DNA of 64,000 bases from Aliiglaciecola sp. CAU 1673 (lineage in GTDB: Bacteria; Pseudomonadota; Gammaproteobacteria; Enterobacterales; Alteromonadaceae): contig NZ_JARHUG010000007.1 of the NCBI RefSeq assembly GCF_029223185.1, positions 1 through 64,000 on the forward strand, in the 5' to 3' direction. Made by a program: the position numbers and the translations under genes. The number at the start of each line of letters is the position of its first letter. Positions within the stretch are counted from its first letter, which is position 1. Below are positions 1 to 64,000 of this stretch, one piece after another. The notes beneath the pieces are model-generated. The model saw only the letters and a program-made list of their open reading frames with translations, did not search any database and had not been told where the DNA came from.

Positions 1-3
1 AAT

Positions 4-14
4 TGTTAAAGAGC
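4..14 (-). promoter_or_regulatory. boxA antitermination site of an rRNA leader
   Basis: The minus strand reads GCTCTTTAACA, the core of the rRNA boxA element bound by NusB/NusE for antitermination. Two strong promoters lie upstream on the same strand. This indicates that an rRNA operon begins just left of the window and is transcribed leftwards. The 16S gene itself is not in the window. Confidence 0.75.
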
Positions 15-71
15 TGTGCCTGTTCAGGCGGCTTGATTCGTTCCGTAGAACCTCTCTCAAGCGGGACGCGC

Positions 72-99
72 ATTCTACGTCATCCCTCGTCTGTGTCAA
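72..99 (-). promoter_or_regulatory. rRNA operon promoter, proximal
   Basis: Minus strand: TTGACA (94-99), 16-bp spacer, TAGAAT (72-77), followed by a GC-rich discriminator beginning GCGCGTCC. An A-rich stretch lies upstream like an UP element. A GC-rich discriminator is typical of stringently controlled stable-RNA promoters. Confidence 0.75.
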
Positions 100-209
100 G
101 CAACTTTTTTATCTTTTCGTTGCTCGCCTCTCCCTGACTTATCCCCCGATCCTGACCCTCCTGGTCTGCCCGGCTTCGCCTGTCTGGCTTGCCGTTCGAA
201 GTGGAGCGC

Positions 210-237
210 ATTGTACGCACCGGACAAAAGAGATCAA
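210..237 (-). promoter_or_regulatory. rRNA operon promoter, distal
   Basis: Minus strand: TTGATC (232-237), 16-bp spacer, TACAAT (210-215), then GCGCTCC. An AT-rich stretch (about 239-254) precedes it, as in an UP element. Together with the proximal promoter it forms a tandem pair, as is usual for rRNA operons. Confidence 0.7.
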
Positions 238-372
238 GGGCTTTTTTATAAAAATGATGCGTTCGGGTGTTTTTTAAACAAAAGTACGATAAAGCCGACG
301 CTTATACAGTAGAAAAGAGCCATTTGGCTGATAGCAAAGTGAAAAATCGAAGGAAACAGAGGTAGAGCGGCT

Positions 373-404
373 AGCCGGGCGTGTACCCTGCCCGGCTGTT
401 TTTA
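373..404 (+). terminator. hairpin with T-tract between the rRNA leader and pssA
   Basis: AGCCGGGC (373-380) pairs with GCCCGGCT (390-397), followed by GTTTTTAT on the plus strand. The T-tract is on the plus side, although the neighbouring gene pssA ends here on the minus strand. It may stop plus-strand read-through or act in both directions with weak minus-side efficiency. Confidence 0.45.
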
Positions 405-417
405 TATAAGACGGCGA

Positions 418-1218
418 TTATTGCTCGCTGCTTTTATCCTTCTTCTCTTCTGGCTTAGCAAAATCCGCGTCGTCATGTTCATCGGTATCACCGACCACAT
501 GCTCCAAACGTACCTTATCGACACTCCTGAAGGTATTGATAGGGCCGGCAATGGCATATAGAAGAAAAGCAATAAACAGCACTAAGGACGGTTCGGTGGC
601 AACAATCACGAAAACCAGCATCACCACCAACAAAGCCACAAAAGGCACTTTGCCGTGGAAATGGATTTCCTTAAACGAATTGTATTTAAAGTTACTGACC
701 ATCAGTAAGCCGGCTGCGCCGGTCAATAACGCAACAAGCGGACCGAAGTCATGGCCATTAATATCGTATTCTACGCCTACCCATACCAAGCCTGCCGTTA
801 ACGCCGCAGCCGCCGGGCTGGCCAGTCCCTGGAAGTAACGCTTATCGACCACGGCAATATTGGTATTAAAGCGGGCCAAACGCAGTGCCGCGCCGGCAAC
901 ATAGATAAAGGCGGCTAACCAACCCAATTTTCCCAATTCGCTGAGTCCCCAGGTGTAGGAGACCAAAGCGGGTGCCACACCGAAAGACACCATATCGGAC
1001 ATGGAGTCGTATTCGGCCCCAAACTTACTTTGAGTATTGGTCATACGGGCGACCCGTCCATCGAGACCATCGAAAATCATGGCCACAAAGATGGCAACGG
1101 CAGCGGCTTCAAAGCGGCCGTTCATGGCTGACACAATGGCAAAGAAGCCGGAAAAGAGTCCGCCGGTGGTCAGCAGGTTGGGCAGAAGATAAATGCCACG
1201 GTGTTTGGAATCTGTCAT
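418..1218 (-). CDS. pssA: CDP-diacylglycerol-serine O-phosphatidyltransferase
   Basis: Integral membrane enzyme that makes phosphatidylserine from CDP-diacylglycerol and serine, the first step to phosphatidylethanolamine. The CDP-alcohol phosphatidyltransferase signature is visible: DGLDGRVAR followed by GAEYDSMSD. Several hydrophobic helices follow, with an acidic/lysine-rich C-terminal tail. The length of 266 aa fits the multi-pass PssA type rather than the E. coli peripheral type. The start is set at ATG 1218 because AGGGTGA lies 6 nt upstream; an upstream in-frame start would add 13 atypical residues. It stands alone between clpB and the rRNA leader, so it is probably monocistronic. Confidence 0.9.
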   Translation of the reverse strand: MTDSKHRGIYLLPNLLTTGGLFSGFFAIVSAMNGRFEAAAVAIFVAMIFDGLDGRVARMTNTQSKFGAEYDSMSDMVSFGVAPALVSYTWGLSELGKLGWLAAFIYVAGAALRLARFNTNIAVVDKRYFQGLASPAAAALTAGLVWVGVEYDINGHDFGPLVALLTGAAGLLMVSNFKYNSFKEIHFHGKVPFVALLVVMLVFVIVATEPSLVLFIAFLLYAIAGPINTFRSVDKVRLEHVVGDTDEHDDADFAKPEEKKDKSSEQ

Positions 1219-1375
1219 TAAGATCACCCTGTAAAGAAGATGCGGGGAACATAACACAGTGCCGTTATTGAAGAAATCACTGTGCGGTCAATGAGTAAGG
1301 CAAAATTGCTACAACACATTTTAGTGTTTACTCGAACCAAGTCCATCGAGTAAGGGCTGGGGCCACAAAGAATAA

Positions 1376-1394
1376 GGCCGGCTCATCGCCGGCC
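1376..1394 (-). terminator. clpB terminator hairpin
   Basis: GGCCGGC (1376-1382) pairs with GCCGGCC (1388-1394) around a 5-nt loop. On the minus strand the stem is followed by TTATTCTTT, a moderately T-rich tail. It sits 6 bp after the clpB stop. Confidence 0.6.
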
Positions 1395-1400
1395 ATGCTC

Positions 1401-3971
1401 CTATTTGATCACAAAGCCCTGCTCATCGGTATCGATATGGATAGTCGAATCTGGCAGGATTTGCCCCGAGAGCAATTGCTGCGCCAGTGGGTTTTCGATT
1501 TGGTGCTGAATAGCCCGCTTAAGCGGCCTTGCACCATATACAGGATCGAAACCGGCATCGGCCAGGCGATCCAGCGCCTGTTGAGTCAGCTCCAGCTGAT
1601 AGCCTTTGTCAGCCAAACGCGCCTTAAGCGACGCCAACTGGATCTGGGCAATGGCTTTGATCTGTTCATGGCCCAGCGGATGGAATACCACGGTATCGTC
1701 GATACGGTTGATAAACTCTGGTCGGAAATTCTGACCAACCACGGCCATCACCATTGACTTCATTTCCTCGTACTGACTCTCGGCATGCTTATCCTGGATA
1801 ATGTCAGAGCCAAGGTTAGAGGTCATGATCACCACCGTATTCTTGAAATCCACGGTGCGGCCCTGACCGTCGGTTAAACGACCATCATCCAATACCTGCA
1901 AGAGAATATTGAACACATCGGGATGGGCTTTTTCTACTTCATCCAGCAGGATCACAGAGTAAGGCTTACGGCGCACCGCTTCGGTCAGATAGCCACCTTC
2001 CTCATAGCCTACATAGCCAGGAGGAGCGCCGACCAAACGGGATACCGAATGCTTCTCCATAAATTCCGACATATCGATACGCACCATGGCATCCTGGGTA
2101 TCGAATAAAAACTCTGCCAGGGCTTTGCAAAGCTCGGTTTTACCCACGCCAGTGGGACCTAAGAACAAGAAAGAACCAATGGGACGATTCGGATCGGCAA
2201 GCCCGGCGCGGGAGCGACGAATGGCGTTGGAGACCACGCTCACTGCCTCATCTTGCCCCACTACCCTGCCGTGCAATGCCTCTTCCATACGCAAAAGCTT
2301 ATCGCGCTCACCTTCAAGCATCTTGGCTACCGGAATGCCCGTCCAGCGCGATAGCACATAGGCAATCTCGGCATCGGTGACTTTGTTTTTCAGCAGGCGG
2401 GTTTCCTGATTCTGCAATTCATCGGCTTTTTCCAGCTTGCGCTCAAGCTCTGGGATACGGCCGTACTGTAGTTCGGACATGCGATTGAGGTCACCGGCAC
2501 GGCGGGCAATTTCCAAATCCAGCTTGGCTTGCTCCAGCTCAGATTTAATATGCTGGGTGCCCTGCATGGCCTCTTTCTCGGCATTCCACAGGGTTTCCTG
2601 CTCTTTAAACTTAAATTCCAGCTGCTCACGCTCTTGTTCAATCAGTTCAAGGCGCTTATGGCTGGCGTCGTCAGTTTCTTTGGCCAGCGCATTCTCTTCC
2701 AGTTTGAGCTGGATAATGCGCCGCTCAAGCCTGTCCATTTCCTCCGGCTTGGAGTCGATTTGCAGGCGGATACTGGAAGCGGCCTCATCAATCAGGTCGA
2801 TGGCCTTATCCGGCAGCTGTCTGTCACTGATATAGCGATGGGACAAGGAGGCCGCGGCAACGATAGCCGGGTCGGTAATATCCACCGAATGGTGCAACTC
2901 ATAGCGCTCTTTCAAACCACGCAAGATGGCAATGGTGTCCTCGACTGTGGGCTCATCCACCAGCACCTTCTGGAAACGGCGCTCAAGAGCGGCATCTTTT
3001 TCGATGTATTTGCGGTATTCATCCAAGGTAGTGGCGCCCACGCAGTGCAATTCACCGCGGGCCAAAGCCGGCTTTAGCATATTGCCGGCATCCATAGCCC
3101 CCTCGCCTTTGCCGGCGCCGACCATGGTATGTAGCTCATCAATAAAGAGGATTACCCGGCCTTCTTCTTTAGCCAATTCATTAAGTACGGCCTTGAGGCG
3201 CTCTTCAAACTCGCCACGGTATTTGGCACCGGCCACCAGCGCGCCCATATCCAGTGCCAGCACACGTTTGTCTTTGAGGCCTTCAGGCACTTCACCGTTG
3301 ACGATACGTTGGGCTAAGCCTTCTACAATGGCGGTTTTACCCACACCAGGCTCCCCAATCAGAACGGGGTTATTCTTGGTACGACGTTGCAGCACCTGAA
3401 TTGTACGGCGGATCTCCTCATCACGGCCAATGACCGGATCCAGTTTGCCCTGTTCGGCACGCTCGGTGAGATCCGTAGTGAATTTTTCCAGGGCTTGGCG
3501 CACATCTTCGGCGTTGGGATCGGTGACCTTCTGGCCACCACGCAGCTTATCAATGGCCTGCTCGACCTTTTGTTCAGTCAGGCCCAGTTGACGTAGGATC
3601 TCCCCAAGGCGTCCTTTGTCTTGCAAAGAGGCCAGCACAAACAATTCCGAAGTGATGTAATCGTCTTTGCGCTTTTGCGCAATCTTGTCGCACAGGTTTA
3701 AGAGTACTGCAGTGTCTTTACCGAGCTGCACATCGCCGCCGATACCCTGTACTTTGGGCATGCGCTCCAAGAGTTCAGATAAAGCCGAGCGCAGCGCGTT
3801 ATTATTAATGCCGGCCTGCTCCATCAGCGGGCGTACTGAGCCGCCTTCCTGATTAAGCAGTGCCATCATTAAATGGGCAGGCTCGATATATTGATGGTCA
3901 CGGCCCAATGCCAAAGACTGGGCATCAGAGATGGCCATCTGAAACTTGCTGGTCATTTTGTCCAAACGCAT
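1401..3971 (-). CDS. clpB: ATP-dependent disaggregase ClpB
   Basis: Cytoplasmic hexameric AAA+ chaperone that, with DnaK, pulls apart aggregated proteins. At 856 aa it matches the family length. It has the N-terminal ClpN domain beginning [11 protein letters not shown], a first AAA+ module with Walker A GEPGVGKT and Walker [10 protein letters not shown], a long coiled-coil middle domain (about residues 400-520), and a second AAA+ module with GPTGVGKT and the pore loop GYVGY. There is no ClpP-binding IGF loop, which distinguishes it from ClpA. A sigma-32-like promoter lies immediately upstream, so heat-shock control is likely. Confidence 0.97.
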
Positions 3972-4004
3972 GGAGATCCCCCAAGAATGTCGTTACTGAC
4001 ATAG

Positions 4005-4033
4005 TTATGGGTATGAAATGACATGGATTCAAG
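4005..4033 (-). promoter_or_regulatory. sigma-32-like heat-shock promoter of clpB
   Basis: Minus strand: CTTGAA (4028-4033), a 15-bp spacer, then ACCCATAA (4005-4012). This matches the sigma-32 pattern CTTGAA-N13-15-CCCCATnT except at the first C and the end of the -10. It lies 34 bp before the clpB ATG, exactly where a heat-shock promoter is expected. Confidence 0.65.
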
Positions 4034-4084
4034 TACAAGAGGGTTGATCCCGGTTGCGCTGGATCAACAAAGTGTTTGGTAAGC

Positions 4085-4822
4085 TTAAGCGCGGCTTTCC
4101 AGCCAGATAACCGACGCCATGCGCCCGGTTTGGCCATCACGCCGATAAGAAAAAAACTTCTCTTTCTCTGTGAAGGTACAGAATTGGCCGCCGTAAATAT
4201 CCATTAGCCCGAGACGCGCGAGTCTGGCTTTTGCCAGCTGATAAATATCAGCAAGGTATTTACCTGCTGCAGGTAAGGGCGAAAAAGCGGCACTATCCTC
4301 GGGGAATGCGGCTTTCACATCCTCTCCCACTTTAAACGCCTGAGGGCCAATGGCTGGTCCCAGCCAAGCCAGATAATCAACAGGTTTGCCAGGGAGTTTG
4401 GCAAGGGTCTCTTCGAGAATGGATGATGCCAGACCGCGCCAACCACAGTGCACAGCGGCGACCGCCAAGGCGTCTTTGTGACATAACAATACCGGCAGGC
4501 AATCTGCGGTCATCACTGCACAGCTGACGTGGTTGTCACGCGTAAAGCTGGCATCGGCCGCTGGCTCAGCTCTCTCACCAGGTTTAAGTTCAACCGCCTG
4601 ATTACCATGCACCTGATTCAACCAAATGATTTGCTGATTCTCAGGCAAAAGCCCACGATTTCTGGCGACGGCGTCAACGTTGTCGCCCACGTGAGCACCC
4701 AAATTCAGGCTTTCATAGGGGCCAAAGCTGACCCCGCCTGTGCGTAAGGTAGAAAAGGCCTTCACCGCTTTGGGCGCAGGCCAATCAGGAATAATCAGAG
4801 ACTCAGTCCCAATCTGCTTCAT
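4085..4822 (-). CDS. pgeF: PgeF/YfiH-family purine nucleoside phosphorylase (polyphenol oxidase fold)
   Basis: Homologous across its full length to E. coli YfiH/PgeF (multi-copper-polyphenol-oxidoreductase fold; zinc-dependent purine nucleoside activity; also linked to peptidoglycan editing). Conserved blocks are NLGAHVGDN, CAVMTADCLPVLLC, AVHCGWRGL and the C-terminal FFSYRRDGQTGRMAS, which carry the metal-binding His/Cys residues. At 245 aa it is of normal length. Its start overlaps the end of rluD by 20 bp, so the two are probably cotranscribed, as in enterobacteria. Confidence 0.93.
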   Translation of the reverse strand: MKQIGTESLIIPDWPAPKAVKAFSTLRTGGVSFGPYESLNLGAHVGDNVDAVARNRGLLPENQQIIWLNQVHGNQAVELKPGERAEPAADASFTRDNHVSCAVMTADCLPVLLCHKDALAVAAVHCGWRGLASSILEETLAKLPGKPVDYLAWLGPAIGPQAFKVGEDVKAAFPEDSAAFSPLPAAGKYLADIYQLAKARLARLGLMDIYGGQFCTFTEKEKFFSYRRDGQTGRMASVIWLESRA

Positions 4823-5777
4823 GCTGATCAGAATCCTGCTTAAGCACCTTTAATAAGTGCACCATATCCTCTGGTAAGGGTGCCTGCCAGCTTAGCCACT
4901 CACCCGTGATAGGATGAGCCAGCTCCAACTGAGCAGCATGCAGTGCCTGGCGACGGAAGTTACGCAAGGTATCGCGAAGCTCCTCACTGGCCGATTTGGG
5001 TGGACGGGGGCGTCCGCCATAGAGAGGGTCACCAACAATAGGGTGATGCAGATACGCCATATGCACACGAATTTGGTGAGTACGGCCGGTTTCCAGTTTC
5101 AGGCGCAAATGGGTATGAGCGCGAAACTTCTTCATCACACGATAGTGAGTCACGGCCGGTTTGCCGGTAGCCCTTACCGCCATGCTGGTACGTTTGGAGT
5201 CGTGTCGGCCAATGGGTTCATCGATAGTACCACCAGCGACCATGGTGCCGTTGACCACCGCCTCATATTCGCGGCTTATTTCGCGCGCCTGTAATTGGGC
5301 AACCAAATGGGTTTGCGCCGGAATAGTCTTAGCCACCACCATCAAGCCGGTAGTGTCTTTGTCCAATCGATGGACAATACCCGCTCTTGGCACAGTGCCG
5401 ATTTGTGGCACATGATTCAGCAAGGCGTTAAGTAAGGTCCCATGACTATTTCCAGCACCGGGATGCACCACTAAATCAGCCGGCTTGTTGATCACCAGTA
5501 TATGATCGTCTTCGTACTGGATATCCAATTCGATGGCTTCAGCCTGATGTTGTTGCTGCAACTCGACCTGGGTACGGATTTCTACCTGCTCGCCACCAAA
5601 TAACTTTTCGCGCGGCTTATCCAGCACCTTGCCGTCCAATGTCACCTGACCGGCCAAAATCCACTCTTTTAGGCGTGAACGGGAATAATCGGGGAACAAA
5701 TCGGCTAAAGCCTGATCTAAGCGCTTGCCTATCAAGTAGTCAGGGACGATGGCGTTTAATTCAATATTTTCATGCAT
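4803..5777 (-). CDS. rluD: 23S rRNA pseudouridine synthase RluD
   Basis: Makes the pseudouridines of 23S rRNA helix 69 (1911/1915/1917). It has an S4 RNA-binding domain at the N terminus (RLDQALADLFPDYSRSRLKEWI) and an RluA-type catalytic domain with the active-site Asp in HRLDKDTTGLMVVAK. I use ATG 5777 (324 aa), which matches the family N terminus. A TTG 18 nt upstream would add six residues, and neither start has a clear Shine-Dalgarno sequence. It is the first gene of rluD-pgeF and is divergent from bamD, as is common in gammaproteobacteria. Confidence 0.95.
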   Translation of the reverse strand: MHENIELNAIVPDYLIGKRLDQALADLFPDYSRSRLKEWILAGQVTLDGKVLDKPREKLFGGEQVEIRTQVELQQQHQAEAIELDIQYEDDHILVINKPADLVVHPGAGNSHGTLLNALLNHVPQIGTVPRAGIVHRLDKDTTGLMVVAKTIPAQTHLVAQLQAREISREYEAVVNGTMVAGGTIDEPIGRHDSKRTSMAVRATGKPAVTHYRVMKKFRAHTHLRLKLETGRTHQIRVHMAYLHHPIVGDPLYGGRPRPPKSASEELRDTLRNFRRQALHAAQLELAHPITGEWLSWQAPLPEDMVHLLKVLKQDSDQHEADWD

Positions 5778-5979
5778 GATTAGGGGATCGAACAAAGGAT
5801 TATCAAGTGCATAGCCACCTACAGTCGGGTAGAATGCCGGAACTTAGCAGGCAATTAAGCTTAACCTGGCACTATTCTAACGGATTTTTGCCTGGGCTCC
5901 TCCTGTAAATCAGAGAATCTTTGCGAAATTGCGGGGATGGGGCCTGAAATCGGACAAATAAGAGCGTTTTGCGAACCAT

Positions 5980-6744
5980 ATGAATAACAGACATCTAAAA
6001 TATACCCTTCTTATCGGCGCCGCTTTGGTGCTGGGTGCTTGCTCGTCCTCTCCGGATGATGAAGATATAGCCTTGGCGAACCAAGGCCCCCAAATGCTTT
6101 ACGATAAGGCCAAAGAAAACCTGGCTAATGGCAACTTTAATGGCGCGGCGAAAACATTAAGCACCCTGGACTCCAGATATCCATTTGGTCCTTATTCTCA
6201 TCAGGTCCAGCTGGATCTGATCTATGCCTACTACAAAACCAATGATCAAGACCAGGCGTTAGCCGCCATCGACAGATTTATTCGTCTAAACCCCAATCAT
6301 TCCGATGTAGACTACGTGTATTACATGCGTGGACTGGTCAACATGGATGCAGAGTCAAACCTGTTTCAGGATCTGATGGGTATCGACAGAGCCGACCGTG
6401 ACCCTACTAAATCGCGGGAAGCCTTTAACGACTTTCGCCAACTGATTGAGAAGTTTCCAGACAGCAAGTACGCCCCGGATGCGCAAAAGCGCATGGTTTA
6501 TATCAAAAACCGTTTGGCCAAATATGAGCTGGCCATTGCGCGCTATTATATGAAACGCCAAGCCTATGTGGCGGCAGCTAACCGTGGAAAGTATGTATTG
6601 GAAAATTTTCAGGATACGCCGCATTTGCAGGAAGCCCTGGAGCTGATGGTGGAATGTTACGAACAATTGAAGTTACCGGAACTGAAAGAACATACACTGC
6701 GTACACTCAAGCTTAATTTCCCCAACAGCCAATACACCGGCTAG
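5980..6744 (+). CDS. bamD: outer membrane assembly lipoprotein BamD
   Basis: Essential lipoprotein of the BAM complex that inserts beta-barrel proteins in the outer membrane. The N terminus is a lipoprotein signal peptide with lipobox LGAC (Cys21). Alternating helix pairs follow that fit the five TPR-like repeats of BamD. At 254 aa it is close to the usual ~245. It is divergently placed from rluD and followed by a strong terminator, so it is probably monocistronic. Confidence 0.95.
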   Translation: MNNRHLKYTLLIGAALVLGACSSSPDDEDIALANQGPQMLYDKAKENLANGNFNGAAKTLSTLDSRYPFGPYSHQVQLDLIYAYYKTNDQDQALAAIDRFIRLNPNHSDVDYVYYMRGLVNMDAESNLFQDLMGIDRADRDPTKSREAFNDFRQLIEKFPDSKYAPDAQKRMVYIKNRLAKYELAIARYYMKRQAYVAAANRGKYVLENFQDTPHLQEALELMVECYEQLKLPELKEHTLRTLKLNFPNSQYTG

Positions 6745-6790
6745 GCTGTTGTTCCCATCATTGCTGCGAAGGTAATATGCGGATAGAGAA

Positions 6791-6814
6791 AACGCGCCGT
6801 TTGGCGCGTTTTTT
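6791..6814 (+). terminator. bidirectional terminator between bamD and chrR
   Basis: AACGCGCC (6791-6798), loop GTTT, GGCGCGTT (6803-6810) and then a run of T on the plus strand. On the minus strand the stem is followed by TTTTC. It serves bamD (plus) and the convergent chrR (minus), whose stop is 2 bp away. Confidence 0.85.
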
Positions 6815-6815
6815 A

Positions 6816-7478
6816 TTACTTGAAAAAAAGATGACTAAAAGGATTGAGCAACCTGGCCCAACCGGACGTAAAATGCAGAGGTTTGTCGACAATACTAAAT
6901 ACAAGACAACCTTCTTCTACGTCAGAGCGCGGAGCGTGGGTATGCTCGGCGCCCAAACTCAAGAAATCACCGGTTTCGTAAGTCCCAACGCCGTCAGAAA
7001 ACTCACCGTCGAGAACCAACGTCAGCTCTGAACCTCTGTGGGTGTGCTCTGGCACACTGCCTCCGTTTTCCATATAGATGAAGTCCGCTCTGCCCTGGGC
7101 GCCCAAATCTACCTTGGCCTGCCACAGCTTGCCTACGGTGTGAGACCAACTGTCAACCTTGGACGCATAGCGTTGCAATGCGCGAGGCAACTTGAACTCT
7201 CGCCCATCCAGTGTCAAAACCTGGTGAGTTGGCGCTACAGACTCCCCCTGTTGCTGAGGCAACCTGGTGATGTTTTGCAACATGAGGTCAAATGCTTCAT
7301 CGGTCTGTGCGCTGTGGGCAAATGCTTTTTCTGCCAGGCAATCTTCTTGAGCGCGAGTCAACTGACGACATCTTGGACACATATCCACATGCGCCGACAG
7401 TATAAGCGCCTGAGCAGGAGAACAATTGCCCGCTGCAAAAGCCGATAACAATTCGTGGGTTGGATGGTGCTTAATCAT
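6816..7478 (-). CDS. chrR: ChrR-type zinc-binding anti-sigma factor with C-terminal cupin domain
   Basis: Cytoplasmic anti-sigma factor predicted to hold the adjacent ECF sigma factor inactive until an oxidative signal. The N-terminal zinc anti-sigma domain shows the H-x3-C-x2-C motif (HVDMCPRC, about residues 30-37). The C-terminal half is a ChrR cupin with PEHTHRGSELTLVL and a later AEHTHA that supply metal ligands. The length of 220 aa fits the Rhodobacter ChrR type. It overlaps the sigma gene by 8 bp, indicating coupled translation. In Rhodobacter sphaeroides, ChrR releases RpoE in response to singlet oxygen; the same role here is inference. Confidence 0.88.
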   Translation of the reverse strand: MIKHHPTHELLSAFAAGNCSPAQALILSAHVDMCPRCRQLTRAQEDCLAEKAFAHSAQTDEAFDLMLQNITRLPQQQGESVAPTHQVLTLDGREFKLPRALQRYASKVDSWSHTVGKLWQAKVDLGAQGRADFIYMENGGSVPEHTHRGSELTLVLDGEFSDGVGTYETGDFLSLGAEHTHAPRSDVEEGCLVFSIVDKPLHFTSGWARLLNPFSHLFFK

Positions 7479-8085
7479 CTTGATCCAACATCTCCTTTAA
7501 ACGTTGCAACGCCAGCCTGGTTCGAGACTTAACGGTGCCAAGCGGAATTTCTAGTTCGTCAGCCACTTCCTGTTGTGATTTTCCATGCACATAGATGGCC
7601 TCTATGACCTTACGTTGTTTATCAGGGAGAGACTCGAAAAGACTCCCTACCTGATCAAGGGTAATCTGATAATCCAGGCTTTGTTCACCGGGAGCCGCCG
7701 TTTGTTCGCACAATACCGGCCACAGGTCTTCAGCACAGATGTCTTCCTTGCGATTCTGCTGTTTGCGAAGCATATCGAAGCGGATATTACGGGCGATGGT
7801 GAAAATCCAGGTGGAGGCACTACCTTTCTCTGCATTGAACAAGTGTGCCTTTTGCCATACGTTAGACAGAGTATCTTGCACCAATTCCATGGCCACGGCT
7901 TCGTTGCCAGTCTGCTTTAGCGCATAAGCTCGCAGCCTGGGCGCAAAATAACCAAACAGGCGGGAAAAAGCTTGCTTGCAGCGTTCGGATGCGACCGTTT
8001 GCAACAGCGCTGACATTTCGTCAGCGACGTTGTCAGGGTCGATGCCCCGAGCTTGTCTGTCTTCCACTGAAATTCCAACTAGCAT
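7471..8085 (-). CDS. ECF-type RNA polymerase sigma factor (RpoE/SigK group, ChrR partner)
   Basis: Alternative sigma factor of 204 aa. Region 2 is visible as AVAMELVQDTLSNVWQKA and TWIFTIARNIRFDMLRK. Region 4 is visible as LPDKQRKVIEAIYVHGKSQQ with the helix-turn-helix EVADELEIPLGTVKSRT. It is followed by the overlapping chrR anti-sigma gene, which places it in the ChrR-dependent ECF group. A TGATCC -35 element in front of its own gene suggests autoregulation. The facing eight-gene lipid operon is the obvious local regulon. The trigger (singlet oxygen or lipid damage) is inferred from the Rhodobacter system. Confidence 0.9.
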   Translation of the reverse strand: MLVGISVEDRQARGIDPDNVADEMSALLQTVASERCKQAFSRLFGYFAPRLRAYALKQTGNEAVAMELVQDTLSNVWQKAHLFNAEKGSASTWIFTIARNIRFDMLRKQQNRKEDICAEDLWPVLCEQTAAPGEQSLDYQITLDQVGSLFESLPDKQRKVIEAIYVHGKSQQEVADELEIPLGTVKSRTRLALQRLKEMLDQDD

Positions 8086-8114
8086 CGTCTCAGTACCTGA
8101 ATTAAGTGTACGTT

Positions 8115-8144
8115 AGTTTACGGGGCGAGCGAAGAATTGGATCA
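8115..8144 (-). promoter_or_regulatory. probable ECF-sigma autoregulatory promoter
   Basis: Minus strand: TGATCC (8139-8144), 18-bp spacer, TAAACT (8115-8120), 29 bp before the sigma gene ATG. The Rhodobacter RpoE consensus, as I recall it, is TGATCC with a TAAG-like -10 about 18 bp on. The -35 overlaps the stop codon of the upstream LON-domain gene. Confidence 0.6.
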
Positions 8145-8723
8145 CTCCATGATTTGATTCAGGAACTCCAGCATCTGCCCATAATCCTGATTGGCCAATA
8201 ATTGCTGTTTGTATTCGGCCTCGACAGGCAAAAGTTCCAGCCAGCGGAACACCACCCACTGAGGATCTTCAAAACTTGGATTGTCATAAAGGCTGGTGAG
8301 ATCTGGAAAATGACTGAAAACCTCTTTCAATTTGTCAGACAGAGGGGCGATGTTTGGCAAACACAGGTCGCTATACCAATCCCTTAAATGTATACACTGA
8401 CCGACCCTGAGCTCGTCTTGCTCTGTTGTGATTTCTTTCACCACGAAGCATTCCTGACCTTCTACCGTGATCCCCAATAATCCGTCGGGAAGCTGATCGA
8501 AGTCGATGACTCGTACCTTAGTGCCAATTGGGAAGATATGGCTGTTGTCAGCTTTAGAACCTTTGGGGTTCAGCATGCAAACGCCGAACTGCCGACCTTG
8601 AGCGCAGGCCTCCTTGACCATGCGCACATAGCGAGGCTCAAAAATCCTTAGCGCAAGCCTGCCGCCCGGCAAAACGTGGGCAGATAAGGGGAACAGGGCA
8701 ATTTCAAAGGTGTTGTCTTGCAA
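8142..8723 (-). CDS. LON peptidase N-terminal-domain (substrate-binding) protein
   Basis: A 193-aa protein made of the LON N-terminal domain only (LFPLSAHVLPGGRLALRIFEPRYVRMV is the diagnostic start). There is no AAA+ or protease part. Such stand-alone proteins are common in Vibrio and Alteromonas, and their function is not known. The only start that fits the domain boundary is TTG at 8723. It is transcribed towards the sigma factor gene with a 56-bp gap and could be read through into it. The link to the sigma/ChrR system is only positional. Confidence 0.8.
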   Translation of the reverse strand: MQDNTFEIALFPLSAHVLPGGRLALRIFEPRYVRMVKEACAQGRQFGVCMLNPKGSKADNSHIFPIGTKVRVIDFDQLPDGLLGITVEGQECFVVKEITTEQDELRVGQCIHLRDWYSDLCLPNIAPLSDKLKEVFSHFPDLTSLYDNPSFEDPQWVVFRWLELLPVEAEYKQQLLANQDYGQMLEFLNQIME

Positions 8724-8814
8724 AATAGCTAACAGGTTTTTGAATCATGCCCTTTTTACGCACAGGGCCCAGGAATGGATCGCAGTTATTTTAGTTTGCA
8801 TCTTTGTCAGGCAA

Positions 8815-8843
8815 TGATCCTAAACTAACAAAAAACGTATGGT
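8815..8843 (+). promoter_or_regulatory. candidate ECF-sigma promoter of the lipid operon
   Basis: TGATCC (8815-8820) is identical to the -35 in front of the sigma gene. A plausible -10 is TATGGT (8838-8843) after 17 bp. The -10 is weaker than that of the sigma gene promoter. Its position implies that translation starts at ATG 8875 rather than at the ATG that overlaps the -10. Confidence 0.45.
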
Positions 8844-8874
8844 AAAGAACCGGTTAAATAAGGGTGAGCTAAGA

Positions 8875-9363
8875 ATGAAGGCGATAGCGCCAGTATCTGA
8901 AGTGGAAAATCAGCACATACACAAAGATCAGGATGCTAAGTTCGCAACGCTCCCCTGCTTTATTGACTTCTATGGTGAGCTTTCCGCAGACAGCATCGGC
9001 AAGCTTTCTCAATTGTATAGCAACAACATCGAATTCGTTGACCCTGTTAAGACACATAAGGGGCTTCATGCGTTGTCGACGTACTTCGACAACCTGCTGG
9101 AGAACTGTGAGTTTTGTCGTTTTGACATTCATAGCGTAGACACCGCCTCATGCAGTTATTTTGTGCAGTGGCAGATGCATTTCTGCCACAAGAGGCTCAA
9201 TGGCGGACAGAAGATCACTATCGATGGTATCAGCCAGGTAAAAGAAGCTGCCGGAAAAGTCGTTTATCAGCGCGACTACTATGACCTTGGCGCCATGCTG
9301 TATGAGCATGTTCCCCTGTTAGGTGCCGGGGTGAGAGTGCTTAAGAAAAGGTTAGTGCAATGA
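8875..9363 (+). CDS. SnoaL/NTF2-like protein, first gene of the lipid operon
   Basis: A 162-aa protein with an NTF2-like alpha+beta cone pattern (an N-terminal helix, then NIEFVDP, a conserved strand motif of SnoaL-like proteins, then alternating strands). Catalytic function cannot be assigned. The start is ATG 8875, with AGGGTGAG 6 nt upstream; an in-frame ATG at 8839 lies inside the proposed -10. It overlaps the next gene by ATGA (9360-9363). Its place as the first gene of an ECF-linked lipid-modification operon suggests a small-molecule or lipid-binding role (inference). Confidence 0.75.
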   Translation: MKAIAPVSEVENQHIHKDQDAKFATLPCFIDFYGELSADSIGKLSQLYSNNIEFVDPVKTHKGLHALSTYFDNLLENCEFCRFDIHSVDTASCSYFVQWQMHFCHKRLNGGQKITIDGISQVKEAAGKVVYQRDYYDLGAMLYEHVPLLGAGVRVLKKRLVQ

Positions 9364-10073
9364 AACGCATGCTGATCACCGGCGCCACCTCAGGTATAGG
9401 CCTGGCACTGACCAAACTCGCTTGTGAGCGCGGATACAAGGTAATTGCCTGTGGCCGCAACAAAGACAAGTTAGAAACGTTGAAAGCAGAACTGGACATT
9501 GAAGTGCTCAGTTTTGACGTCACCGACAAAGCGACTTGCCGACAAGCCCTGAGCACTGTTCAGGCTGATATCTTTGTCCTCAATGCAGGCACCTGTGAAT
9601 ACCTTGACGTCGATGCATGGGACTCAGCACTGTTTACCCGCGTCTTCGATACTAACTTTTTCGGCGTGGTGTATTGTCTCGACGCTCTCGTTCCCAAACT
9701 AAAAAGCGGAAATCAATTGGTACTGGTAGATAGCCTGGCGCGCCTTTTGCCCTTTACCAAGGCTCAAGCCTATGGTGCCAGTAAAGCCGCAGTGCATTAT
9801 CTGGCCAGAAGCCTGGAGGTGGATCTTGAGGGGCGCGGCATCAAGGTACAAACCGTGTCGCCAGGCTTTGTAAAGACACCCCTTACCGATAAAAACAGCT
9901 TTGAAATGCCCATGCGAATCGACGCAGATCAGGCAGCCAATAGTCTGCTAAACGGTATTGAAAAGGGCAAACGCCAAATCTGTTTCCCCTTTGTGTTCTC
10001 CACCTTTATCAGGCTGTTGGCACTGTTACCCGAAGCCTGGCAGATCAGTTTATGTAAAAGGATGAAAGTCTGA
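9360..10073 (+). CDS. short-chain dehydrogenase/reductase
   Basis: Classical SDR of 237 aa. It has the NAD(P)-binding glycine motif TGATSGIG near the N terminus, NAG (LNAGTCE) in the middle and the catalytic YGASK (Y-x3-K) at about residue 138. The residues before it (VDSLARLL) carry the catalytic Ser. The substrate is unknown; in this operon a fatty acyl or lipid intermediate is the reasonable guess. Start and stop overlap the neighbours by 4 and 1 bp (ATGA and TGATG), so translation is coupled. Confidence 0.85.
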   Translation: MKRMLITGATSGIGLALTKLACERGYKVIACGRNKDKLETLKAELDIEVLSFDVTDKATCRQALSTVQADIFVLNAGTCEYLDVDAWDSALFTRVFDTNFFGVVYCLDALVPKLKSGNQLVLVDSLARLLPFTKAQAYGASKAAVHYLARSLEVDLEGRGIKVQTVSPGFVKTPLTDKNSFEMPMRIDADQAANSLLNGIEKGKRQICFPFVFSTFIRLLALLPEAWQISLCKRMKV

Positions 10074-11335
10074 TGTCGCAACGTATTGCCATTATCGGCA
10101 GTGGTATTTCAGGGCTGGTCTGTGCGCATTTGCTGCACAAAAATAATGCTGTTCAGGTGTTTGAAGCCAATGACTATATTGGCGGCCATACACACACTGT
10201 GGATGTACAAGATGAAGAGGGTAAGGAACAAGCAGTAGACACGGGCTTTATCGTATTTAACGACTGGACCTACCCTAACTTTATTAAGCTGATGGACAAA
10301 CTAGACGTGGCCCGCCAGCCCACGCAGATGAGTTTCAGTGTGACTAATGAAAAACAGAATTTGGAATACAACGGTCATACTCTTAATACCTTGTTCGCAC
10401 AGCGCCGCAACCTGCTGCGCCCCCGCTTCTACCGGATGATTGGGGATATTCTGCGGTTTAATAAACTGTGTAAGGCAAGACTAAAAGAGCAAACTTCGCT
10501 GCATATCAGTCTTGGCGAGTTTCTGGATGAACATGGTTTTGGCGAGACCTTCGTCCACAACTACATTTTGCCGATGTGTGCCGCTATTTGGTCGTCAAGC
10601 CTGGAGGATGTCAGAGCCTTTTCGCTGCATTTCTTCCTCGAGTTTTTCGAAAACCACGGGCTGTTGAATATCGTTAACCGGCCACAATGGTACACACTGA
10701 TTGGTGGCTCCAGAGCTTATATCGCTCCCATGATTAAGGGCTTCGAGGATAAGGTTCTGCTGAATAGTCCGGTCACCCAAGTAGCCAGGGAGGGTAAGGG
10801 TTGGACGGTCAGTGCAAAGAACCAACCTACCCAACAATTCGATCAGGTGATTTTCGCCTGTCACAGCGACCAGGCACTGGCCATGCTTGAGCAGCCTACA
10901 ACGGCGCAAAAAGAGATATTGTCGGCCCTGCCCTATGCTCAAAATGAGGTGGTGCTGCACCGGGATCTAAAGCAGCTACCCAAGCGCAAGCTCGCCTGGG
11001 CCAGTTGGAACTACCAGCTCAGGGGCGATGGGACGGATAAGAAGTGCCCACCCACTGTGACCTACAACATGAATATTCTGCAACGGTTACAAAGCGACAC
11101 CACATTCTGCGTGAGCTTAAACAATCCCGACATCGCTTCAGACAAGCGCCTGATGCAGTTTGAGTATGCTCATCCGCAGTTTAGCCAGCGCAGCAAAGTG
11201 GCTCAGCAGCGGCGTAGTGAAATCTGCGGCCACGATGGCTTACACTTTTGCGGTGCCTATTGGTACAACGGTTTTCATGAAGATGGAGTGCGCAGTGCAT
11301 TGGATGTCTGCGAACGTTTTGGAGAGCGTTTGTGA
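10073..11335 (+). CDS. NAD(P)/FAD-dependent oxidoreductase (flavin amine-oxidase type)
   Basis: A 420-aa flavoprotein with an N-terminal Rossmann motif IAIIGSGISGL and the acidic end of strand 2 in VFEAND, then GGHTHTVD. The amine oxidase/phytoene desaturase-like fold is typical of the protein found beside Cfa and DUF1365 in proteobacterial lipid operons. Proteins of this kind belong to the RpoE regulon of Rhodobacter, where related genes act in methylated or furan fatty-acid formation. That specific reaction here is inference. It is coupled to both neighbours (1-bp overlap, then a GTGA overlap). Confidence 0.85.
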   Translation: MSQRIAIIGSGISGLVCAHLLHKNNAVQVFEANDYIGGHTHTVDVQDEEGKEQAVDTGFIVFNDWTYPNFIKLMDKLDVARQPTQMSFSVTNEKQNLEYNGHTLNTLFAQRRNLLRPRFYRMIGDILRFNKLCKARLKEQTSLHISLGEFLDEHGFGETFVHNYILPMCAAIWSSSLEDVRAFSLHFFLEFFENHGLLNIVNRPQWYTLIGGSRAYIAPMIKGFEDKVLLNSPVTQVAREGKGWTVSAKNQPTQQFDQVIFACHSDQALAMLEQPTTAQKEILSALPYAQNEVVLHRDLKQLPKRKLAWASWNYQLRGDGTDKKCPPTVTYNMNILQRLQSDTTFCVSLNNPDIASDKRLMQFEYAHPQFSQRSKVAQQRRSEICGHDGLHFCGAYWYNGFHEDGVRSALDVCERFGERL

Positions 11336-12066
11336 CTGAGCATGCTATTTACACGGGACGGGTTTGGCATGCCCGCCATCAGCCCACCGTCCACCGCTTC
11401 AGCTACAAAATGAGCCTGTTTTGGCTGGACCTGGACGATCTGGACAGTTTGTCGTCCACACCCGGACTCTCTGCTGCCCGCTGGGCACCAGTGCAATTTA
11501 AACGTGATGACTATCTGACCAATCCCGAGTTACCGCTTGGTCAAGTCGCTATAGAGCGTATGTCGGCGCTGGCGGGCAAACCGCTTAAAGGAAAAGTGTT
11601 TCTGCTTGGGCAACTGCGGCTACTTGGAGTGTATTTCAGCCCGGTGAATTTCTACTACTTACGTCAGGAAAATGGTCACTACAGTCACGCGTTGGCCGAA
11701 GTCAGTAATACCCCCTGGAACGAGCGCCACCATTATCTGATTGATTTAGATAACCCCGCAGAGACTGAAAAGGCCTTTCATGTATCGCCCTTTAATCCTA
11801 TGCAAATGCAATATAAATGGCGCGTCCCACAGCCTGATGATGCCCTGACACTGGGCATCAGTTGCTATCAGGGTAGTCGCCATTTCGATGCGTTGATGAA
11901 ACTCGATAGACAACCAGTGAACTCAAAAACGTTACGGCGCGTAATGTTAAGCACTATGAGTATTAAGACGGTGCTCGCCATCTATTGGCAAGCACTCAAG
12001 CTGTGGATAAAGGGCACGCCCCTGTATACCCATTCGCCGGCAAGGAGATCAGATGCAAAGCAATGA
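11332..12066 (+). CDS. DUF1365 family protein
   Basis: A 244-aa protein with the DUF1365 hallmarks: HARHQPTVHRFSYKM near the N terminus, GVYFSPVNFYYL in the middle, and FHVSPF with MQYKWRV later. The biochemical function is not established. It occurs almost always next to an FAD oxidoreductase and a Cfa-like methyltransferase, so it is thought to act in the same lipid modification. It starts with GTG overlapping the previous stop (GTGA). It ends 14 bp inside the cfa-like gene, whose AAGGAG ribosome site lies in this coding region. Confidence 0.85.
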   Translation: MTEHAIYTGRVWHARHQPTVHRFSYKMSLFWLDLDDLDSLSSTPGLSAARWAPVQFKRDDYLTNPELPLGQVAIERMSALAGKPLKGKVFLLGQLRLLGVYFSPVNFYYLRQENGHYSHALAEVSNTPWNERHHYLIDLDNPAETEKAFHVSPFNPMQMQYKWRVPQPDDALTLGISCYQGSRHFDALMKLDRQPVNSKTLRRVMLSTMSIKTVLAIYWQALKLWIKGTPLYTHSPARRSDAKQ

Positions 12067-13309
12067 ACAGGCGATAACGCTGAGCCAAGAACTGTCACCA
12101 TGGCAGCGCACCAGTCGCAACATTCTGTTGGCCCTGTTAGGTAGGCTGAACGAAGGCGGCTTGGTGATAGAGGAGCCACAGGGAAACAGCCTGCAGTTTG
12201 GTAATAGCCAGAGCGATTTGCAGGCCAGGATCAAAGTCTTGCATCCGGACTTCTACCCCAGGATTTTGCAGGGAGGTAGCATTGGTGCCGGTGAAAGCTA
12301 TGTTGAGCAGCTGTGGGAGAGTCCAAATCTGACCGCTGTGATTCGTCTTTTTTCACGCAACATGGCGTTGATGGACAGTATCGAAGCACGCTTTGCCTGG
12401 CTGTTAAAACCATTGAAGTGGGCGACACAGTGGCGCCAGCGCAACACCAAAAGCCAGGCCAAGAAAAACATCGGTGCCCATTACGATTTAGGTAATGCCC
12501 TTTACGAGCGCTTCTTGGACAGCAGTATGATGTACTCTGCTGCGATTTATCCGACTGCCAAAGCTACGTTAGCGGAGGCACAGGCTCACAAACTGAAGGT
12601 AATTTGCGACAAGTTACAACTAAGTGAAAATGATCATCTTCTGGAGATTGGCACAGGCTGGGGCAGCCTGGCCATTTTTGCCGCGCAACATTACGGCTGT
12701 AAGGTCACCACCACGACTATCTCAGAAGAGCAGTATGCCTATGCCAAAGAGCGCTTGGAGGCGTTGGGCTTGTCTGAGCGCATCAACCTGTTAAAGCAAG
12801 ATTACCGTCAGCTGTCAGGGCAGTTCGACAAGTTAGTGTCCATCGAGATGATTGAAGCGGTGGGTAAGCAATTTTTGCCTGACTTCTTCAGCCAATGCAG
12901 CAAGCTACTAAAGCCTGATGGTTTAATGCTGTTGCAATCCATCACTATCAGCGACCAGCGCTACGACAGCTATAAAGACGATCTGGATTTCATCCAGAAA
13001 CATATTTTCCCCGGCGGTTTCTTGCCTTCTCAGTTGGTCATCAATCAGTTGCTTAAGTCGCACACCGACATGAACATCCGCGACTGTCAGGACATAGGCT
13101 TGGATTACGCCAGGACCCTTAATGATTGGCACAAAGCGCTTTTAAATAACCGTCAGTCGCTGGCTGAAGTCGGCTACGACGAACGTTTTATGCGCTTGTG
13201 GCGTTTCTATTTTTGTTACTGCGAGGGGGGATTTCGGGAGAGAGTCATCAGCACGGTACAACTGCTGTTCAGCAAACCTGGATATCGTCATGAGATTTAT
13301 CGCTGCTAA
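12053..13309 (+). CDS. cfa: cyclopropane-fatty-acyl-phospholipid synthase family methyltransferase
   Basis: SAM-dependent methyltransferase of 418 aa that acts on unsaturated acyl chains in membrane phospholipids. The N-terminal Cfa domain contains GAGESYVEQLW. The Rossmann SAM motif is LEIGTGWGSLAIFA (about residues 196-209). Typical Cfa motifs follow: QDYRQL, SIEMIEAVG, HIFPGG and WRFYFCYCEGGF. It could form cyclopropane fatty acids or, as in the Rhodobacter RpoE regulon, methylated fatty acids; the sequence cannot decide. A strong AGGAG precedes ATG 12053. Overlaps on both sides place it firmly in the operon. Confidence 0.88.
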   Translation: MQSNEQAITLSQELSPWQRTSRNILLALLGRLNEGGLVIEEPQGNSLQFGNSQSDLQARIKVLHPDFYPRILQGGSIGAGESYVEQLWESPNLTAVIRLFSRNMALMDSIEARFAWLLKPLKWATQWRQRNTKSQAKKNIGAHYDLGNALYERFLDSSMMYSAAIYPTAKATLAEAQAHKLKVICDKLQLSENDHLLEIGTGWGSLAIFAAQHYGCKVTTTTISEEQYAYAKERLEALGLSERINLLKQDYRQLSGQFDKLVSIEMIEAVGKQFLPDFFSQCSKLLKPDGLMLLQSITISDQRYDSYKDDLDFIQKHIFPGGFLPSQLVINQLLKSHTDMNIRDCQDIGLDYARTLNDWHKALLNNRQSLAEVGYDERFMRLWRFYFCYCEGGFRERVISTVQLLFSKPGYRHEIYRC

Positions 13310-13814
13310 CCGATGGTTTAATGCGGCTTGGTTCCAGTGCTTTTGGTTTCTGGCCATACTGGGCAAGACAACAATGCTCCCCGCGCTCGCTGCATTACTA
13401 CTACTTCACGTAGTACTGCACAGTCAGCCCATGAGCGAACTTCGAATGATGATTATGGGCGCAGGCTTTGGGCTGCTGATAGATGGCTTGCTAACCAATA
13501 TGGGGATCTTTGTGTTCGAACCCGCTATTAGTGTGGTGATCCCCTTATGGTTGTTGGGTTTATGGATTGCCTTTTGTGCAACCCTTCGGAATAGTCTGAG
13601 CTTTTTACTGAACAAGCCATTGCTTGGGCTTGTGTTAGGCAGTATTACCGGTCCCATGAGTTATCTCGCTGGTATGAAACTGGGCGCGGTCACCTTTGGC
13701 CTGCCAATGTTACATACCCTTCTTATCATTTCGGCAATTTGGGCGCTGCTGATGCCCACATTGGCCTTTCTAAGCAAACACATTATGAAACCAGAAAGGG
13801 AGTGCATAGCATGA
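13290..13814 (+). CDS. DUF2878 family membrane protein
   Basis: A 174-aa hydrophobic protein with about five transmembrane segments (for example FWFLAILGKTTMLPALAAL and VVIPLWLLGLWIAFCATL). It matches the DUF2878 pattern of inner-membrane proteins found in cfa/DUF1365 operons of Vibrio and Alteromonas. The function is unknown. It overlaps cfa by 20 bp and the next gene by ATGA. Confidence 0.75.
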   Translation: MRFIAANRWFNAAWFQCFWFLAILGKTTMLPALAALLLLHVVLHSQPMSELRMMIMGAGFGLLIDGLLTNMGIFVFEPAISVVIPLWLLGLWIAFCATLRNSLSFLLNKPLLGLVLGSITGPMSYLAGMKLGAVTFGLPMLHTLLIISAIWALLMPTLAFLSKHIMKPERECIA

Positions 13815-14329
13815 AAAAAGCGCTTCTTAGCTTAATGTTACTCGCAGCGACCATGCCGCTGATGGCATCAGTGATGTCATCCCGGGCCTTATCTGATTTG
13901 CAGCTGGTGGGCCAAGCCAAACTTAACGTTCTATTTTGGGAGATTTATCATTCCAGCTTATACAGCGTCGATGGTGAATATCAGCCCGGCCACTATCCGA
14001 TCGCACTGCGTATCCAGTATCTGCGTGATATCGACGCGCAGGAGTTGGTTGATGCCACCCGGGATGAATGGAAAAAGCAGGGCCTTTCCGAAGATCAGTT
14101 CAGCTCCTGGCTAACAACTCTGGCAACTATCTGGCCTGATATACAGGATGGCGATGTACTGCTGCTGCGGGTAGATGAACAGGTTCACAGCCACTTCTAC
14201 CATAACAGTAAGCCTGTAGGTGAAATTGATGATCCAGATTTCGGCCCTGCGTTTTTGAACATATGGCTGTCTGAAAAAGCCAGCTATCCAAAACTGCGTG
14301 CGCAATTGATCGGTAAGGAGGACGAATGA
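13811..14329 (+). CDS. secreted chalcone isomerase-like protein
   Basis: A 172-aa protein with a signal peptide (MKKALLSLMLLAATMPLMAS). A chalcone-isomerase-like domain follows: GQAKLNVLFWEIYHSSLYS, then IALRIQYLRDI, which is the typical Chalcone_3 pattern. Bacterial members are periplasmic and of unknown ligand; the fold binds fatty acids in plant relatives. The start is ATG 13811, where the signal peptide begins and which overlaps the previous stop (ATGA). It probably handles lipid products in the periplasm (inference). Confidence 0.78.
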   Translation: MKKALLSLMLLAATMPLMASVMSSRALSDLQLVGQAKLNVLFWEIYHSSLYSVDGEYQPGHYPIALRIQYLRDIDAQELVDATRDEWKKQGLSEDQFSSWLTTLATIWPDIQDGDVLLLRVDEQVHSHFYHNSKPVGEIDDPDFGPAFLNIWLSEKASYPKLRAQLIGKEDE

Positions 14330-14886
14330 GAAAGCTAATGGCGCTTCCTGTTGTCCTTGGCATAACGGCGTGTTCAGCATCGCTGGAGGATTTCGCGCAA
14401 AAGGGTCCGGCTTTTGATTTGCCTGGCTATTTTGATGGTCATATCACTGCCTATGGCATTATCGAAGATTTCAAAGGGCAAATGACCCGGCATTTTTGCG
14501 TGGATATTCTGGCCTCCTGGGAAAACAATCAGGGCCAGCTTCATGAAACCTTCTATTTTGATGATGGCGAACAGCAAATCCGTATATGGAAACTGACGGT
14601 TGACGAACAAGGAGGGGTTACCGGCACCGCGGGCGATGTGGTGGGTGAGGCCAGTGGCAAGGCTGTCGGCAATGCGTTTAATTGGCAATATGAATTGTCA
14701 GTACCCATCGATGGCGAGCCTATGGTTTTTGCCATCGATGACTGGTTGTACAGGCTGGATAAAAACCGCCTGATGAACCGATCCTATATGAAAAAGTTTG
14801 GCCTGACCGTGGCCGAGATCTCAATTTTCTTTGATAAGAGTACGAATTTTGTGGGCTGTCCTGCTGCTTCGCAACAGGACAGCTAG
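14326..14886 (+). CDS. DUF3833 lipoprotein
   Basis: A 186-aa predicted lipoprotein (signal peptide ending in the lipobox-like ITAC, Cys16), followed by the DUF3833 domain (FDGHITAYGIIEDFKG and the later WLYRLDKNRLMNRSYMKKFG). Function unknown. It is the last gene of the eight-gene operon and overlaps the previous gene by ATGA. A hairpin covers its stop codon. DUF3833 proteins recur with DUF2878 and the chalcone-isomerase-like protein, which suggests a joint envelope-located step. Confidence 0.8.
   Translation: MRKLMALPVVLGITACSASLEDFAQKGPAFDLPGYFDGHITAYGIIEDFKGQMTRHFCVDILASWENNQGQLHETFYFDDGEQQIRIWKLTVDEQGGVTGTAGDVVGEASGKAVGNAFNWQYELSVPIDGEPMVFAIDDWLYRLDKNRLMNRSYMKKFGLTVAEISIFFDKSTNFVGCPAASQQDS
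14855..14883. terminator. hairpin at the convergent ends of the lipid operon and glnB
   Basis: GCTGTCCTG (14855-14863) pairs perfectly with CAGGACAGC (14875-14883) around a short TTCG-containing loop. It covers the last codons of the DUF3833 gene, and glnB ends only 4 bp beyond it. There is no T-tract, so it is a weak terminator candidate or a 3'-end stabiliser. Confidence 0.5.
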
Positions 14887-14890
14887 CAGA

Positions 14891-16077
<1,187 letters not shown>

Positions 16078-16088
16078 ACACTCACTTG

Positions 16089-16117
16089 TAGCCACACTAT
16101 GTAAAACAGTGTGGCTA
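16089..16117. terminator. perfect inverted repeat between pilin operon and nadE
   Basis: TAGCCACAC (16089-16097) pairs with GTGTGGCTA (16109-16117), with an 11-nt loop. It sits in the 59-bp gap after the PilV-like gene and before nadE (same strand). There is no T-tract, so it may be an attenuating or stabilising hairpin rather than a full terminator. Confidence 0.45.
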
Positions 16118-16136
16118 TCATAATGAATTCCAGCCC

Positions 16137-18191
16137 TTACTTCACCAACTCAAGAATAATGTTGTATTCCCGGTTGGAGGTCTGCTTGAGTCCTGTCGGC
16201 AGAGAAATCTTATTGGTGGTCACTACAGACTTATCAGGCTGCTGAATCTTCAGTGTCACAGTGTAGCCTGGCATGCTGAAGCCGAAGTTAATGGTGCCGG
16301 TCCAATTTTCAGATACATCTTTACAGCTATAGAAGGGCGTAGCATTACCCTTGGGAATATTCATCAAACAAGTAAATTGAGTGGGTACAGGTACTATGGT
16401 CATCTTCGACAGATCCACATAGTTTGCTTTCTTATTGTTATTCAGTTCACAAGCCTGATTTACCCCATTGACTATCATGATGCAGTTGACATCACCAGTA
16501 ATCCCCCAGTATCTCTGCGTGCCGGTCTTGGCGTCCACTGTGACCTGAATGGTATCTGATTTGGCGCCGGTATACTCTACCGCCGTCAGCGCATTAGCAC
16601 CGGTAATACCGGCATTAAAGGGATAGCTTTGTACCTTAAGGGTGGTCACTCCATCGATAATCGCCTCTAAGCGGCCGCGGCTATAAGTTCCGTAATAGTT
16701 ATTGTTGGGATCAACAATGGTCTGAATGGGTTCTTGGGTTACCTTTGCTATGGTGGTATTCGCCGTCGACCAGTTGGCCAGTAGCGTCAGATTCACATCA
16801 TAGAAAGGGGTAATGGCTTTCCAAGTTACATCGTTGGCATTGATGCGCTTGATAACTTCATTAAGGTGACTGGTTTTCATGGGATCTAAATAGATACCCC
16901 GAGCAATAATCTGGAAAGCTCCGGGTGGTACGGTGATATTACGTCCACCAGGTTTAGCCGGGGCCGCCAATCCCTGAACCTTTTTGCTGATAAGATCTAC
17001 CGTGTATTTGGTGTAATCATCCAGGTTTGCCTGTGAAAACAGATGGTCGTCATCGAAAGCCACCATATCCAGCAACTGCCAGTCAGGATAAATTTCAAAC
17101 AAACCGTCTACGCGCTTAAAACGGCACACTTCATCATAGGTGTCTCCCACCTGAGCAACAGGGCTGAAGTTCCCATTACCCAAATTAAGGTGGTGGGTAT
17201 GGGGGCCACCCGCTTCCTTACGGAAATACTGTTCATCGGTGATCATACTGGCCGTATCATGGTGGTCGCGGCAACATTGCGTACACAAAGTTGGCTGTTG
17301 ATTATTGGCCGGCTCGCCCGTGCTTTTGTTGATAAATGTGCCGGGTAATACCGCCAGCTCACCACCCACCAGGGTGGTCATATGCGGGGTCTTGCCCGAG
17401 CCCACGCCCTTCATCTTGCAACTGCATTCAACCGTAACAAAGTCTTCCTGCTCCAATTTAGTCACATTGCCGGGCAGTTCCACATAGCGCACGGTTTCAA
17501 ATTGCACCTCGGTCTTACTCCCCTGTTTCTTGACTTCCGGTACCGGCTTACTGGTTTCCACCTTCTGGTTGTTTCCCAGATCGTAAGCGATAACGTCCGG
17601 TGCCATACCTGGCACATAAGGTACCGTTGGTGAAGCCTTGGCATTAGCTGACTCGTTAGCCACCTGATAACTACCACTTTGGGTAACAGGTGCCATACTG
17701 GCCCCCAAGGTAAGCGATTCAGCCTGACCTTGTTGATCTGTCCAGGTTACCGTGACCTGAACTTGTTTTTGCGCAGGCCAGGGTGGTAATACTGCCGGCA
17801 GTCCTGGCGAACCGGCGGCCAACCAAGTATCGCCCTGGCCGTCGGCATTGGTATCAACAAAATACTGGTCCTGCACTGTCCAGCTTCGGTTGAAGCTATA
17901 CTGTCTGCCGTCTTCGGTAAGTTGCACATTCACATTACCGGCTGGCAAGTTGCCGCCGACATTGTTTCCTATATTAACGAAGGCAAACTGCCCCGGTTGG
18001 GCACTAATCTGAGTGAAGCCGCGTAAGTCTTCTATTTTTTCTTCGGCCAAACGCTGGGCTTGGGCACGTAAATTCGCCGTTGCATCCCCGCGCATATACA
18101 CGCTTTGCAGCGTGACATAGCCGGTCACCCCCAGCATCACAATCAGGGCGGCCACCAGAACTTCTACTAAGGTAAAGCCACGTTGTTTCAT
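16137..18191 (-). CDS. large PilV-like prepilin with Cys/His-rich C-terminal region
   Basis: Starts with a class III prepilin signal ([15 protein letters not shown]), so it is processed by PilD and enters a type IV pilus or pseudopilus. At 684 aa it is three to four times longer than a normal PilV. After the pilin helix and a beta-rich region comes a segment (about residues 250-360) with [13 protein letters not shown] and HTHH motifs that could bind metal. A beta-rich C terminus of about 300 aa follows. AGGAG 9 nt upstream supports ATG 18191. It is the last gene of fimT-pilW-pilX-pilV-like. I infer a tip or adhesin role; the C-terminal domains are not recognised. Confidence 0.75.
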
Positions 18192-18200
18192 GTTCGGCTC

Positions 18201-19322
18201 CTAAAAATCTCGCCAGCTTCCTGGCACTCGCGCTACGCGCATAAAGGCATCATGCTGTTCAATGGCCGACAACACATCGGCATCGTATACCGCATTGTAG
18301 GTACCATTGGCATGACCAACAGGGTGATTGGAGGCGACCACACCATTTACGGTGGCGCCACCTATCATATTGATTTCAAAATTGGCCACAGTGGAGGGTT
18401 TGCGGAACGAAAAGACGATCCCAAACAGGGTCGCGCCACCGTTCATGGTGATATCACCGTCAGTCACTATTAAAATGACCGGGTCGGTAACACTACCTAC
18501 GACATTATTGGCATTGATAGTGCAGTTGCCGTCGACCCAGATCAAACCAACACTGGCCGGCCCCAGTGCAGCACAGGAGTTAAGACGTAAATCGGCGTCA
18601 GTGCGAAGCTGTGACCAATCGGCTTCGGGCACATTAAACAAGTACTCCATCAGATCCGTTGGAAAGCCAGGATCGTTGTCAACGATATCTAGGTCTTTGA
18701 AGCCTTTTTCGGAGTAGGGAGCCGTGCTACAGGTACCATTCTGGTGTTCATGCAAGCCACAGGTAGTGCCACTACCGTTGTTCATATCCACCAGCTGATC
18801 GGTCCAGATAGACAATGGCACACCTGTTCCACCACCGTTGGGGTTGGCCGCCACTTCAAAGTTACCGCCTACATTAAGGCCACCTGCCACAATCAAAGGC
18901 GCATCAGGGGGATTGGCAAGTACGGTGTAGAGCATGGCCTGTTCCTGAACATTGACCGTGGCCAAACCATCAGGAGAATTGCCCTGAGCATTCAGGGTAA
19001 CCAGAGTAACCGTTGAAGACTGCCTCGGCACTTGCTGGCTTGCACCATTCACAGCGTAGGAAGCGTTGTTGCCAAGCAGATTGACCACCGCTGCCCCATT
19101 CCAGCTGGGCTCTTCGGATAATATACCCAGGGCGCGGGCCACGCCGGATTCCGCGGCATTAAAGGCGATACGGTAGTTTTGCTCATTGAGCAGGATACGT
19201 TGTTCCTGGGTTTTCACCCGTCCGGTATACATAGATACCGCTAAGGCCATTATCAGTAACAGCACCACCGAGATTAACAGCATGGCGCCATGCTGTTTTG
19301 AAAAGCTTTTCATATTAGTCAT
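18201..19322 (-). CDS. PilX-like minor pilin assembly protein
   Basis: A 373-aa protein with a short basic N terminus, then one hydrophobic helix (AMLLISVVLLLIMALAVSMY) and a pilin-like alpha helix (NYRIAFNAAESGVARALG, the PilX N-terminal pattern). The rest is glycine-rich and beta-helix-like (GGLNVGGNF, GDITMNGGATLFGIVF). It lacks the GFTLxE cleavage motif, as PilX members often do. It overlaps the PilW-like gene by 8 bp. It belongs to the second minor-pilin set, which has no PilY1 of its own. Confidence 0.75.
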   Translation of the reverse strand: MTNMKSFSKQHGAMLLISVVLLLIMALAVSMYTGRVKTQEQRILLNEQNYRIAFNAAESGVARALGILSEEPSWNGAAVVNLLGNNASYAVNGASQQVPRQSSTVTLVTLNAQGNSPDGLATVNVQEQAMLYTVLANPPDAPLIVAGGLNVGGNFEVAANPNGGGTGVPLSIWTDQLVDMNNGSGTTCGLHEHQNGTCSTAPYSEKGFKDLDIVDNDPGFPTDLMEYLFNVPEADWSQLRTDADLRLNSCAALGPASVGLIWVDGNCTINANNVVGSVTDPVILIVTDGDITMNGGATLFGIVFSFRKPSTVANFEINMIGGATVNGVVASNHPVGHANGTYNAVYDADVLSAIEQHDAFMRVARVPGSWRDF

Positions 19323-19941
19323 AGCTGCGCACCGACACTTGTTCCTGATAACTGCGACTCAGACTTGGATTGGCGGCAAAATGCCCCACCAAGGTAATGC
19401 TGATGTCATAGCGGGTAACGTTATTCACTGTCACGGGCGTAATATTGAAAGTCAGTTGTGACACTTCCACCATGCTCTTCTCGGTTAAGTCCTGCCAGCC
19501 GGCATCGGCACAGCCAAGTCCGCCCTGACGAAACTCGATGGCCTCATCGCGAAGACGAAAACCATAATTTTCATTGGTGCCGGCCACATCCAATACGCCA
19601 TTGCCATTGCTGTCATAGCTAAACAGAATGCAGCTGTTATTGGCTTCACCTGGAAACGCGGAGACTTGCAGGGAGTTGCTAAACGCCGAAGGATTGGCGG
19701 TAGGATCGCCGACCAGCCCCAGTGTATTGCCGTTGTAACCTGTCCGTTTAAGTTCGCGGGTGATAAGGGAAGAAACGGCCTTAAGCTCCTCATTTAACCT
19801 GGACTGGTTGATCAAATTTCCACTGGTACCAATGCCCAATCCCATCACTGAGGCAAGCGCCGCAATGGCGGAAAGCCCCAATAAGGAGGCAATCATCAGC
19901 TCCACCAGCCCAAGACCTGCTTGTTTCTGCATACTCAGCAT
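19315..19941 (-). CDS. PilW-like minor pilin
   Basis: A 208-aa prepilin with signal KQAG/LGLVELMIASLLGL. The remaining sequence matches PilW-type minor pilins, which prime pilus assembly with PilV and PilX. The mature part ends in beta strands (VTRYDISITLVGHF, QEQVSVRSYD) typical of PilW. A GGGGGT stretch precedes ATG 19941. Overlaps with fimT (7 bp) and pilX (8 bp) indicate one operon. Confidence 0.8.
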   Translation of the reverse strand: MLSMQKQAGLGLVELMIASLLGLSAIAALASVMGLGIGTSGNLINQSRLNEELKAVSSLITRELKRTGYNGNTLGLVGDPTANPSAFSNSLQVSAFPGEANNSCILFSYDSNGNGVLDVAGTNENYGFRLRDEAIEFRQGGLGCADAGWQDLTEKSMVEVSQLTFNITPVTVNNVTRYDISITLVGHFAANPSLSRSYQEQVSVRSYD

Positions 19942-20450
19942 GCCGGATACCCCCGCACATCACCGCCCACCAGACAAATCCGTGGACGGGCAAGATTACT
20001 CAGAACCACACGCAGATTGTCGTTATTGCGGGTAAACTCCAAAGAGCCAGCATTACCTACCGCCATTCCCCGCTGACCATCGATAACGCTCTGGCTGCCC
20101 ACAAAGGTGACGTTGCTCATCTGCACATTGGGATAATCGGCGGCGCGCTCTACTCTCTCTACGCCGTCCACAAGGCAACTATTTACCACCGAGCAATCGC
20201 AAGCACCGGCATCACTGACACCAATACACCAATTGGTCCCGTCGACAATATCCAACGTCATATCGGCACCATTGCTGATGGCCGTGGAACGAGCATAGCC
20301 AAAGAGCATGTAAGTATTTTCTGAAGCACCTTTGACATACTGACTTTGAAAGGCGCTGATAATGCCGGGCGCTCCCATGGTCACTGTGATGGCCACTACA
20401 GCAATTACAATTAGCAGTTCAAGCAGCGTCAGGCCGCATTGTTGGTACAT
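19935..20450 (-). CDS. FimT/GspH-like minor pilin
   Basis: A 171-aa prepilin with signal QQCG/LTLLELLIVIAVVAI and a GspH/FimT-type mature domain. Several cysteines are present (ACDCSVVNSC). I choose ATG 20450, giving a 6-residue leader; a TTG three codons upstream is possible and neither has a clear Shine-Dalgarno site. It is the first gene of the minus-strand set fimT-pilW-pilX-pilV-like. FimT proteins in other bacteria bind DNA during uptake; that role here is untested. Confidence 0.78.
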   Translation of the reverse strand: MYQQCGLTLLELLIVIAVVAITVTMGAPGIISAFQSQYVKGASENTYMLFGYARSTAISNGADMTLDIVDGTNWCIGVSDAGACDCSVVNSCLVDGVERVERAADYPNVQMSNVTFVGSQSVIDGQRGMAVGNAGSLEFTRNNDNLRVVLSNLARPRICLVGGDVRGYPAC

Positions 20451-20580
20451 GGTTTTCAATTTATATACTCAAGTCTGATAAACCGGCTCTATAATCACCA
20501 AAGTCAGCAACACCAACTAAAGGTTGTTGCAATGACTAAATAGTAGCCCATTGCACTCATGAAAAAGGTATGAAAAGCAG

Positions 20581-20949
20581 ATGCAGCGTATTCAAGGTTT
20601 CACATTGCTAGAGCTAATGATAGTCGTGGCGATTGTCGGCATCATCGCCGCCATTGCCTATCCTGCTTACCAAGGACAGGTATTGGAATCAAGACGAGAT
20701 AACGCCCAGCAGGAGCTTCTGCGCTTACAACTTCAAGAAGAAGCCTATCGTCTGCAGAACAATGACTATGGCGACGGCGGCGATATTGCCGTGCCAGTCA
20801 GCGACTTTTATGTCTTTACTATCAGCAATGCCACGGCTACCACCTACACCCTGACGGCTACCGCCAAAGGAACGCAGACCAAAGACACCGGCTGCACCAC
20901 ATTGACACTGAATCAATCCATGGTGAAAACCCCAGCCAATTGCTGGTAA
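20581..20949 (+). CDS. PilE-like pilin
   Basis: A 122-aa type IV pilin with signal RIQG/FTLLELMIVVAIVGIIAAIAYPAYQ, which is near the consensus of PilE-type pilins. It has a small beta domain and a C-terminal disulfide loop pair (Cys109 and Cys121: GCTTLTL ... NCW). It is divergent from the fimT operon and sits upstream of a GspH-like gene. It is too small for a major pilin of the PilA type, but a major or minor role cannot be decided from sequence. Confidence 0.82.
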   Translation: MQRIQGFTLLELMIVVAIVGIIAAIAYPAYQGQVLESRRDNAQQELLRLQLQEEAYRLQNNDYGDGGDIAVPVSDFYVFTISNATATTYTLTATAKGTQTKDTGCTTLTLNQSMVKTPANCW

Positions 20950-21045
20950 TTTTTCGTGTTTTAATACTCAGGCCAATCTCTACATACGCTATTGGCGTCT
21001 AAAACAGGGTATTGTCTGAAGAAACTGTTTTTCAAAGGGACGACT

Positions 21046-21603
21046 ATGTACAGGCTGATGGGTGTCGAACGGGGTGTCACTCTGCTGGAGCTGATGATCA
21101 GCGTGGCGATTGTCAGCATTTTGCTGACCGTGGTCGGTCCTAATGTTCGCGATCTGCTTATCAGAAACAGGATCACTGCGCAGGTGAACGAGATCAGCGG
21201 TGTAGTGCAATATGCCAGACACAATGCCATTGATCAGCAAGTCAGTACCATCGTTTGTCCCACCGCAGATTTTGTCTCCTGCAGCAACGATTGGCAGTTA
21301 CCAAAAATGGTTTTTGCAGACTGGGATGGCAGCGGCAATGTGAATGGTAATGAAGAATTGCTGGCGGCAACCGATCATCTGGCGAGCGGTCTGAAAATAA
21401 CAGGTCCAAATAATCCACTTAGCTTCAATGGCAATGGGTCAGCTAATGCTGCGGCCAACGTATTACTTTGTCCTGAAGACAACGATGCGGCGTTTGCCAG
21501 AGCCTTGTTGTTGAGCATACAAGGCAGGCTTAAACTAAGCCAGGACAGTAACAATGACGGAAAACATGAAGATTTGCAGGGCAATGCGCTAAGTTGTGTT
21601 TAG
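21046..21603 (+). CDS. GspH/FimT-family pseudopilin
   Basis: A 185-aa prepilin with signal VERG/VTLLELMISVAIVSILLTV and a GspH mature domain (VVQYARHNAIDQQVSTIVCP, typical of FimT/FimU). ATG 21046 is preceded by AGGGA at 5 nt. The upstream in-frame TTG would add an unneeded leader. It follows the PilE-like gene with a 96-bp gap and is closed by a strong terminator. It is a likely minor pilin of the FimU type. Confidence 0.8.
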   Translation: MYRLMGVERGVTLLELMISVAIVSILLTVVGPNVRDLLIRNRITAQVNEISGVVQYARHNAIDQQVSTIVCPTADFVSCSNDWQLPKMVFADWDGSGNVNGNEELLAATDHLASGLKITGPNNPLSFNGNGSANAAANVLLCPEDNDAAFARALLLSIQGRLKLSQDSNNDGKHEDLQGNALSCV

Positions 21604-21621
21604 CCCATGTCAATATGCATT

Positions 21622-21651
21622 AAAAAAGCCACCTGACTTGGCGGCTTTTTT
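21622..21651. terminator. bidirectional terminator between convergent pilin genes
   Basis: AAAAAAGCC (21622-21630) pairs with GGCTTTTTT (21643-21651), extended by CC/GG. It gives a T-tract on both strands and separates the GspH-like gene (plus) from the pilE gene (minus). Confidence 0.85.
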
Positions 21652-21665
21652 ATGCATTCACAATC

Positions 21666-22136
21666 CTAACAACTCCAGCAAAACTCCTGAGCGCTGACGC
21701 TTCCGTTGTTATTCTGATCCCAGGCCTTGCGGCCATCACTGTAGTAAAACAAGGCACCATCGTCTTTCTGACTGGTGCCGGTCACCGGCTTGGCTTTGAG
21801 CACATAGCTACTGCCGCTGGCCGAGACAGTATCAATGGTCAAATCATAACGCTTGTTGGCTACCGGCTCGGTGGAAGGCGAGTAAGCATGAAAGATAGCG
21901 GGAGATCCCGTATCAGCACCGCCGCTGGCGGCCCCTTTGTAGCTATAGTTAGCCGCTTTATGACGTTCCATGGCCGCTGCCAGTGCCATTAAATCGGCCT
22001 GCGCGGCGCTGCGATTGCTGGAAACTAAGAAACTGGTATAGGAGGGATAGGCAATGCTGGCGATGATACCGATAATGGCAACCACTATCATCAGCTCCAC
22101 CAACGTAAATCCTCGATTATTATTGTTCACGTTCAT
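21666..22136 (-). CDS. pilE: type IV pilin PilE
   Basis: A 156-aa pilin with signal NNRG/FTLVELMIVVAIIGIIASIAYPSY and a mature PilE-type domain (SNRSAAQADLMALAAAMERHKAANYSYKGA). It ends in a C-terminal Cys-x2-Cys pair. ATG 22136 is used because GGAG lies just upstream and the leader has normal length. The longer in-frame reading would run through the end of pilY1. It overlaps pilY1 by 17 bp and is the last gene of pilV-W-X-Y1-E, the canonical order in Pseudomonas and Alteromonas. Confidence 0.88.
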   Translation of the reverse strand: MNVNNNNRGFTLVELMIVVAIIGIIASIAYPSYTSFLVSSNRSAAQADLMALAAAMERHKAANYSYKGAASGGADTGSPAIFHAYSPSTEPVANKRYDLTIDTVSASGSSYVLKAKPVTGTSQKDDGALFYYSDGRKAWDQNNNGSVSAQEFCWSC

Positions 22137-25100
22137 TCTCCGTCTTCCAGGCGCTCTTCTGTACCCGTTCATAGCGACCGTAGATCTGCTCTGCCAGGCA
22201 TTCGAATTCCGACTTACAAGGATCATTGGCATCTTCCACCGCCGAGGTACATTCGGTCCCCAAACACACCACCGGTTTAGTAATTTCTTCTATCAGAATT
22301 TTGGTATCAGGGGCAATACCCGTCTGTTTTAGGGTGGCATAGCGGTCGGCATGCTCCTTGGTATCGTTTTTGTTTAAATCCGTTACCGCATTACCGTTGA
22401 TTAATTCCACCAAATACGCCCGGCTGTTGCCCGTTGGGGGAGCACATTGGCTGGTGCTGATTGAAGCAGGCACATAAGTAGTAAAAAACAAACGATAATT
22501 GAGTATAAGAGGTGACGCCAATACCTTCTCACCACCACTGCCTAAACTGATATACCAACCGGCTTTTTGAGCAAAGGCAGCCGCTTCAATGGCCTGCTCA
22601 CCAACATCACTGGATGTCAGCAAATGATCGGTAGCATTGTACAAATCGGCACTGGTATAGGCTGTAGCGGGTAAACCATAATTCCCGTCCACATCCACAT
22701 TAAAGACACCCGCGTCTTTAATCATGTAGAAGTTATCCTGGATTTGCGTATCCAGCGGATGGGCCCTGTAACCTGAGCCCAATGCCACAGCATAGTAGTG
22801 CTCATTAGCCAAACTGATTTCGGCGATATCCGGGCCATAATAGAAACGGCGGTTATCTGCAACGGTCCCATCCTTTGCAAAGGTCGCCAGCAACCCACCT
22901 GTTACCAAATCGTTAGCCCCTTTACCCTGATGGATATCAAGGCGGAACAGCTGTCCTCCGGTGTCAGCTATATACATATGGTCAGCCAGACCGTCATTTT
23001 CCCTGTCCACCACTGATATCCGCGCCGGAACGCTGTACTTCATATCTGGTAGGACTTTGCTGGCATTACTACTACTGGCGGACCACAACAAGGCGCCGGT
23101 ATCTGCGTCTACCATGTATACAGCATTTCCGACTACATCAGGTGCACGCAGCGTTTTACTGTCTTGGTCTACATCGTAGCCACCGCCAAAAATAAGCACC
23201 GTCTTGGTGGAACCACCAATATTTACTTTAGTCAGTGTTGGTCGAGACCAGGTTTGTCCCAATTTTTCGAAACCAGGTTGCCCACCTTCAATTTTAAACA
23301 TCAAACTGGGGCTGGTTTTATTGGTGATGTCAAAAGCGTAGTAATTGCGTCCGCCACGGCGCATACCCACGTACAGGATCTGTTGAGCACCATTGTTCCT
23401 TAAGACCAAATCACCATCCAGACCATACACATGGGCAAAGGTGGAATTATTCTGATAAAAATCATATAGATTGCTGAGCAACTCTTTAGGGATGATGGCA
23501 AAGTTTTCTTCGCCGGTTTCAGCATCAAAGGAATGCAGAAAGCCTTGGTTGGTCGCTACCAAGATGGCACTGTCGGTATTGGAGTAGTTAACGATCACTG
23601 GCTGGGAGTGGATGGGGTCCCCCATTTGCAAGCGCACATCAGTGCTACTGCCATCATTGTCATCGTCAAACAGATCGACGCCACGAGCCCATTGCAAAAT
23701 AGAGGAACGCAAGGTCGACGCGCCAGCCTGCCCGGTGATGGCAAGGTGGGCTTCGGTAATACTGTTATTGCTTTCATGTAGCACATTGGACTGATTCATG
23801 ATGCTGCCAGGGCCGTCGAAGTAATAAATATTACGCACCAGATCCAGTTGGCTGGCTGCGCCACCCTCTCGTACATCATTGCCATCAGCCAGGACAGACC
23901 AATAACTGTGCGCGTTGTCATGGAAAAAGCCGGTGCCATCATCCACCGCATCCAAACCATTTTTGTCCTTCACAACGTCCCCGCTGATTTTGTATTTCTT
24001 GAGGTTGCCCGGCCAAACCGTCCCTTCAGCAGGCTTAAAAAGGGCGAAATACAACTCATCTCTGTGGGTCAATCGGTTCAGCTGGTTTACGGCTACCCCC
24101 GGTGACACAAAGGTCGCATTGACGTCTTTCACTGTTTTCAAAATGCTTTGAAACGCATCCACCAAGTTGGCTGAGCTATCAGCGGTATAGAATCCGCCGC
24201 CACCGTTAAGTGCCAATTGATTCAAATAGTTGTTGGCGGTGGCATTAGCGGCGAAGCCGATGGTATGGGTTGTGATGCGCGCATTGATCACCGAATCGCT
24301 GGCTTTGCTGATGTTTTTTACCAGATCGATACCGCATTCTTCCCCGCCATTGCCGCTACAAGCTTTGCCCAACAAAGCCTCAATTTTGCTCACGCTATGG
24401 TTATTATTGGCTTCACCATCTGACAACAACACGATGTGATTGTTGGTTTGGCATTGCAGATCGGTAATAGGCGAAATATAAGTAGCGGGTGTCGGGATAT
24501 ATTCGTTTACACAAGCAGAGTTGGTCGGATCAGATGCGCTACAACCAACGGGCAATACCGCATCGGCACCCGTATAGGAGAGCCTGTGACTGACGCGTGT
24601 TGCGCGGCGTACACTGCTGCTAACCGAACCATTCCCGCGGGTCAGGCCATAGTCCACCTTGAGGCCACCGTAATAGTTCACCGCTTCCAGTAAGGTATCG
24701 ACTATGGGCGTGTAGCCGTTTGCGCTTAGTTCATCCACCTTATTGATAAGGTGCTCCCTGACCGTGGCCACAGACTGTGGCGTGGCATTGCCCTGATATT
24801 TCACGACCAGCTTGGGGGCATCGGACGGTTTACCGGAGTAGGTATAAGCCCCACGCACACCATTAAAATTCGAGACAATAAAAGCCATGGCATTACCGGA
24901 AACCCAATCACCGCGATTAACCAATTGCTGGACCACGGTGACCAAAGAAGGGGTCTGATAACTTTGATTTTTGCTCCAGTTAGGGATATTTGACCATGTG
25001 ACCCCGGCAGTTTTCGCCATATCCCTTAGCATGTAGCGTTTATGGGGATCGAAATCATCTGGATTGGCCTGATTGGCCGCCGATATAGTAAAAGAAGCAC

Positions 25101-26190
25101 TGCCCGAGCCATTCTGATAAGCGCTAAATTCAATATAAGCAGATTGAATAGTGGCGTTCTTCGGTATGGCAACATTCTGAAAACGCATACCGATAAAGGC
25201 ATTATTTGATTTGTTAAAAGTCAGTTCATTACCGGTGGAATCATAACCATCGCCCTTCTCTTCCACGTTATTGCTTTGGCTACTGACCTGATATTGCGAT
25301 TCGCCGCTGATACACCCAGTGGCGCTGGTCTTGTCATAGGCCACAACAAGCTGAGCTGACAAGCTACTGCCTTCTTCATGAGACATGATCAAACGATTGC
25401 TGGCGGCGCTGGTGCCTTGACCGGTGACGATGATATTCAGTGCATTGCCCCCGCACCAACTACCTTGATTGACCACTTCCTGGATAACTGCACTGATATC
25501 CGGTGTGTTGACCAATTCCCCAGATACAGGCCACTGGTTATTGGTATTCCAGGAGAGGCTACTGACTGTTTTGGGGCGCGCGGAAATGTTGGCACTACCT
25601 GAGGCAAAGGTACTGGCATTGCCCACCAACTCCCCCTGAAAAGTCAGGTTGGCACCGCCGGTATTAAGCTGTGCAGAGGTAAAGCGAATGTAAGCAGAGG
25701 TGATGGCGGCACCGCGGGGAATATTGACGTTTAAAAATCTTAGCCCAGTGGTGACGGTTCCCGTCCCTTCCACAAGCTTTACCTGATTGCCGCCCAGGGT
25801 TACAACATTGCTTATCTCGTGGGCATCGTCTGATGGTGCAGCCACAGAAGTGATAAACTCTGGATCAACAGGTTCGTCTATGTCGCGCACGGGATACAGA
25901 ACGGGTCCACCGTAATCAGAAAATCGCATAAGACCGGCATTGATATTGGTGGCACTCTGCAATACCGTCTTAAGGCCTTCCTGTACCCGAGACATGCGAG
26001 AGGAGGTTCCGTCGTCCTTATTACTCATACTGCCCGAGGTATCCATAATAAAAAGCACATTGGGCTTATAAGTGGTTTGATTCCCGGCGGTGCCCAAATA
26101 GATTTCCAAATCATCGCCCATGGCCGCTGCGCTAATCATCGCCATCATCAGAAAAGAAGAAAAAGAGAACAAACAGTGCCGCTTTAACAT
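22120..26190 (-). CDS. pilY1: type IV pilus tip adhesin/assembly protein PilY1
   Basis: A secreted 1356-aa protein with a signal peptide (MLKRHCLFSFSSFLMMAM). A VWA fold opens at VLFIMDTSGSMS (MIDAS Asp50) and resumes at about residues 470-690 with NHIVLLSDGEANNN. The C-terminal half is the PilY1 beta-propeller (from about 860: DPIHSQPVIV, ILVATNQGFLHSFDAETGEE). Between the two halves of the VWA domain lie two tandem modules (about 125-285 and 305-465) that share the pattern of an IP-x-x-A-x-I-x-S-A-Y-I strand and a final LVV-x-Y strand. This resembles DNRLRE/CBM96-type jelly-roll domains. ATG 26190 is chosen for its GAGGTG site. PilY1 primes pilus assembly and mediates surface sensing and adhesion in other bacteria. 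Confidence 0.92.
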   Translation of the reverse strand: MLKRHCLFSFSSFLMMAMISAAAMGDDLEIYLGTAGNQTTYKPNVLFIMDTSGSMSNKDDGTSSRMSRVQEGLKTVLQSATNINAGLMRFSDYGGPVLYPVRDIDEPVDPEFITSVAAPSDDAHEISNVVTLGGNQVKLVEGTGTVTTGLRFLNVNIPRGAAITSAYIRFTSAQLNTGGANLTFQGELVGNASTFASGSANISARPKTVSSLSWNTNNQWPVSGELVNTPDISAVIQEVVNQGSWCGGNALNIIVTGQGTSAASNRLIMSHEEGSSLSAQLVVAYDKTSATGCISGESQYQVSSQSNNVEEKGDGYDSTGNELTFNKSNNAFIGMRFQNVAIPKNATIQSAYIEFSAYQNGSGSASFTISAANQANPDDFDPHKRYMLRDMAKTAGVTWSNIPNWSKNQSYQTPSLVTVVQQLVNRGDWVSGNAMAFIVSNFNGVRGAYTYSGKPSDAPKLVVKYQGNATPQSVATVREHLINKVDELSANGYTPIVDTLLEAVNYYGGLKVDYGLTRGNGSVSSSVRRATRVSHRLSYTGADAVLPVGCSASDPTNSACVNEYIPTPATYISPITDLQCQTNNHIVLLSDGEANNNHSVSKIEALLGKACSGNGGEECGIDLVKNISKASDSVINARITTHTIGFAANATANNYLNQLALNGGGGFYTADSSANLVDAFQSILKTVKDVNATFVSPGVAVNQLNRLTHRDELYFALFKPAEGTVWPGNLKKYKISGDVVKDKNGLDAVDDGTGFFHDNAHSYWSVLADGNDVREGGAASQLDLVRNIYYFDGPGSIMNQSNVLHESNNSITEAHLAITGQAGASTLRSSILQWARGVDLFDDDNDGSSTDVRLQMGDPIHSQPVIVNYSNTDSAILVATNQGFLHSFDAETGEENFAIIPKELLSNLYDFYQNNSTFAHVYGLDGDLVLRNNGAQQILYVGMRRGGRNYYAFDITNKTSPSLMFKIEGGQPGFEKLGQTWSRPTLTKVNIGGSTKTVLIFGGGYDVDQDSKTLRAPDVVGNAVYMVDADTGALLWSASSSNASKVLPDMKYSVPARISVVDRENDGLADHMYIADTGGQLFRLDIHQGKGANDLVTGGLLATFAKDGTVADNRRFYYGPDIAEISLANEHYYAVALGSGYRAHPLDTQIQDNFYMIKDAGVFNVDVDGNYGLPATAYTSADLYNATDHLLTSSDVGEQAIEAAAFAQKAGWYISLGSGGEKVLASPLILNYRLFFTTYVPASISTSQCAPPTGNSRAYLVELINGNAVTDLNKNDTKEHADRYATLKQTGIAPDTKILIEEITKPVVCLGTECTSAVEDANDPCKSEFECLAEQIYGRYERVQKSAWKTENEREQ

Positions 26191-26201
26191 GATGCACCTC
26201 A

Positions 26202-26774
26202 TTACAACTGGTTGCCTTGAGCGGGAGCAAAGACCGCCGCTTTTAAGGTATTAGCAATGGCGAAAGATTGACCGTCAATCTGGCCACAACCGCGCACCAA
26301 AAACACATGGCAGCTGATATTGCTACCGCCGATTACGTTGCTGGAGCCCAGACAGGCCTGCTCGCCCACGAAGGCGGTTTTTGACCAACTTTGAGTCTTG
26401 GGTGCATCGTTATAATTACCAACAGCACGATGCTCAGTCCCCGCCTGCAAACCGGCATTGGTGATAGCGCGGTCAGTCCAATTCACTTGGTCAAAACAAC
26501 TTAAGTCCTGATTGGCCAGGTCAATGGCGGCACCCTGTCTGGCTTGAGAGAGCGGATCGACTAAATTGTCATCCTGCAGTACCACTGTATCCTCTGATTC
26601 AAACATGACACCAGCGATGGCTGCCTCGGCAGCATCAAAAGCTAATAGCTGCCGCTCCATGGAGCCAGCCATTTTGTTTTGCATTAAACTGCTGCTAACT
26701 GCTGTAACACCCAAAATCGTCAGGCTCATCAGCACCAACAATGCCAAAACCAGCACTAAGCCTTGTTGTTTCAT
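26202..26774 (-). CDS. pilX: pilus assembly protein PilX
   Basis: A 190-aa minor pilin with a short basic N terminus, a hydrophobic helix (GLVLVLALLVLMSLTILGVTAV) and the PilX N-terminal pattern (QNKMAGSMERQLLAFDAAEAAIAG). A cysteine-containing C-terminal domain follows. PilX, PilV, PilW and FimU form the priming tip complex with PilY1. It overlaps pilW by 4 bp and ends within the region of the pilY1 start, so translation along the operon is coupled. Confidence 0.85.
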   Translation of the reverse strand: MKQQGLVLVLALLVLMSLTILGVTAVSSSLMQNKMAGSMERQLLAFDAAEAAIAGVMFESEDTVVLQDDNLVDPLSQARQGAAIDLANQDLSCFDQVNWTDRAITNAGLQAGTEHRAVGNYNDAPKTQSWSKTAFVGEQACLGSSNVIGGSNISCHVFLVRGCGQIDGQSFAIANTLKAAVFAPAQGNQL

Positions 26775-27622
26775 ATCTTTCTACTTCGCAGTTGATTTTT
26801 AATGTTGCGGATGGAAATGGTGGTCTCGAATAGCTTATAAAGCCGCTTATCCTGTGGCGTAAAACTGCTTTCATTAAGCAGCTTAAAGCTTGATGCGGGA
26901 TCTATGATCACCTCACCATCTCCCTTGACCAAGGCAGCCAGACGAATGGCCACTACACCGGCATTCAGGGCACGCTGCGCAGGAAGCTGATCTGCAGTGA
27001 CATAACTGACTGGGCGGCCTGAGAAATCGCCAGAAGCCTGGCTATTGCCCACACCATAAAGCACTTGGAAACTGACGACATTGTCCATCAATGAAATGGC
27101 CGTATTGCCGCTATTGCCTGCGGCCGCTTTTTGTCCGCGCAATACCCGGCCATCGAAACCGCGACATTTCAGTTCTTCTCCGTCCAGGAAGTACTCGTTA
27201 ACAACAAAGAACTCTTCCCCGTTGTAACCCAACTGCAGTCCGCGGCAGTCCACAGTCCCCTGAAAGGCCACCACCAACCTGTCACTTCCCCCATTAGCCC
27301 CTTGTTCGGAGCCCAATGCAGGCATATTAATAAAATCCCCAGGCAGGATGACCGGACGGTTTTGCAAGAACGAAGCTTCATCCACTACATCCACAAGGCG
27401 ACTTAAATTGGGTGATAATGGGTCATAGAATCCTGTAATTAACAGGTCACTACGCATACGACTGATAAAGAACCGCCCATTCTCCTGCGCCGAGGCGACA
27501 GCTCTATTAAGACGCTCAGTGACTTGGCTGCTGACCATCACCTGGACAATAGCGGCAGAGATCAGTAAGCCCAGGGTCAGGCTGATCATCAGTTCAACGA
27601 GGGTGAAGCCGCGCTGTCTCAT
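26771..27622 (-). CDS. pilW: type IV pilus minor pilin PilW
   Basis: A 283-aa prepilin with signal [28 protein letters not shown] and the PilW domain after the helix (NRAVASAQENGRFFISRMRSDLL). It starts at ATG 27622, which overlaps the pilV stop (ATGA). A TTG eight codons upstream is possible but unnecessary. It is the second gene of the canonical minor-pilin operon. Confidence 0.87.
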   Translation of the reverse strand: MRQRGFTLVELMISLTLGLLISAAIVQVMVSSQVTERLNRAVASAQENGRFFISRMRSDLLITGFYDPLSPNLSRLVDVVDEASFLQNRPVILPGDFINMPALGSEQGANGGSDRLVVAFQGTVDCRGLQLGYNGEEFFVVNEYFLDGEELKCRGFDGRVLRGQKAAAGNSGNTAISLMDNVVSFQVLYGVGNSQASGDFSGRPVSYVTADQLPAQRALNAGVVAIRLAALVKGDGEVIIDPASSFKLLNESSFTPQDKRLYKLFETTISIRNIKNQLRSRKI

Positions 27623-28245
27623 AAGGTGACATCCAAAGTAACGCAATCTTGTGGTTCGGCATTAGGATCGGCGTTACATAAGGGATTGAGCGCGCGGTCA
27701 ATGTTCTGCCACTTTTGTGCTGGCCAAGCAATGATAATGCGATGCCTGGAGCCCACACTACAGGCATCGGCGTCGGCCACATTGTTATCTGCGCAGGTTA
27801 AGCTGATATTGGCAGCAGGATTGGTCGCGGCCATGGCGCAAGACATATCATAAGCGTCTGCACTGGCAAACTCGGCTGCCGAGCAAACGCCGTTCTGACA
27901 ATCGGGAATAGCGGCAGGCCTCGCCAGGCAGTAGCATTTATAAGGATTCGCACCGCTACAACCACTGAGGTTTTTGAAGTTATACAGATTGGTATCAAAA
28001 TAGCTGTTATCAACCACCATACCATTAGTGGTTGCAGACAGGTCAGCACTGGCGCGCAGGCGCTCTGCAAGTTGCTGAGTGATCACTACCGCTTGAGAGC
28101 GATCCAGAGCATCGGCATTTGAGAACGAGCCGATAAACTGCAACGAGGCAACACCGAGTAAGCCAATAGACAGGATGAACAAGGTAACTAAGACCTCGAT
28201 CATGCCTAATCCATGCATTTTCCTTTGCGTGTTGCGGTTTATCAT
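27619..28245 (-). CDS. pilV: type IV pilus modification protein PilV
   Basis: A 208-aa prepilin with signal KMHG/LGMIEVLVTLFILSIGLLGVASLQ, the PilV-specific hydrophobic start. The mature domain is rich in cysteine (GCSGANPYKCYCLA and several more), as is usual for PilV. ATG 28245 has a strong AGAGGA 4 nt upstream; the longer in-frame reading begins in the ispH terminator region. It is the first gene of pilV-pilW-pilX-pilY1-pilE. Confidence 0.87.
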   Translation of the reverse strand: MINRNTQRKMHGLGMIEVLVTLFILSIGLLGVASLQFIGSFSNADALDRSQAVVITQQLAERLRASADLSATTNGMVVDNSYFDTNLYNFKNLSGCSGANPYKCYCLARPAAIPDCQNGVCSAAEFASADAYDMSCAMAATNPAANISLTCADNNVADADACSVGSRHRIIIAWPAQKWQNIDRALNPLCNADPNAEPQDCVTLDVTL

Positions 28246-28382
28246 TTTCCTCTGACCTATTCCGTTGGAGACGGAAAAGAACGTTTTCCGGTCTCTACAG
28301 TACTCCATGAGCTTGCAAGGTTGGTTATCCTGCCACCCCTTTAGGTATAAAATCCAGAGTAGTTTGCATTCAGCAGCAAACA

Positions 28383-28407
28383 AAAAAGGCGCTAAGTGCG
28401 CCTTTTT
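28383..28407. terminator. ispH terminator (bidirectional)
   Basis: AAAAAGGCGC (28383-28392), loop TAAGT, GCGCCTTTTT (28398-28407). On the minus strand it ends in a run of six T. It separates the murJ/ribF-ileS-ispH block from the pilV operon downstream. Confidence 0.88.
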
Positions 28408-28452
28408 GGGTATAAGTAGCGATAATCAGTTTAACTAATTTAGTTCACCGAA

Positions 28453-29397
28453 TTAGGAAACCTGCTTAATTCGCAGCTCCTTAGGTACCGCAAACTCGAT
28501 ATTCTCTTTGCGTCCCGGGGTTTCAATCACCGATTCGGCCCCCCACTCTTTAAGCTTTTCTACTACGCCTTTTACCAACACTTCCGGCGCCGAGGCCCCG
28601 GCTGTTACACCGACATGCTTTACGTTGTCCAGCCACTGTGGTTGGATGCAGTCTGCGTCAGCAATCAGATGTGCTTTAGCGCCCATCTTCTCAGCCAGCT
28701 CTTTGAGACGATTCGAGTTAGAGCTGTTCTGAGCTCCTACTACCAACAGCAGGTCACAGCGCACCGCCAACTCGCGTACCGCATCCTGACGATTCTGAGT
28801 GGCATAACAAATATCGTCTTTGCGCGGCCCTTCAATATCCGGGAATTTCTCGCGCAGGGCATCAATAATGTCGGCTGTATCATCCACCGAAAGCGTTGTC
28901 TGACTGCAGAAGTAGAGTTCAGTAGGATCTTTTACCTGTAAATTGGCAACATCCTCTACCGATTCCACCAGATAAATACCGCCTTTGGGATTGCTGTATT
29001 GCCCCATGGTACCTTCCACTTCTGGATGGCCCTGATGTCCGATAAGGATACACTCAACCCCCATCTTGCTGGCACGGGTCACTTCCATATGCACTTTGGT
29101 GACCAACGGACAGGTAGCATCGAATACCTTAAGACCGCGGGCTTCGGCTTCCTGACGTACCGCTTGGGAAACGCCGTGAGCTGAGAAAATGACGATACTG
29201 TCGTCCGGCACTTCGTGTAGTTCATCCACGAACTTGGCGCCCCGGGAACGCAGCCCATCCACTACAAATTTGTTATGCACCACTTCATGACGCACATAAA
29301 TTGGCGGAGGAAAGATCTCCAGAGCCCGTTCCACAATAGTGATAGCCCGGTCTACGCCAGCACAAAAACCACGAGGATTGGCCAGATGGATTTGCAT
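28453..29397 (-). CDS. ispH: 4-hydroxy-3-methylbut-2-enyl diphosphate reductase
   Basis: Last enzyme of the MEP isoprenoid pathway; it makes IPP and DMAPP with a [4Fe-4S] cluster. At 314 aa it matches E. coli IspH. The three cluster cysteines are in GFCAGVDRA (N terminus), DATCPLV (middle) and the region around [14 protein letters not shown]. It is the last gene of ileS-lspA-fkpB-ispH, the common gammaproteobacterial order. A terminator follows. Confidence 0.96.
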
Positions 29398-29401
29398 AAT
29401 C

Positions 29402-29848
29402 TTAAGCCCCCTGTCCGACTTTGAGGATTTCTACGTCGAAGGTAACGGTTTGCCCTGCCAATGGATGATTAAAATCAACTGTCACTGAATCACCGGCCAC
29501 AGATCGCACAATCCCGGGGATCTCGACACCACCAGGCTGAGTGAAGGCGATAATCATGCCTTCCTTTGCTGGTGCATCGGCACTGAAACGGCTGCGGTCA
29601 AAATGATGAATATTGTCCGGATTAGGCAAACCAAAAGCGTCTTCGGGGGCCAGTGTAAAGGACTTTTTGTCGCCTTCCTTTAATCCCATCAAACAAGCTT
29701 CAAAATTGGCGGTGAGGCTGCCGTCACCTATTACCAACTTAGCCGGTTTACCGTTGACTCGGGTACTGTCTGCGGCTGAGCCATCTTGCAGTTTAAGGTC
29801 AAAGTGCAAAACCACTTCGCTACCGGCATTGATTAGTTGCTCAGTCAT
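29402..29848 (-). CDS. fkpB: FKBP-type peptidyl-prolyl cis-trans isomerase FkpB (SlpA)
   Basis: A 148-aa SlyD-like FKBP with the inserted IF (chaperone) domain. Blocks include [38 protein letters not shown] and [19 protein letters not shown]. It is cytoplasmic and assists folding. It overlaps lspA by ATGA and lies 4 bp before ispH. Confidence 0.93.
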
Positions 29849-30339
29849 GCTTGTTTCTCTTTACCACCACGAAAGGAGTCAATGATCAGAAGGGCGGCGC
29901 CCACACAGATGGCGCTATCAGCAATATTGAACGCCGGCCAATGCCAGGTGCCATAATAGACATCAAGGAAATCAATCACATAACCATAGGCCAGCCGATC
30001 ATACAGGTTGCCCAAGGCCCCCCCTAAGATCAGACAAAAAGCGCTTGGTAACAGCACCTGCTCGGCTTTGGTCTGCTTGAGCCAGTAGAGGATCAAGCCG
30101 CTGACGCCAATAGCAATCGCGGTAAAAAACCAGCGCTGCCAGCCGCCGCTGTCGCTCAGAAAGCTGAAAGCTGCGCCATAGTTACGCACGTAGGTCAGAT
30201 TAAATGACGGCATGATCTGCACCGACTGATAAAGGTGCATGGCATCAATTACCCACAGTTTAGTAACTTGATCCAAAACCAGCACCAGCGCGGCTAACCA
30301 CAGCCAGCGCAGGCCGGAATTTTTAACTGCATTAAGCAT
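29845..30339 (-). CDS. lspA: prolipoprotein signal peptidase (signal peptidase II)
   Basis: Inner-membrane aspartyl protease that removes lipoprotein signal peptides; it would process BamD and the DUF3833 protein of this window. Four transmembrane helices are visible, and the catalytic aspartates lie in [15 protein letters not shown] and [11 protein letters not shown] 30339 gives 164 aa, the same as E. coli, with AGGTGA about 10 nt upstream. A GTG at 30354 would add five residues. It overlaps ileS by 8 bp. Confidence 0.94.
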
Positions 30340-33160
30340 AATGGCGTTGTTCACCTTGGCCCTCTACGTTTTCAATACAACGGGAGCACAGCTCCTCGTG
30401 CTTGGCATGGCTGCCCACATCCTCACGATGATGCCAGCAACGTACGCATTTCTTACCAGCAGACTTGGCTACAGCTACCCACAAACCTGGCATTTCAGAC
30501 AGCGGCAGGTCGTCGGGGCGCTCTGCATCTTTTTGCACCTTGGCCGCCGAGGTAATCAATACAAAACGAAGCTCATCGGCCAATTTGCTGATGGCGTTGT
30601 ATACGCCAGGCTCAGCATAGAGGGTCACTTCGGCTTCTAATGAGCCACCGATAACGCCATCGCGCCTGGCTCGTTCCAGGGTCTTATTGACTTCATCTTT
30701 AACCAGAATCAATTGCTGCCAGTCGGCATCATCAATCTCACCGCCTAGCTGCATATCTTCCAGCGCCTGATACCAGGTATCGGTAAAAACGTACTTATCC
30801 CGCTTGCCAGGCAAGGCTTGCCAGATTTCCTGGGCGGTAAAGCTCATGATTGGCGCCATCCAGCGCACCATGGCTTCGGCGATATGGTACAAGGCGGTCT
30901 GACAGGAACGACGCGCCACGCTGTCTGCCTTGGCGGTATATTGTCTGTCCTTGATGATATCCAGATAGAAGCTGCCAAGCTCAATAGAACAGAAGTTCAT
31001 CAGCTTTTGCGTAACCACCAGGAAATCATACTTGTCATAAGCCTCAACCAACTCGCGCTGCAGTGCCTTAGCACGGCCCACAGCCCAGCTGTCCAGCGCC
31101 ACCATTTCCGCGGCCGGCACCAAGTCAGTTTCAGGATCAAAGCCGTTTAAATTAGACAGCAGGAAGCGGGCAGTATTGCGGATGCGACGATAGGCATCAG
31201 CTGCACGTTTGAGAATTTCATCGGAAACGGTCATCTCGCTGCGATAATCGGTAGAGGCCACCCACAGACGCAGAATATCGGCGCCCAGTTTGTTCATCAC
31301 ATCCTGGGGCGAAACCACATTGCCCAGCGACTTGGACATTTTCTTGCCCTGCGCATCCACGGTAAAACCGTGGGTCAGTACCTGACGATAGGGTGCATGG
31401 CCTTTGGCCGCCACCGACGTCATCAGCGAGGACATAAACCAGCCACGATGCTGATCTGAACCTTCAAGATACAGATCCGCACTGGCCGGGATATCGTCAC
31501 GTCTGTCTACCACAAAATAGTGGGTCACGCCGGAATCAAACCATACATCCAGGGTATCGCGCACCTTCACATAGGTTTGCGCATCGTCACCGAGCAAACT
31601 TTCGGCTTCCAGATCCCACCAGGCCTGAATGCCTTTTTTCTCTACCTCAAGGGCCACTTTTTCCAGTAGTGCTTGGCTGTTGGGGTGCAGATCGCCGGTG
31701 TCTTTATGCACGAAGAGTGCAATGGGCACACCCCAGGTACGCTGACGAGAAATACACCAGTCAGGACGACCTTCTACCATTTTTTCGATACGGCTTTGGC
31801 CCCAGTCAGGGATCCACTGGGTCTTGGCGATTTCAGAGAGGGAATCACGGCGCAGGCCATTCTTGTCCATGGACACAAACCACTGCGGCGTCGCTCTGAA
31901 AATAATCGGTGTTTTATGACGCCAACAATGCGGATAGCTGTGCTCATAGGCGTGGTGATGGAGCAGATTGCCACGCTCAGAGAGAACATCCACCACATTG
32001 GCGTTGGCCTTAAACACATGCTGACCGGCAAACAATGGGGTGTCTTCCAAGTAAACGCCGTTGGCGCCTACCGGGTTAGCCACTTCCAGGTCATACTGTT
32101 TGCCCACGTTAAAGTCGTCCACACCGTGTCCTGGCGCGGTATGCACGCAGCCGGTACCGGAATCGGTAGTCACGTGGTCGCCCAAAATTACCGGCACGCT
32201 GAAGTCATAGAAAGGATGCTGTACACGCAGGTTTTCCAAGGCATCGCCTTTGCAATAGCCGAGGGCGTGGTAACGGCTAAAGCCGAATCTGTCCATGCAC
32301 TCGTCCATCAGCTCGGCCGCCAGCACCAAACGGCGCTTAGCCTGCTCAGATTCCACCTGAACCAATACATATTCCAGCTTGGGGCTGACACAGACGGCGC
32401 GGTTGGCAGGCAGTGTCCAAGGCGTAGTGGTCCAGATCACCACAGACACCGGGCCTTCGCCCACATGGTTTTCAGGGTGTTTGAAGGCTGCGACCAGTTT
32501 GTTCTCGTCTACTGCGGGAAACGCCACATCGATGGACGGAGAAGTTTTATCTTTGTATTCCACTTCGGCTTCAGCCAGCGCCGAGCCACAGTCGGTGCAC
32601 CAATGCACCGGCTTAAAGCCTTTTTCCATATGGCCATTGTCGATGATTTTACCCAGCACCCGGATAATGTCTGCCTCAGACTGGAAATCCATGGTTTTGT
32701 AAGGCTTATCCCACTCACCCAGTACACCTAAGCGAATGAAATCACGCTTTTGCCCGGCAATTTGCTGCTCTGCATAGTCGCGGCAGTGCTGACGAAACTC
32801 GGCTTCGGAGACTTTCTTGCCCGGCTTGCCGACCTTTTTCTCCACCTGCAATTCAATAGGCAGACCATGACAATCCCAGCCTGGCACATAGGGGCTGTCG
32901 AAATCAGATAAAGTCTTGGACTTAACGATAATGTCCTTGAGAATTTTGTTTACTGCATGGCCGATATGGATATCACCGTTGGCATAAGGAGGGCCGTCAT
33001 GCAGGATAAAGGGCTTTTTGCCAGCTTTAGCATCGCGAATACGCTGATACAGGCCGTCTTCAATCCATTGGCTGAGCATCTCAGGCTCCCGCTGAGCCAG
33101 GTTACCGCGCATTGGAAACTCGGTTTCCGGTAAATTAAGAGTATGTTTGTAATCGCTCAT
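30332..33160 (-). CDS. ileS: isoleucyl-tRNA synthetase
   Basis: Class I aminoacyl-tRNA synthetase of 942 aa. It has the HIGH motif (GDIHIGHAV), the editing (CP1) domain, KMSKS ([11 protein letters not shown]) and the C-terminal zinc finger ([10 protein letters not shown] ... CSRCIENV). The length is as in E. coli (938). It lies 56 bp downstream of ribF and overlaps lspA. Confidence 0.98.
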
Positions 33161-33216
33161 CGAACCTTTATCTCACTATTTTTCTGGCACGTCGGCCATG
33201 TATTCTGTATCTGCTG

Positions 33217-34140
33217 CTAAGAGGCCAACAAATCCCGTGCTACTTGTGCATCCTTGGCAATCTGCACCTGCAATGATGCCAAGGAGTCGAATTTCATTTC
33301 ATCACGAATTTTCGCCACCAGTTGCACGTCGATAGCTTTGCCATACAGGCTTTGCGCAAAATCGAACAAATGCACTTCCAACTGACAGCGTTGGCCTTTA
33401 ACCGTTGGCCGTATACCGATATTGGCGACACCGTCAAATATGCCCTGATGGGTATCGACGCGCACCGCATAGACACCGGTGACCGGCGAACGACCGCGCT
33501 TCAGCAACACATTGGCGGTAGGAAACCCCAGTTCACGGCCTTTTTTATCGCCATGGACAACTTTTCCAGCAATACTGTAAGGGCGGCCTAACATGGCCTC
33601 TGCGAGGCTGAAATCCGACTCAGCCAACGCCCTGCGAATGGCTGTGGAGCTTATTCTGGAGTCCTGCAGACGAAAGCTTTGAGTGCTAACCACTTCAAAA
33701 CCGCATTTCTGTCCTTCGCTGCGCAGCATAGAAAAGTCGCCCTGGCGATCTTTTCCGAATTTAAAATCATCGCCCACCACTAAAAATGCGATGCCCAAGC
33801 GTTTAACTAACAGCTCTTCGACAAAGAACGTCGCAGATAACTCGGAAAAACGGCGGTCAAAACGCATCACCAGCAGACGATCCACACCGATGGCTTTGAG
33901 CTGCTCATATTTATCCCGGAGTCGACTCAATCTGGCAGGCGCGCTATCGGGACGAAAGACCTCTTCAGGCTGCGGTTCAAACACCATCACAGTCGCAGGT
34001 AACCCTAACTGCCTGGCCTTACGGATCAGGTTGCTCAGCACCGCTTGATGGCCAAGATGCACGCCGTCAAACTTACCGATGGTCAGCACACAGCCTTTAT
34101 GCCTGTCACGAATATTGTGCAGGCCGCGAATCAACTCCAC
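33217..34140 (-). CDS. ribF: bifunctional riboflavin kinase/FAD synthetase
   Basis: Converts riboflavin to FMN and FMN to FAD. The N-terminal FAD synthetase (nucleotidyltransferase) has GKFDGVHLGHQ. The C-terminal flavokinase has GRELGFPTAN. At 307 aa it compares with 313 in E. coli. The start is GTG 34140, supported by AGAGGT upstream. It is the usual leader of ribF-ileS-lspA. Confidence 0.95.
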   Translation of the reverse strand: MELIRGLHNIRDRHKGCVLTIGKFDGVHLGHQAVLSNLIRKARQLGLPATVMVFEPQPEEVFRPDSAPARLSRLRDKYEQLKAIGVDRLLVMRFDRRFSELSATFFVEELLVKRLGIAFLVVGDDFKFGKDRQGDFSMLRSEGQKCGFEVVSTQSFRLQDSRISSTAIRRALAESDFSLAEAMLGRPYSIAGKVVHGDKKGRELGFPTANVLLKRGRSPVTGVYAVRVDTHQGIFDGVANIGIRPTVKGQRCQLEVHLFDFAQSLYGKAIDVQLVAKIRDEMKFDSLASLQVQIAKDAQVARDLLAS

Positions 34141-34258
34141 CCGCTACCTCTTGGTTCAGCCTCCTTGCCATCGAGTAGCACAAGGCGGTCTGTCAAACTG
34201 AAAAAATCAGGCGATTATAACCGACTGAGTGGCGATTAAAAGCCCGATGCCAGGCACG

Positions 34259-35836
34259 CTACCCCTTTCGACGCTTTGCACTCCAGGCCCTGAGCGCCGA
34301 AGGATGGATCCCCTGCAATACGCAGGCAACGCTCAGAACTAAAGCCCCCAGACCAATTAACATAGCCAGTTGAAGCCCTTGTTCAGCCACCGGCAGCTGA
34401 CGCCAGGCTGGCATATCAGGACTGGCAAACAACAACACCGCTACCATCAATAGCGTACCGAAGAGCACTTTAGCCAGGAATACCAGGGTCCTGCGGCTTG
34501 CCTGATAGACCCCCAAGCGGTGCAGTTTTTGGTAAAGCAATGCAGCGTTGAGGGTGGCCGACATGGCAGTAGCAATGGCTAGTCCGACATAACCAAAGGG
34601 AATGGCCAGGATAATATTGAAGACCATATTGGCGGTCATCGCCCAGATGCCATAGCGCACCGGGGTTTTGGTATCCTGACGGGAGAAAAAGCCGGGCGCC
34701 AGCACTTTGACCAGCATAAAACTCACTAGCCCCGAACCATAGGCAATCAGGCTATACGAGGCATTTTGCGAATCTTGTGCATCGAAAGCGCCACGCTCAA
34801 ACAGTACCATCATCATAGGTTCAGCCAACACCATCAGTCCGGCAGCAGCCGGGATCCCGAGCAGACAAACCATGCGCAGTGCCCAATCCATATTGGCCTT
34901 AAACTGAGCGCTGTCTGCACTGACGTGATTGCGCGAAAGCGTTGGCAAAATCACGGTAGCGATAGCAATGCCGAATAATCCCAAGGGGAATTCCAGCAAG
35001 CGGTCTGAGTAATACAGCCAACTGATAGAGCCGGTAACCAGGAAGCTGGCGATAAAGGTATCCAGCAACAAGTTAATTTGGCTAACAGAAACCCCAAATA
35101 AGGCAGGGATCATCAACTTCCTGACTTTGGTGACTTGTGGGTCGCGCCAGCCCCAGCGGGGCTTCACCAAGAGTCCGGTGCGCAGCAAAAAGGGCATCTG
35201 AAAAGCAAATTGGGCGATGCCACCGATAAAAACGCCCCACGCCAATCCGATAGCGGGCTCTTGCAATTGAGGGGATATCCAAATAGCAGCAGAGATAATT
35301 GCCACATTTAGCAGCACCGGCGTGAAAGCGGCCACGGCAAATTTATTCAGGGTATTGAGAATGGCACCAGAGAGTCCGGTCAGCGTGATAAAAAACAGAT
35401 AGGGAAAGGTAATTTTGAGCATCAAACTGGCCAGCTCAAACTTCGCCCCGTCCGGCGCTCCGTCCAAGTAGGCAAGAAACCAGCCGGTACCGAACAATGC
35501 TGCCAATACAGGCGACCCGAGTACACCGATGATGGTCACTATCATTACCAGTGTGCCCAAGGTGCCGGCTACTCTGGCCAGAAACAGTTTCAGCGCCTGC
35601 TCATCATGTTTGCCATGAACCTCACTGAGTACTGGTACAAAAGCCTGGGCAAAGGCCCCCTCAGCAAACAACCGACGAAGAAAGTTAGGAATTTTGTTGG
35701 CGAAAAAGAACACATCGGCGGCCGCTCCCGCCCCCATCAGGTTGGCAACGACCACATCACGCACCAGTCCCAGAACCCTGGAAAGAAGTGTCATGGCACT
35801 GACTATCAACCCTGATTTCAACAACTTAGAAGACAA
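34259..35836 (-). CDS. murJ: lipid II flippase MurJ
   Basis: Fourteen-helix MOP-superfamily membrane protein that flips lipid II across the inner membrane. The family N terminus LLKSGLIVSAMTLLSRVLGLVRDVVVA and the motif FFANKIPNFLRRLFAEGAF are present. I place the start at TTG 35836, giving 525 aa that begin exactly where family members do. The frame stays open for 52 more codons to an ATG at 35992, but that would reach into the rpsT promoter region. The Shine-Dalgarno is weak in either case. It is divergent from rpsT. Confidence 0.92.
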   Translation of the reverse strand: MSSKLLKSGLIVSAMTLLSRVLGLVRDVVVANLMGAGAAADVFFFANKIPNFLRRLFAEGAFAQAFVPVLSEVHGKHDEQALKLFLARVAGTLGTLVMIVTIIGVLGSPVLAALFGTGWFLAYLDGAPDGAKFELASLMLKITFPYLFFITLTGLSGAILNTLNKFAVAAFTPVLLNVAIISAAIWISPQLQEPAIGLAWGVFIGGIAQFAFQMPFLLRTGLLVKPRWGWRDPQVTKVRKLMIPALFGVSVSQINLLLDTFIASFLVTGSISWLYYSDRLLEFPLGLFGIAIATVILPTLSRNHVSADSAQFKANMDWALRMVCLLGIPAAAGLMVLAEPMMMVLFERGAFDAQDSQNASYSLIAYGSGLVSFMLVKVLAPGFFSRQDTKTPVRYGIWAMTANMVFNIILAIPFGYVGLAIATAMSATLNAALLYQKLHRLGVYQASRRTLVFLAKVLFGTLLMVAVLLFASPDMPAWRQLPVAEQGLQLAMLIGLGALVLSVACVLQGIHPSALRAWSAKRRKG

Positions 35837-35985
35837 TTTCGGACTCTGGCTGGAAAAAGGCTGCTTATTATGCGCTAATCCCTTCCCCGGTAGAAGCCAA
35901 ACCCTGTCCCTAAGCACAGATAAAGACGGCAGGAAAAGCGCTGCCAAGATTCGCAGGATATTGTCCAATAAACCGGCAATGTCTA

Positions 35986-36014
35986 TTGACAAGCCGGGTC
36001 TTACAGGGAATAAT
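35986..36014 (+). promoter_or_regulatory. rpsT promoter
   Basis: TTGACA (35986-35991), 17-bp spacer, AATAAT (36009-36014), 43 bp before the rpsT start. A consensus -35 with good spacing is as expected for a ribosomal protein gene. Confidence 0.7.
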
Positions 36015-36057
36015 CCGCACCCTAAAATTTTGACTAGAACCTTTTGGGAGTTTCAAC

Positions 36058-36321
36058 TTGGCTAACATCAAGTCTGCGAAGAAACGCGCTATCCAGGCAG
36101 AGAAGCGTCGTCAGCACAATGCAAGCCGTCGTTCAATGACGCGCACCAGCATCAAGAAGGTGATTGCTGCCATTGCTGCCGGTGACAAGAATGCCGCTCA
36201 GGCCGCGTTTACCGCCGCTGTACCTATGCTTGATCGCATGGCTACCAAAGGCTTGATCCACAAGAACAAGGCCGCCCGTCATAAGAGCCGCCTGTCTGCA
36301 AAGATCAATGCTATGGCCTAA
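36058..36321 (+). CDS. rpsT: 30S ribosomal protein S20
   Basis: An 87-aa very basic protein ([25 protein letters not shown]), typical S20, binding 16S rRNA in the small subunit. The start codon is TTG, with GGGAG upstream. E. coli rpsT also starts with UUG, and that weak start is used in S20 translational autocontrol, so the feature appears conserved. It is monocistronic, with its own promoter and terminator. Confidence 0.97.
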
Positions 36322-36339
36322 GGATTTATATCCTTGCTG

Positions 36340-36366
36340 AAAAAAGCGCCTTTTGGCGCTTTTTTT
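36340..36366 (+). terminator. rpsT terminator
   Basis: AAAAAAGCGCC (36340-36350), loop TTTT, GGCGCT plus a run of T (36355-36366). A textbook intrinsic terminator 18 bp after the rpsT stop. Confidence 0.92.
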
Positions 36367-36508
36367 GTGCCCGTTTCTCCACACCCTGTTACAAACTGCA
36401 TCCAATGCTCACTTTAATGCCGCAAGACAGCGCAAGGCAGTTTTGCTAGACTAACTTTCCTTCTCTGTGACGTTGGGTTTACCAACGCCTGTTTTGATGA
36501 GGCAGTGA

Positions 36509-36817
36509 GTGCTAAACGGCCATCGTAAATATTTATTTCTTGTTGTGCTGACCGTGCTTACGCTGACTGCGTTCAGCATTGTCCCCATGCCACAGCTAAT
36601 TACTTATGAACGCGCGAATGTGGTCTCTAAAAGCGTTTATTGGCGGGGATTCGGCGAGTCCGGTATGTTGCTTGATGCCGATGCCAGTTTCGTCAAGATC
36701 GATCCTGCCACCCAGTATCTGCATGTTTGTCACCAATTCGAGGACGTTGGCAGTTGCCAGCAATACCGCATCTTACATAGCGAAGGTCCGCTGGCGGTTG
36801 TCCGTCATCTTCTCTGA
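36509..36817 (+). CDS. small membrane-anchored protein of unknown function
   Basis: A 102-aa protein with one N-terminal hydrophobic segment (YLFLVVLTVLTLTAFSIVPM) that could be a signal anchor, and a soluble periplasmic part with two cysteines (HVCHQ and GSCQQ). I do not recognise a family. The start is GTG 36509 with GAGG about 8 nt upstream. It lies alone between rpsT and the phosphoesterase gene, 87 bp from the latter's longest start. Coding potential is plausible but not certain. Confidence 0.55.
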   Translation: MLNGHRKYLFLVVLTVLTLTAFSIVPMPQLITYERANVVSKSVYWRGFGESGMLLDADASFVKIDPATQYLHVCHQFEDVGSCQQYRILHSEGPLAVVRHLL

Positions 36818-36927
36818 TATCTGGCCATAGCAGGCCAAATTGTCATCACATGTTCAAATTTGCTTAACCAAAGTGTCAAAGGCTGACACTAACCTTCCAC
36901 ACAGTGATTGGTTGGTTGAGCTGGATG

Positions 36928-37734
36928 ATGACAAAAGTAACCCACTACCGCAGCGTATGGCTGTCGGACATTCATCTCGGATACAAAGATTGTAAGGCTG
37001 AGTACCTGCTCGATTTTTTAAGTCACAGTAAAATTGAGACGCTGTATCTGGTAGGCGATATTGTCGATATGTGGGCCATGAGCAGGCAGTTTATCTGGCC
37101 CAAATCGCACAATCAGCTCTTCCACCGCCTGCTGTCCCTGCCAAGAGAAGGAACCAGAGTTATCTATTTGCCCGGCAATCATGACGAGCCAGCGCAAAAA
37201 TACGACGGTATGGTCTTCGGCGATGTGGAAATCCATCGTCAATACATTCACACCACCGCAGAGGGTAAAAAGTTACTTCTTCTGCATGGCGATCAGTTCG
37301 ATCAGGAAGTCTGCTTCGGGCCACTGCACGCGTGGATAGGCGATAAAGCCTATGATCTGCTGCTATTTGTAAATCGCTGGTATAACAAAGTACGCAACAT
37401 GTTGGGATACTCCTATTGGTCATTGGCCGGCTACATTAAAAGCCGGGTCAGAGGCGCCAACGAAGCTATCGGCCGGTATCGCGACATCGGATGTCGCACG
37501 GCCAGGGAATCGGGCATGGACGGCATCGTCTGTGGCCATATTCACCATCCTGAAGTGAGCGAGCACGATGGGATCTTGTATTGCAACACCGGCGATTGGA
37601 TTGAGAATTGCTCGGCACTGACGGAAGATAAAAATGGCAAACTCAGCCTGATGTATTGGACAGAAATCCAAGCCCAGGCCAAGTTGCACAGCATCCCAGG
37701 TAAAGCGCAGACGGCGGGTAAGCGCGCCGCATAA
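36928..37734 (+). CDS. LpxH-like metallophosphoesterase (COG2908)
   Basis: A 268-aa calcineurin-like phosphoesterase with the full metal-binding set: SDIHLG (N terminus), GDIVDMW, GNHDEP, LHGDQFD and CGHIHHP. It belongs to the UDP-2,3-diacylglucosamine pyrophosphatase-like family (COG2908) but is the longer, widely spread type and not the true E. coli LpxH. The substrate is therefore uncertain. I use ATG 36928; ATG 36925 or GTG 36904 are alternatives. It precedes the OlsF-like acyltransferase gene by 139 bp on the same strand. Confidence 0.8.
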   Translation: MTKVTHYRSVWLSDIHLGYKDCKAEYLLDFLSHSKIETLYLVGDIVDMWAMSRQFIWPKSHNQLFHRLLSLPREGTRVIYLPGNHDEPAQKYDGMVFGDVEIHRQYIHTTAEGKKLLLLHGDQFDQEVCFGPLHAWIGDKAYDLLLFVNRWYNKVRNMLGYSYWSLAGYIKSRVRGANEAIGRYRDIGCRTARESGMDGIVCGHIHHPEVSEHDGILYCNTGDWIENCSALTEDKNGKLSLMYWTEIQAQAKLHSIPGKAQTAGKRAA

Positions 37735-37794
37735 GCTTCGGCCTGTCCAGTCAGTGAAAAATTTGCGATAGCCTGCCATCCATTGGTCATCAAA

Positions 37795-37851
37795 CTGACA
37801 TAGAACGCTCACAAAAGCGTCACTTTCGAGGCCTAGACTCTGGCCTAATAT
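37795..37851 (+). promoter_or_regulatory. possible Pho-box repeats and promoter before the OlsF-like gene
   Basis: Three 11-bp-spaced units read CTGACAT (37795-37801), CGCTCAC (37806-37812) and GCGTCAC (37817-37823), a loose match to PhoB boxes (CTGTCAT every 11 bp). They are followed by TTTCGA (37824-37829), a 16-bp spacer and TAATAT (37846-37851). Only the first unit matches well, so this is tentative. Confidence 0.3.
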
Positions 37852-37873
37852 GGCTAGTTGTAGAAAGTGAAAT

Positions 37874-39607
37874 ATGTTTACAGTCGATGACGTCCTCCAT
37901 CAGCACTACCCTCAGCTGTCCGAAAAGCCGCTGTTGTTCAAATCCTTGCGGTTTCTGCTTCGACGCCTCTTGCATGAGAGAGAGTTCCAGGAATTTGCGC
38001 AAACCTATCCCTACTTGCAAGGGCTGGAGTTTGTAGAGCAAGTGTTGGAATATTTTGACTTCAGTTATTCGGTCAGAGACTGCGAAAAAGAACGGATCCC
38101 CACCAGTGGACGCGTGGTTATCATTGCCAATCATCCCATCGGTTCATTAGACGGTCTGGCGCTGATCAAATTGGTCAGCGAAGTGCGTCGCGATATCAAA
38201 GTGGTCGCCAACCAGATGCTGATGGCAGTAGGGCCACTGCATCCACTATTGCTGCCGGTAAACAATATGCAAGGCGGCACAGCCAGGGAGCATCTGGAGA
38301 AGATCCAGACCCATCTCGGCCAGGAAGGCGCGGTAATTATTTTCCCCGCCGGGGAAGTCTCCCGCCTGCGACCGCAGGGGGTGCGCGATACCCGTTGGCG
38401 CAGTGGTTTTTTGCGTATTGCGAGCATGGCCAAGGCGCCCATCTTACCCATATTCATTGATGGGAAGAATTCTCCGCTCTTCTACGGCGTTTCCATGCTG
38501 TACAAACCCATGGCAACGGCACTGCTGGTCACAGAAATGTTTAAACAGCGAAGGAAACATCTGCCGATGCGAATTGGTGAGATGATCCCGCCAGAGTCTT
38601 ATCAGGGACAAAAGATCTCCTCCCGCTCGCAAGTGAAGCTGTTTAAGAAACATCTCTATCGCATCGCGCATAACAAGGAAGGTATTTTTCAAACCCAAAA
38701 GGCCATTGCTTTGCCGGAAGACCGTAAAGAGCTTAGTAAAGCCATTAAGCAGGAGTGTGAAACTCTGGGTATCACCTCTGATGGCAAGGAAATTTATCTG
38801 TACCGTCACACCGGCAGTTCGCCTATCTTGAGGGAAATCGGCCGCCTGCGGGAAGTCGCTTTCCGGGCGGTGGGTGAAGGCAGTAACAAGCGCCGCGATA
38901 TCGATCAGTATGACAGTCACTACTATCACCTCATCCTGTGGGATAAAGAAGAATTAGAGATTGTGGGTGCTTACCGCTTCGGCGACGCCAAGAAGCTGGT
39001 TTCGGATGCACAAAGCAGCGGCCTTTATTCTGCCAGCCTGTTTCACTATGGCCGACAGATGGATCAGTATTTTGAGCAAGGATTGGAGTTAGGCCGCAGC
39101 TTTGTACAGCCAAAATATTGGGGTAAACGCAGCCTGGATTATTTATGGTACGGCATAGGTGCGTTTCTCAAGCGCCATCCTCAGTACCGCTACTTGTTCG
39201 GCCCGGTCAGCATTAGCGGCGCCCTGCCGCAAGCGGCAAAGGACTTGCTGGTACAGTTTTACCAGCTTTATTTCGGCACCGAGCAGGATATGGCGCGTTC
39301 TAACTGTCCTTACGCCTTACCACAAGATCTGCAAAATGCCTTCAAAGGCAACGATTACAAAACCGACTTTGTCCAGCTGAAGCATTTACTGGCAAATATG
39401 GGCGTAGCCATTCCTACCCTGTATAAGCAATACACAGAAATTTGTGATCCAGGCGGGGTGAAGTTCCTAAGCTTTGGGGTAGATCCTGACTTTAATGATT
39501 GTGTGGACGGCTTGGTGTTGGTGGATATCACCAAGCTAAAAGCCAATAAGCGGGAACGATATCTGGGTGGGTCGCTGGACGAGAGCGCCCAAGATAATGC
39601 GGCCTGA
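37874..39607 (+). CDS. OlsF-like bifunctional acyltransferase (PlsC-type plus GNAT-type)
   Basis: A 577-aa two-domain protein. The N-terminal half is a lysophospholipid acyltransferase with the catalytic NHPIGSLDG (His87) and FPAGEVSR blocks. The C-terminal half (about 295-420 onwards) is an OlsB/hemolysin-type GNAT domain with GRLREVAFRAVGEGSNKRRDID (in parts) and GAYRFGDA. This arrangement is that of OlsF, which in Serratia makes ornithine lipid by N-acylating ornithine and then O-acylating lyso-ornithine lipid. The same product here is inference. It follows an LpxH-like gene and is convergent with cheD (2 bp apart). Confidence 0.78.
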   Translation: MFTVDDVLHQHYPQLSEKPLLFKSLRFLLRRLLHEREFQEFAQTYPYLQGLEFVEQVLEYFDFSYSVRDCEKERIPTSGRVVIIANHPIGSLDGLALIKLVSEVRRDIKVVANQMLMAVGPLHPLLLPVNNMQGGTAREHLEKIQTHLGQEGAVIIFPAGEVSRLRPQGVRDTRWRSGFLRIASMAKAPILPIFIDGKNSPLFYGVSMLYKPMATALLVTEMFKQRRKHLPMRIGEMIPPESYQGQKISSRSQVKLFKKHLYRIAHNKEGIFQTQKAIALPEDRKELSKAIKQECETLGITSDGKEIYLYRHTGSSPILREIGRLREVAFRAVGEGSNKRRDIDQYDSHYYHLILWDKEELEIVGAYRFGDAKKLVSDAQSSGLYSASLFHYGRQMDQYFEQGLELGRSFVQPKYWGKRSLDYLWYGIGAFLKRHPQYRYLFGPVSISGALPQAAKDLLVQFYQLYFGTEQDMARSNCPYALPQDLQNAFKGNDYKTDFVQLKHLLANMGVAIPTLYKQYTEICDPGGVKFLSFGVDPDFNDCVDGLVLVDITKLKANKRERYLGGSLDESAQDNAA

Positions 39608-39609
39608 CA

Positions 39610-40149
39610 CTAACCGACTCTGACAAACTCGACTTGCGTCTCTCCGGTGGCCATGTCCATGGCCACCTTTCTATAGCCTTTTTCACCTACATCGGCCTCC
39701 AGAATCCGTACATTTCGCTCAAGCAACAGCCGGAAAGCTTCGGCACTGTTCACATCACCGATGGCGTTACGCTCTATCTCACTGAAGTCTTTCTCCAAAT
39801 CTTCACGGGCCCGGCTTAACATATCGCTGCCCCCGAAAATCTTGGCTTCATACTCACTTAGCTTGGTACTTTTCTCTGCCACCAAGTTCTCAAAAATCTT
39901 AATACAATCATCGGCATAACGAGCATCCAGCTCACCCGGTTGATAACTGGGACGTCTGGCCAGGGCAAAATGACACATCCCGCCATAGGCCTTAGTTGGA
40001 TGCCATAAGGTGATGGACACGCAAGAGCCAAGTAAGGTATTCAACATAGTATTGCCCTTACCAAACACTAACTCCCCCGCATGGATCACGATGCGGCCAG
40101 CTTGCTCTAATTCGCTGGCCGGCAACCAAGGTTTTCGCTCACTCTTCAT
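39610..40149 (-). CDS. cheD: chemoreceptor glutamine deamidase CheD
   Basis: Deamidates glutamines of chemoreceptors so that they can be methylated. At 179 aa it has the CheD core: LVFGKGNTMLNTLLGSCVSITLWHP, with catalytic Cys, and GGMCHFAL, with His. It is the last gene of the chemotaxis operon and overlaps cheB by one base. Confidence 0.92.
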   Translation of the reverse strand: MKSERKPWLPASELEQAGRIVIHAGELVFGKGNTMLNTLLGSCVSITLWHPTKAYGGMCHFALARRPSYQPGELDARYADDCIKIFENLVAEKSTKLSEYEAKIFGGSDMLSRAREDLEKDFSEIERNAIGDVNSAEAFRLLLERNVRILEADVGEKGYRKVAMDMATGETQVEFVRVG

Positions 40150-41207
40150 CAGAGCGCCAATTTGAGGATGGTCGGCGTGATGCGCTCAAGTCCCATTTGT
40201 TGCTCCACCGCGCCCCGATTGTAGGCTTCCTTGGGCATGCCATAAACAATGCTGGTCGCTTCATCCTGGCCAACCGTACGCGCACCGGCCTCTCGCATTT
40301 CAAGCAAGCCGGTAGCACCATCGTCTCCCATACCGGTGAGGATTACGCCAACCGCGTTACTGCCCACATAACGTGCGGCGGAGCGAAACAACACATCCAC
40401 AGAAGGGCGATGTCTGCTGACCAGCGGTCCATCCTTGATTTCCACGTAATAGCGAGCCCCGCTGCGCTTAATCAGCATATGCTGATTGCCCGGAGCAATA
40501 AGGGCATGGCCGCGTAAAAGGGAATCACCATCCTGCGCCTCTTTGACATTAATCCGGCACAGGCTGTTTAGACGGTCGGCAAAGGAGCGGGTAAATCCGG
40601 GGGGCATGTGCTGGACGATAGCTATCGCCGGGCAGTCAGAAGGCATGCCCTCCAGCACATAACGCACGGCTTCTGTCCCACCTGTAGAAGCGCCAATGGC
40701 GATAATTTTCTCGGTGGTTTGTACCATGGCCCGTTGACTGCCAAGTGTCAGCACCTCATCGGCACTGAGCTTTGGTTGCGGCCGTCCGCGCATCTGACTG
40801 AGCTTCTGTACTTTTGCCAATGAGGCCGCTTTAATCGAATCGATAATACGCACACGGGATTCATGCAGGAACTGTTTGGTACCCATGGTCGGTTTGGCAA
40901 TGATATCCACCGCGCCACTTTCCAAGGCTTTGATTTGACTTGCTGTGCCCTCCCCTACCAAAGAAGAGCAAATCACAACAGGAATGGGATGCTGCTCCAT
41001 CAATTTGCGCAGGAAGGTCAGCCCGTCCATCCTTGGCATTTCCACATCCAGGGTGATCACATCGGGCTTCAGCTGGCGTAGCTTGTCTGCCGCCATATAC
41101 GGGTCGGTGGCGGTACCTATGACTTCGATATCAGGATCGGCATCGAGGATCTCTGACAGCGTCTGTCGCACCACCGCCGAATCATCCACTATCAGAACAC
41201 TGATCAT
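40149..41207 (-). CDS. cheB: chemotaxis response regulator protein-glutamate methylesterase CheB
   Basis: A 352-aa protein with an N-terminal receiver (phospho-acceptor Asp54 in [11 protein letters not shown]) and a C-terminal methylesterase with [14 protein letters not shown] and GMGDDGA (the Ser-His-Asp triad). It removes receptor methyl groups when phosphorylated by CheA. ATG 41207 is preceded by GAGGGAGGG. An in-frame upstream start would run back into cheR and is rejected. It lies 10 bp after cheR. Confidence 0.95.
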
Positions 41208-41217
41208 GCGCCCTCCC

Positions 41218-42063
41218 TCAGGCCTCAACCTTACGATAGACAGTGGGGGCCACAGGTTCGAAGCCCTCTCTTTGATTTCCAATACTTTCAGAGTGGCCCA
41301 GTATTAATAATCCGTTGGGTTTAAGCTCACCTCGTAAAGACCGGATCACCTTGGCCCTGTCTTCATCACAGAAATAAATCATCACATTGCGACAAAAAAT
41401 GACGTCATATTCTGCCGACCTGCCATAGTCCCCCGTGATCAGATTAAAAGAGAAAAAACGAATCACTTCCCGCAGTTGTTTGCTCATTTTGATAAGCCGC
41501 TTCGCCGGGTCCTGGCTGCGTAAGAAATACTTTTTCCTCAGATACTCCGGTACCGGGTCAATACGCGCAACATCATAGATGCCGGTCATCGCATGGTCTA
41601 AGACCTTGGTGGAAATATCGCTGGCATCGATGACAAAACGAAAACCCGGTATTTGCTCGGCCAATTCCCATAACACGATAGCCAGAGTGTATGGCTCTTC
41701 GCCACTGGAGCATGCCGCACTCCATATTCTAAAAGGCGACTCATGCCAACGTTGACCATTACTAACGCCGTGAAAAACAAAGTCACGCAAGGCTTCAAAA
41801 TGGTTGGCTTCGCGGAAAAAATCGGTCTTGTTGGTGGTCAGCGCATCCACCAGCAACACCAATTCTAAACCGCTTTCTTCCGGGGAGAAGGCATAGTCCA
41901 GATATTCGCTGATACTGGCTTTGCCGGTGGCTTTTAAGCGCTTTCGCAGTCTTGTCTCGATTAGCTGGCGCTTATGGTCCGGTAACTGAATTCCAGTATG
42001 CCGGCCAATATAGTCTGCAATGCGTTGGTGATCTGCACGACTGAGACTGACTTCGTCATTCAT
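41218..42063 (-). CDS. cheR: chemotaxis protein methyltransferase CheR
   Basis: A 281-aa SAM-dependent enzyme that methylates receptor glutamates. The N-terminal alpha domain includes [21 protein letters not shown]. The SAM-binding part includes [18 protein letters not shown], and [12 protein letters not shown] is the catalytic-domain hallmark. It overlaps cheW by ATGA. Confidence 0.95.
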
Positions 42064-42605
42064 TCGCCTTGGTTCTCACTGGATACCTCCGGCTGTGGCA
42101 GCGTCTCCGTTTGTTCCATCACCCGCTGTAGCTCTTCGGAAGAAAACACCCGCGCCAGACGCAACAAAATAATAAAGTTGTCATCGTGTCTGGCCATGCC
42201 GTAAATGAAGTTGCTGTTCACCCGACTACCAATCTTGGGGGGAGGACTGATATTGCTCATGTCGATTTCCAGCACTTCTTTGACGCGATCAGCCAGAATC
42301 CCAAGTGCGGTGCTCTCACCATCAATTTCCACATGTATAATGATGATGCAGCTGTCCACCGTGGGCTCTGGCGTCTTCATCTCGAAGTGGCGGCGTAAAT
42401 CCACCACCGGAATCACCTTACCCCTCAGGTTAATCACGCCCAACATAAAGGCCGGTGTGCGCGGTACTTTGGTTACCGTGCGATATTCCAGTACTTCCTG
42501 AATGCCGCCTATTTCAACGCCAAACCAGTCACCATCCAACACAAAGGAAAGGATCTGAATGGATTGCAAAGCAGCCCCGTCTTGGTTACTTGAGGATTGA
42601 TTCAT
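42060..42605 (-). CDS. cheW: chemotaxis coupling protein CheW
   Basis: A 181-aa scaffold that couples receptors to CheA. The CheW SH3-like folds are visible: QILSFVLDGDWFGVEIGGIQEVLEY, then RTPAFMLGVINLRGKVIPVVDLR. It lies between the receptor gene and cheR in the operon. Confidence 0.94.
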   Translation of the reverse strand: MNQSSSNQDGAALQSIQILSFVLDGDWFGVEIGGIQEVLEYRTVTKVPRTPAFMLGVINLRGKVIPVVDLRRHFEMKTPEPTVDSCIIIIHVEIDGESTALGILADRVKEVLEIDMSNISPPPKIGSRVNSNFIYGMARHDDNFIILLRLARVFSSEELQRVMEQTETLPQPEVSSENQGE

Positions 42606-42613
42606 GATTTACC

Positions 42614-44278
42614 TCAATAACGTACAAAGCCGTCATCATCATCGAGTTGCAGATCCACTCCACTGCCTTTCGATTTTGGAGTGGCCAGAGGCTTGCCACT
42701 TTTAGGCGGTGATGAAGGCGGCTTTTTGTCATAGCGCACAGCAGGCTTTTTGCTGATGCCACGCTTGTTATCCACTTTAAAGAACTCCATGGTGCTGTTC
42801 ATTTGTTCAGCCTGAGCAGAGAGCTCTTCCGAGGTTGCGGCCATTTCCTCAGCTGAAGCTGCAGATTGCTGTACTACCTGATCAAGTTGTTGCAGCGCTT
42901 TGTTAATCTCGGCGGCGCCTTTATCCTGCTCCATGGCTGCGGCGCTGATTTCCTGAACCAGTCCGGAAGTACGCTGAATGCTGGGTACTAATTCCATTAG
43001 CATGGAGCCGGCCTTTTCTGATACATCCAGACTCTTTCTGGAACGTTCGACGATTTCCCCTGCGGCTCGTTGGCTGCGCTCGGCCAGTTTTCTGACCTCT
43101 GCCGCCACCACGGTAAAGCCCTTGCCATGCTCACCGGCCCTTGCCGCTTCAATAGCGGCATTAAGGGCCAGCAAATTAGTCTGGCGGGCGATTTCCTCGA
43201 TAATGGCAATCTTCTCTACAATATCTTTCATCGCGGCAACAGTATCGCGCACCGCATCGCCGGTAGATTGGGCATCCAACGCCGCTTGACGGGCAATTTG
43301 CTCTGTTTGTCTGGCATTGTCGGCCGTTTGCGAGACATTGGCAGTCATCTGTTCCATGGAAGAAGACACTTCTTCAAGGGAAGCTGCCTGCTCAGTCGCC
43401 CCTTGAGCGATTTGCTGGCCGGTGCTGCTCATCTCAATACTGCCGGAAGTGACATTTTCAGAAGCTTCCTTAATTTCAGAAACAATATCCCGCAGCCGAT
43501 GGTTCATATTGCGCAGCACACCATAGATATCATTATCGCTGGCATCAGGATTAAAGCTGTGATTGAGGTCGCCATCGCCAATCAGGACAGCAATGCGGCT
43601 TACCTCATTTATCCTCATAATAATCAGGAAGGCGGCAGCTATACCGAGTAGCAAAGAGACGATAAGCGCAGTGACTAACATATTGCGGGTAGATGCGTAA
43701 CGAGCCTCTGCTTCCACCAGCGATTCGGCCATCAATCCTTCATTGATTTCGACAATTCTACGAATCTTACTTTCTGCCTCTGCCAGTTCTTTCTCACCCA
43801 GTGAATCAATTAGCTTAAACGCCTCATCATCACTTCGGGCAATCTCTTCTTCAGAGTGACCACTGTCTTCGGTCATTATTGATATATCTCTGGCGCGGCT
43901 GGCGATGCGATCATATTCAACAAAATTTTGTTTAAACTCCGCAAGGGCCTTGCCCCCCTCAACAGTGGCAATCTTCTCGAGGGTAGCGATATTTCCAAGC
44001 ATCTGTTCTTTGGCATTGGCAATATTGCTGGTGGCTCTTTGCTTACGCTCTGTTTTCCTGGCCAGGATGTAGTTTTTTTCCATCCGGTCGTAATCCAGAA
44101 TTCCCATTCTGATTCGTCCGGCCAATTTGACCCGTTCAGCGGGTCCTTGAACTACAGAGTTAAGATTATTCCTGGCGTCGGATAACGCCTCCAACCCCAG
44201 AAAACTGGAGAGAATCAGCAGCCCAATTAACACCACAAAACCAGCGTACAGCAGGGCCTTAATAGTAATTTTCATCAT
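42614..44278 (-). CDS. methyl-accepting chemotaxis protein
   Basis: A 554-aa transmembrane receptor: TM1 at about residues 8-28, a helical periplasmic domain of about 165 aa that looks like a four-helix-bundle (4HB_MCP) sensor, TM2 at about 199-220, HAMP, and the signalling hairpin with [23 protein letters not shown]. There is no CheR-tethering pentapeptide; the tail is acidic (DDDDGFVRY). The ligand cannot be read from the sequence. As the operon's only receptor it is probably the dedicated input of this pathway. Confidence 0.92.
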
Positions 44279-44293
44279 ATGCTTACCCTTCCC

Positions 44294-46363
44294 TTATGTT
44301 GTTTGTACCTTGTTGCTGTCATTTGCCCCCGCCAGCTGACCCACGTCCAGGATCATGGCGATACCACCATCGCCCAGGATAGTGGCGCCTAACACACCGG
44401 GCGTATCCTGATAAAGACGGCCCAGGTTTCTGACCACAGTTTGAAAGTTTCCAATCACTTCATCGACAGTAATACCTAATTGGGTGTCGCCCGAACGCAC
44501 CACCACTGTTTGCTCCAAGCTAGGCTGCACTCCGGTAACTGAAAAGCACTCTCTGAGGCGAAGACAAGGCACCATCTGGTTGCGATGCTTAATCAAGCGG
44601 GAGCCATTTTTGGTACTGATTTCACTGGCCGAGGTTTCAATACATTCCTCTACCAGATTCAGCGGCAATACGTATTTTTCGTTGGAGACTGCTACCATTA
44701 ACCCTTCGATAATGGACAAGGTCATGGGCAGTAAAATGCGAATGCGGGTGCCTTTACCTTTCTCACTTTCCAACTGCACCCTACCCTGAAGACTTTCAAT
44801 GGAACTTCTCACCACATCCATGCCCACCCCACGACCGGAGACATCGGATATCTTGGCGGCAGTGGAAAAGCCAGGCTCAAAAATCAGGGCATAGATTTCC
44901 TGGTTATCAAGCTGGGCATCTTCGCGAATCAGACCTTTTTCAATAGCTTTGCTGCGAATCCTGTCTTTATCCAAGCCGGCACCATCGTCACTGATTTCAA
45001 TCAGGATCTGTCCCTGGTAATGGGAGGCTTTGAGGCTGAGCAATCCTTTACCAGTTTTACCCTGCTCTATGCGTTTTTGCGGTGTTTCAATGCCGTGGTC
45101 AAGGCTATTGCGAAGAATGTGCACCAGGGGATCGACCAGTTTGTCCAAAACCACCTTGTCCAGCTCGGTATCTTCCCCCTGAGTTTCCAGCTCCACTTCC
45201 TTACCCAGTTCCTGAGCTAGGTCCCGCACCAACCGGCGAAAACGACCAAAGGTAGAGCCGATAGGCAACATACGGATATCAAAGGTAATCTCACGCAGAT
45301 TGGTGACCAACCGCTCTAGTTCCTCCGCCATGGAGGCAAGTTGCTCATGTTCCAAATCCAACGCCAGCTGGTCGACTCTGGCCTGCAAAATAACCAGTTC
45401 TCCCACCTGGTCCATCAAACTATCCAGTTTACGTTGGGGCACCCTGATGCTCTGTTCTTCCGGCTGTTTGGATTTTTGCTGCTGACGAATATAGTTTTGC
45501 TCGGCGAGTGCCCTGTCTACCTGTTCCTTGTCCACCAATCCTTGTTGCTGTGCCAGTTCACCGGTGCGCGCCTGTGTCTGAATAATCGACTCCAGCACTT
45601 CAGGGCTAATGGCCCCGTCTTTCACTAATAGATCACCGACCCGGCAGGCCTCGTCATTGCCAATGGTGCTGATCTGGATGTCCCAATCGTCCTGCACAAA
45701 CATAAACACGTCATCCAGTGCCGCGCGTTCACATTGACTCGAAAGCAATACGGTAAAGGCAAGGTAGCAAGTGTCTGCTTCAAAGCTTTCGTCGAGTAAG
45801 TCGGGACTCAAATACCCGGATACATGGCAAGGACCTAATGAACGAAGCTCCCGAATAACCGGTAGCGTATCGAAGCCATCCTTGAAGGCATTGCGATGGG
45901 GTTTAATCTGAATACGATAAAGACAGCTCTGTTCATCCGCCGTTTCCGCAACCGACGGCGCGGATTGGCTTGGGGCAGAAGATGCCGCAGTACCGCTCTC
46001 ACTTTGGCGAAAATGGCGCAGCAGGGTTTCACTTATCACCATCAATTCAGCCGAAGGCTCCGGGTCTTCCAACAGAGTGGCAATATGATCTCTGGCTTCC
46101 AGTACCAGATTGATTTTTTCGGAAGTCAGTGCCAATCGGCCATCTCGGACGCGATCGAAAAAGGTTTCTAAATGATGTGTGAAATAAGACAGGTGGTCGT
46201 AGCCCACCATGCCTCCCGCCCCTTTGATGGTGTGCATAGCCCGAAAGGCTGCGGAGATTTGCGCTTGGTCGTTGGGATGTTCTTCTAATTCCAGCAGTGC
46301 CGTTTCCAGCACATGCAGGTGCTCGGCAGCCTCTTCCTTAAAGATTTGTACAGGGTCAATCAT
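44294..46363 (-). CDS. cheA: chemotaxis histidine kinase CheA
   Basis: A 689-aa soluble kinase. The Hpt domain has the phospho-acceptor His44 in AMHTIKGAGG. A middle region of about 170 aa (from YRIQIKPHRNAFKDG) looks like a P2-type regulator-binding domain plus a long linker. Then come the dimerisation helix (LDSLMDQVGELVILQARV), the HATPase core (HILRNSLDHGIE, DDGAGLD, GRGVGMDVV) and the CheW-like domain at the C terminus. It phosphorylates CheY and CheB. It overlaps the STAS gene by 8 bp. Confidence 0.95.
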   Translation of the reverse strand: MIDPVQIFKEEAAEHLHVLETALLELEEHPNDQAQISAAFRAMHTIKGAGGMVGYDHLSYFTHHLETFFDRVRDGRLALTSEKINLVLEARDHIATLLEDPEPSAELMVISETLLRHFRQSESGTAASSAPSQSAPSVAETADEQSCLYRIQIKPHRNAFKDGFDTLPVIRELRSLGPCHVSGYLSPDLLDESFEADTCYLAFTVLLSSQCERAALDDVFMFVQDDWDIQISTIGNDEACRVGDLLVKDGAISPEVLESIIQTQARTGELAQQQGLVDKEQVDRALAEQNYIRQQQKSKQPEEQSIRVPQRKLDSLMDQVGELVILQARVDQLALDLEHEQLASMAEELERLVTNLREITFDIRMLPIGSTFGRFRRLVRDLAQELGKEVELETQGEDTELDKVVLDKLVDPLVHILRNSLDHGIETPQKRIEQGKTGKGLLSLKASHYQGQILIEISDDGAGLDKDRIRSKAIEKGLIREDAQLDNQEIYALIFEPGFSTAAKISDVSGRGVGMDVVRSSIESLQGRVQLESEKGKGTRIRILLPMTLSIIEGLMVAVSNEKYVLPLNLVEECIETSASEISTKNGSRLIKHRNQMVPCLRLRECFSVTGVQPSLEQTVVVRSGDTQLGITVDEVIGNFQTVVRNLGRLYQDTPGVLGATILGDGGIAMILDVGQLAGANDSNKVQTT

Positions 46364-46661
46364 CCTCGTTTGTCTCCTGCTTTAAAGACAATGTCTCCAA
46401 TACCCCCAATACTGCAAAGATGTCCTTGATCTCGTCCTGCACATTAACGAGTTGCAACAACTCACCACGTTTTTGTAAGCGTCGCTGCGCCATCATCAGC
46501 CATTGCACACCGGTACTGTCTAAATCCTTCAGAGCTGACAAATCAAACATCCAGCTACCCTTTTGCAGCGGCTCGTGCATTTGCTGATCGACTTGCTTGA
46601 TATCGTAAATGGTCAGCGATGCTGGGGACTGCCACTGCTGTTTTTCTGTGCTGACCGTCAT
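46356..46661 (-). CDS. STAS-domain protein (anti-sigma-factor-antagonist type)
   Basis: A 101-aa single STAS domain. The core SALKDLDSTGVQWLMMAQRRLQKRGELLQLVNV has Asp-Ser-Thr at the position where SpoIIAA-type proteins carry the phosphorylated Ser. It stands between cheY and cheA, a place where STAS proteins occur in several alternative chemotaxis operons of gammaproteobacteria. The role in the pathway is unknown; its kinase partner is not in the window. Confidence 0.85.
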   Translation of the reverse strand: MTVSTEKQQWQSPASLTIYDIKQVDQQMHEPLQKGSWMFDLSALKDLDSTGVQWLMMAQRRLQKRGELLQLVNVQDEIKDIFAVLGVLETLSLKQETNEDD

Positions 46662-46671
46662 ACGCTCCTCC

Positions 46672-47034
46672 CTACGCCAATTTGGTGATGGCGGAGAGCA
46701 GCATCTCCGGCTTGAAGGGTTTTAATAACCAGGCTTTGGCACCCGCTTCTCGACCCGCTGCCTTTTTGGATTCTTCTGATTCGGTGGTCAGCATCAAAAT
46801 AGGGGTGTAACAGTAGTCCGGCAGCTTCTTCACTTCTTTAACAAAACTGATGCCATCCATATTGGGCATATTGACATCACTGACAATCAGATGAATTTTG
46901 CGGCCATCTAGTTTCGTCAGGGCATCTTTACCATCGACCGCTTCCACCACCTGATGACCAGCCGCCCTCAGGGTCAATCCCACAACCTGGCGGATGGAGG
47001 GAGAATCATCGACAACTAATATGGTTTTGCTCAT
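46672..47034 (-). CDS. cheY: CheY-like response regulator
   Basis: A 120-aa single receiver domain: acidic pocket DD (9-10), phospho-acceptor Asp53 in IVSDVNMPNMDG, Thr/Lys in MLTTES and LKPFKPE. ATG 47034 has a strong GGAGGT just upstream; a longer in-frame reading is not supported. It is the first gene of the chemotaxis operon. Confidence 0.94.
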   Translation of the reverse strand: MSKTILVVDDSPSIRQVVGLTLRAAGHQVVEAVDGKDALTKLDGRKIHLIVSDVNMPNMDGISFVKEVKKLPDYCYTPILMLTTESEESKKAAGREAGAKAWLLKPFKPEMLLSAITKLA

Positions 47035-47460
47035 AGCACCTCCGATTTGGTGTAAACAGGATAACCGCAGCGATTGCAACGAACACAGCAGACGGATGCA
47101 GAAAGTCGATGATGTATGCCAACAGAAAAATGGGCTTTAGTGAGTAAAAAGAAAACGGTAAACATGGGGGAACAACTTCCTTTCCCTAGTGACTGACATA
47201 AACCAGATCACTACACACCGATCCCAACTCTGAAGCCATATTCCCGGAACATCATTCAGCGACTTATCTGGTGCTCCTGTCTTGCAACTGCAGCATCGGT
47301 CAATGACGTTTTAGATTATTTAGTGATAACCATAGCAGCTGAAAAAAAGTTGGCAGGTAAAAATGCGACTATTTTTAATTTATTTGATTCCAACCAACTG
47401 ATCTTTCGGGGGAAAGTATCTGAATGAAGCTTTATGTGTGGAAAAATCTGATATGGATGC
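47035..47460. other. non-coding gap between the hybrid kinase and cheY genes
   Basis: 426 bp with no credible gene on either strand. It must hold the cheY operon promoter (minus strand), but I could not find a convincing sigma-70, sigma-28 or sigma-54 element. The half near 47310-47400 is AT-rich. Confidence 0.6.
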
Positions 47461-49671
47461 TCAGGCAGCCTGAGGCGAAAGAAAGCGAACAAGGACGCTA
47501 AACAGCACCCTACTATCCATTGGTTTAGCGACCATATCATCGGCACCGGCGTCTTGATACTGGGCGCGATCTTCATTGGACACATTGGCCGTTTGCATGA
47601 CAATAGGTCGGCTAAATCCACTTTCTCGTAGCTGCCGGGTTGCTTCAATACCATCCATCACCGGCATCTGGGCATCCATCAGAATTAGATCAGGTTGAAC
47701 ACGTTGCGCCACATCGACGGCCTCGGCGCCGTTTTTAGCGATATGTAGAGAAGCGCCGGTATCTTTGAGCATTTGAATCAAAATTTCCATATTAATAAGA
47801 TTGTCTTCGGCAATCAGAATTCTACAGGTGCTGAGATCCGGAGCCTGATGAGTAACGGTATGTTGCGACTCAATTGCGGATTGCCCTTGTTGACTTTGGG
47901 ACAATATTTCCAGAGTGAAACAACTGCCTTCCCCTACCCGGCTGGTCACCTCGATATGCCCTCCCATCAAATGGGCCAGACTTTGGCTGATGGCAAGACC
48001 TAATCCGGTACCACCGTATTTTCGGGTTGTCGACGCATCGGCTTGCTTAAATGGGCTAAACAATTCATCCAGTTGAGAGCTGTCCATCCCTATCCCGCTA
48101 TCAGTGACTTTTATGGTTAGCCACTGCCCTCGTGCATCTATTCTGCTGTTGGCCTCAACCAGCACTTGCCCCCTCTCAGTAAACTTAACCGCATTGGACA
48201 CCAGGTTGCGCACAATCTGAGCGACTCTGGTGGGATCACCCATCCAGGTTCTGGGCAGCGTCGCTGGCATATTTAGCCTAAGCAATACGCCTTTGTTGGA
48301 GGCAGCGAGGCCCTGATTGCTGACTATCAGCTCCAGCAAGTCATGCAAGTCAAACGGGATAGACTCCAGTTGCATTGCGCCGGCTTCCACCTTGGAAAGA
48401 TCCAGTATGTCATTAAGAATATTGAGCAAGCTTTTCGCCGAGCCAATCGCCTTATTTGTCCAGTCATGCTGTTGCTCTGTCAGCGGTTGTCGTTCAAGCA
48501 ACTGCAAAAAGCCCAATACACCGTTCATTGGGGTTCTGATTTCATGGCTCATATTGGCCAAAAATTGGCTTTTCATTCTTTCCGACGCCTCGGCAACTTC
48601 CCGCGCGTCATTCAGCCCTTCAATCTTAATCTCCAAGGTCTTGGCTAAATGATTCATGGAGTCCACCATTTCATCCAGTTCCAGATAGCCACTGCGATAA
48701 TTACTGCCCCGGTAATCACCGGCACTGATACGCTTACCCAATTCTCGCACCTGATTAATGGGCTTGAGCAAATGCTTGGAAAACAGGTGTAGAAGCCATA
48801 AAGACACGGGTAGCAGCACTAACAATATCAAACCTATGATCCGCAAATGATTGTAAAACCCTTGCATGTAGTAGGTCTGGTCTTGCACCACTGTGAGTGT
48901 CAGCGGTAGCAGATTCGTGTCTTCCTGTACTCCAAATTGTAATGCCTGAGTTTGCGCAATCGGCTGCAATATCTGATCGCCCGTGTTTGCATAGAGGATG
49001 TGATCATTTGCCGACAATTGGGTTTGCTGGGCAAGGTTTTCTTGTTCGGGTAGCACCAGCTTAAGCAGGGCGTTAGTGTTCAGCAAAACGTAGAGAATGG
49101 AGGTCACCTTCTCAGGTGCCACGATTGACGAGGTTTCCATGACCAAAGGGACAGAGAAAAGTAAACCGTCATGGATTTGCTCAGGAAAGGCCTGTTGCAA
49201 TACTGAATACGGTGCCAGCCAAAGTTTTGGCGCCCTCTCACCGATGGACTTATTCATTAACCGGCCGGTAAATTGGTTAAGCCATTCTCCTTCCAAACGC
49301 AGTGAAGCCAGAGGGTAACCCTCGATAACAAAGCCGGCGTCGTCAGCAACAAAGGCAGCTTTAATCAGGGGCTCATTTTCAACGATTGCCTGCAAGGTAT
49401 TTAACGCATGCTGTGAAAACAGGATATTGACTGCCACTTCCGAAAGCGGTTTGTCGGTGGAGAGCGTCATCACCAAGTTATGCATTTCACTCAGGCTATT
49501 GTCCAAGGTACCGGCAAAGGTTTGCATCTTGGATTGCACCGTGGACTGCGCCAATGTGCTCTCTGCTTTATATGAGTCGTAGAGCAGGTATGAAACGGCA
49601 AGCAATATGGGTACGAAGACGAAAAAAACGACATAGAGGAAGAGTGCGCGGCTAAAAGACATGGTCTTCAT
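47461..49671 (-). CDS. hybrid sensor histidine kinase
   Basis: A 736-aa inner-membrane kinase: TM1 at 8-31, a periplasmic sensor of about 245 aa (dCache-like length), TM2 at about 277-297, HAMP, then HisKA with His376 (NMSHEIRTPMNG). HATPase_c follows (NLVSNAVKFTERG, DSGIGMD, GGTGLGLAIS), then a C-terminal receiver with Asp666 (LILMDAQMPVMDG). There is no Hpt domain and no regulator gene next to it, so an Hpt partner elsewhere is needed for phosphorelay. It overlaps the upstream solute-binding-protein gene by 4 bp (ATGA), so the two are translated together. Confidence 0.92.
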   Translation of the reverse strand: MKTMSFSRALFLYVVFFVFVPILLAVSYLLYDSYKAESTLAQSTVQSKMQTFAGTLDNSLSEMHNLVMTLSTDKPLSEVAVNILFSQHALNTLQAIVENEPLIKAAFVADDAGFVIEGYPLASLRLEGEWLNQFTGRLMNKSIGERAPKLWLAPYSVLQQAFPEQIHDGLLFSVPLVMETSSIVAPEKVTSILYVLLNTNALLKLVLPEQENLAQQTQLSANDHILYANTGDQILQPIAQTQALQFGVQEDTNLLPLTLTVVQDQTYYMQGFYNHLRIIGLILLVLLPVSLWLLHLFSKHLLKPINQVRELGKRISAGDYRGSNYRSGYLELDEMVDSMNHLAKTLEIKIEGLNDAREVAEASERMKSQFLANMSHEIRTPMNGVLGFLQLLERQPLTEQQHDWTNKAIGSAKSLLNILNDILDLSKVEAGAMQLESIPFDLHDLLELIVSNQGLAASNKGVLLRLNMPATLPRTWMGDPTRVAQIVRNLVSNAVKFTERGQVLVEANSRIDARGQWLTIKVTDSGIGMDSSQLDELFSPFKQADASTTRKYGGTGLGLAISQSLAHLMGGHIEVTSRVGEGSCFTLEILSQSQQGQSAIESQHTVTHQAPDLSTCRILIAEDNLINMEILIQMLKDTGASLHIAKNGAEAVDVAQRVQPDLILMDAQMPVMDGIEATRQLRESGFSRPIVMQTANVSNEDRAQYQDAGADDMVAKPMDSRVLFSVLVRFLSPQAA

Positions 49672-50876
49672 GGCTGCAGTGAACCTTGCTGAAAATTCTC
49701 CAGCGTTTGCTCTGTCATATGCTGCATGTAGCGTGAAGCCTGCTGTGCCGAATAGATATGGCTACCATAGCGGTTAAATCCCTTGCTCATGGCTTCCCAA
49801 ATTACGGCCATGCGATAATCACTGGGCATGGGAGCCGACGATTGCAGTTGCGCCAAAATTGCCTGCACGTCTTTTTCAGATGACTGTTCAAGGTTTTTAA
49901 TCACATCGCGGTTAACAGGCAGCGCTTTAAACGTTGACCACAACTTTTCTTGAAAGGCTTGTGACTGCATCTTTTCACTAAGCAGCTTTAACGCCGATCT
50001 TTTGTCTGACTCCAGGCTGTTATCCGGAAAGGCCAACACATGGGCGGCAAAATAGGGCACCATGGATTTACCTTCTACTTTGGGTAAAGTTGCCACGCTC
50101 AGTTCCTCGCCCATTTTGTCCTTAAGTTGCCCGTAGGCCCACATCCCGGAGATTAGATAGGGGATCTTTGCCTGCACAAATTTGTCTGTGGCACACTGAT
50201 AATTGCAGGTCGCCGATACCAGTCCCCTCTCTGCCAATGACCAATAGAATGTCAGTGCTTTTTGCATCGCCACAGAGTCTAATAAGATCTCATCACCTCT
50301 AACCGGCAGACCATCAAAAGCCCCGAGGAAAGGCAAGAACCAATACATCACATTAAAACTCCAGGCGATCAGTTCCTTCTCTTCTTCTGTCTGTTCCTTT
50401 TGCGCCAAAAGTTCGCTCCAATCCTGAACCGGTGACGAAATCTGTGCCCGGTTGTAATACAAGAGCAGATGATTGCCGCCAAGAATAGGAATGCCCTTTT
50501 TCTGACCATCCAAGGTAACCAGAGGAAGGTAGCGCTCTTCTGTTTTAGCGCTTATCCAATCGTCCGGCACGGTGCTATAGGACAAGGATTGCAGTCCGAT
50601 GAAGTCCGCCGGCACAATGACCGCATCAGGTAGTTGTTGTCGGGCTGCATATTGCAGTAGCTCAACTTTAAGCTGCGCGCTGTCGTAAATGCGCAGTTTT
50701 ACCGATATGCCAATGGATTTGGCCACAGAGTCGATTAACTCAGCAAAGTGTTTGTCTTCATGCCCAAAGGCAATGCTGATGCTTTTCTTTGATAACTCAG
50801 AAGCAGACGCGGCAAAAGCTGTGCCTTGCGCTAGTACACACACCAAGATAAATAGACGGACCAACTGTCTATGCAA
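49668..50876 (-). CDS. periplasmic extracellular solute-binding protein, family 1 type
   Basis: A 402-aa exported binding protein: signal peptide ending near FAASA, then a two-lobed ABC solute-binding fold (VTLDGQKKGIPILGGNHLLLYYNRAQI and YLISGMWAYGQLKDKMGEEL are typical of the MalE/UgpB-like family 1). No ABC permease or ATPase gene is near. Instead it is coupled by ATGA overlap to a hybrid histidine kinase with a periplasmic sensor. I infer that it presents its ligand to the kinase. The start is TTG 50876, with GGGAT upstream. Confidence 0.82.
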   Translation of the reverse strand: MHRQLVRLFILVCVLAQGTAFAASASELSKKSISIAFGHEDKHFAELIDSVAKSIGISVKLRIYDSAQLKVELLQYAARQQLPDAVIVPADFIGLQSLSYSTVPDDWISAKTEERYLPLVTLDGQKKGIPILGGNHLLLYYNRAQISSPVQDWSELLAQKEQTEEEKELIAWSFNVMYWFLPFLGAFDGLPVRGDEILLDSVAMQKALTFYWSLAERGLVSATCNYQCATDKFVQAKIPYLISGMWAYGQLKDKMGEELSVATLPKVEGKSMVPYFAAHVLAFPDNSLESDKRSALKLLSEKMQSQAFQEKLWSTFKALPVNRDVIKNLEQSSEKDVQAILAQLQSSAPMPSDYRMAVIWEAMSKGFNRYGSHIYSAQQASRYMQHMTEQTLENFQQGSLQP

Positions 50877-50941
50877 GATGCCATCCCGTCAGGCCCGTTG
50901 TCTAAAAAACGGACCATAAAGAAGATAAGTGACTCTTGCTG

Positions 50942-52111
50942 TTAGGCTAGCAGGCTTTCTAGCAATTCCGAATAGATATCTTCCAATGTCACTAATTCGG
51001 CAATATGCACTCGCTCATTGACCTGATGAATGCTCTTGTTAGGCACCCCCACTTCGACGACCTGCGTGCCCGGGGAGGCAAAAAAACGACCATCGGAGGT
51101 ACCGCCGGAGGTAGAAAGTAGCGGAAAGGTACCAGTAGTCTTATGAATCGCTTTTTCTACATGCTCGATAAGGCAATCTTTATCGCCTTTCTCGGTGAAA
51201 TAGGGTTCACATGGTCGCTCCCACTCCAACTCGAAATCTTGGGTAATAGGAGACAATATGGATTCAATCAAGGCAAATAAGCTTTGCTGCGAGTAGCGGT
51301 GGCTGTAGCGAATATTGAAGCAAATACTGCAATTGGCGGGCACGATATTATCGGTAAAAGCACCGGAATCAATATGGGTGATCTGCATACTGGTACCAGG
51401 GAAATCATCACTGCCTTCATCCCATACAATGCTATTTAGCGCAGCAATCAACTTTCCCATTTTGTGGATGGCGTTATCGGCGTATTGGGGATAAGCTACG
51501 TGACCTTGCTTGCCTTTTACCCGTAACCTGGCGGAAATGGCGCCACGTCGCCCGACCTTAATAACATCGCCGCTGTGCTCCTTGGCTGTGGGCTCTCCCA
51601 CAATACAGTAATCAAGATGAACACCCTGACTGTCCAGATAACGCTTCATTACCTTTGAACCGTATTCAGCCTCTCCTTCTTCATCACTGGTAATCAGCCA
51701 CATCATGCGCTTATTGCAGGGTTTGCCTGTGAGGATATGACGCTCCAAAGCCGCCAGCATGGCGGCCACGCCTGTCTTCATATCGGCGGCACCACGACCA
51801 ATCAGCTCATCGTCCACAATCGCCGCGGCAAAAGGATCCACCTTCCATTTGTCCAAAGGGCCAGGCGGCACCACATCGGTATGCCCTACAAACGCCATTG
51901 CCTCTTCACCGTGCCCACGACTTGCCACCAAATTACTGACACCCTGCTCGTAAATAAAAAGACAATCAAAACCCAGAGCCTCCAGCTTTTGCGCCAACCA
52001 CTGCTGACAGCCATGATCATTGGGGGTAACTGAGGGTCTGCGAATCAATTCCTGGCTGTAATCAATAGACTTTGCGGCCTGTACCGGTGAAGAGGCGAAC
52101 ATGCTGGACAT
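50942..52111 (-). CDS. dapE: succinyl-diaminopimelate desuccinylase
   Basis: A 389-aa M20-family metallohydrolase in the succinylase branch of lysine/DAP synthesis. The metal ligands are in GHTDVVPPG, GRGAADMKTG and SDEEGEAEYG, with a C-terminal SGGTSDGRF and NKSIHQVNE. ATG 52111 gives a slightly longer N terminus than E. coli DapE (375 aa). It is upstream of the binding protein-kinase pair on the same strand (65-bp gap) and divergent from a small membrane-protein gene. Confidence 0.94.
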   Translation of the reverse strand: MSSMFASSPVQAAKSIDYSQELIRRPSVTPNDHGCQQWLAQKLEALGFDCLFIYEQGVSNLVASRGHGEEAMAFVGHTDVVPPGPLDKWKVDPFAAAIVDDELIGRGAADMKTGVAAMLAALERHILTGKPCNKRMMWLITSDEEGEAEYGSKVMKRYLDSQGVHLDYCIVGEPTAKEHSGDVIKVGRRGAISARLRVKGKQGHVAYPQYADNAIHKMGKLIAALNSIVWDEGSDDFPGTSMQITHIDSGAFTDNIVPANCSICFNIRYSHRYSQQSLFALIESILSPITQDFELEWERPCEPYFTEKGDKDCLIEHVEKAIHKTTGTFPLLSTSGGTSDGRFFASPGTQVVEVGVPNKSIHQVNERVHIAELVTLEDIYSELLESLLA

Positions 52112-52274
52112 AAGGCACCCCGTTGGTTGATTTGCCCCATTAGATAAAAGTGCGATGACAACTTAATGGCAATTTGGGGTCAGTAATATGACAGGCTTTT
52201 ATCTTGCCATTAGGAGTGAGTAGAATAGAATCAAGAACTTATACCAATGATTCTGACTTTCAGGGAGATGTCCT

Positions 52275-52448
52275 TTGCTCAGGTTGCTGTTTCTTATCCC
52301 CGCTGTCCTGTGCTTGATTTGGTACTTTTACCTGCGCCACAACGGCTACACCATGGCCCAAGGCCGCCAGGGTTTTATCTATATTCTGGTTTTTTCTGCC
52401 GTGATCGCCGGGTTTTATACCCTGATGCTGTGGTTGACGCATTTGTAG
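52275..52448 (+). CDS. 57-residue two-helix membrane protein
   Basis: A short reading frame of 57 aa with two predicted transmembrane helices (LLFLIPAVLCLIWYFYL and GFIYILVFSAVIAGFYTLML) joined by a charged loop (RHNGYTMAQGRQ). It starts with TTG 52275, with GGGAG 7 nt upstream; an in-frame stop lies shortly before. The clean amphipathic layout and ribosome site make it a believable gene. No family is recognised. It is divergent from dapE. Confidence 0.6.
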   Translation: MLRLLFLIPAVLCLIWYFYLRHNGYTMAQGRQGFIYILVFSAVIAGFYTLMLWLTHL

Positions 52449-52598
52449 AGGATTTTGGCGAATAAACATCGCCGCCACTTAGTGTGCCTTTTGACTTCCT
52501 TGGTGTCGGCTTGTAAGTCCAGCTACGGCATCCTGCCTTCAGGAAACGCGCTGAAAACCAAGGGCGTTTTACGGGCGCAAGTTTCCAAGGGAGATTGC

Positions 52599-52704
52599 GG
52601 ACTGTCCCTGTCCTTGGCCCTTCGGGCCAGCATAGCTGTTCCATTTCGTTCCAGGCGAAACGGTCCGTAAATCGGGCTGCGTTATGCCACCGGCATAACG
52701 GTCC
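52599..52704. repeat. 106-bp direct repeat, copy A
   Basis: Matches copy B (52879-52984) with 3 differences in 106 bp. It contains three internal hairpin-forming stretches: GGCCCTTCGGGCC, a CATTTCG/CGAAA(C)G arm pair, and CGTTATGCC/GGCATAACG. It is non-coding. Confidence 0.9.
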
Positions 52705-52814
52705 TGTCTGGATTCCAAGCTGTCACCCTTCCTTGGGACATTGCCCAGGTCGGCCTTTTACCTCCGGCTTCCCGCCTGCGCTAAAAGCCCAGCTCAGGCA
52801 TCCTATGCCTTCCC

Positions 52815-52865
52815 GTAAACCACTAAATTAGCTCCACGTTTTCGCTAATTTCTGTAGTGGTTTAC
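52815..52865. repeat. long imperfect inverted repeat between the two direct repeats
   Basis: The 18-nt left arm 52815-52832 pairs with 52844-52865, leaving a 4-nt bulge on the right arm and an 11-nt loop. It forms a large hairpin in the 174-bp spacer between the 106-bp repeats. There is no T-tract. Confidence 0.75.
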
Positions 52866-52878
52866 CCAGGGTTACTCC

Positions 52879-52984
52879 GGACTATCCCTGTCCTTCGCCC
52901 TTCGGGCCAGCATAGCTGTTCCATTTCGTTCCAGGCGAAATGGTCCGTAAATCGGGCTGCGTTATGCCACCGGCATAACGGTCC
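52879..52984. repeat. 106-bp direct repeat, copy B
   Basis: Second copy of the 52599-52704 repeat, ending 4 bp before the stop of oadB. In this copy the central arms CCATTTCG and CGAAATGG are fully complementary, while copy A has one mismatch. It may work as the 3' end of the oadGAB transcript. Confidence 0.9.
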
Positions 52985-52988
52985 CGAT

Positions 52989-54119
52989 TTACCCCACCAG
53001 CGCGAGGAGGATACCAGCGGCGACAGCAGAGCCTAACACGCCTGCCACATTAGGGCCCATAGCATGCATCAGCAAGAAGTTATGGGGATTGGCTTCAAGA
53101 CCCACTTTATTAACAACCCGGGCCGCCATCGGCACCGCGGAAACGCCGGCTGCACCAATCAAGGGATTGATCCCCCCCCCGCTTAGTTTGTTCATAAGCT
53201 TCGCCATCAACACACCCGCCGCAGTACCAATGGCAAAGGCAATAGCACCGAGGGCCAAAATCCCAAGAGTTTCCAGACTCAGGAACTTATCGGCGGAGAG
53301 TTTGGAGCCGACTGCAAGGCCGAGGAAAATAGTGACCACATTAATAAGCTCATTTTGAGCTGTCTTACTGAGGCGCTCTACGACACCGCACTCACGCATC
53401 AGGTTGCCCAGGCAAAACATCCCAACTAAAGGTGTGGCTGTAGGCAAGAACAAAATGGTCAGCATCAACACCATCAGCGGGAATAAAATTTTCTCTTTCT
53501 TTGAAACGACGCGTAGCTGTGCCATCTCAATTTCCCGCTCAGCCTGGCTGGTTAAGGCTTTCATAATGGGGGGCTGGATAATGGGTACCAACGCCATGTA
53601 AGAATAGGCTGCCACCGCGATGGCTCCGAGCAGATCCGGTGCCAGCCGTGAAGCTAAAAAGATAGCAGTAGGCCCATCAGCACCGCCAATAATAGCGATA
53701 GCTGAGGCGTCTTTGAGGGTAAAGTCAAAACCCGGGATCAGGTTTAACAGGATGGCACCGAATAAGGTCGCGAAAATCCCAAACTGCGCAGCCGCCCCCA
53801 GCAGCAACATTCGTGGATTAGCAATCAAGGCACCGAAGTCGGTAAGTGCCCCTACGCCCATGAAAATCAGCAACGGAAAAACCCCGGTTTCAATACCGAC
53901 CAGATAAACGTAATACAACAGCCCCCCTGGTTCACTGAAACCAGCCAGCGGAATATTGGTCAGTATTGCCCCAAAGCCGATGGGTAATAACAACAGGGGC
54001 TCGAACTTACGCACAATCGCCAGGTAGAGCAGCAGTAGCCCTACCGCCATCATCACCAACTGGCCCCACTGGAAATTGGCCAGGGCCGTGGATTGCCACA
54101 GGATCTGTAACTTCTCCAT
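52989..54119 (-). CDS. oadB: Na+-pumping oxaloacetate decarboxylase, beta subunit
   Basis: A 376-aa membrane subunit that decarboxylates carboxybiotin and exports Na+. About ten hydrophobic helices are visible, and conserved blocks include [45 protein letters not shown] and [18 protein letters not shown]. The GGADGPT region carries the Asp used in Na+ translocation. It is the last gene of oadG-oadA-oadB, 4 bp after oadA. Confidence 0.96.
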
Positions 54120-54123
54120 CGGC

Positions 54124-55902
54124 TTACCCCAGAGTCAGCAGTGGTTGGCCCGCTTGCACCGCATCGCCTTCTTTGACCAGCACTTCAGCCACCTGGCCAG
54201 CATGAGCCGCGCGCACCTCGGTTTCCATTTTCATGGCTTCCATCAGTAGCACCACATCTCCTTTGTTGACGCTTACTCCCGGTTTTGCCAGCACTTTGAC
54301 AATGTTCCCGGCCAATGGCGCATTAAGGGTTTCGGCACCTGCCACCGAGGCCTTTTGCGGCGGATCTTCGGCGCCTTTTACCGGTTTAATATCGGTCAGT
54401 TCACCACTATCGGCTACCTCTACCTGATAGACCTTGCCATCCACACGCACCGCATAACTGGCAGGGCTTTTTCCTGAGCTAGCTGCCGGCGCCGCAGGCT
54501 TGCTAACTGGTTCAAGACCCGGCGCAGGCTCAAAGGCCGCAGGATTATTGCGATTTTCCAGAAATTTCAGGCCTACCTGGGGGAAAAGTGCGTAGGTAAG
54601 CACATCATCAACTTTATTTTCAGCAAGTTTAATGGCCTTCTCTAAGGCCAGCTTGGATAACTCCGCGGTGAGCTTATCCAATTCATCATCCAGCAGGTCT
54701 GCCGGTCGACAAGTGATAGCCTCTTGGCCATCCAAAACCCTGGCCTGCAATGCCTTATCCACTGGAGCAGCCGTGGCGCCATATTCACCTTTAAGCACGC
54801 CGGCCGTTTCCTTGGTAATGCTCTTATAGCGCTCGTTGGTCAGCACATTCAGCACCGCCTGGCTACCGACAATTTGTGAAGTGGGAGTAACCAAGGGGAT
54901 ATAGCCCAGATCTTTCCTGACCTTGGGGATCTCTTTCAACACCTCATCCAATCTGTCTTCGGCGCCTTGCTCGCGTAACTGGTTCTCCATATTAGTTAAC
55001 ATACCGCCCGGCACCTGTGCCACCAGGATCCGCGCATCCACGCCCTTAAGACTACCCTCAAAGCGGGCGTATTTTTTACGCACTTCTCTGAAGTAGGCCG
55101 CTATCTCTTCCAATAACAGCAAATCCAGGCCGGTATCCCGCTCGGTGCCCTCCACCATCGCTACCACAGTTTCAGTGGCGGTATGGCCATAGGTCATGCT
55201 CATGGATGAAATGGAAGAGTCGAGCATATCGATGCCAGCATCGATGGCCTTTTGATAGGTGGCCGTACTTAACCCGGTAGTGGCATGGCATTGCATGGTA
55301 ATAGGTACTGCTACCGCTTCTTTAAGACCAAGGATTAAGGCTTCGCAGTCATAAGGCTTTAGCAGGCCAGCCATGTCTTTGATGCAGATGGAATGCACGC
55401 CCATGTCTTCCAGTTGACGCGCCATGGTTAACCACATGTCCAGGTTGTGCACCGGGCTGACCGTGTAAGCCAGTGTACCCTGAGCATGGGCACCGACATC
55501 AATGGTGGCTTTGACGGCGGTTTGCAGATTGCGCACATCATTCATCGCATCAAAGATACGAAACACTTCTACACCATTGGCATAAGCCCGCTCTACAAAC
55601 TTTGTCACTACATCATCGGCATAATGCCGATAGCCGAGCAGGTTCTGGCCGCGAAGCAACATTTGTTGGCGAGTATTAGGCATCGCCTTTTTAAGCTCGC
55701 GAATACGTACCCAAGGATCCTCACCCAGGTAGCGGATACAGGCATCAAAGGTGGCACCGCCCCATGACTCCATGGACCAAAAACCTACTTGGTCCAGCTT
55801 TTCAGCAATCGGCAACATATCGTCCAAGCGCATACGTGTTGCGAGCAGCGACTGATGTCCATCACGCAGTACGAGTTCAGTCAGAGCGAGAGGCTTGGTC
55901 AT
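54124..55902 (-). CDS. oadA: oxaloacetate decarboxylase, alpha subunit
   Basis: A 592-aa cytoplasmic subunit. The N-terminal carboxyltransferase TIM barrel has [13 protein letters not shown] and [11 protein letters not shown] with the Zn-binding HAT region ([10 protein letters not shown]). A conserved carboxylase domain follows, then a proline/alanine-rich linker and a C-terminal biotinyl domain with MEAMKMETE (biotin-Lys near 558). It transfers CO2 from oxaloacetate to biotin. Confidence 0.97.
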
Positions 55903-55911
55903 AAATACTCC

Positions 55912-56169
55912 CTATTTTTGTTGGCGGTGTTGATGGATGGCGGCGCTGATAGCGGCGATAACAGAGGCCGATGGCGCCGCTCCTGGATTGTCGACCTTGG
56001 CACTGAGATTTGCCGGCACAGATATGGGCTCATCGATTGTATGCTTGCAGAACCGACTAACCAGTTGAATAGCACCAATCAGCAAGCTTAAGAACAGAAA
56101 CACTACCAGCATGCCCACCACCAACAACATGGCAGCATCGAAAAGAAGGGACTGTACGCTTGTTGTCAT
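55912..56169 (-). CDS. oadG: oxaloacetate decarboxylase, gamma subunit
   Basis: An 85-aa small subunit with one N-terminal transmembrane helix (FDAAMLLVVGMLVVFLFLSLLIGAIQL) and a polar C-terminal tail that includes histidines (AAIHQHRQQK), which bind zinc in other OadG proteins. It holds alpha and beta together. It is the first gene of the operon, 9 bp before oadA. Confidence 0.93.
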   Translation of the reverse strand: MTTSVQSLLFDAAMLLVVGMLVVFLFLSLLIGAIQLVSRFCKHTIDEPISVPANLSAKVDNPGAAPSASVIAAISAAIHQHRQQK

Positions 56170-56497
56170 TTGTATTCTGTCCTTGCTTAAAAAATGATAA
56201 GTAGCATGAGGTTAGGTTTAAAACAACACCGTAGCGCGGTTAATTTATGCATATGAAATTACTTTTTATTCACTTATTTTAGGTATTCATGCATGAAAAG
56301 CTTCTGGAGCTTTAGTTTTAATGATTCTAGGGTAGTTGGTTTATTGGGATTTTGGTTTGTGATTGGGTGAAGGCTGTAAGCGAGCGAGGAGTGGCTTAAC
56401 ACAACTCCGAGAGTGATGAACAGCGCGCCGTGGATGGCGCGCCTGGAACACGGCTACAGGGATGTAAGACCTGAGAACGCTGAAATTAGCCAGCAAT
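56170..56497. other. oadGAB upstream region and edge of the repeat-rich area
   Basis: 56170-56345 is AT-rich and must hold the oadG promoter (minus strand); two ATGCAT palindromes lie at about 56250 and 56290. I cannot assign a defined promoter. 56390-56497 has an inverted repeat around a GGCGCGC arm and the phrase ACGGCTACAGGGATGTAA, partly repeated at about 56830-56850. No gene is visible. Confidence 0.55.
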
Positions 56498-56753
56498 AGG
56501 ATTGCATTGGGCTGTCCTGCCCAATGCCCTGCGGGCCATCGTCAGCATGGTTGCCCGGAGCAACCATCAACAGCTTTAGCTGGTCCGCAGGACGAACCAC
56601 ATGGAGGTGGTGAGTAAACGCGACGATGTCCTAAAACGCTCCAGGCGTTTTAGTCGAACCTGGGAGGTTCTTACCCCGTCCCACGACGGGGTATAAAAGA
56701 AAAGGCCCGCTCTTTCGAGCGGGCCTTTTCTTTTATATGGCGCGTGTGGAAGG
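56498..56753. repeat. tRNA-Arg-linked hairpin repeat, copy 1
   Basis: Consists of hairpin I (CATTGGGC/GCCCAATG, loop TGTCCT, 56505-56526), GCCCTGCGGGCC, a 75-bp insert with a further ATGGTTGC/GCAACCAT hairpin, hairpin II (AAAACGC/GCGTTTT), hairpin III (ACCCCGTC/GACGGGGT), an 18-bp terminator-like stem (56694-56735) and the last 16 nt of a tRNA-Arg gene. 56498-56544 equals 56884-56930. 56620-56753 matches 56935-57068 with two differences. Confidence 0.85.
56738..56753 (-). pseudogene. tRNA-Arg 3'-end remnant
   Basis: The minus strand of these 16 bp is identical to the 3' end of the complete tRNA-Arg genes, including CCA, and it is followed by the same terminator. The remaining tRNA body is missing; unrelated sequence starts at 56754. 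It is either a deletion scar or a by-product of duplication. Confidence 0.75.
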
Positions 56754-56883
56754 GTGAAGTCAGTTTCTTTAGGCGCTCAGCGCCGCCTGGCTGAACGGCA
56801 GCCCAAGGAAGGGCTGACTGGAATATCCGTACAGGGATGTAAACACGCGATGCACTAGCTTTAAATCATTATTGACTGGTTGA

Positions 56884-57052
56884 AGGATTGCATTGGGCTG
56901 TCCTGCCCAATGCCCTGCGGGCCATCGTCAAAAAGCGACGATGTCCTAAAACGCTCCTGGCGTTTTAGTCGAACCCGGGAGGTTCTTACCCCGTCCCACG
57001 ACGGGGTATAAAAGAAAAGGCCCGCTCTTTCGAGCGGGCCTTTTCTTTTATA
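56884..57052. repeat. tRNA-Arg-linked hairpin repeat, copy 2
   Basis: Same order of hairpins as copy 1 without the 75-bp insert: hairpin I at 56891-56912, hairpin II, hairpin III and the terminator stem. It lies directly downstream (minus strand) of the intact tRNA-Arg at 57053-57129. Confidence 0.85.
57009..57050 (-). terminator. tRNA-Arg terminator
   Basis: Perfect 18-bp stem (57009-57026 with 57033-57050) containing GGCCCGCT/AGCGGGCC, with loop CTTTCG and A/T-rich outer arms. It lies 3 bp after the tRNA 3' end and acts on the minus strand; the arms make it symmetrical. Confidence 0.88.
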
Positions 57053-57129
57053 TGGCGCGTGTGGAAGGATTCGAACCTCCGACCGCCTGGTTCGTAGCCA
57101 GGTACTCTATCCAACTGAGCTACACACGC
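57053..57129 (-). tRNA. tRNA-Arg (anticodon ACG)
   Basis: A 77-nt cloverleaf with encoded CCA. The acceptor stem GCGTGTG pairs with CACACGC. The anticodon arm is CCTGG-CTACGAA-CCAGG, giving ACG. The T-arm has GGAGG-TTCGAAT-CCTTC. It has its own promoter and terminator. Confidence 0.97.
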
Positions 57130-57182
57130 GTAAATCTTGAATTCTGGCTGTTTGCCAGGTCACCCTGTCACAGCGAGGGCGC

Positions 57183-57210
57183 ATTCTACACGTCATTTAG
57201 GTAAATGCAA
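57183..57210 (-). promoter_or_regulatory. tRNA-Arg promoter
   Basis: Minus strand: TTGCAT (57205-57210), 16-bp spacer, TAGAAT (57183-57188), then GCGCCCTC. The GC-rich discriminator is the same design as the rRNA promoters at the left edge of the window, pointing to stringent control. Confidence 0.75.
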
Positions 57211-57421
57211 TACTATTTTACTCGTCTGCATGGGTCAATTTCTTCAAACCTGTTGCCCGGGGAACAAATAGTCAAGGATGAACAGGGAGTAACAACTGAG
57301 CGCATGCTAGTTTTGTTTCGCACAACAATGATCGTTTAAACACTGGTGACGTAGTAAATCTGTGAACTTCAATCTTGGCTTATGCAGTTCGGCCACTAAG
57401 CAGTATCAGGTAGCAGAATTG

Positions 57422-57919
57422 ATGCAAAAACCGAAACTCCCCACCAATGAAACCATGCGCCTGTGTGCACTTTATCGCCTGGAAATATTAGATACCCCGG
57501 CAGATGAAAGGTTTGACAAAATAACCGCCAAAGCAAAGGACTACTTTGATGTGGACCTGGCCTTGGTCAGTTTGATAGATGCTGACCGACAGTGGTTTAA
57601 ATCCAAGCAGGGATTGGATGCAGAGGAAACATCGAGAGACATCTCTTTTTGTGGCCACGCCATCAATCAAGATGACATCTTTTATGTTAAAGATGCCCGA
57701 AACGACGAGCGCTTTTCCGACAATCCTTTGGTAACCGGTGCCCCGCATATTCGCTTCTATGCGGGCGCGCCGATTATTAGTCCAGATGGATATAAAGTAG
57801 GAACGCTATGTATTATTGATTCTGCTCCTAAAGAGCTGCTTCCTGCGGATTTGGTGATGCTAAGGCAGATGGCGGATATGGTTGAGCAGTTGTTGGTTGA
57901 GGTGGCGCTAACAACTTAA
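57422..57919 (+). CDS. GAF-domain protein
   Basis: A 165-aa protein made of a single GAF domain of the type often fused to GGDEF or kinases: RLEILDTPADERFDKIT, SLIDADRQWFKSKQGLDAEETSRDISFCGHAI and RFYAGAPIISPDGYKVGTLCIID. No output domain is attached and none follows. The start is ATG 57422, with AGGTAG about 9 nt upstream; a GTG 60 nt earlier is possible. It is divergent from the tRNA-Arg gene and its partner is unknown. Confidence 0.82.
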   Translation: MQKPKLPTNETMRLCALYRLEILDTPADERFDKITAKAKDYFDVDLALVSLIDADRQWFKSKQGLDAEETSRDISFCGHAINQDDIFYVKDARNDERFSDNPLVTGAPHIRFYAGAPIISPDGYKVGTLCIIDSAPKELLPADLVMLRQMADMVEQLLVEVALTT

Positions 57920-57951
57920 AAATTTCTTGAGAACGACTGGTGCGTGAAGTG

Positions 57952-58118
57952 GAAGGATTACGCTGGACTGTCCTGTCCAGCGCCCTGCGGGCCGTCGTCA
58001 AAAAGCAACGATGTCCTAAAACGCTCCAAGCGTTTTAGTCGAACCTGGGAGTTCTTACCCATCCCGGGACGATATAAAGAAAAAGGCCCTGCTGCAAAGC
58101 AGGGCCTTTTTCTTTATA
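57952..58118. repeat. tRNA-Arg-linked hairpin repeat, copy 3 (diverged)
   Basis: Same layout as copies 1 and 2, but diverged. Hairpin I is CGCTGGAC/GTCCAGCG (57961-57982) with the same TGTCCT loop. Hairpin II keeps AAAACGC/GCGTTTT. Hairpin III is largely lost. The terminator stem changes on both arms. Confidence 0.82.
58073..58118 (-). terminator. terminator of the tRNA-Ser/tRNA-Arg transcript
   Basis: Perfect 21-bp stem (58073-58093 with 58098-58118) with the core GGCCCTGCT/AGCAGGGCC and a GCAA loop, directly after the tRNA-Arg 3' end on the minus strand. Confidence 0.88.
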
Positions 58119-58195
58119 TGGCGCGTGTGGAAGGATTCGAACCTCCGACCGCCTGGTTCGTAGCCAGGTACTCTATCCAACTGAGCTACACACGC
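58119..58195 (-). tRNA. tRNA-Arg (anticodon ACG), second copy
   Basis: 77 nt with encoded CCA, identical in sequence to the gene at 57053-57129. It lies 34 bp downstream of tRNA-Ser and is probably cotranscribed with it. Confidence 0.97.
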
Positions 58196-58229
58196 GTGAT
58201 CTGTTTCGCCAATCCTTCAAGTTAAGGAA

Positions 58230-58319
58230 TGGCGGAGAGAGAGGGATTCGAACCCTCGATAGGGGTTAACCTATACACCCTTAGCAGGGGTGCGCCTTCA
58301 GCCACTCGGCCATCTCTCC
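58230..58319 (-). tRNA. tRNA-Ser (anticodon GCT)
   Basis: A 90-nt class II tRNA with a long variable arm (TATAGGTTAACCCCTA) and encoded CCA. The acceptor stem is GGAGAGA/TCTCTCC. The anticodon loop CTGCTAA gives GCT. It is first in the tRNA-Ser/tRNA-Arg unit. Confidence 0.96.
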
Positions 58320-58334
58320 TAAATGTGGGGCGCA

Positions 58335-58362
58335 AGTTTACTGATCCAATGAAGGAAGTCAA
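58335..58362 (-). promoter_or_regulatory. promoter of tRNA-Ser/tRNA-Arg
   Basis: Minus strand: TTGACT (58357-58362), 16-bp spacer, TAAACT (58335-58340), followed by TGCGCCCC. A GC-rich discriminator again. Confidence 0.75.
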
Positions 58363-58525
58363 ACCTTTTCTCCCTTTCAAAAAACCATGTGTTGGCATTT
58401 TGCACTATTAGTTCAAAATGCCTGCAATAAGGTCTGTTTTGTAAGCTGTTCTGAGAGGAAATTAGCCCTGATGGCCAATAGAAACTACATAAAAACAAAA
58501 AGCGGGATGGGAAATTTGGGCCATT

Positions 58526-58552
58526 AAAAAAGGCTGGTTACCCAGCCTTTTT
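58526..58552 (-). terminator. csrA terminator
   Basis: Minus strand: AAAAAGGCTGG (58542-58552) pairs with CCAGCC (58532-58537) and is followed by six T. It lies 4 bp after the csrA stop. Confidence 0.9.
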
Positions 58553-58556
58553 GCGA

Positions 58557-58778
58557 TTATGCATCGTCATCTTTTCGTGAGTTGCCTGGCTCATGAGAAC
58601 CATATTGGGCATTTTTCTCAGCCTGTATACGCATATAGATTTCTTCGCGATGTACAGACACTTCTTTAGGCGCATTCACGCCAATACGTACCTGGTTTCC
58701 TTTTACACCCAACACAGTGACGGTCACTTCGTCACCAATCATCAGGGTTTCACCTACACGACGGGTCAAAATCAGCAT
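58557..58778 (-). CDS. csrA: carbon storage regulator CsrA
   Basis: A 73-aa RNA-binding dimer that represses translation at GGA sites and controls central metabolism and motility. The conserved core [18 protein letters not shown] and [10 protein letters not shown] are intact. The C-terminal tail is somewhat longer and more acidic than in E. coli (61 aa). AGGAG precedes the ATG. It follows alaS on the same strand, the common gammaproteobacterial order. Confidence 0.97.
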
Positions 58779-58921
58779 TCTATTGCTCCTGTTCCGTTAT
58801 TCCAAAAAATGTCCATCACTAAAAAACTAGCGTAAATTTCTGATCTCACCAGCAATTTTACGCATCAGGCCATTCCTTGTTTTTGTGTCACGGCAAAAAC
58901 AAACCTGAGAAACGGCGCGGA

Positions 58922-61519
58922 TTATAGCTTATCTTGTAACCATGTCGACACGCTGGCCAGCGCTTTGTCGAGATTTTCCGGCTGTGTACCGCCTGCCTGC
59001 GCCATGTCCGGACGGCCACCGCCTTTTCCCCCAACTTGCTGAGCAACAAAGTTTACCAACTCACCTGCCTTCACTTTATCGGTCAGATCTTTGGTCACCC
59101 CAGCAATCAGGCTGACTTTTTCACCTTCGGCCACGGCCAACATCAAGATACCGGAGCCCAGCTTATTCTTGAGGGTATCCATCAAGTCGCGTAATGACTT
59201 ACTCTCTACTCCTTCCAACTTAGCAGACAGGCACTTAACCCCATTAATTTCACTGGCCTGAGACAACAGATCGCTACCCGCCTGGCTGGCCATCTTCTGC
59301 TTAAGCTGTTGCAATTCTTTTTCGAGTCCTTTTGACTGCTCCAGCAACTGTGCAATGCGGTCCGGCAAACTGTTGGTATCGGATTTCACCAATGCGGCAA
59401 GTGAAGATAGCTGCAAAGCTTGCTGTTGACTAAAGGCCAAGGCTGCCTCACCGGTCACTGCTTCGATACGGCGCACACCAGAAGCGATGCCGCCTTCACT
59501 GGTAATACGAAATAAACCGATATCACCGGTGCGCTTAACGTGGGTACCACCGCAGAGTTCCATGGAGAATCTGCCCATGGATACCACTCGCACTTCGTCA
59601 TCGTATTTTTCGCCAAACAGTGCTTGAGCGCCTGCAGCTTTAGCTGCTTCCAGGCCCATCAGACGTGTGGCCAGGTCATGGTTGGCGCGAACTTGTTCGT
59701 TAACCAGGTTTTCAATTTGCAGCAGTTGATCTTTGCTTACCGCTTCGAAATGAGCGAAGTCAAAACGCAGGCGTTCCGGATCAACCAAAGAGCCTTTCTG
59801 GTTAACATGCTCACCCAACACCTGTTTGAGTGCAGCATGTAGCAGGTGAGTTGCGCTGTGATTCAGTTTGATGGCCTGACGACGTTTGGCGTCAATCTCG
59901 GCATCAACCAAATCGCCTACTTTAATATCAGCCTGGGCAATGCCTTTATGGGCGATGGCGCTGCCCAGTTTGACGGTGTCTTGCACCAGGAAGCCGCCGT
60001 TAGCCACTCTAAGTAAACCGGTATCACCTACCTGACCACCTGACTCGGCATAAAACGGAGTGCTGTCCAGCACCACAATACCTTGTTCACCGGCTTTAAG
60101 TTCATTAACAGCCGCTGACTGGCTGAACAATTCAACCACTTTGGCTTTACCTTGCTCATGCTCATAGCCGGTAAAGTCAGAACGCTGTTCGCTGGTCAGC
60201 ATATCGTTGTAATCGGTGCCGAACTGACTCGCCTGCTGTGCACGCTTGCGCTGCTCGGCCATAGCTGCTTCAAATCCGGCCTGGTCAATCTTAAAACCGC
60301 GCTCACGAGCCACGTCGTTGGTCAAATCAGCCGGGAAACCATAGGTGTCATAGAGCTTGAACACCACTTCCCCGGGAACAGTATCGCCTTCCAGACTTTC
60401 CAGCGCGTCGCCGAGAATTTGCATACCGCGCTCGAGAGTACGGGAGAACTGCTCTTCTTCGGCTTTGAGCACGCGTTCGATGGTGGCTTGTTGCGCTTTT
60501 AGCTCTGGATAGGCCTCTCCCATTTGCTTGACGAGCTCAGCAACCAGTCTAAAGAAGAAAATATCATTGGCGCCAAGTTTGTAGCCATGACGTACGGCAC
60601 GACGAATAATACGGCGCAGCACATAGCCACGCCCTTCGTTTGATGGCAGTACGCCATCAGCAATCAGGAAACTGCATGAACGAATATGATCGGCAATAAC
60701 GCGCAAAGACTTATCGGCCAAATCCTTCGCGCCAGTGATGTCGGCAGCACTGCGGATCAACGCCTGGAACAAATCGATTTCGTAGTTGCTGTGCACATGC
60801 TGAAGGATGGCGGAAATACGCTCCAAGCCCATACCGGTATCGATGGATGGCTTGGGCAGCGGCTGCATACTGCCGTCGGCCTGGCGGTTAAACTGCATAA
60901 ACACCAGGTTCCAGATTTCGATAAAACGATCGCCATCTTCCTCAGGGGATCCAGGAGGGCCACCCCAGATATGTTCACCGTGATCGTAGAAAATCTCTGA
61001 GCACGGACCACAAGGACCGGTATCGCCCATTGACCAGAAGTTATCGCTGGTGCCGATACGGATAATTTTTTCCGCTGGCACGCCGATTTCCTTCTCCCAA
61101 ATATCGAAGGCTTCATCATCTTCGGCGTATACCGTGACCAGCAGCTTCTCTTTTGGCAATTTGAGCTCTTCGGTCAGGAAATTCCAAGCCAAACGAATAG
61201 CTTCTTGCTTAAAATAGTCGCCAAAGCTGAAGTTACCCAGCATTTCAAAAAAGGTGTGATGACGCGCGGTGTAGCCCACATTTTCTAAATCGTTATGCTT
61301 GCCGCCGGCACGTACACAGCGCTGCGAAGATACCGCTCGGGTATAGGCGCGTTTCTCAGCACCCAGGAATACATCCTTAAACTGATTCATCCCCGCATTG
61401 GTAAACAGCAAGGTCGGATCATCTGCAGGCACCAGCGAGCTACTTGCCACTACTTGGTGGCCATGCTTGGCAAAATAGTCCAAAAATGCGCGTCTAATGT
61501 CGGCGGTGCTGATAGTCAT
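58922..61519 (-). CDS. alaS: alanyl-tRNA synthetase
   Basis: A class II synthetase of 865 aa (E. coli 876). It has the catalytic core with [13 protein letters not shown] and [18 protein letters not shown], the editing domain with [12 protein letters not shown] and the zinc ligands in [14 protein letters not shown], and the C-terminal oligomerisation/tRNA domain ending in [14 protein letters not shown]. An inverted repeat upstream may be an autoregulatory operator. Confidence 0.98.
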
Positions 61520-61556
61520 GGTGTTCTCGAAATCCGCTAATTACTGGTTATCAGGT

Positions 61557-61593
61557 GGTCAGACAGAAGACTTATAAGCCACAAGGTCTGACC
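61557..61593 (-). promoter_or_regulatory. inverted repeat around a putative alaS -10
   Basis: GGTCAGAC (61557-61564) and GTCTGACC (61586-61593) are perfect 8-bp arms separated by 21 bp. A possible minus-strand -10, TATAAG (61571-61576), lies between them, 38 bp before the alaS ATG. E. coli AlaRS binds a palindrome flanking its own start site, so this is a candidate operator. Confidence 0.4.
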
Positions 61594-61815
61594 AATATCA
61601 ATTGGCAAGCACAATAGCATGAAATATGCGCCGCTGTCAGTGGGGCTAACCGCTCCCATACAGGCGATGGCGAAGGAATGTTGAGTTTTCTGAAGGGTTG
61701 CTACAAAAATCTTGTAAACAGACTGTTAAATACCCTTTCTTGTGGGCAGATCTGGGCCTTAAAGGCCGATGAAAATGTATATTTGTATCGAGTGAAGAGA
61801 TGGCCACCATCTATA

Positions 61816-62271
61816 TTATTTGTCGTCCAGACTCTCCAGGGCATAGCGGATTTGCTCGTGGCTAAAACCTTTGTACTGTAAATATCGGGCCCGGCGTTGT
61901 TTTTCTTTGAAATCCAGTGCTCGTCCAAGATATTTTCGGTCGTGTGCACGCTTAGCTGCAGCAAACCAATCCACGTCCAGCTCGGCTAACGCCTGTTCTA
62001 TCAGCGCTGAAGCGACCTGTCGTTGTTGAAGTTCGCCCCGGATACGCAGCTCGCCCTGCCCTTTCTGACTGCGCTGCCTGGCAAACAAGCAGGCAAACCT
62101 TTCATCGGACTGCCATCCTCTTTGCGTAAAATCCGCTAACACCTGTTCACATAAAGCGCTATCCAGTTCCCTTGCAGCAAGCTTGGCCCGCAGCTCTGCC
62201 AGGCTATGCTCGCGCCTCGCCAACAGACCCGCAACCAGTTGTTCGATGATCTTACGATCCGCCTCTGACAT
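61816..62271 (-). CDS. recX: RecA regulator RecX
   Basis: A 151-aa all-helical protein with RecX three-helix repeats: LLARREHSLAELRAKLAARELD, ERFACLFARQRSQKGQGELRIRGELQQRQV and RYLQYKGFSHEQIRYALE. It inhibits RecA filament formation in other bacteria. I use ATG 62271, with GGAA about 8 nt upstream; ATGs at 62283 and 62292 are alternatives. Unusually, recA is not directly upstream: the neighbour is a divergent DUF482 gene. It lies about 300 bp before alaS. Confidence 0.85.
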   Translation of the reverse strand: MSEADRKIIEQLVAGLLARREHSLAELRAKLAARELDSALCEQVLADFTQRGWQSDERFACLFARQRSQKGQGELRIRGELQQRQVASALIEQALAELDVDWFAAAKRAHDRKYLGRALDFKEKQRRARYLQYKGFSHEQIRYALESLDDK

Positions 62272-62309
62272 ACTGCATTCCATCACTAGCATTGATTACA
62301 CTTTGCAGC

Positions 62310-63464
62310 ATGATACAGGAACTGCGATTCCAATTCTTAGACAGCCTGGACAATATCCCCGCCAGCGAATGGAACGCCCTCTCAACAGCGGGCTGTCCGT
62401 TTTTACGCCATGAATTTCTCAATGCGCTTGAGCAAACGGGCTGCGTGAGCGGGCAAACGGGCTGGCTTCCTCATCATTTATTGGTCTTCAGCAAAGAGCA
62501 GTTAGTTGCTGCGCTGCCACTGTACGTGAAACACCACAGCTATGGTGAATATGTGTTTGATTTTGCCTGGGCAGAAGCCTATCAGCGTTATGGTTTTCAA
62601 TACTATCCGAAGTTGCTTAGCGCCATTCCTTTCACGCCGGTGCCGGGGCCGCGCTTATTGTTGGCCGAAGGTATATCAGCAGATGATCTTTGGCCCGCCC
62701 TTAGCCAGACTCTCGCGCAGCATTGTCAAGAACATGGGTTCTCAAGTGCGCATATCCTCTTCCCTAACGCAGAGCAGAGTCGGCAATTACAAGAACAAAA
62801 CTTCATTAAAAGGCACTCCGTTCAATTTCATTGGCTAAATCGTGGATATGGCGACTTTGACGCATTTCTTAACTGCTTTGCCTCACGCAAACGGAAGAAC
62901 CTGAAGAAGGAGCGTGCGAAGCTGACAGATTACGGTATTTGTTGTCGGCGTTTAACCGGCACGCAAATAGATGAGACGGCCATGGATTTTTTTGTAAAGT
63001 GCTACCAGCAAACCTATTTGAAACGCTCCGGCCATCGCGGCTATCTTTCCCCGGCATTTTTTGATCAGCTTAGGAAAGTATTGGTCCATCAAATGATGCT
63101 GGTGCTGGCATATAAAGCAGAGAAGCCCATTGCAGCATCTTTATTCTTCTATGATGACCATAGCCTGTGCGGCCGCTATTGGGGGTGTGTGCAGGAAGTC
63201 GATGGGCTGCATTTTGAAGCATGCTACTATCAGGGAATAGAGTTTTGTATTGAGCGGGGGTTAACGCTGTTCAACCCTGGCACTCAGGGAGAACACAAAA
63301 TCTTGAGAGGGTTTGAGCCCACATTGTGTTATTCGAATCACTATATTGCCGATCCCGCCTTTCGACACGCCATTGCCACCTACCTTCAACAAGAAGCCGA
63401 ACAAGTACTTGAGTATCAAAAAGATGCTTCCCGGTTATTGCCGTTTCGCGCAGATTTAGGGTAA
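62310..63464 (+). CDS. DUF482/COG3146 GNAT-fold protein
   Basis: A 384-aa protein of the DUF482 (COG3146) family: SLDNIPASEWNAL and CPFLRHEFLNALEQTGCV at the N terminus, WAEAYQRYGFQYYPKLLSAIPFTPVPG in the middle and NPGTQGEHKILRGFEP towards the end. The fold is related to Fem-type acyl transferases, and members are named peptidogalycan biosynthesis proteins without biochemical proof. ATG 62310 matches the family start. The real function is unknown. It is divergent from recX. Confidence 0.85.
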   Translation: MIQELRFQFLDSLDNIPASEWNALSTAGCPFLRHEFLNALEQTGCVSGQTGWLPHHLLVFSKEQLVAALPLYVKHHSYGEYVFDFAWAEAYQRYGFQYYPKLLSAIPFTPVPGPRLLLAEGISADDLWPALSQTLAQHCQEHGFSSAHILFPNAEQSRQLQEQNFIKRHSVQFHWLNRGYGDFDAFLNCFASRKRKNLKKERAKLTDYGICCRRLTGTQIDETAMDFFVKCYQQTYLKRSGHRGYLSPAFFDQLRKVLVHQMMLVLAYKAEKPIAASLFFYDDHSLCGRYWGCVQEVDGLHFEACYYQGIEFCIERGLTLFNPGTQGEHKILRGFEPTLCYSNHYIADPAFRHAIATYLQQEAEQVLEYQKDASRLLPFRADLG

Positions 63465-63499
63465 CTGCTATAGTCTGGAAAAGCGCTGGGGGGCAGACC

Positions 63500-63601
63500 A
63501 TGATCACTAATAAACATCACAAACTTATTATCGGCATTGCCTTGGTGGTGGGCCTCATCTTCTTATTTGTCAGCGGTTCCCTGTCAGGATTGGTGTCTTA
63601 G
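63500..63601 (+). CDS. 33-residue single-helix membrane peptide
   Basis: A 33-aa frame starting with ATG after a GGGGGG stretch 6 nt upstream. The peptide has a polar, basic start (MITNKHHK) and one hydrophobic helix (LIIGIALVVGLIFLFVSG), typical of bacterial small membrane proteins. It lies 35 bp after the DUF482 gene on the same strand and could be cotranscribed. It could also be chance, since short frames of this size are common. Confidence 0.5.
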   Translation: MITNKHHKLIIGIALVVGLIFLFVSGSLSGLVS

Positions 63602-63654
63602 GGACTGACAAGCACGGGTTGACTCACTGTGGCGGGATGTGGATTAAACCATTG

Positions 63655-64000
63655 TCAGACCTTACGCCACACTAGGGTAAAATTATTGGCCGGCATGGCC
63701 AGACGTTCTACCAATTGTAACTTCGAAACAGCCCAATCTTGCAGCTCGCCGATATCGCGGATACCACCATAGCCCTGATTACGCAGGCTCTCATCAAAGG
63801 AGCGGTTGCTGTCGCTGGTGTAGCGTCCATCTATATTAAACGGCCCGTATTGGCAGAAAATACCACCTTTTGGCAGGTTGTGAGCCACCAGTTCCATCAT
63901 CAGGCGCGCTTCTTGTGGCTGCATGATATGGGCGGTATTAGCGCTAAAAACGCCGTCGAAGTCGCCCTTTGGCCAGGGATGTTGTCCAATAGTAAAGGCT
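63655..64000 (-). CDS. DUF938 SAM-dependent methyltransferase (partial, 5' end outside window)
   Basis: The C-terminal ~115 codons of a DUF938 protein; the frame is open to the right edge of the window. The family hallmarks are present: FSANTAHIM (reading across 63924), GIFCQYGPFN, TSDSNRSFDESL and the final MPANNFTLVWRKV. The N-terminal SAM-binding part lies beyond position 64000. The substrate of the family is not known. Confidence 0.85.
   Translation of the reverse strand, partial: AFTIGQHPWPKGDFDGVFSANTAHIMQPQEARLMMELVAHNLPKGGIFCQYGPFNIDGRYTSDSNRSFDESLRNQGYGGIRDIGELQDWAVSKLQLVERLAMPANNFTLVWRKV

Follow-up and report, generated by a model that had tools for sequence, protein, structure and literature searches.

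tRNA-linked repeat units with GGA hairpin loops behind tRNA-Arg genes of Aliiglaciecola sp. CAU 1673 and their possible relation to CsrA

The tRNA-linked repeats (TLRs) have been described in E. coli since 1978 and, by the account given in the cited sections of PMC8144298, were without known function before that paper. RtT RNA (RF00391), which has the same layout, increased in expression at low temperature in Thioalkalivibrio, and in Actinobacillus it appeared as a small RNA candidate, according to the cited parts of PMC4986893 and PMC8092127. The rRNA-linked members RrA, RrF and RrB are more than 98% identical and are made by read-through of the T1 terminator, followed by processing, in which RNase E is proposed to recognise the 5S end copy (PMC8144298). 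RrB is flanked by two terminators, the tagged RNA pulls down CsrA, and RrB shifts with CsrA in vitro with a KD of about 100 nM, a shift lost in the tested range when three of its five GGAs were changed (PMC8144298). The three rRNA-linked TLRs are unique among E. coli TLRs in predicted CsrA affinity, the tRNA-linked ones scoring below 0.01 as CsrA binders; deletion and over-expression of rrA/B/F gave modest, similar and hence contradictory phenotypes, which counts against the CsrA reading (PMC8144298). In the mostly open-access literature searched, PMC8144298 alone was found to link TLRs with CsrA.

Two further systems are comparable with the units presented here. CsrB/CsrC and RsmX/Y/Z sequester CsrA/RsmA with several GGA hairpin loops, and the units are proposed to act likewise. 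REP/BIME elements are likewise dispersed short palindromic units, and rtT-like BIMEs were noted in Enterobacteria (PMC2965389, in the part cited); the present units differ from REP/BIME in their hosts, mostly copies of RNA genes, and in a junction after GA.

Locus layout and relationship to RtT

We analysed a window of 64,000 nucleotides from Aliiglaciecola sp. CAU 1673. Along the minus strand, alaS and csrA are followed by a terminator-like hairpin, tRNA-Ser, tRNA-Arg, a terminator and copy 3 of the repeat unit; after copy 3 come an opposite-strand GAF-domain ORF, a second tRNA-Arg, a terminator, copy 2, a tRNA remnant, another terminator and copy 1, and then oadG/oadA/oadB (Table 1). The preliminary description placed three units behind tRNA-Arg on the minus strand, which is right for copies 2 and 3, directly behind an intact tRNA-Arg, but not for copy 1, which comes after copy 2, with a 15-nt tRNA 3'-end remnant and another copy of the terminator ahead of it. 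The alaS gene was assigned by its translation and protein matches, the top named AlaS being that of Lacimicrobium sp. SS2-24 (82%) and the next those of Alteromonas and Marisediminitalea (74%). The adjacency of csrA was considered as a regulatory link and rejected, because a terminator-like hairpin separates csrA from tRNA-Ser. Units were searched with a covariance model, R1, built from 15 units of 7 genomes with the structure set by the analyst.

Table 1. Positions of the tRNA genes, terminator-like palindromes, repeat units and csrA in the window.
Feature	Position	Strand	Evidence or score
tRNA-Arg(ACG), host of copy 3	58119..58195	-	ARAGORN; Rfam tRNA
Terminator-like perfect palindrome, 22-bp arms, behind first tRNA-Arg	58072..58119	-	
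Unit copy 3	57951..58060	-	R1 103.6 bits; RtT 26.2 bits over 57941-58079
Copy 3 core (C...GTA), between TTCGA and ATCC	57959..58038	-	sequence and junction rule
Copy 3 hairpin II, loop TTGGA on tRNA strand	58016..58038	-	
Copy 3 hairpin I, loop AGGACA on tRNA strand	57961..57982	-	
tRNA-Arg(ACG), host of copies 2 and 1	57053..57129	-	ARAGORN; Rfam tRNA
Terminator-like palindrome behind second tRNA-Arg	57007..57052	-	
Unit copy 2	56881..56991	-	R1 112.3 bits; RtT 20.5 bits over 56877-57010
Copy 2 core (C...GCA)	56889..56968	-	sequence and junction rule
Copy 2 hairpin II, loop CAGGA on tRNA strand	56946..56968	-	
Copy 2 hairpin I, loop AGGACA on tRNA strand	56891..56912	-	
15-nt remnant of tRNA-Arg 3' end, before copy 1	56739..56753	-	
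Terminator-like palindrome, second copy	56692..56737	-	
Unit copy 1 with nested insert	56495..56676	-	R1 96.5 bits
Copy 1 hairpin II, loop CTGGA on tRNA strand	56631..56653	-	
Copy 1 hairpin I, loop AGGACA on tRNA strand	56505..56526	-	
Nested antisense unit fragment inside copy 1	56533..56624	+	R1 35.6 bits
csrA, upstream of tRNA-Ser; terminator-like hairpin between csrA and tRNA-Ser	58557..58778	-	PF02599

The units had been described as matching no named element, and this view has to be given up, since their layout is that of RtT RNA and the TLRs. The hairpin order and the GGUUCGAC...GUAAUCC frame are common to the units, RtT and the E. coli tyrT repeats, as are an inverted and then a direct copy of the tRNA 3' end and the arrangement in tandem arrays. 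RtT aligns copies 3 and 2 over full length (model positions 1-130), with scores that stay below the family cut-off of 45 bits (26.2 and 20.5 bits); copy 1 is not among the RtT matches listed for the window, and the Rfam scan of the window at the gathering score returned three tRNAs only. A unit behind tRNA-Lys in the same genome (G000:C12:263524-263662) exceeds the cut-off with 55.1 bits and shares 81% identity with copy 2 across 91 nt (E 1e-18). R1, which was not trained on them, matches E. coli RrB in the rrnB T1-T2 spacer (77.2 bits) and the four tyrT units (43-51 bits). RtT itself matched 14 of 40 genomes at E<=0.1, the own genome included, with four of the 40 over the cut-off, and 46 of 274 genomes across the class at E<=1e-4, with 19 over the cut-off.

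The R1 matches of copies 3 and 2 start 59 and 62 nt downstream of tRNA-Arg, which is the position of a TLR behind its RNA gene. The contiguous copy of the tRNA 3' end measures 11, 8 and 6 nt in copies 3, 2 and 1, short of the 18-19 nt expected of a TLR; a full 18-19 nt copy is kept in other units, for instance that of tRNA-Lys in locus L004. The window units belong to the RtT/TLR kind; because both the curated score and the 18-19 nt tRNA copy fall short, we regard them as a variant with eroded arms, differing from RtT in these two respects. What is new in relation to the known RtT/TLR members is the GGA loops in tRNA-linked units, the high copy number and the defined cassette junctions.

Fold, covariation and the GGA loops

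The details given earlier for the hairpins agree with the sequence. Hairpin I is CATTGGGC/GCCCAATG in copies 1 and 2 versus CGCTGGAC/GTCCAGCG in copy 3, with three base pairs changed, each on both arms, and a TGTCCT loop constant in all three copies (AGGACA on the tRNA strand). Hairpin II (AAAACGC/GCGTTTT) is kept in all three copies, and the terminator stem is altered on both arms (GGCCCGCTC/GAGCGGGCC versus GGCCCTGCT/AGCAGGGCC).

The fold is conserved beyond the window. The alignment of the 15 units has both-side changes in 19 of 29 pairs and 89.4% of cells paired, versus 33-42% with partners slid by 1-3 columns; in the alignment of 150 R1 matches, which was fitted to the structure, all 29 pairs are changed on both sides and 90.2% of cells are paired, versus 36-42% when slid. 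The covariation among homologues is thus strong, and the compensatory changes in both alignments bear out the suggestion that the fold is maintained with fixed loops. Stem drift in related strains, named in the preliminary description as a point against this suggestion, does occur, but the drift comes with compensation.

A GGA in a hairpin loop is the signature of a CsrA site. The loops on the tRNA strand read CNGGA in hairpin II and AGGAN in hairpin I, and GGA is present in both loops of all window copies (Table 1). The GGA positions carry 1.2-1.9 bits of information, compared with 0.3-0.9 bits for the stem positions of hairpin I (closing base 1.65) and 0.6-1.7 bits for the stem of hairpin II. 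GGA was detected in loop II of 136 and loop I of 137 of the 150 R1 matches and in 4, 7 and 9 loops of the other three hairpins, counts that are partly circular, as the training units of R1 mostly have GGA. RtT, a model whose training did not include these units, was used to limit this circularity, its printed consensus (three loop positions not shown) being without GGA in loops II and I. Among 50 of the 52 RtT matches listed (one of the two left out is partial), GGA stands in loop II of 43 and loop I of 38, and in 7 of 91 middle loops.

GGA is missing from both loops of the four E. coli tyrT units, which differ in this from the units here, and likewise from those of both RtT matches of genome G022 and of the tRNA-Glu unit of genome G037. 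A sample of the class with one unit from each of 29 genomes had GGA in both loops in 6, in loop II only in 4, in loop I only in 1 and in neither in 18; the joint occurrence in loops II and I gave a Fisher p of 0.003, uncorrected for kinship, and the hairpin I loops without GGA were mostly GNA. The family as a whole therefore cannot have CsrA binding as its function, given the tyrT units and the 18 of 29 class genomes without GGA. The hairpin I loops are mostly one base shorter than the SELEX CsrA loop, which also counts against the CsrA reading.

Copy number, cognate flanks and cassette junctions

The search for further copies, set beforehand as a test of the description, found many in the own genome and in relatives, by BLAST and by R1. 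Copy 2 gave 20 BLAST matches at E<=1 in its own genome, 13 of them below 1e-3 (4 inside the window and 9 elsewhere), and no match at E<=1e-5 in the phage and plasmid collections. R1 at E<=0.01, with up to 97 candidates scored per genome, detected at least 49 matches in the own genome, window copies included, and at least one match in at least 24 of 40 genomes, the own included; five genomes of one genus have from at least 19 to at least 49 matches each. We analysed 150 of the 153 R1 matches found, located in 71 loci, and a same-strand tRNA lies within 700 nt upstream of 102 of them. Among the alaS loci of named organisms (n=80), 11 R1 matches were detected in 8 loci. Some units are antisense to a tRNA or have no identified RNA gene nearby, and co-transcription is inapplicable to these. 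The R1 matches L070, L076, L017 and L018 resemble tandem palindromes, lack clear junctions and are perhaps degenerate or chance matches.

The flanks of the units tend to match the adjacent RNA gene. With fit ranked among 24 tRNA types, the unit that comes first after each of 66 tRNA genes (14 types; 2 genes from E. coli) has its own tRNA as the best match of the right flank in 51 cases and the reverse complement of its own tRNA as the best match of the left flank in 38; for all 102 tRNA-linked units, the own tRNA is best for 76 right and 50 left flanks. The flank sums of 834 for the right arm and 676 for the left compare with 447 (s.d. 21) and 451 (s.d. 15) after shuffling, and in neither case did any of 5000 tRNA shuffles reach the observed value. 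Four units behind 5S rRNA (L113, L114, L094 and L095, the 5S being confirmed by Rfam in the first three) contain a second copy of 20-26 nt of upstream sequence that takes in the 5S 3' end. A minihelix of the left and right arms was considered as a general processing signal and rejected, because no more than 38 of the 66 inverted arms fit their own tRNA best; in copy 2 the inverted arm folds on itself instead.

We defined the core as starting with the C that opens hairpin II and ending with the GTA after hairpin I, and then joined the flanks. A tRNA or 5S is present in the loci of 125 units. With the gap varied between -10 and +10, at least 17 of 22 positions match in 85 of these units, and gap 0 is uniquely best in 79 of the 85, the joined flanks being contiguous tRNA or 5S sequence. 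The left junction dinucleotide is GA in 125 of 150 matches, although both this dinucleotide and the sense T-loop junctions are partly built by the model, R1 containing TTCGAC. Untrained junctions were found at the tRNA-Gly 5' end (GCGGGA^ATAGCTCAG; L060, L086, L093), in the D-loop of tRNA-Ser (GTGGCTGA^A; L011, L072), in the antisense T-loop of tRNA-Phe (GAGGCGGA^ATCGAACC; L079), at the antisense 3' end of tRNA-Gly (GAGCGGGA^AAC; L093) and in 5S (CCATGTGA^; L085, with L094 and L095 less exact), E. coli RrB lying at another 5S position. Single mismatches next to the junction occur (tRNA-Asp, 5S). We read the junctions as pointing to one cassette inserted repeatedly, the cassette and its flank probably being duplicated in tandem afterwards.

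A possible CsrA-titrating role and its alternatives

On balance we lean towards regarding the units as a TLR variant that has spread into stable-RNA operons and whose RNA titrates CsrA. Each unit is a structured cassette with part of the end of the neighbouring tRNA (or 5S rRNA) gene copied on either side; read-through of the tRNA terminator would put a unit into the tRNA precursor, and processing would free its RNA, aided where the tRNA 3' end is copied. GGA loops II (CNGGA) and I (AGGAN) would bind CsrA, leaving less free CsrA when stable-RNA operons are active, and tens of copies would titrate CsrA in step with tRNA synthesis. We infer this binding and titration from the position in tRNA operons and from the RrB-type loops. 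RrB has in common with the units the core fold, the two GGA loops (CGGGA, AGGAC) and the place behind a terminator, but it lies behind 5S rRNA, whereas the hosts here are mostly tRNAs, with at least 49 matches in one genome, and CsrA binding is predicted. Expression, processing and CsrA binding of the units in Aliiglaciecola sp. CAU 1673 are likewise expected by analogy.

The known CsrA-titrating small RNAs were rejected as an identity for the units, and kinship with them is not claimed: CsrB (RF00018) had no match at E<=1 in the own genome, RsmZ (RF00166) none over the cut-off in 20 genomes, and RsmY (RF00195) none over the cut-off, its best own-genome match having 29.2 bits against a cut-off of 57. 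This last match overlaps the tRNA-Ser(gga) unit. Below the cut-off, RsmZ and RsmY match unrelated control genomes too, so that such matches have little meaning. The absence of CsrB, RsmZ and RsmY leaves room for a CsrA-titrating role and proves nothing, because these families are poorly detected outside their home groups.

More tentatively, and as a possibility that we hold to be less likely than not, a mobile cassette of about 71-80 nt (C...GTA after GA) may target tRNA and 5S copies and carry a CsrA-binding hairpin pair; its spread among stable-RNA operons may have coupled the titration of CsrA with growth rate in Alteromonadaceae, with loops II and I switching together between GGA and GNA across the class.

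The cassette could instead be purely selfish, which we consider unlikely, if worth serious attention. A palindromic element of about 71-80 nt, mobile now or formerly, would land after GA mostly in RNA-gene copies, and a mobility machinery reading folded single-stranded DNA would preserve the palindromes and the GGA, any RNA role being incidental. The predominance of gap 0 fits this alternative, as do the sites beyond the sense T-loop (tRNA-Gly 5' end, tRNA-Ser D-loop, antisense tRNA-Phe and tRNA-Gly, 5S), the antisense unit nested in copy 1 and the rtT-like BIMEs of Enterobacteria (PMC2965389, in the part cited), although the sense T-loop junctions are partly model-built. G-U pairs are also scarce in hairpin II, 13 of 1234 standard pairs against 2.2% in the acceptor and 6.3% in the T stems of 67 distinct tRNAs of the same loci, but the difference from tRNA stems is modest, and we rejected this scarcity as proof of upkeep at the DNA level. 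A REP/RAYT-type transposase partner was rejected as well, because the own genome has two Y1 transposase genes (PF01797) and their loci (L232, L233) contain no R1 match at E<=1. We know of no autonomous partner of the cassette, and the fold persists in the 18 of 29 class genomes where neither loop has kept GGA, two points that argue against a purely selfish element.

It is improbable that the units are spacers for processing or termination, which would insulate tRNA 3' ends, back up a leaky terminator and offer decoy tRNA ends to RNases, with no titration involved. The terminator and the copied tRNA 3' ends do belong to the layout, and the RNase E recognition proposed for the copied 5S end of the Rr RNAs (PMC8144298) is in line with such a role, but a spacer leaves unexplained why GGA is fixed in just two loops amid varying stems, and why units occur at tRNA 5' ends or antisense. 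Least probable is the absence of any function, with tandem duplication and template switching at palindromes giving paired arm changes without selection, as the tandem arrays and the few one-sided changes in hairpin II might suggest; template switching should flip the loops too, yet TCC was detected in loop II of 0 and loop I of 3 of the 50 RtT matches, and the fold is common to E. coli.

With GGA loops in tRNA-linked units at high copy number, the CsrA hypothesis becomes testable where its effect should be large. The zero-gap junctions delimit the cassette that is repeated (C...GTA after GA) and give a hint of how it spreads, which the usual description of these repeats as ending in a tRNA 3' end does not.

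Repeats behind tRNA-Ser and beside tRNA-Gly genes

Behind tRNA-Ser(gga) in locus L011, the terminator palindrome, read by eye, apparently reaches into the tRNA 3' end and would thereby form a long inverted repeat. The units located on the 5' side of tRNA-Gly (loci L060, L086 and L093) copy the 5' end of this tRNA, not its 3' end.

Features at the inspected loci and around the window array (L, locus-relative coordinates; bits, score with covariance model R1)
Feature	Position	Strand	Score or domain
Apparent inverted repeat, tRNA-Ser(gga)	L011:1050-1150		
tRNA-like 3' end repeated by units	L007:1370-2290		
Unit	L061:1072-1169	+	
Unit	L061:5070-5167	+	
Unit, antisense	L009:1487-1583	-	49 bits
GAF-domain ORF	window 57425-57919	+	PF01590
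oadG-oadA-oadB	window 52989-56169	-	

Units in loci without a matching tRNA

ARAGORN detected no intact tRNA in locus L007, where the units repeat a tRNA-like 3' end; the site may mark the junction of an island or a tRNA gene that has been lost. The two units of locus L061, from the same genome as the window, are spaced by 4 kb and share the same flanks, for which no tRNA match was found. No tRNA was found in locus L009, where the antisense unit lies behind an ORF that, judged by eye, looks like a putative elongation factor G gene.

Protein genes around the window array

The GAF-domain ORF is located between both tRNA-Arg genes, on the strand opposite to theirs, and the oadG-oadA-oadB genes, encoding the Na+-pumping oxaloacetate decarboxylase, lie immediately past the array.
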